Notes under the pieces: model-generated | Told to the model about the DNA's origin: nothing | Database searches by the model: none | What the model saw: only the letters and a program-made list of their open reading frames with translations | Part shown: positions 1 to 64,000 of the stretch, piece after piece | Numbering within the stretch: the stretch's first letter is position 1 | How the letters are laid out: every line of letters starts with the position of its first letter | Position numbers and translations under genes: made by a program | Assembly: GCF_000234665.1 (NCBI RefSeq) | Contig: NC_018319.1 | Span: forward strand, 310,001 to 374,000 | Direction of reading: 5' to 3' | Length of the DNA stretch: 64,000 nucleotides | From: Leishmania mexicana MHOM/GT/2001/U1103 | Lineage: Eukaryota > Euglenozoa > Kinetoplastea > Trypanosomatida > Trypanosomatidae

Positions 1-64
1 CCGTTTCGCAACGGCCCCGCTGCGCGCGGAAATAAGAAAACAAAACCCAAAAGACACACGCACA

Positions 65-608
65 CACGCACACGCACACGGGGGACAGGAAGAGGCCGAG
101 GGAGGGAGGGGCAGGTGGCGTCTCTGCGCTGTAGCTGACGCACGCACACGCACAGACACAGACGCACACACGATCCCGTCGCAACGAAGAGGCACACGAG
201 AGAGAGAACAGCAACAGGATGAATGAAACAAGCAAACAACGATGCTTGAGCGGAGATTTGTGACGCGCGCGTGCGCTTGCCTGGCTGCCTGAAAGGACAC
301 AGGTGCTCAGTCGGTGGAGAGGAGGACACCTTCTTCCATTCCACAGAGATGATGCCTCTCACCTTTTCTCTCTCGCGGTCCCACTGAGACGCGCACGGAC
401 ACGCTCACAGAACGCCACCACATAGGCGTCCCACTCGCGACGCAACAGGCGGAAGCAAACCATGACAGATCGAGAGGCAGGGTAAAGGATCCAGGCAGTG
501 GCGTACACAACGCTGTAGCAGACACACACAGACACGCACACGAACGCCCACGCACAGATGACGACACATCCGCACACGCACACACACACGGGGGGGGGGA
601 GAGGGACA
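65..608 (+). repeat. Left arm of 0.55 kb inverted repeat
   Basis: Read on the minus strand this segment matches 3554-4100 over about 545 bp with only scattered mismatches, estimated by eye at about 97% identity. Examples of differences are around 242-262, where right-arm bases differ singly, and around 330-385, where a small cluster differs. Because the arms are not identical they look like two real copies and not one sequence assembled twice. The inner end runs on past 608, but its partner is hidden by the assembly gap. Together the arms bracket the kinase gene at 1072-3042. Confidence 0.85.
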
Positions 609-782
609 CCCAAGGGGTGGCAGGCGCGCATGCGCCACGTACAGGAGCATGGAAAGACGGGAAATGAAACACAAATTGAAGAGAAAGACGCCGGAAGAAA
701 GGCGCGCGTGCACGCAAGCGAGGAATCGACCCACGTCGGTGCGCCCCATGACTATCCCAAGAGGACCACCGTAGACAACGGC

Positions 783-860
783 CTCACAGGAGGAGGAGGA
801 GGGGGACGCAATGTAGAGAGAGAGAGGTAGGGGAGGGGAGGGGAGGAGAGGGGGGGGGGC
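783..860 (-). promoter_or_regulatory. Predicted trans-splice acceptor for the next gene off the left edge
   Basis: On the minus strand an approximately 70-base pyrimidine-dominated tract (860 down to 790) is followed by its first AG at 784-783, in the context TGTGAG. This is the layout of a spliced-leader acceptor. No start codon of a credible gene follows within the window, so the gene it would serve lies beyond base 1. Confidence 0.45.
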
Positions 861-1071
861 GGTGACGAGAAGGAGTGCGTGTGTGTCTGTGTGTGATCAG
901 TGTTCTTCCTTACGCTTAGAACGCGGGCAGGATGCTGCTGCTGGGGATGGTGGTGGCGCTGGGAGCGATCATCGCCGTCACAAAGTGTGCATCACCGTAC
1001 CTGCGCGCCCCCTCTTCCTCTACTTGTTCTCAACGCATAAGCTCCAACACGCACACCGATACACGTTCTGC

Positions 1072-3042
1072 CTAGTTGAAGAGATCGGCAAAGGGGTCCT
1101 TGGGTGCCGCCCGGGCCGTGCGTGGCTGCCTTGTTTCCGGCTGCTGACTCGGTTGCTGGCCCGGCCCAGCGGCCAGAAAGTTCGTGAATTGCTGAGGAGG
1201 AGGAGGAGGAGGAGCGTAGTTGTTTGCGTTGTTAACGCCGGGCCCCCAGGGGGCCTGCTGCGGGTTCTGAGGCTGCTGCATCGGATACCCGCCACCGCCC
1301 ATCACAGGCGCCCCACTACCCCAGCAGCCCATCGCTATCTGCTGCTGTGGCGCTTGGCCATAGGTGTTCATCATTGGGTACGACGGGTTTGGCTGCGGCG
1401 CCGAAGTACTGAAGAGATCACTGGTGCTGAATGGGTCCTTCTCCGGCGGTCGATGAATTGGGAGCTGAACGGAGGGGGTCATGACAGTTGGGGCCTGAGA
1501 GACTGGGGGCACTGTCGGCGACGCACTGGCAAAGAGATCGTCAAAGACGTCCTTCTCGACCCCGTTACTCGCCCCAGTGGGTGCCGGCGCTGCGCTGCTC
1601 TCCGGAGGGTCCATTGGCGGGGAGTCTCGGAGACCAGCCGCCGCCTTGGCGCGCCTCCACGCTTCCTCCTGCTCCACGATGATCTTATGACGGTACTCAG
1701 CCACCGCGGGGTCATCGTCCTCTGGGTCGCCGCCGAGGACTATCATTGCTTCCTGCACCGCATCGCCGTCAGCGACGGCGCCATCTCTGGCGTTTCCGCG
1801 GTCATTGAGGGGTTGGTGGGTGCTGATGTGACCGTGGAGGGATCCTTGGGTGTTGACGCCGCGGGTGTCCAGCTGCTCGTGCCCGGGCTCATGGTACGAG
1901 ACTGGCGGTGCCTTCGGCGGTGGGGCGCGCCCCAGAACCTTCACGTCCTGCTCCTCCCACCCTTCCGGCCACTCGGTCTTGGTGAAGCAGAAGGTGCCGA
2001 GGTGACGGCTGCAGTCCTCGTCGAAGCGCATGTAGTTGGTTAGCGCGAAGATGTCCCAGCGGGAGTACGGGTCGGGGTCCAGCAGGTGCTCAACCATGAC
2101 CCGCAGTGACGTCGTGTAGGAGGTCATCGTTTGCGAGGGGAAAGTGACGACCCACTTCTCCTTGCCGATGGTGGTGCTTGGGTCAAAAGGGAGGCACAGG
2201 TACATCATGTAGTAGAGGAGCACCCCCATTGCCCACATGTCTGTCTTTTCGCAGATGCGCTTCTTGCTCCACGGGTCCGCCATCTCCGGCGCGCGGAAGG
2301 CCGGGTTTGTGTGCATCTGAATATCTGCAATCGCCATGTTCGCCTCCTCTCGGGTTTCGCACTGATACGCCTCCGTGGTGGCGTTGCCGAAGTTCGTCAG
2401 CTTGTACGCGGCGGGGCCGGCGTACTTGTTGTTGATGAGGATGTTCTCGGGGCGGATGTCGCGGTGCGTAATGGGCGGCTGCTGCGTGTGTAGGTACCCA
2501 AGAGCGCTCGTCACAGCAAACATGACATGGCAAATCTCGGCCTCGGTCAGCCGGGTTCCGAGGCCGGCGCCGGCGCTGCTACGGATGCGGCGGTAAAGGT
2601 TGTTGGAGCAGTACTCCATCGCGATGCTGACGCCGAGGCGCCCCTCACTGCGCGAGATCTCGCTGTGGAACACGCGCGAAATGTTCTTGTCCTCTACGTG
2701 AGAGACGATTTCGACTTCCTTGTGCGCTTCCGTGACCTGGTCCACCGCGAAGAATGACCGCTTCAGAGCCAGATGCCGCGGGAACTCAGGCAGGTGGTTC
2801 GTGTTCTCCACCAGGTACACGTAGGAGCTGCCGCCCTCGCCGTATTTCATGCAGCGCTGACGGCCTACCATGTAGGGGGGCGGCACGTCACCAATCTTCT
2901 GCAGGACGCGGAACGGGCGTCCCACAAGGATAATCCACTCGCTGCCGTCGCCGTGGTACTGCTGCACCTTGTTCTTGGCAGAGAATCCTTTGTCCCTACG
3001 GTGGCCGCCACCGCTGCGAAGAGAGCCACCGAGGAAGTTCAT
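1072..3042 (-). CDS. NAK-family (AAK1/GAK/BIKE-like) protein kinase homologue, possibly inactive
   Basis: A 656-residue protein. The kinase domain covers roughly residues 36-345: a glycine loop (GEGGSSYV, 68-75), ATP-site lysine K94 in LALK, catalytic loop HRDIRPEN (193-200), NFG (217-219) where DFG is expected, APE (251-253), and a DMWAMG helix-F motif followed by a run typical of AAK1/GAK kinases. The tail is rich in Pro, Gln and Asn and carries DPF motifs (DPFSTSD, and DPFADLFN at the very C-terminus), the kind that bind clathrin adaptor AP2. By family, a role in clathrin-mediated endocytosis at the flagellar pocket is likely. Asn for the metal-binding Asp and Arg for the catalytic-loop Lys raise doubt about catalysis. 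The open frame extends upstream to 3174, but that part is the translated pyrimidine tract; an acceptor AG at 3079-3078 supports the ATG at 3042. Family call is firm; activity is uncertain. Confidence 0.9.
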   Translation of the reverse strand: MNFLGGSLRSGGGHRRDKGFSAKNKVQQYHGDGSEWIILVGRPFRVLQKIGDVPPPYMVGRQRCMKYGEGGSSYVYLVENTNHLPEFPRHLALKRSFFAVDQVTEAHKEVEIVSHVEDKNISRVFHSEISRSEGRLGVSIAMEYCSNNLYRRIRSSAGAGLGTRLTEAEICHVMFAVTSALGYLHTQQPPITHRDIRPENILINNKYAGPAAYKLTNFGNATTEAYQCETREEANMAIADIQMHTNPAFRAPEMADPWSKKRICEKTDMWAMGVLLYYMMYLCLPFDPSTTIGKEKWVVTFPSQTMTSYTTSLRVMVEHLLDPDPYSRWDIFALTNYMRFDEDCSRHLGTFCFTKTEWPEGWEEQDVKVLGRAPPPKAPPVSYHEPGHEQLDTRGVNTQGSLHGHISTHQPLNDRGNARDGAVADGDAVQEAMIVLGGDPEDDDPAVAEYRHKIIVEQEEAWRRAKAAAGLRDSPPMDPPESSAAPAPTGASNGVEKDVFDDLFASASPTVPPVSQAPTVMTPSVQLPIHRPPEKDPFSTSDLFSTSAPQPNPSYPMMNTYGQAPQQQIAMGCWGSGAPVMGGGGYPMQQPQNPQQAPWGPGVNNANNYAPPPPPPQQFTNFLAAGPGQQPSQQPETRQPRTARAAPKDPFADLFN

Positions 3043-3077
3043 CGTGGCGCCTGCCTCTCTTCTTGAGCGTTCCCCTC

Positions 3078-3160
3078 CTTTGCCGGAGTTCGCAGAAGGG
3101 ACGTGTGCAGTGAAGGGAGGGGAGGGAGGGAGGGAGGGAGGGAGGGAGGGGGACAGAGTG
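3078..3160 (-). promoter_or_regulatory. Predicted trans-splice acceptor of the kinase gene
   Basis: On the minus strand a long CCCT-repeat pyrimidine tract (about 3156-3112) is followed by its first AG at 3079-3078, 36 bases before the ATG at 3042. It decides the start: an initiation codon at 3174 would lie upstream of the mature mRNA end. Confidence 0.6.
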
Positions 3161-3324
3161 TGGGCGGGGTTCAATTGCTGATGGGTGCGTGTGCGCGACT
3201 ATATATAGATGTATATATGTGTGTGTCTGTGCCTTATGTGTGTGTAGAAGCGGGAGCTTGAACGGCGCTCCCTTGGACGTTGACCGTGGTGGTGGTGCTG
3301 GTGTACTGCTGCGTTAGCTGTTGT

Positions 3325-3361
<37 letters not shown>

Positions 3362-3453
3362 TGGTGGTGGTATAGTAGGTTCCGTTGAGAGGCAAGGGTG
3401 CGGAGAAAACAACAACGACAACGGAAGAGCTGAGGGGAAGGAAAGGAGGAGGG

Positions 3454-3553
3454 NNNNNNNNNNNNNNNNNNNNNNNNNNNNNNNNNNNNNNNNNNNNNNN
3501 NNNNNNNNNNNNNNNNNNNNNNNNNNNNNNNNNNNNNNNNNNNNNNNNNNNNN
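3454..3553. other. Assembly gap (100 N)
   Basis: Exactly 100 N characters, the usual placeholder for a gap of unknown size. It lies directly at the inner edge of the right inverted-repeat arm, so the repeat probably caused the break. True length and content are unknown. Confidence 0.98.
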
Positions 3554-4100
3554 GTGTCCCTCTCCCCCCCCCCGTGTGTGTGTGCGTGTGCGGATGTGTC
3601 GTCATCTGTGCGTGGGCGTTCGTGTGCGTGTCTGTGTGTGTCTGCTACAGCGTTGTGTACGCCACTGCCTGGATCCTTTACCCTGCCTCTCGATCTGTCA
3701 TGGTTTGCTTCCGCCTGTTGCGTCGCGAGTGGGACGCCTATGTGGTGGCGTTCTGTGAGCGTGTCCGTGCGCGTCTCAGTGGGCCCGCGAGAGACAAAAT
3801 TTGAGAGGCATCATCTCTGTGGACTCGGACGAAGGTGTCCTCCTCTCCACCGGCTGAGCACCTGTGTCCTTTCAGGCAGCCAGGCAAGCGCACGCGCGCG
3901 TCTCAAATCTCCGCTCAAGCATCGTTGTTTGCTTGTTTCATTCATCCTGTTGCTGTTCTCTCTCTCGTGTGCCTCTTCGTTGCGACGGGATCGTGTGTGC
4001 GTCTGTGTCTGTGCGTGTGCGTCCGTCATCTACAGCGCAGAGCCGCCACCTCCCCCTCCCTCCCTCGGCCTCTTCCTGTCCCCCGTGTGCGTGCAGCGTG
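3554..4100 (-). repeat. Right arm of 0.55 kb inverted repeat
   Basis: Reverse-complement partner of 65-608. It begins at the last base of the gap and ends near 4100, where the sequences diverge into different CA-rich repeats. It lies upstream of the kinase gene, in the 3'-flanking region of the gene at 4945-6066. Confidence 0.85.
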
Positions 4101-4944
4101 TGTTCGTTTGTGGCAAGAGGTGAAGCTGCGACAGTGGGGGCACGGGGAAGGGGAGAGAGAACGAAGCAGGGGGGCGCGAGTTAAAAAAAAGGTGGTGTGT
4201 ACAAAAGGCGGAGAGACGCAGGGGCAGTAAGCCGGCGTCGAGCACATCCCCCCTTCTGCCCCTCTGCCTCCCTCCCGTTTTCTCTTCTCCCCGTCCGACG
4301 CCGTTACCTCCCCCCTTCTCCTCCTTCAGCCGTTGATGGACGGCGCCTTTGTCTGCCTGTCTCTGTCTCTGTCTGTGTGTGCTTGGTTTTTCATTCTGTA
4401 TTCCCACCGGCGCATTCCCCCATCCACGCCGTGGGAGGGGGGCGGAGGTGGATCGCCCGTGCGCTGGGCGACGGGCGTCAGGGGGAGCCGGGTGAGGCGA
4501 ACCGACACAGGAGCTCTCACAGATGGGGGCACCCGTATGGGCACATATATATGTTTGCTCGTGAGTTGTGTGCGCGTGGGGGTATGTCCGTTGTTCCCTT
4601 CCCTCCTCCTCCTCCCTGTCTATCATGTGTACACTGCCCCCCCCCCCCTCCTCCCCTGAACGACCTAGTGGGTACACATGGAGGCGGAGGAGGAGCAGAC
4701 GTGGGTTGGGGGGAGGGGGAGGGATACAACCGGTTCAATACACAGGTGCCGGGGAACACACACCACTACTACCACCACTCTGCACATCTTCTGTCGCCAT
4801 CCTCCGCCCATGCCTCCTCTCGCGCACGCACACTTTGACGCCGTCCGCTCCCTCTCCCTCGCGCATGTGTGCGCGCATACTTGCGGGCCGAGACGAGTGT
4901 TGAGGGAGGGTCAGGGGGGGGGGACGAGAGGAGGCGATGAATAC

Positions 4945-6066
4945 TCAAGGCACGTCAGACCGTGGGAAGTGATAGCGGCCCGACACTCTGCTCGGCCGCG
5001 CTGAAGCCTCTTCGCTGTCCTCCTCGTCGTCCGCGCGCCCTCCTTGCCCCCTAACTCGGCCCCCGCGCATGGTTCCGGCGTGGGGTGACGCTGCTGAGTC
5101 GTGTGGGGCATGGTATATGTAAGGCGACCCATGCGCGCGTTGAGGCTGCGGCGGACGAGTAAGACGGGAGCCGCCAGCGGCGGCGACGGCAACAGTCGGT
5201 GTGGGGGTGGTCGTCGTCGCAGGAGGGGCGAAAAAGCCGTGTATCGAGGATCGACCGCGCTCCACGTCGGTCTCCGGCGCCGGCATCCTTTCGATTTCTT
5301 CACGCCCCCGGCCTTCCTCCGCTCCACTGGCAGTGGCCGTGCCTGCGCGGTACATGCCACTCTCAATGCTCATCTGGGGACGGTAGAAGGCCGGCGCCGT
5401 TGCCCGCATGCCGCTGCTCGACGACGGCACCACTCCGGTTGCACCACCACCACCTCCACCACCTCCTGGTGTCCGCACCGCCGCGCCAGAGCTGCTCATC
5501 CCCATGGTGCTGCCGGAATGGTTCCCCTCTTCAGTTCTGGTATGCACGTCAGCATAAAGCGCTCGCTGCGGGTAGCCACTGGGAGAGGATGGGGTAGGTG
5601 CGTTCCCAGCCATGATGGGACCGCTACTGCGCTGTCTGGCGGTGTAGCCAAGGTTGACGTGCGGTGGTGCAGCGGCACCGCTTGCTGCCGCCGTGCCAGA
5701 AGGGATGCCGACGTTACTCCGGGCGATTCCATCGGCCGCTGGGCCGGCAAAGTCAGTGGCCACAGTGGTGGCGGTGGTCGGGGAGGGATGGAAGACACCT
5801 CCGCCTGCGCCTCCTGATCTGACCGGCGGGGCACCACCATAGGTGTCGTTTCTACTGCCCTGAGGATGACCGAGGGCAGCAGGTGGTGCACGGGTGTAGT
5901 AGCCACCACCGCTGCTCCCGGGGCTCCCACCGCTAACACCGCTGCTGCTGTTGCCCAGAGCAATGGAAGACTTGTAGGCGGCCCGCAAGAGTGACTCGGC
6001 GGCGTTGAGCTCGGCAATGTCTTCGGCAGTGCCGAGGTCTAGCCGTGTGCCGTGCCGGCTCAACAT
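4945..6066 (-). CDS. Hypothetical low-complexity protein
   Basis: A 373-residue protein with a true ATG at 6066. Only the first 35 or so residues look ordered, with a short predicted helix (about residues 12-37, LGTAEDIAELNAAESLLRAA). The rest is disordered, rich in Gly, Ser, Ala, Pro and Thr, with a poly-Gly run encoded by GGT-type repeats near 5445-5465 and an acidic stretch near the C-terminus. No family, signal peptide or membrane segment is recognised. Coding status rests on the uninterrupted frame, the unit's strand and a plausible start. It may be a cytoplasmic or RNA-granule-type disordered protein, but nothing in the sequence proves that. Confidence 0.65.
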   Translation of the reverse strand: MLSRHGTRLDLGTAEDIAELNAAESLLRAAYKSSIALGNSSSGVSGGSPGSSGGGYYTRAPPAALGHPQGSRNDTYGGAPPVRSGGAGGGVFHPSPTTATTVATDFAGPAADGIARSNVGIPSGTAAASGAAAPPHVNLGYTARQRSSGPIMAGNAPTPSSPSGYPQRALYADVHTRTEEGNHSGSTMGMSSSGAAVRTPGGGGGGGGATGVVPSSSSGMRATAPAFYRPQMSIESGMYRAGTATASGAEEGRGREEIERMPAPETDVERGRSSIHGFFAPPATTTTPTPTVAVAAAGGSRLTRPPQPQRAHGSPYIYHAPHDSAASPHAGTMRGGRVRGQGGRADDEEDSEEASARPSRVSGRYHFPRSDVP

Positions 6067-6861
6067 TATTGGCGGCTTCCGGCTTGTGGTTGTGTGTTTA
6101 GGTGCTGTGAGCTGTGGGGGATGGGATCTTGGTGAACTCCGGCGGGGATGTTTCGGATCGAGTGCTCCCTCCCTCCCTGTTCTGAGCTAAAAGGGATCTC
6201 GCGTCAATACGGTGCTTCTATGTATGGGTATGTCTTGTGCGGTGCATGTACCACCTGTACTTGAGCTGACAGGAAGACGGGTGGGTTGTGGTGGGAGGCA
6301 CATGACAATGCAAAATCGATGCGCGTGTACAGAGAACACTGGGGAATACACGAGAGAAGGGCGTTCGCGTGGGCTGAAGCGCGCACGGATGCAAGTGTGC
6401 ACGCACACGGGTGAGAGGCCGTCTTCACATCACTTTCTCTGCATGGCTCTTCCCTTCGAGGACGCTCTTCTCACCTCTGCGCATGCGCGTGTTGAGGAGG
6501 GAGCGAGGCAGCTTGAGCGGTAAACACCGGAGCGCCGCGCAACTCTACGCAGGTGCGTGCGTGCACGCGTGGAAGGGAGAGAGGGGGGGGGTCTGTACAT
6601 GGGCGCTGCTGCACGGATGATACCTCCTCGCTCCCCTCCTCACTTCTCCCTCATGGACTGGGACAGAGGATGATGGCATGCTGAGACCTGTGATGGACAC
6701 GTAAAACACAGACGCACCCCACGCACAGCCGCTGACGCCAACGCTGCACGTCATCGGCGCATAGAAACGCACAGAAAAAGAAGTGCGTTAGGCACCACAC
6801 ACACACCACAGACACACAGACACACACACGGACACACACATGCGGGGTGCCCTGCTTCAGC
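6067..6861. other. Intergenic region
   Basis: No gene seen. It contains CA-rich simple repeats (6795-6840) and a purine run on the plus strand at 6571-6592, which is a pyrimidine tract for the gene at 4945-6066. Confidence 0.65.
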
Positions 6862-8829
6862 CTAGAAGTGTGTGTCGTCCAAGCCAGCACTGCCGCTCGC
6901 GGACGACGGTCGACCGCTGATGCCCGCCGTTGGGCTCGCCGCTGCCTTGGCGGACTCGCTGGGCTTCGGGCGCAGCGTCGAGGTCCCGCTACCGCTGCCG
7001 CCACTCAGCGACCCATCCAAGAGGACAGAGGCGTGCAGGATATGGGGTAATGCCGACGACCCTGGCAGCCGGGGCAGTGCGCTGCCGCCGCTGATCCCAG
7101 CCGCCACCGCTGCGGGACCCAGGGCCACGCTTGGTGTCACCTCTGTGTGAACGGGCTGCTGCGCAAGGTAGCGACTCTGGAGCGTGTTTTCGGCGTACGC
7201 AAAGGTTTCTTCGACGAAGCGGGTCTGCGGGCCGCCATAGGCAAACTTGAAGCCCTCATCGCTTGCGAGCAGTGCGCGCGCGCGCTGCCGCTCCGGCAGC
7301 CACGCCACTCGCACGTTGGGGTTGGCCATTGACGGACGTGACTTGCGTAGATACGTGAGTGGGGCCTCCTCGCGCGTTTGGTGTGCCGAGCTCAGCAACT
7401 CCACCCACTGTGCCGCACGCTGCACGTAGGCAGGCCTGTCTTTTGCCATGAGGTCCTTCGAGCTGCGCCGGAAGCGAGCGAGGCGCAGCACTGCGACGGG
7501 GTCGATGTCTGGGAACGCCGCCTTGAGCCATGCGACAGCCGCAGCGCCATTGGTGTCTGCGCCTGTCTTGGCTGGGTCCGTCAGCGGCAAGCCGCGCGCG
7601 TCCGTCCAGGCAGCACCCTCCTGCATGGTCTCGAGGTACCGTGCATACACGGCGACGGCCACCTGCGGGGCCACAGCCACCACGTTCTGCGACAGCGCCA
7701 TACCGTCGAGCGCGTCCTGCTGCACGTGCACGGTCTTCCCCTCCTTGAGCGCCTGTTGCATGACGTGGCCGAGGCGCACGTGCAGGTCACAGTCGACCAG
7801 CTTGTTCTCCACGAGGTAGTCGTACACAGTGCGCGCCTCCTCGCCGGCGTTGCTGTCCAGCAGGTACTCGAGCGCCAGACTCGCGATGCGGTAGCGCCAG
7901 ATCACATCCACCTCTGCCCTTACAACCACGTTCTCGTAGTGGCGGCCCACCATGACGTTGTACACCCACATCACCCGCACGCGGTGCTTGGCGCGGATGG
8001 CGCAGCGCAGCATGTTATGCAGGACCTCCCCGTCTCGCGCGACGTAGAAGAGCCGCGAGTTGCCGTCTTCAAAGATGGCAATCGCGTCCGCCAGCTTTGC
8101 GCCAGGGACGCAGGCGGCCGTCAGCGCGCGGTACACATCCACCGGGGGCACCGATGTCGCGTGTCGGTACTCCTCGCACGCCGCCTTCAAATGACCTCGA
8201 CGAGCGAGGCGAATAATGCGCTGCATGAGCGGCATCTCGTGCACGGAGACCGGCACTGGGCCGTTGCGCTGGAGTTTTATCGAGCGACGGAAGTAGCTGT
8301 CTTCCTGGAAGAATGGGCCGCGACGCAGCCAGCGGTAGATGCGGGAGCGGCAGTCCAGCGTGGCTGCGTTGAGACCGACACGATTCGGGTCCTCCACGGT
8401 GATGTTGTCGTGATCCACCATCGCGGGCTTCTGCAGCCGCCCAACGTACGGGTCGTAGGAGTGGATGAGGTCGTGGGTGACGCGGTGGCCGTTACGGGCA
8501 CTCATCAACGAGACTGGCGTCACGAGCGCCTTCGACCCAAGCGAGATATCTGGCATGAACTTCTCCAGCTCGTGCTTTGGAACTATGCTGACGGTGCTGT
8601 CTTCCAGCGCATGTGTTTTCTTGGTGCTGTAGCCGCTGTTATAGTTACCAGGCCCGGTGCGGTAGCGACCCGCGCCCCAGAGCTGCGCCATGTCGTCGTC
8701 GGCGAGGTTCTCGCGAGCGAAGCGGCTCGGCTGCCACGGCACACGCGCGCGCGGGACGTAGCGCAGCACCGACATCACCGAAGGGTGGCCCGTCGCCCGC
8801 CCTTTTGTAAAGACGCCGATCACAGACAT
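6862..8829 (-). CDS. PPR-like helical-repeat protein, probably mitochondrial
   Basis: A 655-residue protein starting at an ATG at 8829. A second ATG at 8775 (residue 19) begins a stretch rich in Arg and hydrophobics without acidic residues for about 20 residues (VLRYVPRARVPWQPSRFAR), which looks like a mitochondrial presequence, so either start is possible. Residues about 195-390 contain consecutive antiparallel helix pairs of pentatricopeptide type, for example MQRIIRLARRGHLKAACEEY, LADAIAIFEDG and ARTVYDYLVENKLVD. The tail after about residue 580 is low complexity. Trypanosomatid mitochondria hold many such PPR-like proteins in ribosomal subunits and RNA processing complexes; that role is inferred from architecture only. 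Neighbouring antisense frames are mirrors of this gene. Confidence 0.8.
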   Translation of the reverse strand: MSVIGVFTKGRATGHPSVMSVLRYVPRARVPWQPSRFARENLADDDMAQLWGAGRYRTGPGNYNSGYSTKKTHALEDSTVSIVPKHELEKFMPDISLGSKALVTPVSLMSARNGHRVTHDLIHSYDPYVGRLQKPAMVDHDNITVEDPNRVGLNAATLDCRSRIYRWLRRGPFFQEDSYFRRSIKLQRNGPVPVSVHEMPLMQRIIRLARRGHLKAACEEYRHATSVPPVDVYRALTAACVPGAKLADAIAIFEDGNSRLFYVARDGEVLHNMLRCAIRAKHRVRVMWVYNVMVGRHYENVVVRAEVDVIWRYRIASLALEYLLDSNAGEEARTVYDYLVENKLVDCDLHVRLGHVMQQALKEGKTVHVQQDALDGMALSQNVVAVAPQVAVAVYARYLETMQEGAAWTDARGLPLTDPAKTGADTNGAAAVAWLKAAFPDIDPVAVLRLARFRRSSKDLMAKDRPAYVQRAAQWVELLSSAHQTREEAPLTYLRKSRPSMANPNVRVAWLPERQRARALLASDEGFKFAYGGPQTRFVEETFAYAENTLQSRYLAQQPVHTEVTPSVALGPAAVAAGISGGSALPRLPGSSALPHILHASVLLDGSLSGGSGSGTSTLRPKPSESAKAAASPTAGISGRPSSASGSAGLDDTHF

Positions 8830-9195
8830 GGTACTACGACGAAGAAATGAGCACAGAGAGAGGGGGGACGGGACACCTGCTTACGAACAGCAGAACCGGC
8901 GACGCACCTGTGCATGCATGTATGCGCGTAGAGTGCGATGCCGGTGGATGGCGGTGTGCGCGTGCGTGTGGTGAGTGCGGCACGGCACCACATACATGAA
9001 GGGCGGGAGGGGAGGGGGGGGGTAGGTCAGAAGGATGGGCGTGGAAGAAACGAATGGTGGAAAACAGAAGGCCATGACGCGTGCGCCCGTGGCTGAGCAC
9101 GTGTGTACGTGTGTGGCGTCCCCTTTCCCACTCTACGCCATGGGCGTGCGGACGAGGAGTGAGTGAGGCGGAGCCCCACGCACGTGCACACGCGC
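8830..9195. other. Intergenic region
   Basis: No gene seen. A G-rich run on the plus strand at 9001-9026 is a pyrimidine tract on the transcribed strand upstream of the PPR-like gene and is a likely part of its splice signal. Confidence 0.6.
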
Positions 9196-11499
9196 TCAGC
9201 CACGCGCACACGCACAGGCGACGGCTCCGCAAAGGGGCTTGGGAAGACAAGTGAGAGAGAGAGATGACGCGCCCGCCATCCGAAGCGAACCGCGCAAAGA
9301 GCTCCTGCTGCGGTGTGCGGCACCAGCAAGGCTCCCCCGCCCGTCACTATCTGGGCTTCGGCGCGCTAGGCCGTACAGAGAACGCAGGGCATGCTTGTCG
9401 GCGGGCAGGCATACCGTGGCAGCACGTAAGTGCGCCGCGCGGCCGGCACATTCGCTCTCCGCCTCATCCTCGACGACGCCATCGAGGTAGAGAAGGCTAG
9501 CGATGAGGAAGAGGTAGTCCGCGTAGGCGCTCTCGGCCCGGCTGCCGACAGAGTAGAAAGCCATGCTCGAGCCGGCACAGCGCCGGAATGGCGGAGTCGT
9601 ACAGCAGTCGAGCAACATTCACGTGCACGCGCTCTTGCTACTGATGGAGTGGCAGAGCCGGGGGGGGGGCAGCGGTGGATGTAGACGTGAGGGAGGGCTG
9701 CGGGGTTAGGCACAGGCGCACGCAGATGCAGCGACTGTGGATGGTGTCGGTGTCTGCCAGCGGTGAGAGATGGAGGACGTCACTGCCGGCGCTGGTGTCG
9801 TCCTCAGCGTCCGTCTCTTCTCCGACTGCAGCAGCGCCGTCTCCAATGGGCAGAGATCGACGTAAGTCCTGTGAGGCGGGGAGATGATGAACGTGTGCGG
9901 GTCCTCACTGTGGTTGGCCGGGAGGGGAGGGGCAAAGACGCCGCTCAGTAGGGGCACTGCGTCCCCACAGCGGCAGGACATCGGGCCATTGCACGCATGA
10001 CAACCCCGTAGCACTACCATCAGCGGCTGTGGCGGAGCCACCTGAGCGGTCCTTAGCCAGTTACGATGGGGTGAGCCACCAATTCTCCGCGCCTGCTGCG
10101 CCGCCCACGTCCACTCTGGCACGGCAGCTGGTCAGCCGCGTCAGCGTGAGTGGCGGCAGAAGGCGGCAACTGCGCACTGATGGCACATCCATGCTGGCCG
10201 AGATGAGGTCGTTCCACGACAACCACACGGGCACCCGGTCGCTCTGTAGAGCCAAGAGGCCGTCAGGAGACCCCAGCCACGTCCACGCACGTAGGAATGT
10301 GACGTGCGGCACTGATAATGGGGACGAGTGGCCTGGCGCCGTGGTACGGCACCAGGACAGCGGCGGAGGGAACAAATTGGGCATCGATTACTGACTGCTG
10401 CCTGCGCCGAGGAGCCGCCACTGCAGCTGTAAAAAACTGTCGCGGGATACGCTAGCAGCGGGGATGATGATCAGCTGCGCCTTCTTTGGGGGTGCCTCCC
10501 CACCATCGCCGTTGACGGCATACACCTACACTTCCGAGTGGTTCAGCTGCAGTGGCAGGAGAGGCGCAAAGGGATCGGCGCGGATGCTCAGCGCCCCCTG
10601 CAGACGCACCCGCCGATACTGCGTTGCGGCCATGATGCTTGCTCGTCGGATGCGGGTTGTCTTTTGAGGCCGCCTGAGCCACGTATGCGCCACCGCCGGC
10701 GATGAGTGCCTTGGCAGTAGCTGCTGCCAGCCGGCCCGTTGCAGCGTTGGTGCATGTTCCTCTCCGGTCCACCACCACCGAAGAGGTGGCAACCGGGGCT
10801 CGCCGCCTGCTGGGTGGCGGCCTTCACGGCATTGCGACGTGCCACTGTTAGGCACATCAGCGCCCCGTACGTCTCCGCCTGCGTGACGGTGAGCTGCGGA
10901 CTCAGAGGTGAGACGGAGGGTTCGGAGGACGAGCTGCTGCAGCCGCTGGTGGAGCCGCCACCAGCCCAGTGCAGGAAATCAGCTTCTGTCTTGACATCCA
11001 CCACATAGACGTCGTTGGCGCTCGTGATGACGTAGAGAAGATGATGCGCAGCTGACGGCGACGAAGACGGCGACAGTCGCCGCACCACCTCGCGCACGAG
11101 ATCCGCCTCACGCCCGCGCAGGAAGCCGCAGTGTACGACGGAGCAGCCGGCACTCGCGGTGTTGAAAGACATCCCCTTGACGGGATACTCCAGGGGAACG
11201 ACTGTCACGGGCGGGTGGGTGGGGGGTCCCAGCACCGCCTCCACTTCCACGAGCCACGAGAGGGCGTCTGTTTCGGCGGTGTTGAAGTAGACCTCTGCCG
11301 GAGCTGAGGCCGACCACTTGAATGGGCTCGATTGGGTGCAGGCCGACGGGGAGGGGGGTGGTCGCGCGTGCGTGAAGATGGCGAGGCAGCGGGGGCACTG
11401 CCAGTGGTAGGCCCGGCTCTCCTGTGCTGGCTCTCTTTCGCACTTGCGTGATACAGCAGCACTCCTCGCCGAGCAGACGACATCCACACACACACACAC
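9196..11499 (-). pseudogene. Decayed protein-coding gene with at least five frameshifts and three stops
   Basis: Good protein-like sequence continues on the minus strand across 2.3 kb but jumps between reading phases. Successive pieces are: 11499-about 10740 (a CPRC motif, then NDVYVVDVKTEADFLHW); about 10750-10665 (AATAKALIAGGGAYVAQAA); about 10660-10064 in one phase, broken by TAG at 10528-10526 and TAA at 10390-10388; about 10095-9840 (CHACNGPMSCRCGD, a cysteine cluster); about 9835-9545, broken by TAG at 9640-9638; and about 9560-9400 (AYADYLFLIASLLYLDGV). The ancestral protein would be about 650-750 residues. I do not recognise the family. The length and spacing fit one gene of the array that has lost function; sequencing error alone is an unlikely cause of so many lesions. 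Confidence 0.75.
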
Positions 11500-12177
11500 G
11501 CACGCACACCGTCAAGAGCAACAAAAAAAGAGATGGAGGAGAAGCGGCGACCGATGGTCGAGGAGAGCCACAGGCAGCGAGTGGGACATGAATACGAGAC
11601 AGTTGTATGGGCAACCGCAGCGCCGCGAAGCAGCGGCACTTACCCGCGAGCCACTGAGGAGACGGCGCAAAACCAAGCCCCCCCCCCCTCCCCTCCTTCA
11701 CTATCCGCCTACGACGTTGATCAGAGACCTTAGCCGTCAGACGCGCCGACAGTGGGGGGGGGGAGGGGCGCGGCGGTGCATGGGACCAGCGGTGTGCACC
11801 TCGCGGATCATTCCCCCCTCCTCCACCCCCCCCCCAACCCCACTCACCACCCTTCGCTTTCGGTTTACACACGGCGCTCGCTGATGCGCTGCGCTTGCCC
11901 GTATATGGTGTTGTAAGCCCACCACGCACCGCATGTGTCTCTTTGTATTAGGCTGAAGGTAGTCACAAGCACACGTACGCACGGCCCGACAATACACGAC
12001 ATCACCGCCACCACACACAACAACGCACGCCGGCGACTGCAAGCACGCACCAAGGCACCAACATCCGCCACGACCATAAGCTTAAGGGAGAGAGTGCATG
12101 TATGCGTGTGTGTGTGTGTCTGTGAGGATCCTCTTCTCAGGCGTGTTGGCAACCGATACCGTCAACTGCACGCGCTC
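11500..12177. other. Intergenic region
   Basis: No supported gene. The stretch holds homopolymer C and G runs and CA-rich repeats. The G-run at 11754-11770 is a pyrimidine tract on the transcribed strand and may have been the splice signal of the decayed gene. Confidence 0.6.
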
Positions 12178-15100
12178 TCACGACGGCCGAGCTGAGAGCG
12201 AGGAAAGGCTGAGGTCCTGCGTCAGGGATGCTTGCCCGTGATAGCGATCGGCGGCGCCACTGTCGCCGCCGCGACGCCGGCGAGATGCTGATGCCGATGA
12301 CGCCGACAGCCCCTGCGTCAGAGCCTCCCGGGCAGCGCGCTTCTCGGCGTCGGACTGCAGCAGTGCCTTTTCCAGCTCCTCCACCTTGCTGATGAGAAGG
12401 TTGTTGTCGTTCCAGAAGTGGTCACGCTGCGTCACGGTAGCTTCCAAGGATTCCTGCACTGCGCTGAGGCCGCGCTTCGTGCCCGCCAGCTCCGCTAGGA
12501 CCTGCTCGTACCGCCGCTCGAGATCTGTGCGCTTCGATGACTCCTCATCCCGCTCGCTTTCCAGCCGTGCAATGGCCGAACTTAGCGCAGCGCACTTTTC
12601 TGTGGCGGACGTCAGCTGCGCCGCGGTGCGCTCCACCACCGCCTGTGCCGCATCTGCGGCGCCCTGCGCTACAGCGGCAGCCTTCGCGTGTTCCTGAACC
12701 GTGACAGCAATCGCGTCCTTTTCTTTCTGGAGCTGCGCTCTTGAGCTCTCAAGGGTGTCCTGCCGAGCCTGCATCTCGTCCAGCTGCGCCTCGAAGCTCA
12801 AGCAGGCGGAGAGGCCGTATCGGCGCGCCGTCAGGCTCACCGGGTCCGCGCTCATCACTTCCAGCTGCTTGCGCAGGTCGATCTCGCGCTGCTTCCACGA
12901 GGACTCGGCGGAGCGCAGGACGGCGATGTCCTTCGCTTGTGCCTCGACGCACGCGTGGAGGTAGCGCACACGCTGACGCAGGGCGGTGAGAGAGGCTTCG
13001 TCGACGTTAAAGAGCGCCGCCATACGGGACGCGGCATCCGCAGTCTGCGGGTGCGTCGTGCCGCACGTGGCGGCCGCCTCTCCCGGGCTGCGCTGCTCCG
13101 CATCGCCGCCGTCGTCGGGTTCTTGCAGCACTGCGAGTCGTGCGAGTGCGTCCTGCAGGCGTACCTCTGCCGCTTGGCGGTCCTGCACCGCCTCCCGCGC
13201 GCTGAGCTCGCGCTGCTGCAGCTCTTCGCGCATGTGAGCAAGGTCCTGCTGCGTCTCTGCCAGCTCCAGTTGCAGGCGTGCCGTGGTCTCAGACAAACCG
13301 CGTACAAGCTGCGCATTCGCGTGTAGCACACTGTGGTTGGGGTAAAGCCGACAGAGCAGCTCCTGCACGTCGTCACGCATCAGCACCTGCGACTTAAGCT
13401 CCTCGATCGTGAAGTCCCGATGGCGGACTAGCTCTTGCTGATCGCACACCTCGCTCCGCGCGAGCGCGACAGATTTCTCGAGGCTTGCCGCGTACTGCTT
13501 CAGGTCTGTCAGTTGCTCATGGAGCTGTCGGAAGCGGCCTTCCTCGTTAAGCAGGCGTTGCTCACGCCTACGGATCGCGTCCTCCATCTTGAGGCGCTGG
13601 AGGTTTGCCTCCCGCTGCTGTGTCTCCAGTTCCCGCTTTAGATCCTCCACCTGCTCCTGCGACTCGAGGTGCGCCCCCTTGGCGCTGCTCAGCTCCGTAT
13701 TCAGTTCCGTGAGGGCGGCCGCGGCTGCCTCCAGCTCGGCCACCGCCGCCTGGTACTCCTCCCGAGTGAGCATTTCGCTCACGCGCTTCTCAAGACGCTC
13801 GGCCGCGGCTACGGCGTCGTCGCGAGCCGTCTCCAGCACCCACATGCGCTCCAGCAGCGCCGCATGCTTTGTCTTCTCCGCGTCGAGCTCCTCCTGCGCG
13901 GCTTGGTGGTTCGCTTGGCTCAGGGCGAGCTGCTGCTGAAGCTCGCGGAAGATGTCTAGTGTCAGGATCTCGTCGTCAAGCTCGTCGTCGCTGTCGCCGT
14001 CACCGTCATCGCGACCGTGCTGATCGCGGTAGCTGCGGTGGGGATGGTTGTTGCCACTGTCGACGCTACTGGCCCGGCCGCAGTCGTCGTCGCCACCACG
14101 GCGTTCGTCGTCAGCGTCGGTCGTGCTGGCAGCGGGCAATACCATCGGCGGCATCGGCGGTGTACGACGGGCTGGCGAGCCCGGCTGCGGGGAAAGGTGG
14201 AAGCCGACCGCCACGACACCCTGCGAGTTTTCGCGGTCGAGCGGGGAGGGGTGGCTGAGCCCATGTGCGCTGGAGTCGGCACCGACAGCGGCCACCACGT
14301 TCATGCTCGCGTGCCGAAGCTGCAAGGCCTTGATGAGGCGCCGCTTCCGCTCCAGCTTCAGCAGCAGGCGCGCCACACGCTCCTTCTCCTGGTGCTGCCG
14401 CGCATCGTTGCGTGCCTGCGCGGCCTGGTAGACATGCAAGAGAGTCTCATCCTTTTTAGCGGCCGTGTGCAGAAGCGTGCGGAGCTGCTGGAGGAGTGCA
14501 ACCTGTTCCTCAGGGCGGAACTCGTGGCAGCCATCTCTCTGCGCGTTGCCTTCGTTGTCCACGACAGAGCTGCTGTCCACCGCACCTCCCTCTAGCTGCA
14601 CGCGCTGACGCGAGAGATGGGGAGCGCTAGTGGCCGCATTGTCGTCAGGCGCCGAGGTGGATGAGGCGAGCGCAGCGTGCGAGGTCTGCAGCGCGGCGAG
14701 AAGCACCTGCTGCACCTCTGTCCATGCGTTTTTGACGGCTGTCTGCACCTCTTGGTTCTGCTGCTCGGTCTTCAGTGCCAACGCCACCAGTGCGGAAGAC
14801 TGCTCTAGGCAAAGGTGCGCGAGGCTGTGCAGACACGAAGACAACGCTCGCGAGGAGACGCCCACAGAAGACGAGTCCGCCTCCGACGAAATCCCCGCGG
14901 TCAGGTCAGTGCCTGGAACGCCGTCGCCATTTGTGCGCGCCTGCTGTACCGCGTTGTCTGTGGCGCGCTGCGCCGCCAGGGCCTTGAGCAGCGCTCGCGA
15001 CACCGCCGTGTCGGCAGACGTGAGTCGCACATCACGCCGACGCACCATCGCATCAATCATACTGGCAACCGCATCACTCGCGTCCTTGGTGAACCACGAC

Positions 15101-18100
15101 TCCGTCACTGCAACTGCAGTAGCAGCAGCGGAGTCTGCACCTGCACCGTCGATGGCATGCGGATGTGACGCCTTATTCTCGCTTTGACCACCACTGGCGT
15201 GGCGGCCGCCCTCGACGTCCCCTTGCTCTCGGCCCCCATCGTCGTCGTCACCATCGCGGGCGCGCTTGCGCGAGTTCGGATAACCCTCCTGCAGAAGCAG
15301 TGCTGCAGTGGTGGAAGTGAGCGTTGCCGGCACCCCGCTGAAGTTGGCATCCATGTCACTGCCTTCTGGCGCGGATGGGTCACGGGCAGAGGCAGCCTTG
15401 ACCCCAAAGGATGGCCCCTTCTCATCCAACTGGGAGGCAGAGACACCCCCTTGCTGCTGCTGCTGCTGCTGCGGCTGCAGCCGCCGCTCCGCCGCTTCGG
15501 CGCGCTGCGTCGCCTCGTACAGCTGCCTCACCAGCTCCTGGTTCCGCAAGACCAGCTCGGCGACAGAGTTGACGCTAAATTCATCGAGGCTCTCGTCCTT
15601 GTCTAGGGTGTCCAGGAGACGCAGCAGGTTCGGGTCGCGGCTGACGTCGTCTGCGCTGTGCACACGCCGCGTCGATGGCGACGCCGCCGCTGATGTCCAC
15701 ACGTCCATGTCACCGGGTCTGCTGTCGTCCCGCGCGGCTGGTGATGGGGACCCGTGTGCAGACGAGGCGGCTTCTCCGGTGAGCAGAACCGTCACCTCCT
15801 CCGATCCCACCTGGCGCGTCACCGTCCCGCGCGGGACATCGACTGTGGTGAACGCCGACGGACGTCCGAGCGCATACCCGCTGAGCTGATCACTGGCCGG
15901 CAGATGCGGACTGCACACGCCGCCGACCTCGAGCGTGGCGCTGCCGAGCTGCCGCAGCGAGACGTGCCGCTGTCGACGTGGAAGCTGAAGGGAGGCGTCG
16001 CTCTTCAGCTGTGGTGCCACCAAGCGTGATGCGGCGTAGGTGTTCAGGCGCTGCTGCACGCCCTCCTCCACCTCCACCTCCGTCGGCGAGGACATGCGTG
16101 AGGTGTCCTCAGATGCGAGGGGCGACGGTGGTGGCTGCCGATGCTTCTCCCGGTCGTAGAGCACTGCTGTGTTGAGTCGGTTATCAGCTGCCGCGTCGCT
16201 GCCGCCGGACGTCGACAACGGCCACATCACGCTCAGCCAAGCTCTGCGCCGCTCCGCCTGCGACGGCAAAGTCGAAGGCGGGTCGTTGGGCGGAACCGGG
16301 AAGACTGAGGATGACGATCGCGACGAGGTGGGCGCACGCAAAGATCGCTTGGCCTTCTTTGCGCCTAGTTGGTCGAGCGACCCCTGCAGCTGCCGGTTGG
16401 CGCGGCACGTGTGCTCGACCTTGACCAGCAGTGACGCAACTTGCTGGGAGAGCACGCTGTTGCGGTACACCATCGACTGCAGGTCTGCCCGCAGCACGTC
16501 ACTCTCTTTCTTCAACTCCGCCGCGTAGGCGACACTCGCGTCTCTGTCTCTCTGCAAGGAGTGCAGCTCCTCCTCGGCTTTGGCGAGTTGCTCACGCAGC
16601 TGGCGACTGTTGGCCGCAATGGTGGCCTGCTCCTCCAGCTCACGCAACGCGATGTCCCACTGCGGGCCCTTTCGAAGCAGCTCTTCGTTCCTCGCAGCTG
16701 CTGCTGCAGTGGCGGTGACATCTCCCGTCGAAGCTTCTTGTCCCGCGTTGCCCTCTGCGGCGTCGGGAGGCCGCGACTGCGCCAACTCACGCCTCTCCAC
16801 AAGCGCCTCAATCACCTGCGCCTCTTCGATTTGCTTGGTGAGCTGCAGCTGCATGAGAGCACACTGGTGCTCTGCCTCTTCTCTTGCCTGCACCACGGCG
16901 CAATGCTCCGCCACATCTACTGTTGTCGTCTGAAGCCGCTCCACCTCCTGCCGCAGCTGCACAACTTCACGCGTGGCGGCGAACAGCCTGTCTCGCAAGA
17001 CGGTCGTGCTCTCCCACCACTGCGCACGTTCCTTCTGAAGCAGCTCGAGGGTGCCGCGCTGGTTGACATACGCGGCGAAGAGCTCTTCCACAGATGGCTT
17101 TGCACCGTCGTCGACCGCGTACGTCAAAGGCGCCGATCCCTCACGCGATCGCCGCTGCATCCCGATGCTGCCAGTTAAGTCCTCTTCCGCGCTGGAGGAG
17201 TGCTCGCCGGACGAGGGACGGCGCCCCAAGGACGGTGACGACGGAGTCGGGGACTCCGCGGAGTCCTGCTTGCCATCGGAGCGGTCGGCGCTAGTCGAGC
17301 GGAAGGCCTGCCGCAGATCAACGCGCAGTACACGTTGCAAGTCGCGCAGTATCGAGTCTTCCAGGTCCTTCCGAATCGACTGCATCTGCTCCGCCTGGCC
17401 GGCCAACTGGCGGTCAAGTAGCCGATTCTGGGCCATCAAGGCTCGCACGCGCGACTCATGCTGCCGCACCGTGTCCTGCAGCGTGCGCTCCACCGCCACG
17501 ACCGCGTCGTCGATGAGCTGCTCGACCAGCTTCGAGTGCAGGGAGGTGCTGAACTGCTGCAAGGCGGCGCTGGCGCGCTCCTCAGAGGCCCAGACGCTCT
17601 CTGCAACCACATCGGACGTGATGGAGGCGGCGCGGGCCGCGACCGCTGCGTCAGGGATGTCGTCAGCTTCGTCACGACCGCCTTGGCGCCACGCTTCTTC
17701 TTCATCGTTTTCCGTGATAGCCGCGTCGCTGACCACCACGCCGCGAGAATCGCGCGCCACCCCCGGCTCGCCAGCGTCACGGAAGGCAGCAGTACTGCTA
17801 CCTGCACCGTCTGCACACCTGCGCAGCACTGCCGTCTCCGCCGGCAAGTTTTCGTCTCGACGACTACTGTGCTCTGAGTCCGGAATAGTAGAGGCGGCAC
17901 GCTCCTGGACGCCTTCCTCGTCCGTGCGCTGCGACGCCGACACCGATGCCGACGACGATGACGGCGGGTCTGGCAGCCAATCGGGAACCATCAGCGGGGC
18001 ATCCACCGGCTCGCCAGAGGCGCTACGTGCAGTCGTCCCGCCACTCTCGCTGCCACCGTCGCCGCTGCGGTACTCGACATCATCGTTCAGCTCCTCTTCC

Positions 18101-18405
18101 GCCTCTTTCCAGTAGGGACTACTCGAGTCACCCTTGGAACTCCCCTGATTCCCCGCTCGGTCGACGTCGACAGATCCGCGCTGCGACTCGCTGGCCGCAG
18201 AGGATGGTGAGGGAGTGGGATACGACGATGACGACGATGACATCGGGACCGGGGGCAACTCGGCGAGCTCCGCGGCGGTTAGCTGCGGCAGGGATGAGAA
18301 CGACGGTAGTGGCGGTGACGTGGGAAGAAACATGGATGACCCGCTCGCCGGCGCGCCACTGCCGTCGCTGCACGTCTCGGAAGAAGAGTCGTGGCCACTT
18401 GACAT
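12178..18405 (-). CDS. Large coiled-coil protein (2,075 residues)
   Basis: Starts at an ATG at 18405 and ends with TGA at 12178. Layout: residues 1-270 Ser-, Pro- and acidic-rich and disordered; about 275-685 mostly coiled coil with heptads (ERTLQDTVRQHESRVRALMA, LRQEVERLQTT); about 690-1330 largely disordered Ser/Pro sequence with a short coil ending in a poly-Gln run near 980; and about 1330-2040 a second long coiled coil, rich in Glu, Gln, Arg and Ala. There is no motor, kinase or membrane domain. Such proteins in trypanosomatids are often cytoskeletal (basal body, flagellum attachment zone, flagellum), but nothing here identifies the site. It is transcribed between PEX16 upstream and the pseudogene downstream, and its 1.4 kb upstream spacer is long for the array. 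Confidence 0.85.
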   Translation of the reverse strand: MSSGHDSSSETCSDGSGAPASGSSMFLPTSPPLPSFSSLPQLTAAELAELPPVPMSSSSSSYPTPSPSSAASESQRGSVDVDRAGNQGSSKGDSSSPYWKEAEEELNDDVEYRSGDGGSESGGTTARSASGEPVDAPLMVPDWLPDPPSSSSASVSASQRTDEEGVQERAASTIPDSEHSSRRDENLPAETAVLRRCADGAGSSTAAFRDAGEPGVARDSRGVVVSDAAITENDEEEAWRQGGRDEADDIPDAAVAARAASITSDVVAESVWASEERASAALQQFSTSLHSKLVEQLIDDAVVAVERTLQDTVRQHESRVRALMAQNRLLDRQLAGQAEQMQSIRKDLEDSILRDLQRVLRVDLRQAFRSTSADRSDGKQDSAESPTPSSPSLGRRPSSGEHSSSAEEDLTGSIGMQRRSREGSAPLTYAVDDGAKPSVEELFAAYVNQRGTLELLQKERAQWWESTTVLRDRLFAATREVVQLRQEVERLQTTTVDVAEHCAVVQAREEAEHQCALMQLQLTKQIEEAQVIEALVERRELAQSRPPDAAEGNAGQEASTGDVTATAAAAARNEELLRKGPQWDIALRELEEQATIAANSRQLREQLAKAEEELHSLQRDRDASVAYAAELKKESDVLRADLQSMVYRNSVLSQQVASLLVKVEHTCRANRQLQGSLDQLGAKKAKRSLRAPTSSRSSSSVFPVPPNDPPSTLPSQAERRRAWLSVMWPLSTSGGSDAAADNRLNTAVLYDREKHRQPPPSPLASEDTSRMSSPTEVEVEEGVQQRLNTYAASRLVAPQLKSDASLQLPRRQRHVSLRQLGSATLEVGGVCSPHLPASDQLSGYALGRPSAFTTVDVPRGTVTRQVGSEEVTVLLTGEAASSAHGSPSPAARDDSRPGDMDVWTSAAASPSTRRVHSADDVSRDPNLLRLLDTLDKDESLDEFSVNSVAELVLRNQELVRQLYEATQRAEAAERRLQPQQQQQQQGGVSASQLDEKGPSFGVKAASARDPSAPEGSDMDANFSGVPATLTSTTAALLLQEGYPNSRKRARDGDDDDGGREQGDVEGGRHASGGQSENKASHPHAIDGAGADSAAATAVAVTESWFTKDASDAVASMIDAMVRRRDVRLTSADTAVSRALLKALAAQRATDNAVQQARTNGDGVPGTDLTAGISSEADSSSVGVSSRALSSCLHSLAHLCLEQSSALVALALKTEQQNQEVQTAVKNAWTEVQQVLLAALQTSHAALASSTSAPDDNAATSAPHLSRQRVQLEGGAVDSSSVVDNEGNAQRDGCHEFRPEEQVALLQQLRTLLHTAAKKDETLLHVYQAAQARNDARQHQEKERVARLLLKLERKRRLIKALQLRHASMNVVAAVGADSSAHGLSHPSPLDRENSQGVVAVGFHLSPQPGSPARRTPPMPPMVLPAASTTDADDERRGGDDDCGRASSVDSGNNHPHRSYRDQHGRDDGDGDSDDELDDEILTLDIFRELQQQLALSQANHQAAQEELDAEKTKHAALLERMWVLETARDDAVAAAERLEKRVSEMLTREEYQAAVAELEAAAAALTELNTELSSAKGAHLESQEQVEDLKRELETQQREANLQRLKMEDAIRRREQRLLNEEGRFRQLHEQLTDLKQYAASLEKSVALARSEVCDQQELVRHRDFTIEELKSQVLMRDDVQELLCRLYPNHSVLHANAQLVRGLSETTARLQLELAETQQDLAHMREELQQRELSAREAVQDRQAAEVRLQDALARLAVLQEPDDGGDAEQRSPGEAAATCGTTHPQTADAASRMAALFNVDEASLTALRQRVRYLHACVEAQAKDIAVLRSAESSWKQREIDLRKQLEVMSADPVSLTARRYGLSACLSFEAQLDEMQARQDTLESSRAQLQKEKDAIAVTVQEHAKAAAVAQGAADAAQAVVERTAAQLTSATEKCAALSSAIARLESERDEESSKRTDLERRYEQVLAELAGTKRGLSAVQESLEATVTQRDHFWNDNNLLISKVEELEKALLQSDAEKRAAREALTQGLSASSASASRRRRGGDSGAADRYHGQASLTQDLSLSSLSARPS

Positions 18406-19846
18406 GACTGATGACGACGACGGTGGCGGGGACTTTCGCGGCGGTTGCTTAGGGGGTTACAGGAGAGAGGTGGTGGCGGGGTGGGACTTCTCCTCTGAGC
18501 TGGTGGTGGTGGTGGGAGGAGGGTTTCCAGCACCTTTGCCTTCGACACCCCCTCTGACCAGGCAAGCGCAGATGACAACAGACGGCGGCAACGACAGGGA
18601 AAGGTAACGCTGAGGCACGCAAGGCAACCACGAGGACGTGCGCGGGTTTTTATATTTCTCCCTTTGTGCGTTGATCTCCTCCTGTCGATCGATGTGTCTG
18701 TGGGGTGCGGTCTGCGGCACGAAACGCGTCTTGAGCCACTTCCCCTCGTCCGTTCGTGTCTTTCGCTGGGTACGTGCTCTCCAACCCTGGCAGACGGGGG
18801 TGGGGTGGAAAGGAGGAGGGGAGAGAGATGGGTATCCTTGTAAACACTTTAGCTGCTTGGGGGGGGGTATGGGCCCGATGCGCGAGCGTGTGCGGGTGTG
18901 TCGGCGAGCAGGAGGAGAAGGGAGGTAGATGGGAAGAGAGAGGGGGAAGGGAGAGGGAGCGATCAGTGCTGAGGCGACGCACGCGCACCAAAACACAAGC
19001 ATGCGGAAGACACATACAGCACACGGAAAAAAAAGGCGTCTGGGGGTGGGGTGGCGGATGCTCTTGTGCGGCGCCTCTTCACTGACAGACCAACGCGCAG
19101 ACGTCATCCTAAGCGATTTGGCCCGCGCGAGCAGCAGCGGGAGGGTGAAGCGGCGGCGGCGGCCACGCGTGGCCTCTCGCATCCATCCGACTCCCCCTTC
19201 CTTCCCACACTCTCCCCCCGTATTCGCAACGCTACCGTTCGCAGCTCCGTGCGCAAGACGAACCGAGAGAGTAAGGAGAAAGGGCAGAGTGGGGAGCAGC
19301 AATGTGGGATACTCGGACGCCGGCCCGAGGCCGTCGCTCTCCTCGCCTCCGCACCCGCCTCGGCGCACCTCTCTCCTGTTACCCCGGGGTGCCTTTGATA
19401 CCCCCCGTGACTTGAGAACGACTCAATACGCACGCACAACCACACACATACGCACACACACGAGAGAGAGAGAGAGCTGCGCGCACCGGCGGAGACCAAC
19501 GGGGTGCACATTCCGCCGTAGCTCGGCTCCTCGCTTCTCTGTTTTCTGTCCGGCCATTGCCATGCCTTTTCTTATCCTCTTGTCGCCTCCCCACATGCCC
19601 GGGGTCGCGCATCCCATCCCGCCATCCTACCCACTGTCGACGCATTGCCGCTCTGCTCGGCCCCTGCACCTGCGCAGGAGGTGGATGACGATGCTGAGTG
19701 TGAGGAGCGGGTGTTGGTGGAGACGGCTGTCGGCTGGATGTGCTGGCGGCCATAGTGGCGCCGCGAGACGGGGGGGGATGGCGCCTGTGAAGGGCATGCT
19801 TGTTATCCATCCAGGCTCGACCTCGCTCACGTGTCCTCTCTCCCGC
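18406..19846. other. Intergenic region
   Basis: A 1.4 kb spacer without a supported gene. Plus-strand purine runs at 18800-18870 and 18910-18965 are pyrimidine tracts on the transcribed strand and candidate splice signals for the coiled-coil gene. GA repeats lie near 19464. Longer open frames are low complexity and differ on the two strands. Confidence 0.65.
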
Positions 19847-21523
19847 CTACTGCCTCAGGGTGTACAGGAAGCTGTAGTACTGCATCGACAGGTAGTGGGT
19901 GACGTAGAAAGAAATGCACGTGCCGAGGAGGGGGACGCGGTTGACGAAGCCGCGGATGAAGTGATGGTAGACGAGCTGCTTCAGCACCGCCGTAAAGAAG
20001 GGGTCGCGCATGACGTTGTAGACGGCATTGCGCAGTGCCTGCTGTACCCGGATGTGATCACGCGAGACGACTCGGGGCTCCATAGTTGCCCCGATGGCGC
20101 GGGAGTCGACCGCACCGGTTACGGCTGTCGTGCTGGCGGTGAAGCCGCCTACCGCGTCAGCGCCGCTTCCCTGTGTCGACGCTGCCTCACCGCCCTCCAG
20201 CAAGGCCACCGGCATGCCGCCGTCGTCGCTCTCGGCGCTGTCCTTGATGTACACCACGGGCACGCGGTGGTGGCGCACGAGGCGGGCGAGCAGAGCGACA
20301 AGGAAGTCGCACCCCGTCACGCCAGTCCACACGCTCCAGCTGCCTAGCAATGTCTGCTGCGGTGCGGCGGCCATTGCCTTGTGGAGCGCCGCGAGTGGGT
20401 CAGGCCCCGGCGTCGGCTTCACCGGCGTCCCGGTCTTTGTCTCTTCCGCAGCCTTGGCGGCCGCCGCCATCTCCTCCTTCGACACAGGCGGTGGCAACAC
20501 CGCTATTGAGTTGGTGGTCTCCTCTGGCCGCGCCAGGAATGCGTGCCGCGCCATCGCTACGAGGAGGAGAGGGCGCAGGAGCAGGTACATGTCCAGGATC
20601 ATGCCAAGCACGTCGACCCACGTGAAGCCGATCACCTCCGCCTCCTCCGATTCCTCGTCCACGTCCCCGTCCTGCGCGAAGGTGACGTGCTCCTCTCCAT
20701 CGTCGGCGGCGCAGTTGGCACCCGGCCTGTAAATGTGGCGGTGCACGTGGCGCCGGTCGGAGGTGACCCGCGGGATGACGAGGCGCGTGTTGTGCGGTCC
20801 CACGACCTCGCCGCACAGGCCGGTGCTGCCGCCATTATACTCCACCTGGGTGAGAGGGCCGGCGTAGTTTCCGGCAGCGCCAGCACCGGCGGCCCACGCG
20901 GCAAAGCTGCCAGCACCGCTGCCGCCAGAGCCGGAGGACACACCACCGTTGCCGCCGCCGCGCACACGACGGCGCGGCGTGAGGGTGGTCAGGTGGCGAA
21001 GGGCACGGCGCAGCGACAGCTTCATTGACTCCCATAGGCATGGCACGCGGAAGAGCTGACGGTGCACGCACGCCTTCAGCGTGCACTTGACTGCCTCTAG
21101 CAGGAGCAGCGCATTCCACGTGCGACGGTGGCCGGCGTACTTGCGATGGATCAGCTCCATCAGGCACTCCACCTCTTGGATGCCTCGCAGCACGAGGGAC
21201 AGCAGCTCTGTTTTGGTCGTCCGGCGACCGCCCGAGGAGACGATGGCGAAGTTGGAGAAGCTGTGCAGTTTGCACAGTGTAAAGCATGCTTCCGAGGTGA
21301 TCAGGCTCGTCGGGTCAGACCACAGCATGGTGAGGGTACGCGTGAACTGCTCCAAGCTTGAGGCGCCCTCCGGATTCGCACGCACCCACTTGCAGTACCA
21401 GCGAACCGGATCAAGCAGCTTGCCCAGCGGCAGCCTTTCACCACCGCCGCGCCGGTGCTCCGCCGGAGAAAGTGACGAGGGCGTCGTCGTCATCGTGGTC
21501 AGCTCGCGAGACATCGATCCCAT
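19847..21523 (-). CDS. Peroxin 16 (PEX16), peroxisomal/glycosomal membrane biogenesis
   Basis: A 558-residue protein. The open frame begins with TTG at 21547; the first ATG is at 21523 and a second at 21514. The N-terminal part matches the PEX16 start (one helix ending in RANPEG, then a LEQFTRTL helix). There is a VVGPHNTRLVI stretch equivalent to the VGKRSNRVV region, then a hydrophobic segment at about 300-325 (VDVLGMILDMYLLLRPLLL) and a C-terminal block with YNVMRDPFF and a final aromatic tail (YSFLYTLRQ), as in human PEX16. In other eukaryotes PEX16 helps insert peroxisomal membrane proteins via the ER; here the target would be glycosomes. The protein is much longer than the 336-residue human one because of Gly/Ser- and Ala-rich insertions (around 190-230 and 350-480). 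Confidence 0.87.
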   Translation of the reverse strand: MGSMSRELTTMTTTPSSLSPAEHRRGGGERLPLGKLLDPVRWYCKWVRANPEGASSLEQFTRTLTMLWSDPTSLITSEACFTLCKLHSFSNFAIVSSGGRRTTKTELLSLVLRGIQEVECLMELIHRKYAGHRRTWNALLLLEAVKCTLKACVHRQLFRVPCLWESMKLSLRRALRHLTTLTPRRRVRGGGNGGVSSGSGGSGAGSFAAWAAGAGAAGNYAGPLTQVEYNGGSTGLCGEVVGPHNTRLVIPRVTSDRRHVHRHIYRPGANCAADDGEEHVTFAQDGDVDEESEEAEVIGFTWVDVLGMILDMYLLLRPLLLVAMARHAFLARPEETTNSIAVLPPPVSKEEMAAAAKAAEETKTGTPVKPTPGPDPLAALHKAMAAAPQQTLLGSWSVWTGVTGCDFLVALLARLVRHHRVPVVYIKDSAESDDGGMPVALLEGGEAASTQGSGADAVGGFTASTTAVTGAVDSRAIGATMEPRVVSRDHIRVQQALRNAVYNVMRDPFFTAVLKQLVYHHFIRGFVNRVPLLGTCISFYVTHYLSMQYYSFLYTLRQ

Positions 21524-22417
21524 ACACAAGCAAGCTGCGGGAGGCAAAGAGAGAGAGGCGGCGCGGGAGGTGGGCGCTTGGGATGGAGAAGCGACGGAGA
21601 CGACAGCAACACCGGGAACGCCCGGCTAATAGCGCTGCCCTCGAATCCGCTGATGGGCGCTGGCGTTTTCGAGTGTTGCACGATTCGCGTGCTCTCAGTG
21701 GACGTCCGCGGAAACTTGGCGCCGCTTCTCTCGCGTTCTCTTCCCTCTCCCTTCGTCGACAAGGATGATGCCGATTCGCAAGCGAATGTGTGTGCTCGTG
21801 TGGGTGAGCGTGCGTGCGTGTGTGTGTGTGTGGGGGGGGTGAGGTGGGGTGGCCGCGGGTAAGCTTCTTGGTGAGGCGTAAAGGGCATGCAGAAAGCGAG
21901 CAAGCGGGTGAGGAGAGGGGTGGTGGTGGTGGTGGTGGCGATGCCGAGGAAGGACGGTGGCGGCTGCGGGTTTGGGGAGGGGAGGAGATGGTAGAGGTGG
22001 TGGTGGTGGGGTGGGGGTGAGGAAGACAGCACGACCCCCCCACCGCGCGTCCCCAAGCGTATTTCTGCACAGCGCCAACACGAGCGAGAAAAACACGTGA
22101 TGCAGCACACCTTGTTGTCATGCTTACCTTCTCGAGAGCGACGCCGTGTGCCACGCCATCACGCCATGATCGGCCCCTCCTCCCCCTTTCCCTCGACATT
22201 TCGCTGCCGTACTTTGTGCGTGGGCAGCGGCTCACTGTACTCAGCGCAGCGCAGGCGACGGGCACACGCAGGCATTCAAAGAAAAGCGGTGAACACCGAC
22301 AGATGCGGCCCGATATCTGTTCTCGTAGACGGAGGGTGGGTGGGGGAGGGAGGCCTGTCTTCCCCCTCTTTCGGTCTGAAGCAAAACGCAAGCAACACCG
22401 CCTACCTCAGCCGCGCT
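21524..22417. other. Intergenic region
   Basis: No gene seen. Dominated by GGT/GGA-rich plus-strand sequence (21905-22020), a pyrimidine-rich tract on the transcribed strand that probably directs splicing of PEX16 and polyadenylation of the DPM2 mRNA. A (GT)n run lies near 21812-21834. Confidence 0.65.
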
Positions 22418-22750
22418 TCACTTGGCCGCCATGGTGACCTCTGGCGCCACTCTACCTGTGGTCGTGTCGGATGCTAATAGGGTTGCCCCGGTCCCCATCG
22501 ACGTTCTTGACGGGGGCACGTAGCCAGTCCGCCAGATGGTGTGAAGAGACCCGACGAACATGCCGACCCCGACAGCGGTTGTCATGACGAGCGCCGCGAG
22601 CAGCAGACCGTACTCGCGGGGGAGAAAGAGTGCTTGCGTGAAGTGCGACTCGTCCACGAACGGCATTACACCGATCCAAAGAACGTAGTAGATAAAGAAG
22701 CTCGAGTTGCACGCCAGCAACAGCGTGCCCAAGGCGCGATCCGTCATCAT
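22418..22750 (-). CDS. DPM2-like subunit, dolichol-phosphate mannose synthase / GPI-GnT regulator
   Basis: A 110-residue membrane protein with two adjacent ATGs at 22750 and 22747. Two membrane helices (about 8-30 and 47-70) flank the family core: FFIYYVLWIGVMPFVDESH followed by LPREYGLLLAA, matching human DPM2 (tyrosine pair, PF[IV]D, LPRxYA). In animals DPM2 anchors and stabilises DPM1 in the ER and also associates with the first enzyme of GPI synthesis. The 35-residue C-terminal extension is polar and longer than in human DPM2 (84 residues). It lies between PEX16 and the REP fusion. Confidence 0.87.
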   Translation of the reverse strand: MMTDRALGTLLLACNSSFFIYYVLWIGVMPFVDESHFTQALFLPREYGLLLAALVMTTAVGVGMFVGSLHTIWRTGYVPPSRTSMGTGATLLASDTTTGRVAPEVTMAAK

Positions 22751-23449
22751 CTTTTTGTGCCTCCGCCTCTCAAGCCTTCCTGCTTCGTGTGTGTATATGT
22801 GTGTGTATATGTATGGGTGGGGAGGCAGCAGGGATGCGCGCGAGAGTCATGGAGAGGGCGAGCGAGCGAGGGGTCAAACGTACTGCTTCATCGACGTCTA
22901 CCTTCATGAAGTCACCTCTTACCCCGTGCGTTGCTTCTTCTGCACGCTGTCAGAGGGGTGGGTAGGTGGTGAGGGGAGGGGGGGGGGGTGGCGAGGAAGG
23001 GAGGAGGGGGAGAGAGAGAGAGCATCGGCGGCAGAGGTGCAGGGAGTGGCGAGCGCAGATGGGCCCCCCCTCGACGCGCCTCACACGCGTCTTTCCATCT
23101 CGCCTCTCAAGGGCGCCGTTCGCCGAGTCATGGAGTGCCCTCCGACCTCCTCCGTCACTTCATATTTTATTTATATCGTCATTGGTTACAGGTATGCATA
23201 GCGTGGACTTCACACCGTGCCGTCGTCCCGGGCGTGTGTCAGGCCGTGCACACGTGCGCACGATAACGCGGTACCGCTCATGTAGTTAGCGCATTAGGCA
23301 CCACAGGAGCCGCCGCGGGCAAGGGAGGGGAGGGGGCTCAGGCGGAGGTCGCGTCTCAGCTTGAGCTCGTCACGTTCAACGTCGCACTGGCACAGGGACA
23401 CACAAAGGGGGAGCTTCTGCGCTGCTCGCTTCCGTCGAGTCTTCCACTG
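22751..23449. other. Intergenic region
   Basis: No gene seen. On the transcribed strand a pyrimidine tract at 23025-22955 is followed by an AG at 22948-22947, a plausible splice acceptor about 197 bases before the DPM2 start. A short TGTATATG repeat lies near 22793-22813. Confidence 0.6.
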
Positions 23450-26400
23450 CTACCGCGGGAGCGGCTTGAGGAAGGCGTACGCCTGCGCTGCTTCCTCATC
23501 GCCCTCCGCTACCGCTGCGGACGTCCCCGTGACGGCTGTCGGCAGGCCAAGGGCATCGAGCACGCGCTTGTACGCCCTCTCAGCCTCCTGCACATAATGC
23601 CCATCGTACACAAGGTTCGGCAGCAGTGTCGGCACCTCGACAAGGTGAAAGTTCTCAGAACTGCGGCAGAGGTCAGCCGCCCGTGCCGCAGCCGAGCACA
23701 CCGGCGTGGGCTTGACAGCCGATGGCGTAGCATCTTCTCCCGTCCTCCCGTGGTGCAGGAGATGTTCGCGGTCGCTCTGGTTGGCGCGCCGCAGCTTCAT
23801 GGACTCCTCCCAACCGTACGGATGAGTCCAGCGCGTTTCGCTCGGCAGCTCCACCGGGTGTGGCACCACGCCGCGCTGAGCCACCTCGCGGTTGTCCACC
23901 GTGAAGGCAGCCGCCAGAACGACGTCGTCGTAGGGGACGCAGTACGGCTTTTCCGCCTTCGCGGTGGATATGTAGTAGTGCATGACGTACGCACGCAGCT
24001 GCTCCTGCGAGATCTGCTTTGCGTCGGCCGTGAAGTGCACTACACACGGATCACACGCGGCATCACCGTCGGGGTCGCTTTCGGTGAAGCGCGCCGGTGC
24101 CTGGTCGGACGCAAACGACTGCTGCACGACCCACACCACCGCCCGCGTCTGTGGCTCCCTCGCGAGGGCCGTGATGATCGGCGCAGCGGCCGTGTAGTCG
24201 CGCGCGTCATCTACCTCGATTACGCCGGCGCCCTGCATGGTGGCTAGCGAGAAGAGCGAAGCGGTCTTCGTCGCCAGCACGACTCGGCTGAAGCGGACCA
24301 CCGCTGCAGGAGATGCCGACGCAGTCACAGGCTCGTCAGCCGCGCCCTTGTCGCTCGTCTTCGTCTGCTCCGCCGGGGGTGGGATGAGAGGCGTCCGGCC
24401 CTGCTCCTGCTCCTTGAGGAAGTCGTAGTACCAGTCGTTCACCCCGTAGCTCAGATAGTTCGCTGCGGCGAGTTCCGCTGGCGTGACGATGACCTTGGCG
24501 GGCACCCACTGCCCGTTGCTCAGTACGGCGTACTGGGTCCCTTTGCCTTCGTCCACGGCGACGCCGCGGAGACTGCGGCGTAGCACAAAGATGCCGCCCC
24601 AGACGGCGGAGATGCGGCACATGTTCTGCGCCACCTCGGAGGCTCCGTACGACATGGTGAGGTACGGAGACTTGCCATCGAAGGCACCGGTGGAGAGAAG
24701 AAGATCGCGCACCATGTCCACCGACCGAACAAGAGGCGGCTCCTTCGCAGCCCCCTGGCTGCCGGCCACGCTTGCGCTGCTCGTCGCGGGCAGCACATCC
24801 ATCATGCCCATGAGCGAGACGACGTCGAGGACGGTGCCGGAGAGATCGTACTTTCTCTGCAAGAGCTCCGTCAAGGTGACCTGCGGATTCGCGTGCGCCT
24901 CGCGGGTGAAGATGGCCGCTGCCTTGCCCACAGCCGCCTCGGCGGCCACGGACGTGTTCGCGACGGACGGGTCGTCAGCCGGGTTCGCGGCCTTGGCGTG
25001 CAGCTGCTCCGCCACGCACGCCTCGACATCTTTCACGAAACGCATCATGCGACGCTTGTCAAAGAGCCCGATGGTGGTGTTGTGGAAGACGCCTGCCCGC
25101 GTCAGCGGAACCTCCATCGCAGTCGTCGTCGCCTCCGAGCCAGCACCGGTTGCTGTTGTCGGGTGTTGCAGGAAGAGGAAGCGGTGCACGTGCTGGCACT
25201 CCAGCGATCGGCCTATGCCAGAGAAGACGAGGCGGCTCAGCAGCGGACCACGCGCCATGTAGCACATCGGGAGCACGTCGAACAGGTAGCGGCGGCGGCG
25301 TGCCTCTGGCACATCGTCGACGATGCGGTTGATGAAGATGTTTGACGCGCCGGACGAAGACATCGAGGATGGCGACGGCTGGCGCAAGTACTGGAGAAGC
25401 GCGGTGTGGTCGAAAGTGGCCATGGCGGCAGCATAGTAATCCGCACCATCGCAGTGCAGCACCTTCAGCCCGTTTCGCGACAACGCTGCCGACAGGATCG
25501 ACTGCACCATCCCCGTCCCCTGCAGCACCACGTCAAAACAAAGGCTTGCGTCCAACCCGCAGCCGGCGGCGTCGTAGCGACGGGTGATCTTGTAGCACTT
25601 CACCGGCTGCCGCACTGACTCCGGCCCGCGATCCTCCGGGAACATCATGGGGTAGTCCTGCTCGTCCAGTTGCTCATACTGCAGCCCGCGGCGCACACAC
25701 TTGTCGAAGAACTCGAAGTCGTGCAGCTGCTTGTACGCGCGGTGGTGGGAGAAGACACAGTAGCCGGCCGCGTGTGTATTCTTGGCCAGGAGCGTGGCGA
25801 GCGTGTCGGCGAGGTCATCGTTGCAGACGTGGTTGAAGATAATGTCGGACAGGAGGACGATGTCGTAGCCGGCGCTGCCAGTCGTGTACTGCATCACTTT
25901 ACCAATGTCTTCCTTCTTGCCCCAGAGAAGGGGCTCCACGCAGCAGCGGGTTCTCATGGCTGCTTCCAGCTGATCAGCCGAGAAGCGGTCGAGGCCGCCA
26001 CCGTTGGCGAGCTGCTGCCGGGCTTGCTGCTCCATTTCGCCCTTCACGTCAGCATCTATGTCTCCAGGGGCGCAGTTTGTCTCCAAGTTCAGCGCGAGGA
26101 TGTCGAGTAGATGCGTGTCAGGGTAGTCCGTCATGACGCACAACCGCGCGCCGTTCTTGTACGCTGCCAGTGCCGGAACGCCGAGCCCGGCACCAAGCTC
26201 GATGACAGACTTTCCACGCACGTCGATCATACGCTCATCCATGCGCTTTACGAGATACTTGGCCGCGTTCCAGAGCTTGTGCCCCCACAGGCTGTGTCGT
26301 TTGTCACGGAAGCGGACCACCAGCGGCGGCGGCGCGAGGCGCGCGAGGCGCTGACGTAGCAGCGCCTCATCTTCCTCCGCCGTCGCCGCAGAGGTTATGC

Positions 26401-26551
26401 TGTCAAAACGGTCAAGGAGAGGTTTGAAGTAGTCGCACGTCGTCCCTTCCTCGGCGAGTGCCTGGCGGTTGATGAAGAGCGTCTGCAGCGGGTATTCCGG
26501 TGCCTCTTCGACACCGCCGAACAAGTCATCAAAGCCTTCTCCGTCCGACAT
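23450..26551 (-). CDS. Methyltransferase-Rab escort protein (REP/GDI family) fusion
   Basis: One uninterrupted frame of 1,033 residues from an ATG at 26551. Residues about 60-325 form a family-16 methyltransferase: SLWGHKLWNAAKYL (87-100), SAM motif I VIELGAGLGVPAL (116-128), TDYPD (141-145), and LLSDIIFNH in the motif IV position, closest in pattern to EFM7/Nnt1 and METTL21-type protein lysine or N-terminal methyltransferases. After a short link, residues about 338-1033 form a REP/GDI protein: dinucleotide-fold start FDVVLQGTGMVQSILSAALS (339-358), then GLKVLHCDGADYY, a LPMCYMARGPLLSRLVFSG stretch and SPYLTMSYGASEV. REP presents new Rab proteins to geranylgeranyl transferase II. The REP part (about 695 residues) has normal REP length. 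Each half is recognised firmly; whether the protein acts as one molecule is untested. Confidence 0.9.
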   Translation of the reverse strand: MSDGEGFDDLFGGVEEAPEYPLQTLFINRQALAEEGTTCDYFKPLLDRFDSITSAATAEEDEALLRQRLARLAPPPLVVRFRDKRHSLWGHKLWNAAKYLVKRMDERMIDVRGKSVIELGAGLGVPALAAYKNGARLCVMTDYPDTHLLDILALNLETNCAPGDIDADVKGEMEQQARQQLANGGGLDRFSADQLEAAMRTRCCVEPLLWGKKEDIGKVMQYTTGSAGYDIVLLSDIIFNHVCNDDLADTLATLLAKNTHAAGYCVFSHHRAYKQLHDFEFFDKCVRRGLQYEQLDEQDYPMMFPEDRGPESVRQPVKCYKITRRYDAAGCGLDASLCFDVVLQGTGMVQSILSAALSRNGLKVLHCDGADYYAAAMATFDHTALLQYLRQPSPSSMSSSGASNIFINRIVDDVPEARRRRYLFDVLPMCYMARGPLLSRLVFSGIGRSLECQHVHRFLFLQHPTTATGAGSEATTTAMEVPLTRAGVFHNTTIGLFDKRRMMRFVKDVEACVAEQLHAKAANPADDPSVANTSVAAEAAVGKAAAIFTREAHANPQVTLTELLQRKYDLSGTVLDVVSLMGMMDVLPATSSASVAGSQGAAKEPPLVRSVDMVRDLLLSTGAFDGKSPYLTMSYGASEVAQNMCRISAVWGGIFVLRRSLRGVAVDEGKGTQYAVLSNGQWVPAKVIVTPAELAAANYLSYGVNDWYYDFLKEQEQGRTPLIPPPAEQTKTSDKGAADEPVTASASPAAVVRFSRVVLATKTASLFSLATMQGAGVIEVDDARDYTAAAPIITALAREPQTRAVVWVVQQSFASDQAPARFTESDPDGDAACDPCVVHFTADAKQISQEQLRAYVMHYYISTAKAEKPYCVPYDDVVLAAAFTVDNREVAQRGVVPHPVELPSETRWTHPYGWEESMKLRRANQSDREHLLHHGRTGEDATPSAVKPTPVCSAAARAADLCRSSENFHLVEVPTLLPNLVYDGHYVQEAERAYKRVLDALGLPTAVTGTSAAVAEGDEEAAQAYAFLKPLPR

Positions 26552-27246
26552 GAGTGGGTGAGGTGAGGGGGTGATCGGTGCGCAGCGGCAGTGAGCGGTT
26601 TATGGACTCCTGCGTGACCTGAATGGGGTTGTTTGGTGGTGGTGAACAAGCAGAGGTGAAAGAATGGTGTCTGTGACTGGATGCTGCGAGGCGGGTGTGG
26701 CCGAGCGGCGTCGCCGAGGGGGGGGAGGGAGGGAGGAAGGGTGACTGTGGGCTAGGCGCTGCTGACGCCACACACACACATGCACACACAGAGGTTCCTT
26801 CGAGGAGCGGTAGATGGTGAGGACGAGGCGGCGGGGAAGGGAGAGGGATGAGTGATGATGAAGCGCACGCAAGGAATGCGAGGGGGTTGAGGGTGCGTCA
26901 GGGTGCAGGTGCAGATGGTGGTGCCCTTTCGCAGGGGCGTCCCTGGCGACCGTCCGTGCGAGCAAAAGAAAAGCGCAGGTGAGCCGTCGACCGCGAGGGG
27001 AAGGGGGTGTGGGTGCGCGTGCCCACCCTCCCCCCGCGCGTGCCTGTGCTGTGCGATTAACCGACCGTGGCATCTTCAGTGCGCGCGGGCGAGCTTGCTT
27101 GGGATGTTGATGCGTTTTCATCTTCCGAGAACGGTGGCAGAGGGCCGAGCCTAGGAGCGGATGATGCACGTGTGCTCCTCCTCCCTTCCCTCCTCGCGTG
27201 AGAAACGCGAGGAGGCGACAGCAGCGACGGCGGTGGGGGCGTGGGG
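26552..27246. other. Intergenic region
   Basis: No gene seen. A pyrimidine tract on the transcribed strand at 26746-26715 is followed by AG at 26685-26684, a candidate acceptor about 130 bases before the fusion gene's ATG. The rest is G- or CA-rich simple sequence. Confidence 0.6.
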
Positions 27247-28524
27247 CTACAGCGTGGCCGGGAGCACACGCAGCAGTGGCAGTCCACCCAGCTGTGTACA
27301 AGCGCGTGCCAGCGGATGGGACTGCACCGTCTCTCTGAAGAGCGAGGGTTTGGTCTCGCTCAGGTAGCGAAGGCGGTCGTCATGGCGGTTAAGCAGCGAG
27401 CGTGCATGTTGCAGCAGACGCAGGCGATGCGCGTCCATCTCTGGCTCCTTTCCCACATTCAGAGAGAGCTCGTGCGCATCCGACAGGTCGCCGACCACGA
27501 CACGCGACTTTCTGGGATAGGTGGGGGCAGCAGCGGCGGTACGCGCAGCCGGGGCAGGCGCTGGCAGCGGCCCGTTGAGCGACACCGACTGTGCAGAGCG
27601 ACCCCACGGCTGCGGCTGCGGCGGGGAGCAGAGAGGGCAGCGGGTCTCGTGCGCAACGGAAACGCGATCGAGAACGGCCTCGAACACCCGAAGAGCCTCT
27701 GCGTGCGCTGCAGTGGGCGAGGTAACAGCAACAGCAGCAGCCACGGAGGAAGCAGACCGCGTCAGGTGGCACTCACGCACCATGGCGTGCTTTGTGTCCA
27801 CCTCAGAGGCAACGGCGGCTGTGGTGGGGTACCACGCAGCGGCGCCGATCGACTCGGCCCGTGACGTTGCCGAAGAGCAGGAGCACGACAAGCTCAGCCC
27901 GTGACCTTGCGCATTCACTTCCTCGCCGTAGTCATAACCATCGTCCACCTCGACAACGCTACAGCCGTCGACCAGAGACATCGAGGGGGATGGGGGATAG
28001 CGAACAGACGGGGACAAGGCGCATTGGGGACACCCCGAGAGAAACGCGCTCTCAATGGCCCTTTCGGACAGGGACGCACGCCGCGGCACCGCGGCCACCT
28101 CCTCGCGCGTGGCGGTCGCCTCACGTGTCCGTTTGAAGTTGCGGTAAATTGCCATGAAGGACCACCTGCCGGACAGGTGGCCGCCAGCATCCGCAGAGCT
28201 TGCATGGCGTTGCTCTTCCAGGGAAGCAGCCGTCGTTGCTGTCGTGCCCGATGCAGCGCCGAGTGCACACGAGGAGGAGGATTCGCGCGTGGCACCGGCC
28301 GAAGGGCTCGAAAACGGGAGGAGGTGCCCTGGCAGCAGGGTGTAACGCGCGCGCTCCTGCACGAACGCATCGGACCACAGTGAGGCTGGTAAGAGTAACT
28401 CCAGTGACCGGAAGCCGGGGTGCTGATAGCGCGTCACCTCGCTCGACGCGGTAAGGTACTTGAATGGCGCGGGGGGCGGATGGGCAGCCGGCTGTGATGC
28501 TGCTGGAGATGCTCTCCGCATCAT
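27247..28524 (-). CDS. Hypothetical protein, unrecognised
   Basis: A 425-residue protein. The open frame reaches 28614, but the natural start is the ATG pair at 28524/28521; the upstream part is a CA/TCC-repeat translation. Residues 20-60 and the last 65 residues look ordered, the middle is Ser/Ala-rich and disordered, with two SG-containing poly-acidic patches and Cys pairs (CPLC near 325, CPQC near 175). The C-terminal helices (LRLLQHARSLLNR, then RLRYLSETKPSLFRETV) have a faint resemblance to a PUB-type helical fold, too weak to name. No membrane segment or signal peptide. Confidence 0.65.
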   Translation of the reverse strand: MMRRASPAASQPAAHPPPAPFKYLTASSEVTRYQHPGFRSLELLLPASLWSDAFVQERARYTLLPGHLLPFSSPSAGATRESSSSCALGAASGTTATTAASLEEQRHASSADAGGHLSGRWSFMAIYRNFKRTREATATREEVAAVPRRASLSERAIESAFLSGCPQCALSPSVRYPPSPSMSLVDGCSVVEVDDGYDYGEEVNAQGHGLSLSCSCSSATSRAESIGAAAWYPTTAAVASEVDTKHAMVRECHLTRSASSVAAAVAVTSPTAAHAEALRVFEAVLDRVSVAHETRCPLCSPPQPQPWGRSAQSVSLNGPLPAPAPAARTAAAAPTYPRKSRVVVGDLSDAHELSLNVGKEPEMDAHRLRLLQHARSLLNRHDDRLRYLSETKPSLFRETVQSHPLARACTQLGGLPLLRVLPATL

Positions 28525-29493
28525 AGGATGGGCCTCGCGCGCGGGAGAGCCCGGGGATGTATACCTGCGATCAGCGGTGAGGAGGAGGAGGAGGTGTGTG
28601 TGTGTGTGGTGCACGCTTTTTTCTCCCCTCCTCTCCTATGCAAAACAAAGTTCTATTTGCAATGCGTGTGTGTGTATCTCCCTAACGCTCGATGAAGCCG
28701 CTTGCTCTTGCTGTCACTGTGATCGACCTACTCAGTCAAGGACGACACACACACACACACACGGCAGCTGAGTAGCGTCGCATGGGGGCGGCGGCGGCGG
28801 TGACGATGACAATGCCAGCGCGGAAAACGGCGGCCGCGCTGCGTGTTTGGCGCCGTTGACGTCGCCACCGCGTGAGTAAGCAGGGGACAGGGGAGTGGTC
28901 TGTGAACGTGTGCGTACGCCTTCGTGGCCAACCAACGAGCAGAAAGCCGTGGCGGCGCCCGGGTGTGGGGAGCGGGGCCGAGGACGTGCGGGCTTACGAG
29001 TCGGAGAGTTGCCGCAGGTCAATCATTGAGGGGGGGAGGGAGAAGTGCAGTAAGGAGAGTCGCGGCAGGCAGACAGGTGTGCTCGCTGGGCGTCAGTGGC
29101 TGCGCTCCTTTTGCCTTTCTGTTTCGGTGCGTGCATGCGGTAAGGACGGTGGAGCCATCTGCAGCCAAAGACATGTCACACGTACCCACAATGTCCTCTG
29201 GCATGCCGGTGAAGAGCTGTGCACCGGTGTGCAAGCCAGAGTGCCTGGAGGGCGTACCGCAGCAGAGCGGAGAGGGGAAGGAGGGTGGGGGTGGGGAAGT
29301 GTCACGGACTCTGCACAGCCGAATGCGCGTGCTCTCACCACCGAGGGGTGGGGACTTCCTCCCGCCTCGCATCAGGAGCATCCTCCCCAGCGACGCCTCA
29401 CGCTCACAGGTATGCGCGTGCACCATCACAGACGAGAGGCGCAGAGCGCGATGAGTCGCCGATCCCCCCCTCCCCCCATACACACACACAGCT
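28525..29493. other. Intergenic region
   Basis: About 1 kb with no supported gene. CA repeats lie at 28746-28762 and 29488-29492. G-rich plus-strand runs near 29028-29045 and 29266-29300 are pyrimidine tracts on the transcribed strand. Confidence 0.65.
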
Positions 29494-31944
29494 TCACGCA
29501 TAGTTCAAGATGGCCTTGAACTTTTTTTCCCATGCCCTCATCCTCGCCAACGGTGTGCCGACGACGGCCGCATCAACGGCCGAGGAGGCATGATGTTTCG
29601 ATGGTGCGCGCCAGGGGGTGAAGTGGGCCTGCTCCAGTGCATCGCCGTCGACAGGCACGCCAGCCTTGCCCCTCGCCGCACTGCTCCTGTCGTCGTAGGG
29701 TCGCTGCGCCAGCGCGTTCACCTCGGCATCACCACTGCCCTCTAGCGCCGCAAGCACCGACGGCTGTACAACGTCCATGGGAGAACTGGGAAAGGCCGAC
29801 GGAAGCCGCAGCGCTCCAGACGCCGTCGTGCTGGCGCTACTTGTCGGCTGCGCACCGTGGGTCCGTGCGGTGTCGTCTGTGCGTGCTCCGGGTGGATGCT
29901 TTATTGCCTTATCCATATTCGGCGAAGGCGAGTAGCTCAGTGATCGACTGGGGCTGCGATACACCGATGACGGGCCAGCGAACCCGCTGAGCCGGTCGAT
30001 GGCCGCCAGTCGATCCATCTGTGCGTCAGCCCACGTGACGCGCGGCGCAGGTGAGGAGGTGTCGACTGGCGGCACCCCCAACGCGGACACCGCCGCCGCC
30101 GCTGCTGCTGCTTTCGCTTCCGCTCCACCGCTTGGCGCCACCGACAACACGGCCTTGTCGACGCCCTCCCGCAGCTGTCCCGCCCGCTCTGCTGCGGTTG
30201 CGTTGCGGGCTTGCTGAAGGAGCTCAAGCCGGCTCTTCAGCAGAGCGCATTCCCGTGCATAGGTGTCGCGCTCGTCTTTCAGCGCGCAGAGCCGCGTCTG
30301 CCAGTGCACCTCTCGTTGAGCGCACAACATGGACTGATGTTCCGCTGCGCTGGCACGACGGGTTGCCGCGACAACGTCGCATTCTAGGGTCGCTCGCGTG
30401 CGCTCCAGATCTGCACGGTAATCTTGCTGCGCTCGCTCCGCCGCGGCACGCGCTTCAATCTTGAGTTGCAAGACGTTGTCCTGCTGCGCCTGCGCAAGAT
30501 CCCGAATGTCGCGCATCGCGGCGTCCAAGGACGACTGCACAGTGACACGACGTTGCTGCTCTTGAAAAAGAGAGGTGCGGGCCTGTCGGAGCTGCTCTTC
30601 CAGGTCTGTGCTGCGGTGCTCATCTTGTGGTGGCGGCTGCCGCTGCGGATGCCGCGCATAGGCAGCAGAGGAGGTTGATGCGAGTCCGCTACTGGCGAAG
30701 ACCATGTCGTCCACACAAGTGCGAAGCACTGTGTCGAGGTGCTCGAGCGCACTTTGCAGCACCAGCAGCGAGTGAGCCAGTGACGATGACGTCGGCGCAC
30801 TGTTCGCTTGCCGTCGACTTGACACGTCCAGGAGGGCCTGAACCACACGCGCTGTCTCCGGTTCTTCGGCATCACCGTCGTTAGCCGTGTGGGCATTGTG
30901 GGAGCAGTTTCCGCACAGCACCGCACGACACTCGCGCAGCTCGCTGCTGCGCGACAAGCAGCGAAGCACGGCACGGCAGAGATCGCGGAGGTGCGCCTGG
31001 AGGGTTGTGTGCGACTTTTCATTGTACGTGGCACAGGTTTCTGCGGCATTTGCAGCACTGCGGCTACGGTCCGACTGTTCCTGTTCCCGTTGCAGCCCAG
31101 CGGGGGACTCTGGCAGTGACGCGTTGTTCCCTGCCCAGTGAGAGAGAAAACGACGCGGGTAGGCCACCTTGTTCGTGTCCGAGCCTCTCGGGATGCCGTC
31201 AGTGCCTTCGCTCTCACCGCCGCAGTGGTGGCCGCTACCGCCGGGGGTGGACAAGTTCGGAGTTGTAGAGGCAGAGCCCATCGATGCCCTGCCACTCCTC
31301 GACTGTTGTTCCTGTCCCTCCGCCTGCTGCACGGCTCTCTTCCGAGGATTCACCTGTGCTTGAAGGCGGCGCAGCTTGTCCAGCAGCTTTCGCATGAGCG
31401 TCTCCGACGAGACTTGCGCGGCGGCAAACTCCGCTTCCCACCGCGCCTGGAGCGCGCGCTCGCGCCGCAGCGCCCGTTTCTCCACCTGTAGCGCCCGCTG
31501 CCTCCAATATTGCAGCTGCTCTTCCAGCTCGAGAACGTGGTAGTGTTCCAGCACCGCGGAACCGCCCGTGGTGACTGCCTGGTGGCGTTCTTGGTCATTG
31601 CTGCAGTGGCGGGCACCGAGCGCAGGTGCCGCACGCCGATGAATGAGGGGCACTGCAGCACCATTGCTTCCGTGTTCGCTAGACTGAAGTTGTTGTGCGC
31701 CCAAGTGGGCAGAGTCGGTGTGCGGGGAGTGGCTGCTGGAGCGTGAGGAGTCGGGGGTGGAGGACTGGCGAGGATGTTGCACGTGCCTCCTACAAGGATG
31801 CGCGAGATGACCTGCTGCCTCGCCTTTTCCTTCACAGAAAACCGGCGGCGGTCGAAGGGGCCTGCAGCTTGCGAGTCCGTTCGCGTCATCGGCTGGCGAT
31901 GCCGCGCTAGCGGAGCTAGAGGTTGCAGAGGCCGTTTTCGACAT
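29494..31944 (-). CDS. Coiled-coil protein, unrecognised
   Basis: An 816-residue protein with the ATG at 31944. The open frame extends to 32544, but that part is a translated pyrimidine and CA-repeat leader, with a pyrimidine tract at about 32060-31985 and AGs at 31985-31970 just before the ATG. Residues about 125-200 and 420-590 form coiled coils (LELEEQLQYWRQRALQVEKR; then repeated Gln/Arg/Glu/Ala heptads). A Ser/Pro-rich linker separates them and the tail is Ser-rich, ending in a basic/aromatic helix (RMRAWEKKFKAILNYA). A CGNCxxNxH motif near residue 348 holds the only cysteine and histidine pair of note. No known family; a structural or cytoskeletal role is inference. Confidence 0.78.
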   Translation of the reverse strand: MSKTASATSSSASAASPADDANGLASCRPLRPPPVFCEGKGEAAGHLAHPCRRHVQHPRQSSTPDSSRSSSHSPHTDSAHLGAQQLQSSEHGSNGAAVPLIHRRAAPALGARHCSNDQERHQAVTTGGSAVLEHYHVLELEEQLQYWRQRALQVEKRALRRERALQARWEAEFAAAQVSSETLMRKLLDKLRRLQAQVNPRKRAVQQAEGQEQQSRSGRASMGSASTTPNLSTPGGSGHHCGGESEGTDGIPRGSDTNKVAYPRRFLSHWAGNNASLPESPAGLQREQEQSDRSRSAANAAETCATYNEKSHTTLQAHLRDLCRAVLRCLSRSSELRECRAVLCGNCSHNAHTANDGDAEEPETARVVQALLDVSSRRQANSAPTSSSLAHSLLVLQSALEHLDTVLRTCVDDMVFASSGLASTSSAAYARHPQRQPPPQDEHRSTDLEEQLRQARTSLFQEQQRRVTVQSSLDAAMRDIRDLAQAQQDNVLQLKIEARAAAERAQQDYRADLERTRATLECDVVAATRRASAAEHQSMLCAQREVHWQTRLCALKDERDTYARECALLKSRLELLQQARNATAAERAGQLREGVDKAVLSVAPSGGAEAKAAAAAAAVSALGVPPVDTSSPAPRVTWADAQMDRLAAIDRLSGFAGPSSVYRSPSRSLSYSPSPNMDKAIKHPPGARTDDTARTHGAQPTSSASTTASGALRLPSAFPSSPMDVVQPSVLAALEGSGDAEVNALAQRPYDDRSSAARGKAGVPVDGDALEQAHFTPWRAPSKHHASSAVDAAVVGTPLARMRAWEKKFKAILNYA

Positions 31945-32477
31945 GCGAGTTGGTGCGTGCGTGTATGGTCTGCTCGCCCGCAAGGAGGAGGGAGAGTGAG
32001 GTTTGGGGAGGGTTCCTTGGGACGAGGGAGTGGGGAGAGGGGGTGGGAGGGGCGCACGACAGACGGGGCGAGGCAGACGAGGATGAGAAGCGATGGTCGT
32101 CCGCTGTGAGTTATGGAGGGTGAGGCAGAGCGCACACGCACGCACGCACACAGACACACAGGGGGAGGGGGATAGAGAGCGGGCGAGATGAGCGGCTGCG
32201 CGCTGCGTGCGTGCATGCAGCCACCCGCATATCGGCGTCCTTCGCTTTTGTTGGAGGGCGACATGCGCGCAGGGGTAGACATCGGGACAGAGATGTGCCG
32301 GCCCAACGTCTGCTTCCCTGCACAGTGGCAAATAAACAGGGGAAACGTGTGCGCAAGGGCTGCGATGTGCGTGGGTTCGTTGTAATGGCCGTGATGGGTA
32401 GAGGAGGAGGGATAGGTGATGACGCCTGCAGAGTAGGACCCACACACACACCACACAGATGCACGCGCACGCGCGGG
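31945..32477. other. Intergenic region
   Basis: No gene seen. The part nearest 31970-32060 is the coiled-coil gene's pyrimidine tract and acceptor; the rest is the nucleotide-sugar transporter's 3' flank with CA-repeat patches. Confidence 0.65.
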
Positions 32478-33707
32478 TCATTTTGTGGCGCAGCGGCATG
32501 AGATGGTGCGGGCATCCCCCCAGCCGCGCGTGTAGTACATGCACATGGCGGTCATCACGATCCAGACGGCGATTGCGTCATGACTGGTGAAGGGCTCGCC
32601 GAGTAGTGCGGCGGCGACGGCTGCGGTAAGCAGCACTTCGAGAGCAGACGCGAACGCCTTGGCGATGACGTTGAGAAACTTCAGGATGAACGCCGCAGAG
32701 ATCCCCATGACAGTGCCGAATATGATGAGGAGGACTACGAGCGGCGCGCCGCTGCGCTGCTGCGGCGGTGCAGCATTCCCGTTCAGTTCGCCGACGGCCG
32801 CAGTGCTGGTCCTCGTCGTTGTCGTTGTCGCGGCAAAGACGCCCGTGATGATGGCCGGGTCGGCGAGGAGGCCAAAGACGGTGTTGAAGAGGATGACGTA
32901 CAAGTGCGTGAAGAAATTTTGCTGGTGGATGGAGAGATGCCGCTCCTTCTTGAGCGCGTACTCGTTATACACACCTGCCATCGATGACAGGAGCGCCTGA
33001 GGCAGAATGAGGAGTACGCGGGGGCCAAGCTGCAGCGTACTGGGGGAGTAATACTTGCTCGCCACACCGATCATCAGAAGCACGAGAGCAACCCACTTGC
33101 GCACTGTGAGGGCCTGGTGCGGCAGAAGGCTAAAGAGGATACCTGTGAACAGGATGCGGGTCTGCATGAACACCTGGTACGTGCCGGCGTCGAACAGCTT
33201 CAGATTGGAGAAGGTCATATTGTTGTACACCGTGTAAAGGAACGATGGAACAGTGTAGGGGAGGCCGCCGCGCCAGATCTCGCGTCGCTGCGCACTAAAG
33301 AGCACCTTAGTCGGCAGGAACTCGGCGTCCTCGCGGTACTTGAGGGCCACAGACACCGCCAACTTGGTCAGCTCGATCGCGAAGACGACGAGGGCGTCGT
33401 TATATTGTTGATGGTGGTTCTTCGTGTAGCGGATAGTAAGGACGAATAACATGCTCGCCAACATGTAGATCGCGGCGAGGGCGGCGCTCTGCAGGAAGGG
33501 CAACGTGCTGTCTGGAGGGGACAGGGGGCCAGCGCTTGCACCCTCCGTAGGCGAGAACAGCACCTCCCCTTCTCCAGGGATCTTGTGCACGCCACGGATG
33601 CTGCTGACCTTGATGACGGCGGTGCTGTTGCAGGTGCCCTCGACGCCCCAGATGGCGCCTCTGGTTTTCTCATCCTCGCTCTTCTTGCTGCAGGCGTAGG
33701 TGGACAT
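32478..33707 (-). CDS. Nucleotide-sugar transporter, SLC35 type
   Basis: A 409-residue polytopic membrane protein with the ATG at 33707. After about 65 polar residues there are roughly ten hydrophobic segments. Family signs are YNDALVVFAIELTKLAVS in the second helix region, PSFLYTVYNNMTF, GTYQVFMQTRILFTGI, and SSMAGVYNEYALKK in the middle, which is the conserved G-V-Y-E/N-x-x-LK element of the UDP-galactose / CMP-sialate / UDP-GlcNAc group (SLC35A). The final helices hold a KFLNVIAKAFASALEVLLTA run. It should carry a nucleotide sugar from cytosol into Golgi lumen in exchange for the nucleotide monophosphate, feeding phosphoglycan or glycoprotein synthesis. The particular sugar cannot be read from sequence. 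Confidence 0.88.
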   Translation of the reverse strand: MSTYACSKKSEDEKTRGAIWGVEGTCNSTAVIKVSSIRGVHKIPGEGEVLFSPTEGASAGPLSPPDSTLPFLQSAALAAIYMLASMLFVLTIRYTKNHHQQYNDALVVFAIELTKLAVSVALKYREDAEFLPTKVLFSAQRREIWRGGLPYTVPSFLYTVYNNMTFSNLKLFDAGTYQVFMQTRILFTGILFSLLPHQALTVRKWVALVLLMIGVASKYYSPSTLQLGPRVLLILPQALLSSMAGVYNEYALKKERHLSIHQQNFFTHLYVILFNTVFGLLADPAIITGVFAATTTTTRTSTAAVGELNGNAAPPQQRSGAPLVVLLIIFGTVMGISAAFILKFLNVIAKAFASALEVLLTAAVAAALLGEPFTSHDAIAVWIVMTAMCMYYTRGWGDARTISCRCATK

Positions 33708-33910
33708 GATGGCGTTCGTAGGAGGAGAGGAGGGACAGGTTACTTAGGCGAGTCCAGCACACCTCTGCGAGGGGCAGAGTGGGAGAGGGAGTGTGCACAG
33801 CCCTCGTGTTGAGACCTCTTCGCTTCCGTGGCGAACTGCTCCTCAGCAGCCACGGAGCCGGCCCTCTCACAAGACGGCGCGAGCGCAGTGAGGTGATAGC
33901 ACCAAATAGC

Positions 33911-33970
33911 CTGTAACAGGAACGGAGAAGAGGAGGTGAGGGTGAGGGTGAGGGAGAGGGAGGGTTGGCA
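33911..33970 (-). promoter_or_regulatory. Predicted trans-splice acceptor of the nucleotide-sugar transporter gene
   Basis: On the minus strand a 45-base tract of C and T (33966-33920) leads into GTTACAG, with the AG at 33912-33911, 204 bases before the ATG. No closer AG precedes it after the tract. This is the cleanest spliced-leader acceptor of the window. Confidence 0.65.
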
Positions 33971-34084
33971 CGGCAACCGCAACGACAGCAGCGGCCGACG
34001 CAAGGGAAGCGTCGTCACGTGCAAAACACAGAACACACGCGCAATCGCCCATTGGCGAGGGCGAAGAAACGTTTGTTTTTCTCG

Positions 34085-34275
34085 TCCCCACAGACAGCGT
34101 ACCTGTGTGTGTGTGTAAAGGGGGGGGGGGCGGAGAAGAGACCGCGGAATACACTTCTGAGGTGTCCCTCGCCATTACGGAAGAGCACAGCAGCTCTCAG
34201 AAGGATAGAAAGCACCCGGCGGGGGAAGGGGGAGGGGGAGGAACAGCACACACACACCCGCACACACACACGAAA
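34085..34275. repeat. 0.19 kb direct repeat, copy A
   Basis: Nearly identical by eye to 44592-44785, differing mainly in (GT)n, G-run and (CA)n lengths. It begins at a TCCCCACAGACAGCG element and ends in a (CA)n tract. On the transcribed strand it carries a C-rich pyrimidine tract, then TTTACACACACAG, an acceptor-like sequence. Flanks on both sides are unrelated, so the copy has clear edges. Confidence 0.85.
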
Positions 34276-34421
34276 CAGAGCGAAGATGCTGCTAGCATGT
34301 GTGTGTATGTGTTTGTGGTTTTCTTCGCACGGTTGTGTGCGGGCCGTACAGGAGATGGCCTGCCCCGCATGCCCCCCCCCTCCCCTTTCTCCTCCACACT
34401 CGTTACGGTCTCCTCTTGCTA

Positions 34422-37289
34422 TCACCCCGTGAGAGCCCCGCGCCGAGGATCCAGGCTCACTGACGGCACAAATTCTAATGTCCATGCGCCATAGCCGACG
34501 GCGCCACTGCTGCTGGTGTCGTCACCGCTGACCACGGCCGTCTGCGTGTGGGCTGCGTCATGCCGAAGCGCGTGTCTGCTTCCCCTTGGAGGGTGCAGCC
34601 GCACCTCCTCGTGACGGGGCAGCAGGTGCACAAACAAGAGCTCTGCCGCCATCTCCGCGCCGTACTCGTGGGCCCACAGCGTCATCAGTCCAAGTTCATG
34701 CAGAGTCACCTGTGCCGCAGCGGCGTTCTGGGGCGACACGGCGAAGGCTGCACCGCCACTCGTGAGATCCAAGTACCTGTCGACGACGAGGCGCAGTCGC
34801 GTGTCAAGCACCCCGCGATCCAGCGAGAAGACCAGGATGTACGGTTCCTCGTTGCTCTCCAGCCAGTTCGTGTCCTTGCCGAAAAGCTGTGCCCGGTCTT
34901 GCTGGCGCCACAGGTACTGGAGTACTTCTTCAGGTGTCTGGCGCCACGTTGGCAGCACCTCAACAAAGCGCAGCGGATAGCCGCAGAAGGTTGTGCCCTT
35001 TACTGGTGCAGTGGCTGCGCCACTGGCCGGGACGCGAGGTGCCGCGGTAGCGGCGGACCTCCGCCCTGGTCGCGCGTGCGGAAGGACACGCACGCACATC
35101 ACCTCCATCACATCATTTGTTACGTGATCACACATCCTGGTGACGTCGGCGTCGGCGACAAGCGCCCCACGAAGCGCTGCCACGGCACTCCCCTCGGCGC
35201 TGCTGCTGCTGAGGAGACCTTTGAAGGTGTGTGGGTCGTACTGGGCGAGTGCGTTGCGCACTTCGTCTTCGACGCCGCCTCGCACCGCACCACTGCCGTC
35301 CTCTTTTCCACACCAGACATCGGCGCACACGGCGTTGGCATGACGGCGCTGTCGTCGACCATGGGCCATGCGGCGCACCATCGGGTTCGCCGCCGTGAGC
35401 AGCAAGAAGCGAAAGAAGGAGCGGTAGTACGCGGCATGCGTCACCGACAAGTTCCACCGCACCACTGTGGACAGGCGGGCAACGGAGATGGGGATGGCCG
35501 TCAGCCGGCGAAAGAGATGCCCGATAAGACGGCGGTTTATCTCGTACATGGCGCCGGCGGACAGACTGCGAGTTGGCAGATCGCCCATCATCGTGGCGAA
35601 CAGTCCATCGTCGCTGGCGTCCGTTGCGAAGGATTTGGCGACATCTGTGCCCTTCGCCCCCTCGTTCCATCCAAGGGCTGGGGGCTGTCCAGCTGCCGCC
35701 GCCGCGCCCCGCGTCGCCTCCACATTCGCACCGCCACCACTCACGGGTAGACCCGCTTCGCCCGTTGGGGAGCCGCCGCCACCGCCGCGCGCAGCAACGC
35801 TGACCACAGACGAAGCCTGCAGCACCACATCCACGAGTGGGTGGCCGGATGTGTGTTGCAGCGCTGCTGCTGCCGAGATGGTCTTGCGCAGCTGCTGGTC
35901 TGCTGAGAATCCCGTCGTGGACGCGGCGGACCTGGTGAGCGACTCATCGAGTGACCTGCGTGCACCCGTCAAGGCGCTATGGAGGAGATACTGTGCATGG
36001 GCGGTGGTCCACGTCGGGAACCCCGCCGCCCCATTCAGCCACACGAACTCGCAAGCGCTGGTGACTGCCTCTTCACGAGCGGTGGCTAGCGGCACAGATG
36101 GCTGCTGCTCATGCTTGCGGCTCGTGGTGCTGCTCACGTACTTTGCGCCACCGGTGCCGTGCGTCTCGCAGAACGCGGCGTAGGCGGCAGCCTTCGCCTG
36201 CCCACCCCACTGCAGGGCGTAGCAGAGCTTCGCAACTGCACGATCACGCACGGGGTCGACCGTCGCCAGCAGCATGGACGGCAGTGCCGGGTAGGAGACA
36301 GCGCCGGAGTACGGCGAGACGCGGAACTCGGCGTCGGAGAAGATTATCGAGAGGAACATCCACTGCTCCACTTCGTGGCTGGCGGGCAGACGAAGAGTCC
36401 CAGAAGCCTCAGTCCCACCACAGCTACCGCCGCTGCACAGGGTTGCCACCAGTGGCACGACACTCGCACGGAAGGCTCGGGACAGCTGCTGCCCTCGCTT
36501 CCACAAGACACGCTGCTCCGCCGCCGCCGCACCGCCGTTGCTGCCGCCTTCACTGTTAGCATTGCCCCCCGTTGTACCCGCCGTGCGCTGCTCGGCATCG
36601 GGTGCTCCTGCCTCTCCCTCGCTGAACGCCTCCCTGCGCGCCGCATGACGTGCCACTCTGCCTCCGCAGCGCAGCAATCCGTGGTCGTATTCATACACAG
36701 CACGGGCGGCCCACGCACACATGCTCGCCGTCTCCTCGTCGACCGCGCTGCGGTAGCGGGTAAAAAGGGCACTCGGCTGCAGCGGCTCCGGGGAGAGCAG
36801 CACCAGTTGGGCGAGAAGAGAGCGGATGCGGCGCTGCAACCTTGTCACGGAGACGCTGCAGCCCTTCACGTTTGGCACAGGAGGCGGCGGGGGTGGCGGC
36901 GAGGACGCGCTGGCGTCGCTGTCAGACGTGCTGGTGCGTGTCTCGTGCCCACCGCCTGTGAGGCACACGGCTGAGGAGACGAGCTCCGTTATGTCGCCCA
37001 GCTTGTGCAGATCCGCCACGTGTATGTCTGCGGTGACCACGCCCTTGGTGGCGGCTCCCGATGGCGCAGCTGCCACGTGCAGTCCGGCAGCCCCCATTGT
37101 GGACTCCCTGCTACTTGCTGGGCTCGCACCGTGACGGCGAGAGGTGGCGCGACTTGACGCAGACCTCTTCCTTGCCCCCTTCGTCTTTCTCCTTGCCTTA
37201 GCGATGGACGACTTACGCCCGACAGCCGCCGAAAGCTGGAGACCGGTAGGATGCCAAGCCACACGGGAGAGTGCCGATAAACGCATCAT
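34422..37289 (-). CDS. Hypothetical protein, possibly mitochondrial
   Basis: A 955-residue protein with an ATG pair at 37289/37286. The first 45 residues are basic, Ser/Ala-rich and without acidic residues (MRLSALSRVAWHPTGL, then several Arg/Lys clusters), a possible mitochondrial import signal or a nuclear-type basic patch. Ordered parts alternate with poly-Pro (around 130), Gly/Ala and Ser-rich insertions. The C-terminal part (about 750-925) looks globular, with LRFVEVLPTWRQTPEEVLQY and ILVFSLDRGVLDTRLRLVVD. No known domain, membrane helix or catalytic motif is recognised. It begins upstream of the nucleotide-sugar transporter with a normal spacer. Confidence 0.75.
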   Translation of the reverse strand: MMRLSALSRVAWHPTGLQLSAAVGRKSSIAKARRKTKGARKRSASSRATSRRHGASPASSRESTMGAAGLHVAAAPSGAATKGVVTADIHVADLHKLGDITELVSSAVCLTGGGHETRTSTSDSDASASSPPPPPPPVPNVKGCSVSVTRLQRRIRSLLAQLVLLSPEPLQPSALFTRYRSAVDEETASMCAWAARAVYEYDHGLLRCGGRVARHAARREAFSEGEAGAPDAEQRTAGTTGGNANSEGGSNGGAAAAEQRVLWKRGQQLSRAFRASVVPLVATLCSGGSCGGTEASGTLRLPASHEVEQWMFLSIIFSDAEFRVSPYSGAVSYPALPSMLLATVDPVRDRAVAKLCYALQWGGQAKAAAYAAFCETHGTGGAKYVSSTTSRKHEQQPSVPLATAREEAVTSACEFVWLNGAAGFPTWTTAHAQYLLHSALTGARRSLDESLTRSAASTTGFSADQQLRKTISAAAALQHTSGHPLVDVVLQASSVVSVAARGGGGGSPTGEAGLPVSGGGANVEATRGAAAAAGQPPALGWNEGAKGTDVAKSFATDASDDGLFATMMGDLPTRSLSAGAMYEINRRLIGHLFRRLTAIPISVARLSTVVRWNLSVTHAAYYRSFFRFLLLTAANPMVRRMAHGRRQRRHANAVCADVWCGKEDGSGAVRGGVEDEVRNALAQYDPHTFKGLLSSSSAEGSAVAALRGALVADADVTRMCDHVTNDVMEVMCVRVLPHARPGRRSAATAAPRVPASGAATAPVKGTTFCGYPLRFVEVLPTWRQTPEEVLQYLWRQQDRAQLFGKDTNWLESNEEPYILVFSLDRGVLDTRLRLVVDRYLDLTSGGAAFAVSPQNAAAAQVTLHELGLMTLWAHEYGAEMAAELLFVHLLPRHEEVRLHPPRGSRHALRHDAAHTQTAVVSGDDTSSSGAVGYGAWTLEFVPSVSLDPRRGALTG

Positions 37290-37952
37290 CGCGATGATGA
37301 TGAGGTGCGCGCGCTCTGCTCATTTCCTCTCCACTGGCTCGGCGAGTGTCCTCCGTTGGCTCCGACGACGCGCGAGCGCGTGTGGGTGCGTGCGCACGCG
37401 TGTGGTTGATGGGCAGCCGAGGAGGGAAAAGGAGAAGGGCACGTGAAGAGAACAGACAACCGAGGTTTTTCTCGTGAGGAGGAGGGGGGGGGGGCAGCGG
37501 CGGCGGAAGCGCTGGGAGGATGCAGCGATCGCCACCGAGGTAGTGGTGAAGCTATGCAACGCATGTGAGCAAGTGCACCCGCAGGTGCCCTTGCGCGCTC
37601 TCACTTACTTCTCCGTCCTTATCTATAAGTTGTTGTGCCTCTTCTCGTGTGGCTACGGCTGGCGCTGCTCAAGGCAGCTCCGCGAGAGGAGCGAAGGTCC
37701 AAGGACATAAGGTGGGGAGATGATGATAGGAGATGGCGACATGTACGCCGGCCTACGCGCAGGCAAGCTCACGGCATACGGCACGCCTGCAGTCCGCGTG
37801 GCACTCGACCGTGCGTCTCCGCACTTCGACAGCTCCCCCACATACGCACTCCCCCACGAATAATTATGCACACCCACACCCACACGGACACACATACCCA
37901 AGCAGAAGAAAGAGTGCACAGAGAGACGATGACGGGAGGGTGGGGGAGTGGA
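37290..37952. other. Intergenic region
   Basis: No gene seen. Plus-strand purine runs at 37415-37440 and 37476-37500 are pyrimidine tracts for the gene at 34422-37289. CA-rich sequence lies at 37866-37910. Confidence 0.65.
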
Positions 37953-38903
37953 TTACCGGTGCTTGCGCACTATGGCAAGCCGATCCATCTCCCTTACCAC
38001 CTGGACCTGCATCCGCACCCACACCGCATCCGCTTCCGCGTCGAGACCCTCGTCGTCTTCGTTGCAAGCGGCCCCTTCTCCGGGTAGCGGCGGTGACGGC
38101 GATGATGCGCTCGGCATCGTCGGGCCTCGACACGCCTCTTCCACAGTTGTGTTGGCTTTGCCTTTCTTATGTACCTTGTGGCGTGGTGGCGGGGGGCGGG
38201 GTTGAGGTGCACCGGGTTTACTCGCACCCTTCGTTGCCAGCGCTTTCGCTGATGAGGAGGCTGCCGAAGCCACAACACTAACAACAGAAGGGGCGGCAGC
38301 TGGAGAAGCACAAACGGCTTTCATGGATGCTTCCGACCACGATTGCAGCGCCTCCACGAGGAGGTGGGCAGCTGCTTGCTGCTGCTGCTGCTGCCGCTGC
38401 TGTGGGCCACTACTGCAGCCCACCATCGTTACTTCTTCTATTTCTTCTGCATCGTCATCCGTCTCGTCGTCATCGCGGCCCGATTCGACGGTGCTGCTGC
38501 CGCTGCTCATCTCTGATGACGCCGACTGCGACCCGCTGGCTTCATGCAAGCCGGCATCGCCGCTCATGCGTGTCGACTCCGCGGACGCCAACGTCTTGAG
38601 CTGGTCTCGCAGTTGCAACAACCGCTCGGCCGGGCTGCCGTGAAAGAGGTCTGCGCCAGATGACGGGGCCACGACTCCGCCACCACGGCCTGGGCCGTCA
38701 CTGCCTTGTGCGGTCGATGACAGCGCGCTAAGAAGGACGTCGCGCATGATTTCCGCCGTGCGCAGCGCTGCGGCGGTGTTGCGACGCTGCAGGTGCAGCA
38801 GCAGCTGCGTGCTAAGCCGAACATATGCTTCCTCGAGCGACTCTTGCTGTGCGACAGCCGCCTGCTCCGCTGCCGTCGCGGAAGGCGAGGTGACGGAGGC
38901 CAT
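37953..38903 (-). CDS. Hypothetical Ser/Gln-rich protein with N-terminal helices
   Basis: A 316-residue protein. The open frame begins with TTG at 38921; the first ATG is at 38903. Residues about 15-60 form two likely helices (EEAYVRLSTQLLLHLQRR and ALRTAEIMRDVLLSAL), then acidic Ser-rich sequence, a Gln tract near 165-175, a second helix (HLLVEALQSWSEASMKAVCA) and a basic Pro-rich stretch (RPPPPRHKVHKKGKA). It ends in a helix with MQVQVVREMDRLAIVRKHR. Not recognised. The helix-linker-helix form could be a small scaffold or adaptor, but no partner can be named. Confidence 0.7.
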   Translation of the reverse strand: MASVTSPSATAAEQAAVAQQESLEEAYVRLSTQLLLHLQRRNTAAALRTAEIMRDVLLSALSSTAQGSDGPGRGGGVVAPSSGADLFHGSPAERLLQLRDQLKTLASAESTRMSGDAGLHEASGSQSASSEMSSGSSTVESGRDDDETDDDAEEIEEVTMVGCSSGPQQRQQQQQQAAAHLLVEALQSWSEASMKAVCASPAAAPSVVSVVASAASSSAKALATKGASKPGAPQPRPPPPRHKVHKKGKANTTVEEACRGPTMPSASSPSPPLPGEGAACNEDDEGLDAEADAVWVRMQVQVVREMDRLAIVRKHR

Positions 38904-39360
38904 TGGAGGTGTGCCTGGCAATGTCTTAGTGTATATGTCTGTGCAGCGTCATGCTACGTGTGCGGTGGTGCTGGTGCACGAAGAGAACGGGAAGGGGCGA
39001 GGGCCAGAGAACGGAGTGTGGGGGCAGTGGAGAGAAGAGAGCGAGGCCCATGGAGGAGACGGGAGGGGGAGGGGAGGGGGGACTTCCTGTGCGATCGACC
39101 GTGAGAGGCGATCTCGACGCGCACACCGGAACAAGGTCTGTGGCTACCCCAGCGTCGTCAGTGCAATCAGCAGCTTGCGTGACAGTGTTGATGTATGCTT
39201 GATGCGCTGATGTGTGTCGGTGCGTGGTAGACCCTACTTGCGCTTCTCGTGCGTTGCACCACATGGGTAAAGAAAGATGCGAGAAGTGATGTACCCGCCT
39301 TGCACTGACGCGCGCTGTGCATGCCCGGCGCCGTCTGCCACGCGCCTCGCTGACCGTGTC
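38904..39360. other. Intergenic region
   Basis: No gene seen. G-rich plus-strand sequence at 38985-39090 (pyrimidine tract on the transcribed strand) probably serves the 316-residue protein's splice acceptor. Confidence 0.6.
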
Positions 39361-41367
39361 TTAGGGTGTTGTCGGCGAGACGGTCAGCGTGACATCCTCC
39401 ACGACCTGCGGCGCATTACTCAGTGAGGCGTCGAGCGCGCGTGCACCAAGAGCGGCCGGTATCATGAGAAGCGTTGCCACGAACTGAAGCATCGCTGTCG
39501 CGACGAAGGTGCAGCGGTAGCCGTGCCGCTTCGCAATGTAGCCGCCAATCATGGCGCTGCCGGACCAGGAAAAGAGGGAGACGCTCTCGAGCGCCGACCA
39601 CTTCGCGCGGCTGTCCTTGGCCACGCAGTCCATGATGACACTGCGGGTGATGCCAAAGACGGAGTTCATGAGCGCATTGCGGCAAAGAAAGAGTGCGATG
39701 ATGCCCGGCAATGTCGCGGCCGTGGTGAGCATGAAGAGCGCCGCTGTGCCCACAAGCCGCACACCCATCGCTGCTGGGACGCGGCCGAGCCCACAGGTGT
39801 GGATGAGCCACGGCAGGCACATGGAGGTGACGGCGGTCAGCAAGGTGGAGGCGATGTAGATGCCGTTGAGAGCGGCGGGGCTTATCTCGCGGTCAGAGAC
39901 GAAGAACAGAGAGAAGTACGGCACCGACATCCCGGAGCCGATGGCGAGGAGGAGATCGACCGCGCACATCCAGTACGGCACCGCCGTCAAGCCATGCCAG
40001 CGGCTGTGGGTGAGGCTGCCGATGATACGGGGCACCCACGGCACGCCTTCGCCGTCGTCCCGTAACACGCTGCTCGAGTTTTGCTGTTGCTGCTGCCGCT
40101 GCTGAGAAGAGCCTCCATCGTTTACAGGTGCGCTGAGAAGACCTTCCCTGAGCGCGGCATGTCTGGTCGTTGCTGTTTTCTCCCGCACGTCTTCGGCGTC
40201 GCCATCGCAACCTTCTGTTCCAAAGGTCTTGTCGGAGGTGCTCAACGGAAGCGCATCCGTGAACCGGAGGCGAGCTCCATCCGTGAGGACATGGGAGAAG
40301 GTGACGTCAACCGATCCAGCCACCAACGCGGGGTCGGCACCTGGCGGCTGCTGCGTCGTTGACTGCAGGGCCGAGTGAACAGGCGGCTCGACAGCTTCGT
40401 TTTCCGTAGCGGTCACCACTGCCCGGCCTGGTTCTGCGGCGGATGCCGCGTCGGCTGTCACAGTGTTGGGCTGCGTGGTACTACGCGATGTGCCCTTGTT
40501 CCCTTCCTCCACAGCGTAGCGGTCCTGCATCCAGAACAGCGGCGCGAGGGCGATCGGGTGCACCACCACGCCGAGCGTCATCACCACGCGAACGCGCCGC
40601 GGGTCCCATAAGTTTCCCCACTCAGCAAAGAGCAGCGTCGCCGCGCCGTAGCCGACAACGTAGCAGACCGTCTGGATGACCCACTTGACATTGTAGGTAA
40701 GCGTGCGCTGCCCTTGAGGGACGCTGTCGGCGAAGAGCGCCTCCACGCTGGTCGAGGTGATACCCGTGTAGAGGCCCCACAGCGCCTGCGCGCAGAAGAT
40801 GAGCCACACGCGGGAGGTCCAGAAAGCGAAAACGAAGACGGCGAGTGCCGCCATGGCACAGCCGGCACCTGCCCGAATGGAGCGCTGCCGCGGCTGGCGG
40901 TCGGCAACGCACCCGGCCACCAGCGCTCCCAGCAGCTGCGCGGCGCTGCATACAGAGGCGGAAAAGCTCACAACAAGTATGCTCGATGACGTCTTGAGCA
41001 GGAAGACGGGAAGGAGTTGCATCGCCCACATGCTGTAGAAGGCGCCGTCGAGGAAGTTAAAACACATTGTTAAAAGGACGTTCGGGCTGCGCGACGAGAG
41101 CCGCCTCGGAGATAGAGGAGACGTAGAGGACGCAGCGGCGGCGGTGGCGGTGACTGGGTGTTGCATCAGCAGCGAGCGCGTCGTGGAGGCGGACAACGTA
41201 CTCGGCCGCGATGCCGCGCCACCTTCCACCTCCTCAAAATTCACCTGTCTTCGAACTGCCCGACAAGGAACGTTGCGAAGAAGAGGGGAGAGAGAATGGG
41301 GACAGGATGTCGGTGACGAGTGGAATCCTTTCTCTGGATGCATGCCCGCCCGAGCGTGACGACTCAT
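39361..41367 (-). CDS. Major facilitator superfamily transporter
   Basis: A 668-residue protein taken from the ATG at 41367; the open frame to 41430 opens with GTG. Other ATGs at 41343 and 41166 are possible, the last placing the start about 30 residues before the first membrane helix. About twelve hydrophobic segments in two halves: the first (FNFLDGAFYSMWAMQLLPVF...) includes GCVADRQPRQRS after the second helix, an MFS motif-A-like loop; a polar central loop of about 150 residues with Gln-rich patches; and a second half with PYFSLFFVSDREISPAALNGIY and a weaker motif-A-like loop. The pattern recalls the nucleoside/sugar:H+ or MFS_1-type group, but no substrate can be assigned. Confidence 0.85.
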   Translation of the reverse strand: MSRHARAGMHPEKGFHSSPTSCPHSLSPLLRNVPCRAVRRQVNFEEVEGGAASRPSTLSASTTRSLLMQHPVTATAAAASSTSPLSPRRLSSRSPNVLLTMCFNFLDGAFYSMWAMQLLPVFLLKTSSSILVVSFSASVCSAAQLLGALVAGCVADRQPRQRSIRAGAGCAMAALAVFVFAFWTSRVWLIFCAQALWGLYTGITSTSVEALFADSVPQGQRTLTYNVKWVIQTVCYVVGYGAATLLFAEWGNLWDPRRVRVVMTLGVVVHPIALAPLFWMQDRYAVEEGNKGTSRSTTQPNTVTADAASAAEPGRAVVTATENEAVEPPVHSALQSTTQQPPGADPALVAGSVDVTFSHVLTDGARLRFTDALPLSTSDKTFGTEGCDGDAEDVREKTATTRHAALREGLLSAPVNDGGSSQQRQQQQQNSSSVLRDDGEGVPWVPRIIGSLTHSRWHGLTAVPYWMCAVDLLLAIGSGMSVPYFSLFFVSDREISPAALNGIYIASTLLTAVTSMCLPWLIHTCGLGRVPAAMGVRLVGTAALFMLTTAATLPGIIALFLCRNALMNSVFGITRSVIMDCVAKDSRAKWSALESVSLFSWSGSAMIGGYIAKRHGYRCTFVATAMLQFVATLLMIPAALGARALDASLSNAPQVVEDVTLTVSPTTP

Positions 41368-42261
41368 GGGCGTCTGTGTGCCCCGCTGGCCCTCTGCGTG
41401 GCTGAGGGGGTGGGTGACATAAACACCCACTTCCGCACTCCCGCGCAGGGCTTTGAAGCACCTCCGACTCAGGGAGACTGCGATGAGATGCGGTCAGACA
41501 ACGGCTTCAAACACCACGCGCGTACGCCCAGGGCGAGGAGCCGGCTTTCTTTTTTTTTTGGGAGGGGGGTGGAGGGGGCGCTGGGAAGGTAAACACGTTA
41601 TACCGACGTTGGAGGAGAGATGGGAGAGGGAGAGAGGGAGGGGTGCCGGCCTCCAAGCCGTGCCACCATGCCCAGAGCAGCAGCGCGAGTACCACACCGC
41701 GAAGACTCGGCGTTGTTGTGGGTCCCTCGTCCCTCGTCCCTCCCGCTCCCGGGCTCCGCTCGCCGCCGTGCGTGTGCTGTCAAGCGCGAAATTGCGAGAA
41801 TGCCATAAAAGAGAGGGAGGAGGTCGACGAGGTGCGACGCGGTGGCCTCACGACACCCTCGACGTGGAGGCGCCAGCGTTCCACCGTGTCAAGCGCGCAA
41901 CCAGAACAAATGGACTCCGAGCAGAGGGGGCCTGATGGTGGTAGAGGAGATGCAGAGGCGCGCTCGCGTGTCGCGGCTGTCGAGCAACGCGAGGCGTGGT
42001 TGGGGTGGGGACGCTGGTGTCCGTTGGGGGACGGAGAGATGGCTTGCGTTCGTCCGCAGGCGTTTGGTGGTGTCGGTGCAAGTCTCCGTTGGCACACGCC
42101 TGCGCAGCCACACAGTGCCCACAAGGCGTTTTTCACTCCCTTCCCCTCCCCTCCAGGATTGGGTGCGCGCCCCAGTTCTGCGCGCGTGCCCTTCCGTTGT
42201 GCCAGGCTCGGTGCCTTTCTCCGTCCGTTGGCTCAGGGGCGGGGAAGACGAGGGAACAACG
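41368..42261. other. Intergenic region
   Basis: No gene seen. A plus-strand GA-rich run at 41616-41642 is a pyrimidine tract for the MFS gene. An A-run and G-run lie near 41554-41575 (read as T-run on the plus strand). Confidence 0.65.
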
Positions 42262-43677
42262 TCACTCGCTCTCGACCAACCAGTATTGGCCAAAGCCGTG
42301 CCGCACACACTTCTCCGTCATCAAGTCGGCCATCTCTTGCGTCGCTGCGGCCACGATGGCCGTGCCATGTGCCATGTCGAGGGGCCTGCCAAGCATATTG
42401 CACACAACACCGCCGGCCTCGGTGACGAGCAGCGATCCGGCACAGACGTCCCACGCCTTACCGGCCGGCTCAAGGTACGCGTCCACGCGCCCCGCCGCCA
42501 CCTGCGCGAGGGTCGCTGCGCAGCTACCATAGCACCGCAGCGCCGTCACCGGCAGGCGCAGCAGCTCCTCGCGCATGGCCATGCTGCAGTCAACCGCGGC
42601 GTCGCACTTGCGCCGACAGATGGCCGCGTTGTCAGGGCTGGCCGCCTCGGCCGCCGCCAGCATCACACCGCAAGGGTGGTTGAACACCACAACCGACGTG
42701 GTCGGCACTACCTTTGCGTTCACGCGTACCTGGCGCCCGTTGACGAAGGCGCCAAAGCCCTTGATGGCTGTGAAGAGCTCGCCGTTGCACTCCGGCACGA
42801 CGCTCGGCGTGGTGTGCGTGATGATGGGCACGCTGTGTGGCGATGCAGAAGCCGCCGCCATAGCAGTAGCAGTCCTCAACGAAGGGAACGGCGGCGTTGG
42901 AGGGGTTGGGGGCAGCGCAGTTGTCGGCGGGGCGGCAGTCCCGTGCTCATCCAGCATCTTGGTCTTGCTGACGTCCATGGGGGTGAGAGGGGTGGCCCCG
43001 ACGGAGCTGCACATGGCTGCAGAAATGGAAGGGGCAGTGACTGATAAAGTCGGAGACATCACCAGCTGCTGCTGGTGCTGGCGCTGATGCTGCTGCTGCT
43101 GCTGCGCGACGTTGAGCACCGTCGCAGCCGCTACGGTGAGTCGAACGCCAGAGCTAATGAAGGGTGTGAACACCACGGCCAGCACCGGCTGCTTGCGGTA
43201 GGTGAGTCCAATGCTGATGCAGCAGTCTGGCAACCCGTGCGAAAATGACGTGGCGCCGTTGACGGGGTCCACGACCCACGTGTAGTCGTCGGAGAGGAGG
43301 GTGTTGGGGTTGAGCTCCTCCGTCAAGAAGGCGAAGCGAAGGTGGGGCTTCTCGCGCTGTACCTCCTCCGAGTACTGGCGAAGGATACGAGTGATGGTTT
43401 CTCTACATTGGCTGCTGTACTGCGTCACCAGGTTCGTCGCAGAAGTCTTGTCTTCGCACTCCACCGAGGCCGCACCGCCGGCTGCAAGCGCGCTGGCTGT
43501 GTTGAAGGTGGCTGCAGCTGCCACCGCTATGCGGCGCTTTTCAACACTTTGCCAGATGATGCGGCTGCCCTTGTCGGCTGCCTCGATGGCGACGCCGAGG
43601 GCCTCGATGAGGCTCACCTCCCCCGTATCCACCGATGACGATGCTGGCGCCGGGGTCGACAGGACGCTGATGCTCAT
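42262..43677 (-). CDS. Inositol-monophosphatase-family protein with altered metal site
   Basis: A 471-residue protein with the ATG at 43677. The fold is evident: FLTEEL (116-121), WVVDPVNGATSF (134-145), and near the C-terminus RCYGSCAATLAQVAAG and AGKAWDVCAGSLLVTEAGG, equal to the IMPase WDxAAG motif. The metal ligands equal to human E70 (E120), D90 (D137) and D220 (D410) are kept. The D93 position is Asn140, the T95 position is Ala142, and the D47 region (LVTATD) reads LVTQYS. D93 holds Mg, T95 and D47 help activate the attacking water, so hydrolysis is doubtful. Residues about 190-290 are an insertion with a CAG/CTG-encoded poly-Gln/His run and Pro-rich sequence. Canonical enzymes are about 277 residues. 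If active it would dephosphorylate inositol phosphate; a regulatory pseudoenzyme is equally possible. Confidence 0.88.
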   Translation of the reverse strand: MSISVLSTPAPASSSVDTGEVSLIEALGVAIEAADKGSRIIWQSVEKRRIAVAAAATFNTASALAAGGAASVECEDKTSATNLVTQYSSQCRETITRILRQYSEEVQREKPHLRFAFLTEELNPNTLLSDDYTWVVDPVNGATSFSHGLPDCCISIGLTYRKQPVLAVVFTPFISSGVRLTVAAATVLNVAQQQQQHQRQHQQQLVMSPTLSVTAPSISAAMCSSVGATPLTPMDVSKTKMLDEHGTAAPPTTALPPTPPTPPFPSLRTATAMAAASASPHSVPIITHTTPSVVPECNGELFTAIKGFGAFVNGRQVRVNAKVVPTTSVVVFNHPCGVMLAAAEAASPDNAAICRRKCDAAVDCSMAMREELLRLPVTALRCYGSCAATLAQVAAGRVDAYLEPAGKAWDVCAGSLLVTEAGGVVCNMLGRPLDMAHGTAIVAAATQEMADLMTEKCVRHGFGQYWLVESE

Positions 43678-43790
43678 TTTCTATGTCTTCGTGTATGCGT
43701 GCGGGGTTGGTTGGTTGGTTGGTAAGTAGGAGGCGTGCCCGGGTGGACGAGCGCGGGCTGTGTGCGCAGACACGCACACACGCAGGCACA

Positions 43791-43825
43791 CTAACAGGAG
43801 GGAGGGATGAGGAGAAAGGTAGAGT
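43791..43825 (-). promoter_or_regulatory. Predicted trans-splice acceptor of the IMPase-like gene
   Basis: On the minus strand CCTTTCTCCTCATCCCTCCC-type sequence is followed by CTGTTAG, AG at 43792-43791, 114 bases before the ATG. A second, larger pyrimidine tract further upstream (43970-43908) is an alternative. Confidence 0.45.
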
Positions 43826-44214
43826 TTGGTGTGTGTGTGTGTGTGTGATGGTCGAGCTTGATGGGGTCGCCTGCTGCAGCGTGCGTATGTGCGAGTGTAT
43901 GGACTCAAGTAGGGGGGAGGGAGGGGAGGGAGCAGATTGAAGATGACGGGATGGGGAGGGGGAAGGGGAAAGAGTTACGACCAATAATCGAGCCGACGCC
44001 ACCGCACACACACACACACACAGACGCATGCGGGCAGAGCTGCACACACATGCCCACAGAGACAGTGAGGCTCGATGCGTTGCACCTACCTGCCTCTTTG
44101 CATGTCTTGCTCCCCATCCTCGCTTGCCCGCTCTCATTGTCCTCACAGCCGCCGCCGTACACTCACACATCCGCTTACGGGCACTGAAGCAGCCGTCGAC
44201 ACCCGTGTTACAGC

Positions 44215-44565
44215 GGTGCGCCGACTCCGTCGTCTGAGCGCGGCCCCTGCACCACTCTCTACTCGCCCACCCGCCTCTTCGCAGGTCGCCATCCCTGGTG
44301 CATCCCCCCTCGGGGTGGCACTCAGGCTCCCCCACCAGTGGGCAGTGTGAGGGCCGGGGGTGGGTTGAGTTCGAGTCACGCTGGCACTCTCCGCCCATCA
44401 CATGGACGGCACAGACGTGTGCACGGTTGCAGGTCGCTCCGACGCAGCACCGCCCAGGACCTCACCGCCGACATCAGTAGCGATGAGGCGCTCTGAGGTC
44501 CCTACCTAGCAAGCGCCTCACCCTGCTACTCCATCAGAGGCGGCGCGGCATTGGCAGGGGATGGG
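44215..44565 (-). mobile_element. SIDER-like degenerate retroposon (candidate)
   Basis: A block of ordinary, non-repeat sequence of about 350 bases stands out from the CA- and G-rich surroundings. On the transcribed strand it holds short segments I associate, from memory, with Leishmania SIDER2 elements, such as GGCCCTCACACTGCCCACTG and GGCGGTGCTGCGTCGGAGCG. It lies in what should be the ABCG 3' UTR, where SIDER2 elements are known to sit and destabilise mRNA. Edges, full length and a poly-A end are not clear. The resemblance is unverified. Confidence 0.5.
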
Positions 44566-44591
44566 GTATGGTGGTGTGGGCGGCCTGGCTG

Positions 44592-44785
44592 CTCCCCACA
44601 GACAGCGTACCTGTGTGTGTGTGTGTAAAGGGGGGGGGGGGCGGAGAAGAGACCGCGGAATACACTTCTGAGGTGTCCCTCGCCATTACGGAAGAGCACA
44701 GCAGCTCTCAGAAGGATAGAAAGCACCCGGCGGGGGAAGGGGGAGGGGGAGGAACAGCACACACACACCCGCACACACACACACA
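44592..44785. repeat. 0.19 kb direct repeat, copy B
   Basis: Same orientation as 34085-34275 and nearly identical by eye, with longer (GT)n and (CA)n stretches here. It lies directly beside the SIDER-like block, about 30 bases beyond its end, in the presumed ABCG 3' UTR. Confidence 0.85.
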
Positions 44786-45895
44786 CACACACACACGTCG
44801 CCGCCATCACGCGCGAAGTCGATAGTGGGGCAAAAGGAGGAGGAGATAGGTACTTACTCCACCGACGAAGGGAGGGAGGGAGACTGGTCCTCGGTCAGAG
44901 AAGACGCAAAGAGAAAAAAGCTAGTGCGTGCGTGCGCTGTGGCGGTGGTGGCTGCCTCCTGCTGCTGCTGCTGCTGCTGCTCAATGAGGAAAAAGAGGTC
45001 AACGTAGACGATGCGGTATAGACTTACAAAGGAAAAGGGAACGGATAACGGCAGAGACGAGGCGAGGACGACAAGGCGCCGGCCAACAAGAGTAACCCCA
45101 AGAACGACAGACACACTTCACGGATAAGTCGCGTCCCCTGGGCAGCGGGTTTGATGAGTCATGCACGAATCAAAGGAACAAGGAGGAATAGGGGAAAGGA
45201 GAGAGAGAGTGCCATGCGTAAGGCAACCCCCCCTCACCCCACCCCACCCCCTCACCCCACCCCTCTCCACCACACAAGGACCTGCTTCGTGTACACGAAG
45301 CAGACGGTGAGTGGTGATGGAGAGCCAGAGCGAGCGACGGCAGCATGCGCAGTGGACAAAAGGAGGCAGAGGGTCCAAGACCACCGAAAATACAAAAAGG
45401 ACAATCGTCGGACGATGCAGCGAAGAGAATGGATGGGTTGGGTGCGGTGCGGTGGTGGTAAAGTCCTGCATCGTGAAGGTCTACGTATGTTCGCGTGTGT
45501 GTGTGTGTGTGCTTGCCTACAGGAGGGGGCGGGGGAAGGCGGGAGCACTACACGGACATACACACACACACATACTCGCCAAAAGACGGCGAGGGTTACA
45601 AGGAAGGGGGAGGGAGTGAATGGCAGCACATGACGCACTCGAACATTCTTGATGACGCAGAAAGCAACAACAGCAGAGGAGAGGGAAAACAACGGATACG
45701 TGCGGGGACGCATGAAAGACCATCCGCCTCGTCGTGCAGCCACGCACACACACCACACATACACACCACACACACACACACACGTACACAGTGAGTGCAT
45801 CGCACCGCAGCGAATGAGAACACCAAGCAAGCAAGTGCGCCGAATAATTGGAACACCGCGTCGATTATCGACGCACGTATACACTTATACTCTAC

Positions 45896-45913
45896 ATATA
45901 TATATATATATAT
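45896..45913. repeat. (AT)9 dinucleotide tract
   Basis: A pure alternating A/T run of 18 bases, rare in this GC-rich window, flanked by CA and GT repeats. Probably part of the ABCG 3' UTR. A self-pairing hairpin is possible but no role can be claimed. Confidence 0.9.
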
Positions 45914-46610
45914 GCATACCAGGCGTGTGTGCGTGTGTGTGCTTAAAGGCAGGGCGGCACGCAAACACACACACACACGCGCGCGTACGGGCGCGCCTAA
46001 GAAAGGGCGAGGAAGCGAGAGAGAGCACGGGTGCGTGGGGCTCACTTGTGAATCCGCATAAAAGAAAAGGCGTACCCGATGAGCACCCCTCAGCAAACCG
46101 GTGCAGGTCGGGGTGGGTGGGGGAGGTGGTGACCGCCACACCCGCAACGAGGTTGAGCCCACGTCTTCACAACCCTACGCCTCCCTCCCTCGTGTTCTTC
46201 TTCACCAAATCGACTCGGTCCGTGTGACGGTGCATTTTGCCCCCCCCCCCCCCCACCCCCTCGTGCCCCCCGTGCCGCCCCCAAACACACACCCTGCGTG
46301 CCCTCGTTTCCACACCTTCTTAGGAGGGGGTGTGCAGGCGGTGTGGGTGGGGGACTGAAGGGGAGGGAGAGTGGGTCGAGGGGGTATTACGGTGATGACG
46401 ATGATGCTGCGTCCGATTTCTTTCAGGGGCTCCATCGCACGCACATGCATGTCCTTGTTGCGGATCCTCAAGTGCATGTGAGCGCTATCGGCCTCGTGTC
46501 GGACCGTCGCCTCCCCCTCACGCATCCATCGCGGAGAATGAGCTGCTACGGTGGCAGCGGCGCTGGGGCCGACGCAGCCTTGACGCAACACACGCCTGCG
46601 CGACGCTCTG

Positions 46611-48842
46611 TTACCACCGGTACTTGCGCCGCCTCATATCCTCCACGTCGACGGGGCTTTCCACGTATGTCACCGGCGTGTCAAGCGACGGCAGCGTCGC
46701 ACGCTCGCGCTCGCCGTCCCAGATCGGCTGATTGTTCTCTCGGTTGTTGACCGGCGACGATGCTCCGGTGTCGTACGCGTTCGACGGCGTCTCGATCGAC
46801 CCCACCAGCGTCGACTCAATGTCGGACAGCTCGTCGTTGCTGCGGGCTGACGCGATGGCGCGCGGGGAGGCGACGCGTTTGCGGAGGTTCTTCACGAACT
46901 GAAGCTTACCGCGGCGCTGCCGGCCCTGGTAGTAGAGCGATGTGGCGCCGATGAGACGCAGGCCGATCTGGTACACGATAAGGGCGACGAATGACTGCCA
47001 GTAGCGCCAGCCCTGGAAGCCCATGAACTCGATTACGGCCTGCCCGTCCGGGAACGTGCACAAGGGCGTGACGGGGTTGCAGATGACCGTCAGGCGCTCG
47101 AACTCGTTCGTGACGACGCCGAGGTAGGCGTGACGGGGGAAGGAGATGTAGTTCAACCACACCCAGTACGGGTACAGGCGATCTGTGTTCGCGAACAGTC
47201 CGACGACAACGAGCAGCGGCAGCAGGATGAGCGGAACCATGGCAAAGGCCGCCTGGGACTGCTTGAAGAAGGTGGCGAACATGAGGCCGAAGGAGTAGCC
47301 CAAGTTGGCGAGCAGCACGAGGATGAACCAGTGCACGAAGAAGGCACCGGCGCTTCGGTGAAGGTGGATCATGAAATACGTGATGATGTCGAACACCGTC
47401 GGGAAGAGTATCTGCCACGGCAGCTCCGCCATGTTCTTGGCGAGGAAGTAGGTGTACGCGTTGTAGGCGTCGTTCGCCTGCTCCTGCAGGAAGACGGCTC
47501 GCTCCGGTGGGAAGGCGGCAATACCGTTCATGGCAGCACCGAAAAGGTTGTTCATGAGCGTGATGTAGAGCGCGCCGAGGCGGTCCTGCACGCCCTGCTG
47601 GCTCAGCTGCAGGTTAAAGAAGAACAGGCCAAGGAGGATGGCGAAGAAGAGCGTCTGCACGGAGCGGCCGTAGAAGTTGCCGGGATCGCGCAGGTACATG
47701 CGCCACGAGCGCTTGAAGAGCTCGGAGAACTGCAGGCAGAAGTTCGCGCCCTTCAGCTCGAGTTGCTCCTCCAGGTAGTCGTCCGTCAGCGTTATGGCGC
47801 CGGTCACCGGGGTCAGGCACGGGTTGTCAGTCGCCGCATCCGACATGACGTAGTCCTCCCAGGCAAGCCACAGCTGAGACAGGATTTCCTCGGGCAACTG
47901 CAGCAGGTTCATGAAGTACTCCGTCGGGTTCGTGCGCGGCGGCACGTCGTAGCCGAGGGAGGCAAAGTACTCGATAGAGTCCGCCGTAGGGCCGTGGTAG
48001 ATGACGTGGCCCTTCGCCAGCAGCAGCAGATCGTCGAAGAGGTCGAACAGCTCCGACGATGGCGAGTGCACGGTGGCAATGACGGTGCGCATGTCGTTCT
48101 TGGCTAGATCCTGAAGGAGATGACCGACGCGCACGGCGTTCACAGAATCCAGGCCTGTCGTCGGCTCATCCAGCAGCATCACAAAAGGGTTCGTGACGAG
48201 CTCAGTACCGATGTTCGCACGCTTGCGCTCGCCACCGGAGACACCCTTCAGAATGCCGGGGATACCAAGAATCGTGTCCTGGCACTTGGTCAGGGAGAGA
48301 CGCTTGATGACGTCTGCGACGCGCCGGCGGGCCGCTTCACTGTCAAGACCGAGCCGCAGGCGCGCGGAGAAGTAGATGGCCTCGCGCGGTGTGTCCTTTC
48401 CCATGACAATATCGTCCTGGCACACGTACGACACCAAGCGCTTGTAGCGCTGCTGATAAATGTTGTTGTTCATGAAGCAGCACCCTTCCTGCCGTGCCGT
48501 GGCGTTGTACAGCTTGCCGGTGATCGTGCCCATCAGCGTCGTCTTACCCGCGCCAGAAGGCCCCATGATCGCCAGCACGCGCCCACCCTTGGCGCACCCG
48601 CTGAGGTTGAAAAGCAAAGTCTTGTAGATGACGTTGCCATCCTTGTCCTCGACCGGGACCTGATAGGTTAGGTTCTCCCATGTAAAGTTCACGGCGCGGT
48701 TGAGCGCGGGTATCTTCGCGTCCTCCCCTTTCGATTTCGTCCGCGGTGGCGCCACCGATGACGCCGCTGGGGGCGGGATGCTTGTGAGCTCCGTCGGTGT
48801 CCCGACAGACGGCTCGTGGGCCTGATCGACTTCCGTCTCCAT
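46611..48842 (-). CDS. ABCG4: ABC transporter, subfamily G (half-transporter)
   Basis: A 743-residue protein with the ATG at 48842, in the ABCG order: nucleotide-binding domain first, then membrane domain. Walker A GPSGAGKT (94-101), Q-loop region VCQDD (140-144), signature VSGGERKR (201-208) and Walker B VMLLDEPTTGLDS (221-233) are all intact. The membrane part (about 400-670) has six hydrophobic segments, including YITLMNNLFGAAMNGIAAFP and FALMVPLILLP-type stretches. The C-terminal 75 residues are hydrophilic. It must pair with itself or another half. ABCG proteins move lipids or hydrophobic compounds; in Leishmania ABCG4 has been linked to phospholipid-analogue transport. The ABCG4 number is my inference from the neighbouring IMPase-like gene, not from sequence. 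Confidence 0.93.
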   Translation of the reverse strand: METEVDQAHEPSVGTPTELTSIPPPAASSVAPPRTKSKGEDAKIPALNRAVNFTWENLTYQVPVEDKDGNVIYKTLLFNLSGCAKGGRVLAIMGPSGAGKTTLMGTITGKLYNATARQEGCCFMNNNIYQQRYKRLVSYVCQDDIVMGKDTPREAIYFSARLRLGLDSEAARRRVADVIKRLSLTKCQDTILGIPGILKGVSGGERKRANIGTELVTNPFVMLLDEPTTGLDSVNAVRVGHLLQDLAKNDMRTVIATVHSPSSELFDLFDDLLLLAKGHVIYHGPTADSIEYFASLGYDVPPRTNPTEYFMNLLQLPEEILSQLWLAWEDYVMSDAATDNPCLTPVTGAITLTDDYLEEQLELKGANFCLQFSELFKRSWRMYLRDPGNFYGRSVQTLFFAILLGLFFFNLQLSQQGVQDRLGALYITLMNNLFGAAMNGIAAFPPERAVFLQEQANDAYNAYTYFLAKNMAELPWQILFPTVFDIITYFMIHLHRSAGAFFVHWFILVLLANLGYSFGLMFATFFKQSQAAFAMVPLILLPLLVVVGLFANTDRLYPYWVWLNYISFPRHAYLGVVTNEFERLTVICNPVTPLCTFPDGQAVIEFMGFQGWRYWQSFVALIVYQIGLRLIGATSLYYQGRQRRGKLQFVKNLRKRVASPRAIASARSNDELSDIESTLVGSIETPSNAYDTGASSPVNNRENNQPIWDGERERATLPSLDTPVTYVESPVDVEDMRRRKYRW

Positions 48843-50157
48843 CGTGCGCGTGTGTGCGTCACAGGCAGAGACTTACAGAGGGAGGGAGAAGAGGGGGAGA
48901 GGGGGGAGGTGGTGAAGCAACCGAAGATGACGCAAACACGCGCAGAGCGTTTTTTTTGTTTTACCGGAAGTGGTGAAGAATGAGAAGGCGGGAAGGAGTG
49001 TGGCGAACGTTGACGGACAGATACACCAACAACGATGAGCTCCGGAGAATGGTGCAGGAGGGTGTGGGTGTGGGTGGGGGGGGGTGGGGGGATAAGTAAC
49101 GTGACCGGCAGGAGGGCCGAATGGAGAGGCTATAAGAGAAGGGAGGAAAGCACAAGGAGTCGCAGCAGCCACGGTACTCGCGATGCTGGTGATGACCCCT
49201 CCTTGCCCCTCTAGTGCGTATACTAAAGTGCAGGGCTGGGTGGGGGACGATGAGGAAGTGTGCCACTTGCGCCTCTGTGGGCGGGTGCCGGAAATCGGGA
49301 GAGCGCGAAGGTGTGCACAGGGACGACGACGACGACGACGACGGTGATTGCGGTGGCTTCCCGATGACGCAGACACTGGCAAGAGAAACCCAAACCTTCC
49401 TCCGAAAAAAAAAAGAAGAAACGACGAGACACTGTCTGGGGATGACTGGGATAGACACAGACGTCCGAAAGTAGGGGGAGGGAGTCGAGAAGCGCTAGGT
49501 GGCGTGTGCGGGTGCACCCCGTGTGTGTGCGTGTGTGTGTCAAGGACAGTAGAGGTTGGCGCACACCACACCACACACACACACAGACAAACAGACAGAC
49601 AGACAGAGGAGGCGTACCTATGCAGATATGTAGTCTTACGTTCCCTTGCGTGCGACTCGAGTTGCGTGCGGGGAGGAGAGATGCGGGCAGTGGTGACGTG
49701 TGGAGTTCTCGTGGCTCACTAGCGAGGTGGGCATGTGCATGGACGTGTGGGGCGCCGGTGGAGAGGAGAATGCTGGGAGAGGGAGGGAGAGAGGGGGGCG
49801 GGGGAGCGAGGGAGACGTATACAGAGTTTTGTGCGGCGCGATGGGCAAGTGAAGCACCCGCTACACACAGGGAGGGGGACTACTCACGAGGAGAAAGGGG
49901 GCTTGCACGTACACTGAGCGAGGGCTTCGCATAACACGTGAAGTGTGTCTGTGCAGATTCGGTGCTGTTGCCGCCTCAGTGCTTGTATCACGTCTTCGAT
50001 GAATGCAGAGATTAGAAAAGCTCATAAGGGCAGAGCCCTCCCATCCCCCGCCGCGCCGTGAAGGTGGTGGAGAGACTCATCGTGCGCACAGGCGCACACG
50101 GGCGAGGACGTCCTTCGCGTGTCTGTGTAATACCCCATCGTATCACCGTCACACTTG
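48843..50157. other. Intergenic region
   Basis: About 1.3 kb with no supported gene. Contains the ABCG acceptor, a GAC repeat at 49321-49341, an A-run at 49406-49415, a (GT)n run near 49525 and an ACAG repeat at 49579-49605. An open frame across 48873-49580 on the minus strand only translates pyrimidine tracts. Confidence 0.65.
48872..48915 (-). promoter_or_regulatory. Predicted trans-splice acceptor of the ABCG gene
   Basis: On the minus strand a CT-dominated tract (48912-48880) ends in CTGTAAG, AG at 48873-48872, 30 bases before the ATG at 48842. Confidence 0.5.
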
Positions 50158-51717
50158 TCATGTCCGCCCGGGATTCGACTCCACCGTCTCCTTCGACGAC
50201 TGCGGCGCCGCGGCCGCTGCTGCGCTCGCGGGCTTCAGCACCGGCGGCCGCACACGGCGGAAGGCGAGGCAGCGAAACTGCCTGCCCACGGCGGCGCAGT
50301 CGTTCGGCGCGATCAGGTACGCCGAGATATCGTCAACGTAGCGCCGCTCGTACCCTTGTGATTCGTGCGGCGCGTCCATCGGCATCTGGATTCGCTCCGA
50401 GGCGTGCACCTTGTGCAGGTTGTCGTTGTACGCCCAGTACGTGGTCGGCCCAGGAGTAACGCCAAAGCTCAGGAACGGGTAGGCGAAACTGCCCATGGCC
50501 GGGGAGTCGATGGGCCCCATCGCCACCACCTCTCGCACGCTGTAGTAGCCGCGGATGTCAGACATGTAATCCCGGTCCACATGCGGCTCCACCAGCACAA
50601 TCGCCGGCTTGTACTTGCGAAGTGCGTCACCGACGGAGAGCGTTTCGCAGGGGAAGATGGCCGTGAAGCTTCTGTGAAACCCGAAGTCGATCTCGAGCGA
50701 CTCCTGCTGCTGCAGCAAGTGCGTGCGCCGGCGTCTGCGCTGCGCGTCCTGCCGTGGCAGCTGCACCGCGCGCACCGTCTTGGGCAGCAGGCCACTTTCA
50801 TTGAGCATCCAAGCCAGACGGCCGTTGCCGAAGAAGACCAGCACCGGCGACTCCGACGCAAACGTCGGCAGCGCGGCGCAGCACGGCGAGGCCTCCGCTG
50901 CCGCGTGCAGGAAGGACGCCTCTGCTTCACTAATTTCTTCGAGCCGCCGTCGAACGTACAGGGCCACGACTTGCACCAGCTCTCTCGTGTACAGTATCCC
51001 ATCTCCGCAGTACAGGCTCAGCGCACGCAGCGCTGTCATCGAGTCAAAGTCTGTGTGGAGGACATTACGAATTTGAGGGAAAGTCGCAAACCGCACGCGC
51101 TGCTGAGGTGACCGAACGCCTTGCACGGGCAGCATGGCGTACTCTTGCGTCGCCGCGTACGGCTGGAACTGGTAGTACACCGGCCTCTCCTCCTTGCTCG
51201 CTGAACTCGTGCTCGGTGCTGCAGCGGCGGCGGTTGCGGCGGCGGACGCCTGTAACGGAGGTGACACTAGCGCACGCGATGAAGGGGTGTCGATGATGGC
51301 GACAGGCGGTGGTGGTAGATATGGCTCTAGCTGGAACACCTCCCGCGCGTCGGCGTCGTGCACGAGACGATCGCGGGCCGTTAGCCGCGTGAAGCAACGC
51401 CGCCGGTGAGCGCCGAGTTTGCGCACAAAATCCTCGAGCGAGCAACGGTTCCAGAGTGTGTAGTCGGATGCGAAGTCGCGCTGCAGCTCATGCTGCCGGT
51501 CTTCCTTTATGTCCATGTAGCACTCCAGCACCTCGTGAAATGGAACGCCGTCGGGGTGGAGGAGGTGGGCGACGCCACTTGCCGGGAGATAGCCGGTGGG
51601 CCACTGCAGCCGCTGCTCCCGCGGGAAGAGCTTCTGGGCCGTCTGGCGGTCAATGCGAGAGACCTGTCGGTGCATGCGCGAGGCTGCACTCGCGAGCGAA
51701 GATGACGGTGCCGGCAT
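50158..51717 (-). CDS. Hypothetical protein with degenerate Rossmann/methyltransferase-like region
   Basis: A 519-residue protein from the ATG at 51717; the open frame to 51816 opens with GTG. The N-terminal 150 residues are helical and basic (FPREQRLQWPTGYL; LLHPDGVPFHEVLECYMD). Residues about 260-310 read ALSLYCGDGILYTRELVQVV, then PVLVFFGNGRLAWMLNESG, which resembles a Rossmann motif I with the acidic/Gly pattern worn. About 365-385 read KYKPAIVLVEPHVDRDY, in the motif IV position. The C-terminus ends in a Val/Ala-rich tail. A SAM-dependent methyltransferase fold that has lost its canonical GxGxG is the best guess; a mitochondrial location is possible but unsupported. Confidence 0.7.
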   Translation of the reverse strand: MPAPSSSLASAASRMHRQVSRIDRQTAQKLFPREQRLQWPTGYLPASGVAHLLHPDGVPFHEVLECYMDIKEDRQHELQRDFASDYTLWNRCSLEDFVRKLGAHRRRCFTRLTARDRLVHDADAREVFQLEPYLPPPPVAIIDTPSSRALVSPPLQASAAATAAAAAPSTSSASKEERPVYYQFQPYAATQEYAMLPVQGVRSPQQRVRFATFPQIRNVLHTDFDSMTALRALSLYCGDGILYTRELVQVVALYVRRRLEEISEAEASFLHAAAEASPCCAALPTFASESPVLVFFGNGRLAWMLNESGLLPKTVRAVQLPRQDAQRRRRRTHLLQQQESLEIDFGFHRSFTAIFPCETLSVGDALRKYKPAIVLVEPHVDRDYMSDIRGYYSVREVVAMGPIDSPAMGSFAYPFLSFGVTPGPTTYWAYNDNLHKVHASERIQMPMDAPHESQGYERRYVDDISAYLIAPNDCAAVGRQFRCLAFRRVRPPVLKPASAAAAAAPQSSKETVESNPGRT

Positions 51718-52430
51718 CGAGCAGCACGAGCGACAGCGAAGGGAAGGGGTGAGGGTGAGGGGCGCTGAGGGGGCGGAGGCGCGCGTGTGTGTGTATGCGT
51801 CTGTGACAGCGTCCACAAATCAGAAGAAGAACAAGGCGCAGAGAACGACGGAGGAGAGGGGAGGGGGGAGAGGTTCAACGCACCGGGAGTGTTTCAGGGG
51901 GGACGCAGTGAGAGGGCGGGCGGGCAGGCAAGCGAAGAGTCGTGCAGCAGCTATGGCGAACGCCGACGAGGCTGGCTGAGCTCGACACTGTCTTGCCGCA
52001 CAGATGCCCGCTGTACGCTCAATCCCATCCTCCAAAGAAAAAAAGGCATGCGTGTGTGCATCCCTGCCAATGTTGCCCCGTCCCGACGCGGGACGCCAGG
52101 CACGGCCTTTCCCACGTTCGATGAAGAGATGGGGATTGGGGGTGGTGGCGGCGACGACGGCGAGGGACAGACAGCGAGCAGGAGCACCACCTCTACTGAG
52201 GTCGTTCTTCGCGTTGAGCGCAATATGTAGCAATGGCGCGCGACACATAAGCCAAACAGCGTTCATTGATGACCACTGCGTGCGTGCGTGCGTGTGCAGC
52301 ACGTGAGACCGTGCCCGCGTCCACACACACACACAAACAAGCAAAGAAAAGGATCTAGAAGAGGATGTATGCACAGGCAACAGCGAAAGGCGGTTGACAG
52401 GGCAGCACATTCCCTGAGTGTGACCGGCCT
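51718..52430. other. Intergenic region
   Basis: No gene seen. A plus-strand G/A-rich run at 51850-51905 is a pyrimidine tract on the transcribed strand. CA repeat at 52322-52335. Confidence 0.6.
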
Positions 52431-55400
52431 TCAACCCGTCTCTGGTGGTGCAGCGCTCGACTTCGGCGCTGTCGGTAGGCGAAACAGCCGCAGCTGATCG
52501 GGAAAGATACCCGCAGCTCGCGTTGCACATGATACTGATGTCGATGCTGCTGCTGCTGCAGACGGCGCCATCGAGGCTCTCGTGCTCGCTCCGTGCCCCC
52601 CGTTCACCGGGACACGGAGTTGCTGCTGCACTCGCCTCGCCACTAGGCCTAGAGTGACCTGCTTGTTGCACCACTGCATCAACCCGGCGGTCTTCGCAGT
52701 GGCCGTCGGGTACGCGATCCGGTCCACCGTGTGGGAAAAGACGGTGAGGGCCACACGGACAAAGGACTCGACGAAGCAGGCGTAGGGCAGCCCGCCATGC
52801 GCGCACAACAACTCGACTGTGCGTCTGTCGGGTAGGGCATCAGAGGGCGTGTAAGACGGTAGTGGTGACTGCCCTTGCTCCTGAAGTAGCGCGCCCGTTG
52901 CTTTCCCTGGCGACGACGTCACGCCCCGAAGCAAGGGCGTGGTGAGCGCATCGAAAAACGCCTGCTGCATCGCCCCCGTGCGCATCAGCGAAGGGAACAC
53001 GTCGAGTGTGCGCCAGAGATCAACAAACAGCTTAAAGGGTATCACATGCAGCACGCTACTCGTGCGCTCGTAGGCCTCCTTGTTATCTACAGCGCTCATG
53101 GTGTAGAGCTGCTGCACCTTCCATGATACGTCTTGCTGCCGTGCCGAGACGCCAGACAGTGCGGTGGAGCCATGCACAACGTCCGGCGGTGTTACTGCTG
53201 TTGCCGCAGCGGCCATTGCAGACGACGTGGTGCGTGCTCTGGCCGCAGACTGGCGATTGCGGTGCGCGACCACCAGATGGCGTGAGGCTTCTGGTGATCC
53301 GTCGACAGACTTCGACGCCAACGACTTCCCTGACGTGTGCCGCGGCTGCCGTGCCACTGCCATCCCACCGTCGCCGAGGACCAGCGAGAGTTCAGGACTA
53401 CTCGTGAGCAATGAACTCGGGCTCGAGGTTGCTGCTGCTGCTGCTGCTGAAGACGGAGCCTCGTACTGCGGTGAGCGGTGCACGGTGATTGGCACGCTGT
53501 AGGCCTCAAAGAGCTGCCGCAGCGTTGACTCGTTGCGCTGCAGGAGGCGCAGAAGCTCATCGAGGGCAAGGGTTTCGTGTGGTGTAAGCCCACAGGGTGG
53601 AAAGAGGATGGCCGCGTCATCGCTGCTCTGCGCGGCCGAAGGCGTCCCTTTCGCCACGCCTTTTGGACTCCTGGCTGAGTCACCACCATCTAGGGCGAGA
53701 CAGGAGAAGTCATCGGCAGCCCCTGCAGTGGCGATGGGCGACACAGGCGGGGTGACGGCCTCATCCACGCCTACGGCTTTGCCACCAACGCCGCCGCCGC
53801 CGCCCCAATGGCTGCCACCCATCGCATCCTCGAAACTGCTTAGGTGCGACGTCGTCGCGCCGGGCGAGCCAGTGCCCACGGCCATGAGCTGTGATGGGGC
53901 TCTGTCTGATGCGCGCATCGAGTTCATTGGGCGGTCTTGCCGCAGCACATCGCTACGCTGCCTGGCTTTGTCGCATGCTTCGGCCACGTCGTGGTCCGCC
54001 TCCTCTCTGTTGGTGCCGTCGGGTGCAAACGACATCGCTAGGGCCGGGATGCAACGCACGGCGCGCTCGTACACGGCCGTGTAGGCAACCACCACCTCCT
54101 CTGACGTGAGGGCGTCTAGTGAAGGAACGTTGTCCACGTAGGCGAAGGCGGCGGCATCCGTGTCGCTTCGCCTGCCAGGCTTGCGGTGAGCACTGCGTCC
54201 TTCACTTTGCACGACGTCATTGTCCGCTGTTGCGCTCTTCGTCGCTGCCTCTGCGCAGGTCGCAGTACGCGTCCACGTGTAGAGCAGCAGCGCGGCTCTT
54301 CGAAACCTCTGGAAGTCCATCTGCGTTACTGTATGGTAGCCCTTCTGGCGCACACCGCACGCGTACAGCACCGCCGCAATGGCGCGGGCGTCAGTGGCGG
54401 CCAGCGGCACCACTAGCACGTTGGAGGGGGTAGGGTGCCTGGAATGCGAGGACGACGATGCCAGTGCGGCTGCCGCCCCGGGTGGCGCTGTCGGCGGGGA
54501 CGCGGATGCGCTACTCCATCGCCGTGTCCCGGCGCTGCCGCTGCTGCCGCCTCGGCGCTGTTGCACTTGGCTAAGCCGACACAGCAGCGACACCAGTGAC
54601 GACGCGCTGCTCGCACGGGCTGCGGCGCGATCGTCGGCGCTGTCTTTGACTGGTGCGCCCGTCGCCACCGCAGTGACTGCCGCAACGGCCACCTCGGCGA
54701 GGTAGTCGGCGTAGCCGGTGAGCACGACGAATCGAAAGAAGGCCGCAAAGGACATGGTGTACTGCTCCACCTGGTGAGGCCGGTGCGTGGCCCACGGCGA
54801 CGGTGCTCTGCCACGGCGATTTCCCACCGCAGCGATCCGCGGGTCCGCACCCCCATTGGCTCCTGCTGCTAAAGGTGCAGCGCTCGCTGTCGTTGCCGTC
54901 GTAACGATCTTGGTCGCCAGATAACTGTAGACACGGAACAGTCGCCGCACTGCCGCATCGTAGGCCTCGTGCAGCTGCCGGCCTGCACAATACGACTGCA
55001 GAAGGTGTCGATCAGGGACAGCTGGCATCGCCAGTGGCTCCACAGTCGCGGCACCACCTTGCAAGCCTTCCGGCTGCTGTGGCGCCTGCGATAGTGGGCT
55101 GATGTTATCATCATGAACCTCTGCGACGGCCGCTTTTTTACACTGGCTTGACCCTCTCGCACCACCCTCTATCGATGCAGCATGCGGGGCAGTGCTACTC
55201 CGACTGGTGCGGCGACGCTGCATGAGCTGGTGCGCCACCATCGCTCGCGGCGTCAGCGGTGGACTGCCGCGACCGCTCAAGTTGTTTGGGGATGCGGCTC
55301 GCTCGCCACGCGGGCGCGACGACGAAATTGGTGACGATAGCGGCGGCGACTCACGGGCTGCGGACTGGCACCACTGTGAAGGGCTGTCATTATCCTCTGC

Positions 55401-58400
55401 CCCCTGTTGTTGTTGCTGGTGCTGCTGCTTGTGCAGCGCACACGGCATCCCACACGGGCTTGTGCGGACACTCGTCGTGGAGATGGGGATCTCTTGCGTG
55501 CTGCGCAGACGCTGTTGGCGCTGCTCTGGCGTCCACTCTTCGAATCGTCCGGCGTAGGTGAGCGAAGGCGGCACTGAAGGGGACGTGGCGAGGTCGACAG
55601 GCTGCTGTTGCTGCTGTCCCCTGCTTCTGCTGCCGCTCGGGGAGCGAGAGACGCTCTTCAGCGGTGGTGCCAGCCACTTCGCCGCCGCGCGGCCACCGCC
55701 CGCATCGCCGCCGTCGGCTTTTTGCTCACCCTCTTCCTTATCCTCCGGCTGCAGAGGGTTGCTGCTGGTGTTGCATCGTCGCGCGCCGCCTTCGCCCTCC
55801 TCGATATTGGGGTCGGTGTCGGAGCGCCGCGGCGACAGGGCACGGGATGGGCTGCTGGGACTCGCATCAAGTGCCTGTGGATCGCCTGCCGCAGCACCAT
55901 CGCCACCGACACCGTCGGGGTGCGGGTCGAGGACCTCCACCATGCGCGGTGGTGTAGCGGAAAGCAGCGCCGGCTCGAGCAACAGCGTCCCTAACTCCTT
56001 CGCCGCTGCTGCTACGGCTGCGTCTTTTTCGGCTGATGGGCACCGGGGCGTCATGATCGGAGGATGGCGCGGAGGACTTTGAAAAAGCAGAAGTCGCCGC
56101 TGCTGCGCGGTCGAGGTCGCCGCGGCCACGCCTCCCCTTTCCCGCTTGGCGCCGTTCGGCAGTACACCCGAAATCGCACCAGCGCCTTGGCTGCTGCTGC
56201 CGGTGTGGCAAGGAAGACCGACCGCGTTGCGTGCAGCTGCCGGGGCTGCGGCTGCGGCGCTGCGACGCTTGCCGGATACATGACAGGCACAGCCGGCAAC
56301 GAGGCGCGTACTCAGTTGCGGCACGGACGGCGGCAGTAGCCACGGGAAGCGCAGCCGCAGATACTGCAAGGCTTGCTGCGCACTCGCCACTCGCGACAGC
56401 CGACGTGCTGCGCGTGCGCTCTCCGCCCCGTCGCTGTCAGCCTCGTCCGCGGCCCAGCCTACCACCACGTGCTTGAGAGAGGGCGTGGTGGCTTCACCGA
56501 TGATGCGGCGACCTTCGGTGGCCACGCCCAGCTCAAGGGCACCACGGATGGTGGCGAATATCGAGGCAACGTCACTGTCGCCGTTGGACTTCACCTCCCC
56601 TTCTCTAGTCTCCGTGACTTTGAGCCGGTGCTGGTTCTCCTGTACGTTCCAAGGTGTCTGAGCACTGCGCTGCGAGATGGGCAGCAACACCGACACGGCA
56701 CCTGTTATGGCGCTTGCCGTGAAGAGCAGCGGGCTGGACGAGCAGAGGTAGGGCTGAGGGGTGATCATGGTGGCAGCGGCGGTGGTAGTGGCGGCGCTCA
56801 GCAGCGCCGGGGATCGCTCCTTAATGAGCGCGCCCACCGTTAGGCAGCACGGAAACACAAGCCCTGGTGGCAGCGAATCGGCCGCTGGAGTGTTTGTCGT
56901 TGACGGCGAGGCCATGCTCGTCACCTCGTAGTCCAAGGGCCCGACGTAGGTGGAGACGCCGCCGTGTGCGTCCAGGATGCGGAGGGCGTGGTGGGTCTGG
57001 TCGACTAGCAGCACTTGCGTGTCGCCAGTCTCGTCGGTCCACAGGGCCATGTCACTGATGTAGCCGAAACATGCTCGCGACGGGACGGCGCAGTCGACGT
57101 AGGACGCCAGATGTGCATCCGCGTGTGTGTGCGGATCAACATCGGTGTTCTTTGCGCGACCTGCCAGCGTCCAAACACGCGGCATCGCGGCCGCCGGGCC
57201 GTCGCGCTTCCACGTCGATGACGGCGCTGCAGGCGGCCGTTCTTGCAGCGCTCCGTCCTGCGACTCCGTTGCAGTGGGAAGGCGGGTGTCGAGCGAGTCG
57301 CCAGCCGGTTTGTCCCCGACACGACGCGGCTGTTCCGTTGCTGTCGGGGTCTCGTGGTGCACCTCAAGCTCGCCCGGCCTTTGCATCTCTGACACAGTCG
57401 CGCGTGTGGCGCTGTGTGCTAACGGGATGCCAGCGTCTTTTCCTGCTGTGCTCTCGCCGCTGCCACGCTCGCGCCCCTTTGGCCGGCGCTTGCAGATGTT
57501 CGTGATAAGCCGCACGACGTTGTTTGCCCCGTCTGTGAAGAGCAGACCAGCGGAGCACCAGGCCAGTGCTGTCGCCCCACGCAAGAGCGACGACGCGCAG
57601 CTGCCATCTCGGTAACCAGGGACGCCGTCCACGCCCGTGATGGTGCGCACGAGGCGGTTGTAGAAGTTTGCGTACCGAATCGCGCAGTTGCCCATGTCGC
57701 TGATAAAAAGAACGGTGCAGCGGCGGCGACGGTGAAAGTGCGAAATGGGGTCGACGCGGCCGTGCCTGGTGCGTGCCCGACCTCCTCCTCCTCCTCCATG
57801 ATTCTCCGGCGACGCTGCTGCCACACCATCGATGACGGCATCCGTGCTTTCGCTTCCACAACCAGCAACGTCCTTATCATCGTCGTCATCGTCTTCGTCG
57901 TCGATGCGCCAGCAGAGCGACCCCGGCGAGTTAAAGCGTGCAACACTGAAGTGGCCATCGACGAAGCCGCGCGCGCCGCCCATCAGTGGTGTGGGTACCG
58001 CCTCCGCCATGGCAAGCGATGGACTGGCCGAGGAGGCGGACCGGCCGTAGCGCCGGGTGCTACAGCTCGCGCCAGCGTGGTGCGTCGCCGCCGACGTGGA
58101 GCAGCGACGCGCGTCACTGCCGTCGGGTCTGGAGTCATCACGGCCGTTTGCTTCGTCGGTGTCGGTGGTCAGTAGTGGATCTGCCGGCGATGGCGAGCGC
58201 GGCCGCGATGCGTCGGTGCCGGACGCGCCCTTGACAGACTCGCGGTGACCTGAGGCGGCCGCGCGGCCATGCATGATTGCAGACGTTGTCTTCTTGCGAG
58301 GAAGCGTCACTCCAGGCGGAGGTGCAGCAACAGGATCCTCTCGTGTTTCTGCAGCGCAGCGTGTCGCCGACGCATCGTGGTCACCATCGTTGCCGTCGTC

Positions 58401-60062
58401 CTCGCCGTGCCTGGCAGCTGCTGGCACCTCCTCCTCGTCGCTCTCCTCTACCTCCAGCGCGTAGAACTCCGCAGGTGAAACTGCGCGCACCTCCATGGCA
58501 GGCAGGCCCACTTCCAGAGCCCAGATGGCATGCTGCGCACTGTCAGAGACGAGGAAGCGGTGCCGTAGTTGCGCTGCCGCCCGCTGGGTGCGTTGCCGCT
58601 CCTCCTCCCACAGCACATATTTCTGCTGCTGCTGCTGTGCGGCGGTGGACGCCAGTGAGACGGACACCGTCGTTGACACGCCGCCACCGACTTTGCCGCC
58701 CTCCTCGCTCCTCTCGGTGGGCGGCGATGGGGTTGACGTGGTGGTTGAGGAGGAACTCGTGGTGCTGCTGCAGTGCAGTCGATCCAACGAGGGGGAGACC
58801 ATCGCCGCTCTCTCTGCAGCAGAAGATGCGAACGGAGCCGCGTCTTTGCCCTCCTCTGACGCAGCGCCACCGGTGGGCGTCAACACCGCCGGCGCATCAC
58901 ACAGCTGCGGCGCCAGTGCTGCCGCTCCATCGACTGTCGCCTCTGCGCCACTGCTTGCACACGGGACACCAATGTGGACGCCACCGACGTTGTCGCAACG
59001 ACTGTTGCCGCCGCCCGCAACACGGCGCTCTTCGCCGCTGCCGCCTCCACCTGCCGATTCGCGTCTAGGTGGCGTCGACTCTCCAACCTCCACCACGGCC
59101 CCAGCTGGCATTGCCGAACCGCCCTCGGTGCGCTCGCGCGTCTTGTCTTCCCACACCGCCCGCAGAACCGCCTCGTTGCACGACAGCCCGTAGGCGGTGT
59201 AGTCGCGTACCCAACCATCGAAGGCGTCCAGCGGCAGGCCGTGCGCGATGCGGGACAGGGTCGGACGCGTCGTCGATGCGGCGCCTGCTAGCGCGGCCGT
59301 GGCGGCTGATGATGCCTTGGTGGCGCCCCGCTGCTCCCCCTCTAGGCGTCGAACCACACAGATGCTGCTGCGCGGGGGCCGGCGTCCAGGCGAGGCGGCG
59401 GAGAGGCGCTCTACGGTCGCCATCGCGGTCCGCTTGTCGCAGCTGCCGCGCAACTGCCCGGCCACGTCGACGTCGCGGTAGGTGAGGAGGAAGTGATAGG
59501 TGTCGAGCGGGACGAGCAGCATTCGTGCGTGCGTCTCCTGGGGCGGCGGTGTGCTGCAGACAGCGGCAGAGGCGGAGCTCGTAGACGCACCGCGGTCGGC
59601 TGAGACGGTGCGCCACTGTCCGTCTGCGCCGCGTGCCACGGCCTTCGGTCGCAGGGCCGCCGCACGAGTTGACGCGCGCCATGCGGCGAGCTTGGACGAC
59701 GAGGACGTGAACGGCGCCGATCCTCCAGAGAACGGCAGGCTTGTTGTGCACATGTGCGCGGGTGTGGCACCGCTTGTTGAGGACGAGGAGTGCGCCCCAT
59801 CCGGGTAGGGGGGCGAGGCTGTTGTGGCGGCTGCCTGTTGAGGCCGCTGCTGCGGTGCACACAGAGGCGACAGGTCGAAGGGGCCATCCGTGGAGTGCGT
59901 GAAGACGTCGGTCAAAGACACGACGGTCTTGGAGAGAAAGACGGTATCGAGGTCGTACAGGCGCACGGCCGCTGGCTCGGAGGAGGAGGAGGAGAGGGGT
60001 GGGCTGGCGTTGAGTGGCTGCGAAGCCTCGGGCTTCGGCCTTTGCCTTGGTGACACATGCAT
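52431..60062 (-). CDS. Giant protein with NHL-like repeats and duplicated helical module
   Basis: A 2,543-residue protein. The open frame to 60101 opens with TTG; the first ATG is at 60062. Residues about 783-1035 carry NHL/beta-propeller-like repeats: LFISDMGNCAIRYANF, GLLFTDGANNVVRL, and VLLVDQTHHALRILD followed by GGVSTYVGP, with a VWTLAG link. The C-terminal 850 residues contain two copies of one helical layout: RRLFRVYS - FAAFFRFVVLTGYADYL - YHTVTQMDFQRFRRAALL (about 1696-1930), and RQLFEAYS - FKLFVDLWRTLDVFPSL - LPYACFVESFVRVALTV (about 2170-2447). The form recalls EF-hand-like or p25-alpha helices without calcium ligands. Between and before these are long Ser/Ala/Gly/Pro-rich and Gln-repeat linkers. 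Large size and such modules are common among flagellar or cytoskeletal proteins; the role is inference. Confidence 0.83.
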   Translation of the reverse strand: MHVSPRQRPKPEASQPLNASPPLSSSSSEPAAVRLYDLDTVFLSKTVVSLTDVFTHSTDGPFDLSPLCAPQQRPQQAAATTASPPYPDGAHSSSSTSGATPAHMCTTSLPFSGGSAPFTSSSSKLAAWRASTRAAALRPKAVARGADGQWRTVSADRGASTSSASAAVCSTPPPQETHARMLLVPLDTYHFLLTYRDVDVAGQLRGSCDKRTAMATVERLSAASPGRRPPRSSICVVRRLEGEQRGATKASSAATAALAGAASTTRPTLSRIAHGLPLDAFDGWVRDYTAYGLSCNEAVLRAVWEDKTRERTEGGSAMPAGAVVEVGESTPPRRESAGGGGSGEERRVAGGGNSRCDNVGGVHIGVPCASSGAEATVDGAAALAPQLCDAPAVLTPTGGAASEEGKDAAPFASSAAERAAMVSPSLDRLHCSSTTSSSSTTTSTPSPPTERSEEGGKVGGGVSTTVSVSLASTAAQQQQQKYVLWEEERQRTQRAAAQLRHRFLVSDSAQHAIWALEVGLPAMEVRAVSPAEFYALEVEESDEEEVPAAARHGEDDGNDGDHDASATRCAAETREDPVAAPPPGVTLPRKKTTSAIMHGRAAASGHRESVKGASGTDASRPRSPSPADPLLTTDTDEANGRDDSRPDGSDARRCSTSAATHHAGASCSTRRYGRSASSASPSLAMAEAVPTPLMGGARGFVDGHFSVARFNSPGSLCWRIDDEDDDDDDKDVAGCGSESTDAVIDGVAAASPENHGGGGGGRARTRHGRVDPISHFHRRRRCTVLFISDMGNCAIRYANFYNRLVRTITGVDGVPGYRDGSCASSLLRGATALAWCSAGLLFTDGANNVVRLITNICKRRPKGRERGSGESTAGKDAGIPLAHSATRATVSEMQRPGELEVHHETPTATEQPRRVGDKPAGDSLDTRLPTATESQDGALQERPPAAPSSTWKRDGPAAAMPRVWTLAGRAKNTDVDPHTHADAHLASYVDCAVPSRACFGYISDMALWTDETGDTQVLLVDQTHHALRILDAHGGVSTYVGPLDYEVTSMASPSTTNTPAADSLPPGLVFPCCLTVGALIKERSPALLSAATTTAAATMITPQPYLCSSSPLLFTASAITGAVSVLLPISQRSAQTPWNVQENQHRLKVTETREGEVKSNGDSDVASIFATIRGALELGVATEGRRIIGEATTPSLKHVVVGWAADEADSDGAESARAARRLSRVASAQQALQYLRLRFPWLLPPSVPQLSTRLVAGCACHVSGKRRSAAAAAPAAARNAVGLPCHTGSSSQGAGAISGVLPNGAKRERGGVAAATSTAQQRRLLLFQSPPRHPPIMTPRCPSAEKDAAVAAAAKELGTLLLEPALLSATPPRMVEVLDPHPDGVGGDGAAAGDPQALDASPSSPSRALSPRRSDTDPNIEEGEGGARRCNTSSNPLQPEDKEEGEQKADGGDAGGGRAAAKWLAPPLKSVSRSPSGSRSRGQQQQQPVDLATSPSVPPSLTYAGRFEEWTPEQRQQRLRSTQEIPISTTSVRTSPCGMPCALHKQQHQQQQQGAEDNDSPSQWCQSAARESPPLSSPISSSRPRGERAASPNNLSGRGSPPLTPRAMVAHQLMQRRRTSRSSTAPHAASIEGGARGSSQCKKAAVAEVHDDNISPLSQAPQQPEGLQGGAATVEPLAMPAVPDRHLLQSYCAGRQLHEAYDAAVRRLFRVYSYLATKIVTTATTASAAPLAAGANGGADPRIAAVGNRRGRAPSPWATHRPHQVEQYTMSFAAFFRFVVLTGYADYLAEVAVAAVTAVATGAPVKDSADDRAAARASSASSLVSLLCRLSQVQQRRGGSSGSAGTRRWSSASASPPTAPPGAAAALASSSSHSRHPTPSNVLVVPLAATDARAIAAVLYACGVRQKGYHTVTQMDFQRFRRAALLLYTWTRTATCAEAATKSATADNDVVQSEGRSAHRKPGRRSDTDAAAFAYVDNVPSLDALTSEEVVVAYTAVYERAVRCIPALAMSFAPDGTNREEADHDVAEACDKARQRSDVLRQDRPMNSMRASDRAPSQLMAVGTGSPGATTSHLSSFEDAMGGSHWGGGGGVGGKAVGVDEAVTPPVSPIATAGAADDFSCLALDGGDSARSPKGVAKGTPSAAQSSDDAAILFPPCGLTPHETLALDELLRLLQRNESTLRQLFEAYSVPITVHRSPQYEAPSSAAAAAATSSPSSLLTSSPELSLVLGDGGMAVARQPRHTSGKSLASKSVDGSPEASRHLVVAHRNRQSAARARTTSSAMAAAATAVTPPDVVHGSTALSGVSARQQDVSWKVQQLYTMSAVDNKEAYERTSSVLHVIPFKLFVDLWRTLDVFPSLMRTGAMQQAFFDALTTPLLRGVTSSPGKATGALLQEQGQSPLPSYTPSDALPDRRTVELLCAHGGLPYACFVESFVRVALTVFSHTVDRIAYPTATAKTAGLMQWCNKQVTLGLVARRVQQQLRVPVNGGHGASTRASMAPSAAAAASTSVSCATRAAGIFPDQLRLFRLPTAPKSSAAPPETG

Positions 60063-61278
60063 CCTTTGCCACGCACGCACGCACGCAGACAAGCGAGGCA
60101 ATCAACTACTAAAGGTGCCACGCCGAGTGTCTCTCTCTCTGTGTGTGTATGGTAGTGTATCTCTCTGTGCGCTCTCCAGCCCCCCATCCCTCCCTCCCCC
60201 TGGCTTCGGGTGCCTGCGCAGCTAGGACGGCGGCGGCGGGTATTGCTGTGCAGGGCCGCGGATGTGTGTATGGCGTAGATGGTATATGTCTGCCGCAACA
60301 GAAGGCAGCGGATGGCAGAGAGAGAGAGGATTGGTGAAAGGCGAAGGGATGGTGGTCAACGCTGTGTGCTCGAGTATACATGCCACGTTGGAGGACGTCG
60401 TGCATCCACACGCCAGCTCAGGCATTAGCGAAGCGCACCGAAGAACAGGCGATCTCTCCTTATCCGAACCAGACTTGTAAACACGCATGCCCCCACCCCC
60501 CGACTGCGCAACGCTCTCACAGTGCCTCATTGAGGTGGTGGTGGTGTTGGGGGGGGGGAGGGAGGTGCGGCGGATCAGCCGGTCGGCGAGATACGAAAGA
60601 CAGCGGCACCGTACTTGCAGTTGACGAGTACAACGAGAGAGGCCCATGAACGCCATCATAAATCGGTGGTGCACACACGTGCTACACCGACCAGCGGCAA
60701 AGGGGCGGGGCGTGTGAGCGTGTCCGCGCATCGCTCGTGTGCTTGCGGCCCGTGTGCGCCGTAAGACTGTGACGAAGGGAGAGAGAGGGGGGAAGGATGC
60801 GGCCTTGGCGAACATACCCCCCCCCCCCCCGCACGCACGCACGCACGCAAACCTGGGAACGCTGCGAAGGTGGGGGTGGGGGGTGGGTGGGGACAGCTCC
60901 CCGACCAGTACCGTGCCACACAGCACAGAGCGCAGCCGCCAGTAATAAGAGAGAACAATGAACATGACCACCGGTGATGCGCGCGTGACAACGCGGCAGT
61001 GAAGCCTCGAGCCGAGAAACGGGACAGAACGAAAACAAAAGACCGAGCTAGAGGGGGAGGAGGCGGAGAGATGGACCGCACGAGGGCGGAGAGGGAGCGC
61101 ATGAGCGAGACGGCGAGCGGGTGCGCCCCGGCAACACGCAGAGAAAAGGGAAGAGGGAGAGGGGTGGGTGGGTGGGCTCACGTCAGCCGCCGCTGCCCTT
61201 TTAGCCACCCGCCTCATCCCTCTGTCTCGTCCCTCCCCTATACCGTCTGTGAGCTCGCGATGCTTCCGCCGTGGTCCG
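60063..61278. other. Intergenic region
   Basis: About 1.2 kb with no supported gene. It holds a CT/GT-rich patch near 60125-60175, a G-run at 60547-60565, a C-run at 60820-60831 beside a CGCA repeat (60833-60848), and pyrimidine-rich plus-strand runs near 61215-61245. Confidence 0.65.
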
Positions 61279-63963
61279 TCAGCACGCCTCGCCGTCCGCG
61301 ACGTTGTTGCTGCTGCCGCTGTTGTGCGGGATTTTGTGGGAGGCGTTGAGGACATCGATGTCCGCGTCCTGCTGCAGTTCTTTGAGTGCCGCATTGTACG
61401 CCGCCCGCTCCGTGTCCGTTACATCGAACCAGGAGTACCAGCAGGGCAGTGCGTGCGCCGCCGCGAGGCGCACATTCGGCACGCGGTCGGTGACATAGTC
61501 GTGCAGAAGCGGCAGCGTCGTCGCAAGTAGCTGCTGTCGCCGCACCTCGCGCGGGCTGAGCTCGCTCACTACCGGCAGCAGCACCTCCAGGCACTGGATC
61601 ATCACGACCCGCCACATATAGCTCACAGCGCGCGTCGGTGCAAGCGTGTCAGACTTTAGGAGATCCGTTGCCGTCTGAGCAGCCCACTCGCCACCGTAGG
61701 CTACCGCCACTTCCTTCAGCGTGCGTACCGCCTGCGAGCGGACGGTGCTGACGGGGTCGTGCAGGGCGATGAAGAGCATCTTGGTGAGGGGACGGAACTG
61801 GTCAGGGCTGAGGACCTTGCAGAAGTGATGCACGATACGCACCACCGCGTTGCGGATGCGCCAGTTGCGCGACTCACCGAGGTTCAGCACCTCCGTCATG
61901 AAGGAGCGCACAATCGTGTCGGCACGCTTCCGTGTGAGGGTGAAGTTCGCTTCCCCCGCACCGGCTGGCCCACTACCGGCCGCCGCACCACTGGCGAGTC
62001 GCGAGGAGAGGTGTGGCGATTTGTGGCGGCAACCACGGCTGTGCGCCGAGGCCGACGTCGAAGCCTGCTGCCGCCGCGAGGCAGAGCCGCGAGATGAGTT
62101 GGACGACGAGTGCGCCGCTCCGCTGCCGCCTCCAGCACTACCTAGCGCCACATGGTGCACTGCTGCCTGCACACTCCCCTCAAGCGCCGGCATCAGATCC
62201 CCCAGACTCTCTATAGCGTTTTCCTGGACAGAGAAGACCGCGTCTTGCATCAGTGCCCGCAGCGCCTTGCACATGGTGCGGACCACTTCATCGCTGCCAA
62301 ATATAAAGCAGTGATAATGGCGAGCCGCGCTGCGACGCACGACTGGATCGGCATCCTGGGACAGGGCCACGGCGACAGGGACACAGGAGTGCTGGATAAC
62401 GTCGCTGCTGCAGTGCTGCACCATCAACTCCAGCTGCCGTGCCACAGCCGCGCGCGTCTCCGGCTCCTCGTCCCGCGCGAGCGTCTCTAGAACCACCTCC
62501 AAGTCGTCGGCGTTCAGCACCAACGCTGCCATCGCGCCAAGCCGATTCGCCGCCGTGTAGCGCACACGCCAGCTCGGGTCCATGTACGCACCTACGAAGG
62601 TGCTGAGCAGGTACTTGGACGTCGACTTGGGCCCGATCATCTGCGCCAGCTTCACCACCTCTTCGATCAACAGATAGCGGACAGTGTCGCTGAGGTCGTC
62701 CGTGGCCAGGCTCTTCAGCAGCGGCAGGGGCATCTCGGCCAGCGTGAGCCGATGCACGGCCGCGACACGCACCCAGTCGTGGAGAGACATGACGACGGCC
62801 GCGCGGACCATTGCCGAGGCGTCGCTGCTGCACTCCGCATAGTAGTTGAACATGTCCGTCACGCTCAGCCCGCTTGCCTGCAGCACAGCCGGCCTTATAG
62901 CGAGGTAGCCGAGCAGCCCGGCCGCCACGACGCGCGGTGCACTCCAGAAGGATACGCGCATCGTCAGTACAAAGGGGAGGAACAGTTCGAGTAGCACGGC
63001 GTCCTCGACCATCTCGAAGATGGCCTGCAGGGATGTTGTAATCACCTTGGCGACGACCCCCTCCGCGGAGCAGCACAGCTCCATGATGAGGCCCATGAAG
63101 TAGGTGAGGTTGGCCGTGGTGCGTGTCTCCATGCACGCCACAATCTGCGGCAGTGCACGCGCGATGCACGGGGCGCAGTCATCGAAGGACTCGCCGTAGT
63201 CGTCCGCCTCGAACGCCGTGAGCAGCGCCGGCAACAGGTGGTCGAGGATGCGCTGTGTGGACATTTTTTGCGCTGCCGCGACACAGCCCTCCGTGACAAA
63301 GGCGCGACGCTCCTCCAAGCTGCCGAGGTTGTAGTACTGCTTGATGGGTGGGTCATGCCGGTCCAGGTCGAAGCACACGCTGGACACGTCGTTGTTATAC
63401 TCTACGGACACCTCCACGTCGCTCTCGGTGCGCGGACTGAGCGTGAAGGCGGCGTTCAGAGAGCGTCGCGGGTTGCCGCTGGCGGCTGCACTATTCGGTG
63501 ACGTATTAGGAGGGGAGGCACCCCCACCACCACCGCCAGACGCTCCGTTCATACTCGCGTTGACGGCGACGGCACTCGCACCACCGAGGTTGGTGGCGCC
63601 TAATGGCTGCGCGGACAGCTCTGGATCTGGGTACGGCGATGCGGATGTGGACGGCGTTGATGGAGGTGATACCAGCAATGGCGGGATCCTTGTTGGCTCC
63701 GTCGAGGAGGAGGACAATGAGGATTCTGAGATGGCGAGTGCGTCCTTGTGCGGTGTGCTGCGGCCGCCGCTGTTTATGTCTGCTGGGGAGGCGGGCAGCG
63801 GGGACGGGGAGGTGTGCAGGGACGTTCGCAGCGCCTCCTCCTCCTCCTCTTCCTCCCGCAGAGGTGGCGAGGTGGTGCGGTGGTTTGCCGCCTCACTGTC
63901 GCCGCAGCTCGTTGACCGCGGCGTTGGCGACGCGACGCGTACTGCAATGCCCGAGGCTGACAT
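61279..63963 (-). CDS. HEAT-repeat protein, PP2A/PP4 regulatory subunit A-like
   Basis: An 894-residue protein with the ATG at 63963. Residues 1-170 are Ser/Pro/Gly-rich and disordered. From about 175 the chain is ordered, and about 205-870 is a solenoid of HEAT repeats with the PR65-type periodicity, for example SLEERRAFVTEGCVAAAQKM, DSSD-type breaks, SWRVRYTAANRLGAMAALV, EPETRAAVARQLELMVQHC, DPVVRRSAARHYHCFI and TRVRRQ-type Arg ladders. A Ser/Gly-rich insertion at about 608-668 (encoded near 62140-61960) interrupts the solenoid. PP2A scaffold subunits are about 590 residues, so this is longer and closer in size to PPP4R1-type regulators. It probably scaffolds a phosphatase; the partner is not shown. 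Confidence 0.82.
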   Translation of the reverse strand: MSASGIAVRVASPTPRSTSCGDSEAANHRTTSPPLREEEEEEEALRTSLHTSPSPLPASPADINSGGRSTPHKDALAISESSLSSSSTEPTRIPPLLVSPPSTPSTSASPYPDPELSAQPLGATNLGGASAVAVNASMNGASGGGGGGASPPNTSPNSAAASGNPRRSLNAAFTLSPRTESDVEVSVEYNNDVSSVCFDLDRHDPPIKQYYNLGSLEERRAFVTEGCVAAAQKMSTQRILDHLLPALLTAFEADDYGESFDDCAPCIARALPQIVACMETRTTANLTYFMGLIMELCCSAEGVVAKVITTSLQAIFEMVEDAVLLELFLPFVLTMRVSFWSAPRVVAAGLLGYLAIRPAVLQASGLSVTDMFNYYAECSSDASAMVRAAVVMSLHDWVRVAAVHRLTLAEMPLPLLKSLATDDLSDTVRYLLIEEVVKLAQMIGPKSTSKYLLSTFVGAYMDPSWRVRYTAANRLGAMAALVLNADDLEVVLETLARDEEPETRAAVARQLELMVQHCSSDVIQHSCVPVAVALSQDADPVVRRSAARHYHCFIFGSDEVVRTMCKALRALMQDAVFSVQENAIESLGDLMPALEGSVQAAVHHVALGSAGGGSGAAHSSSNSSRGSASRRQQASTSASAHSRGCRHKSPHLSSRLASGAAAGSGPAGAGEANFTLTRKRADTIVRSFMTEVLNLGESRNWRIRNAVVRIVHHFCKVLSPDQFRPLTKMLFIALHDPVSTVRSQAVRTLKEVAVAYGGEWAAQTATDLLKSDTLAPTRAVSYMWRVVMIQCLEVLLPVVSELSPREVRRQQLLATTLPLLHDYVTDRVPNVRLAAAHALPCWYSWFDVTDTERAAYNAALKELQQDADIDVLNASHKIPHNSGSSNNVADGEAC

Positions 63964-64000
63964 GCTAAGCGGTGTGCGGAGCTCGTGGCTGCTACACGTT

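Follow-up and report, generated by a model that had tools for sequence, protein, structure and literature searches.

A fusion of a predicted Family 16 methyltransferase and a predicted Rab escort protein encoded in Leishmania mexicana

The closest described counterparts of the protein analyzed here come from two separate families. For Rab escort proteins (REPs), the reference systems are REP-1 and yeast Mrs6 (PDB 1ltx, 1vg0), and Phe279 and Arg290 of REP-1 have a role in docking to Rab geranylgeranyltransferase (RabGGTase) (PMC9141697). The GDI/REP superfamily also includes LdGDI, described as the single Leishmania Rab GDI (PMC5107955). Among methyltransferases, Family 16 is characterized by a [D/E]xx[Y/F] motif and two conserved Trp residues near S-adenosylmethionine (SAM), with an active-site Trp that is W222 in yeast Efm2; in the same source, yeast Efm7 is described as methylating the N terminus of eEF1A (PMC5324768). 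In humans, METTL13 does the same N-terminal job by means of a distantly related domain (PMC6109062). In L. mexicana we find a protein that differs from REP-1 and Mrs6 in that a methyltransferase stands in front, and that shares superfamily membership with LdGDI but is encoded by a gene separate from that of the GDI. What is new in the fusion is how two known parts are combined.

One frame with two domains

The window is the whole stretch of 64,000 nucleotides that was analyzed, and it corresponds to positions 310001-374000 of contig C15 in the 32-Mb, 545-contig assembly that we searched. The open reading frame starts with ATG, ends with TAG and encodes a protein of 112.96 kDa (Table 1), and the remaining two frames of the minus strand have 29 and 24 stops over the same interval. 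This one frame carries both Methyltransf_16 (PF10294), at 46 bits with a cut-off of 21, and GDI, at 73.7 bits with a cut-off of 23. An NCBIfam search gave nothing above cut-off. An earlier note on this DNA had claimed a single open frame joining the two halves, and the frame and its Pfam domains bear this out; the two strings that it quoted, VIELGAGLGVPAL and FDVVLQGTGMVQS, are both found in the frame. Its statement that no spacer lies between the domains was wrong, as there is a linker whose length among the 34 aligned rows described below is 17-19 residues in most and 26-74 in nine. Rows P0022, P0023, P0024, P0026 and P0029 have a longer linker of 36-51 residues. GC content at the three codon positions is alike on either side of the join and across it (methyltransferase, 0.66/0.40/0.79; residues 331-345, 0.67/0.40/0.73; REP, 0.66/0.48/0.81).

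Table 1. Positions of the fusion gene and its parts in the window
Feature	Position	Strand	Basis
Fused methyltransferase-Rab escort protein gene, 1033 aa + stop	23450..26551	-	ORF, Pfam, 33 homologues with same order
Upstream stretch with two pyrimidine-rich tracts, putative spliced-leader acceptor region	26713..26855	-	20-mer scan
Methyltransferase domain, Family 16 fold, residues 18-329	25565..26500	-	
Trp94, counterpart of Family 16 active-site Trp (W222 of yeast Efm2)	26270..26272	-	34/34 rows
Motif I (SAM binding), residues 116-124, V-I-E-L-G-A-G-L-G	26180..26206	-	E118, G120, G122 in 34/34 rows
[D/E]xx[Y/F] motif, D236-F239	25835..25846	-	34/34 rows
C-terminal block (FSHHR...D..FF...MF..D.G...R), residues 264-314, resembling Nnt1-like proteins and 3bzb	25610..25762	-	likeness by eye
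Interdomain linker, residues 323-339, 17 aa	25535..25585	-	17-74 aa among 34 rows
Rab escort protein half, residues 331-1032	23456..25561	-	
REP/GDI conserved region SCR1, residues 339-375	25427..25537	-	alignment
RabGGTase-docking helix, Phe489 (= rat REP-1 Phe279), Arg500 (= Arg290)	25052..25087	-	both 34/34 rows
REP/GDI conserved region SCR3B, residues 628-660	24572..24670	-	alignment

Protein searches, with about 8000 candidates scored in each, returned 24 and then 34 proteins. Since the protein's own entry sits in both lists, the second contains 33 homologues, and the domain order is the same in all of them. With a Leishmania donovani entry the protein shares 91% identity, and with L. major 89%. 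Named sources of the fusion include Leishmania species, Porcisia, Novymonas, Leptomonas and Lotmaria, together with Trypanosoma cruzi marinkellei, T. conorhini, T. rangeli, T. brucei equiperdum and T. congolense; a further protein search (16 matches) added a cut entry from T. vivax. Both Pfam labels are present in 33 of the 34 rows, and the exception, P0034, has the GDI label only, yet it aligns through both halves. Rows P0030-P0034 are the deep rows, and P0024, P0034, P0035 and P0036 are short or cut. We regard the fusion as real and old within the group, with constraint acting on both of its active parts.

Elsewhere in the window, on the same strand, are a gene for DPM2, the dolichol phosphate-mannose regulatory subunit (22418-22750; PF07297, 62.8 bits), and one for a Pex16-like peroxisomal membrane protein (19847-21547; PF08610, 71.5 bits). 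The latter frame as listed starts with TTG, so its true start is probably further in. Two long open frames of the minus strand, 29494-32544 (1016 aa) and 27247-28614 (455 aa), have no Pfam match at E 0.01.

The Rab escort protein half

The earlier claim of a full REP/GDI-type protein is upheld, specifically as a REP, by the conserved regions SCR1 and SCR3B and by the docking residues Phe489 and Arg500. Within SCR3B, conservation is partly relaxed in some rows, with Q642 present in 28/34, E639 in 31/34 and R646 in 33/34. Gln642 is lost in P0022, P0023 and P0026, rows that also have the longer linker. The half differs from REP-1 at the positions mapped by alignment to Met286, Met291 and Lys294, all of which are replaced, and in the stretch from Y373 to D425, which spans 43-89 residues among the 34 rows of the fusion. 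Both RabGGTase subunits are found in the same genome, the beta subunit on contig C33 (330 bits) and the alpha subunit on C32 (46 bits over a 166-aa piece). The C-terminal half of the fusion is the only REP candidate that we found in this genome.

The methyltransferase half

Assignment of the N-terminal half to Family 16, as the earlier note had proposed, is confirmed by the PF10294 match and by residues that are invariant in 34/34 rows, namely D142, W94, W210, D236/F239 and those of motif I. W94 and W210 were mapped onto W222 and W318 of Efm2 by context through METTL21 alignments, with Efm2 itself outside the alignment. In the distant rows, the methyltransferase half is more conserved than the REP half.

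Within the family, the nearest stand-alone relatives by search and by tree are of the Nnt1/Efm7 type, and they have a similar C-terminal FSHHR...MF..D.G block. Named stand-alone eukaryotic proteins among the 16 matches are a Carpediemonas 'Nicotinamide N-methyltransferase-like' protein, a Histomonas 'Nnt1p' and an Ogataea hypothetical protein. The tree was built from 12 of the 34 fusion rows and nine Nnt1-like stand-alone relatives, leaving out P0035, P0036, P0045 and P0047 (from the 16 matches) and the genome's own locus L010, read as PRMT-like. Support is 99/98 for the fusion clade, 81/83 for the Nnt1 group and 84/81 for both together, with long branches elsewhere and a midpoint root. The sequences place the methyltransferase half, with moderate support, in a probable grouping with the Nnt1/Efm7 type. 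The nine relatives differ in being stand-alone proteins of 233-334 aa, whereas here the domain forms the front of a 1033-aa REP; yeast Efm7 itself lay outside the comparison. The human Family 16 lysine methyltransferases METTL21A-D gave lower scores (profile; 19-31 bits for METTL21A, B and D versus 98 for 3bzb). In this genome, the only Nnt1-like gene found is the methyltransferase half of the fusion.

Alternative readings, substrates and the tie between the halves

We considered whether the annotation could be at fault, with a frame error having merged two genes or an internal splice acceptor separating them, and we judge this extremely improbable. Chance or sequencing error is excluded because the same join recurs in 33 homologues. 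The matches of the protein searches (about 8000 candidates scored in each) include no split orthologue, and no pyrimidine-rich 20-mer (90% or more) lies inside the ORF, which, as far as such tracts mark acceptors, argues against a splice acceptor between the domains. Pyrimidine-rich tracts are found upstream of the ORF instead, as two runs of 20-mers starting at 26732-26745 and 26844-26855. It is also very unlikely that the C-terminal half represents an additional GDI and not a REP. Such a reading could appeal to the common superfamily, to the Pfam label GDI, to the name 'RAB GDP dissociation inhibitor alpha' on some database entries and to Arg500, which GDIs share. A Rab GDI, however, should have Leu at the Phe279 place and GDI structures as its best match; the fusion has Phe in 34/34 rows, and REP-1 ranks above the GDIs for this half by sequence and by structure. 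Moreover, the genome's own canonical GDI lies at a separate locus, matches GDI at 489 bits and has Leu at the Phe279 place and Arg at the Arg290 place. About equally improbable is the view that the methyltransferase has become a non-catalytic binding module. Although its activity is a prediction, the SAM-binding and catalytic residues are invariant and this is the better conserved half.

What the methyltransferase acts on can be approached through its relatives. Because yeast Efm7 methylates it, the N terminus of eEF1A is the likeliest substrate. No eEF1A gene was recognized in the assembly, where a protein search for eEF1A yielded nothing closer than a 728-aa frame with a 48% match, and a search for the DNA pattern of the eEF1A N terminus gave nothing. 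Domain searches gave 32 (PF00009) and 3 matches, including a short fragment on C323, and the one fragment that was read, L028, looks like eEF2. Our guess is that a tandem array of eEF1A genes was collapsed or lost in the assembly. A review connects Efm4, another eEF1A methyltransferase, with yeast vesicle transport (PMC8807479), which by analogy may offer a hint, and no more, that bears on the fusion.

The reading that we prefer, at somewhat better than even confidence, is that of a bifunctional protein which serves as the organism's REP and as a methyltransferase of the Nnt1/Efm7 branch, acting most likely on the N-terminal glycine and next lysine of eEF1A; we infer both activities, the substrate and why the halves are tied. 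The C-terminal 700 residues would bind a newly synthesized Rab, dock to RabGGTase via Phe489 and Arg500, present the Rab for geranylgeranylation and then deliver it to the membrane. The 330 residues at the N terminus would constitute a SAM-dependent protein methyltransferase of Family 16. By being tied, a translation-linked enzyme and a Rab chaperone may have their amount or location set together. Since the length of the linker is variable, a fixed geometry of the halves is probably not required.

Two other accounts of the tie each appear to us unlikely, though not negligible. According to one, the methyltransferase would act on the clients of REP (a lysine or the N terminus of a Rab), on RabGGTase or on REP itself, coupling methylation directly to prenylation. 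The persistence of the two domains together in 33 homologues speaks for it, Rabs and eEF1A are both GTPases, and a lysine on the surface of a Rab, of REP or of RabGGTase is a possible target. Family 16 enzymes are, in addition, thought to recognize three-dimensional aspects of their substrates (PMC5324768). The free linker length and the grouping with Nnt1/Efm7 count against this account, as do the Rabs themselves. We read 24 Ras-family loci out of 39 matches, 13 of which have a C terminus of the double-Cys type; judged by eye, and with the start taken as the last Met before the match, one of these 13 starts Met-Gly and none starts Met-Gly-Lys/Arg, which lends no support to their N termini as Efm7-type targets. 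Among the 11 other loci, with the start taken in the same way, the Arf-like L053 starts Met-Gly-Lys. Thus, the proposal in the earlier note that the fusion couples protein methylation to prenylation by way of the Rab is unsupported. The same is true of its second candidate, the prenylated C terminus, since the genome has a separate gene for the prenylcysteine carboxyl methyltransferase ICMT, which also speaks against an ICMT-like role for the fusion. The other account holds that both activities are real but independent, the join being a historical accident that was simply kept. Differing evolutionary rates of the halves and the freedom in linker length are consistent with such an accident; against it stands the lack of a split version among the matches (about 8000 candidates scored per search).

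Full-text searches of openly available journal articles found no paper describing the fusion. The legend of a published REP tree lists T. brucei and T. cruzi, and in the searchable text of that paper the stem 'methyl' is confined to a single reference (PMC1994686); the word methyltransferase is absent from the main text of PMC4654808 and of PMC5107955. Among the database names of the homologues are 'conserved hypothetical protein', 'methyltransferase/GDP dissociation inhibitor', 'Rab geranylgeranyl transferase component A' and, in the case of P0012 and P0031, 'EEF1A N-terminal glycine/lysine methyltransferase'. The earlier view that no REP with such a domain has been described therefore stands for papers but not for database entries, which already name the fusion; it is on record but, within the searchable literature, not discussed.

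The anchoring of Rabs in membranes has REP as its only adaptor, and REP is needed for growth elsewhere. That Leishmania, T. cruzi and T. brucei relatives have a methyltransferase joined to REP, with an active site that is kept more strictly than REP itself, suggests that protein methylation is tied to Rab delivery there. As a speculative extension that we hold with low confidence, Rab prenylation in kinetoplastids would run through a bifunctional REP whose methyltransferase either marks a surface of Rab, REP or RabGGTase or couples Rab delivery to the methylation state of eEF1A, and SAM supply or translation would then gate membrane traffic. Two processes with no obvious connection seem to be served by a single protein, a two-part parasite protein unmatched by the solved mammalian REP-1, and this raises the question of what is methylated and whether Rab prenylation changes thereby.
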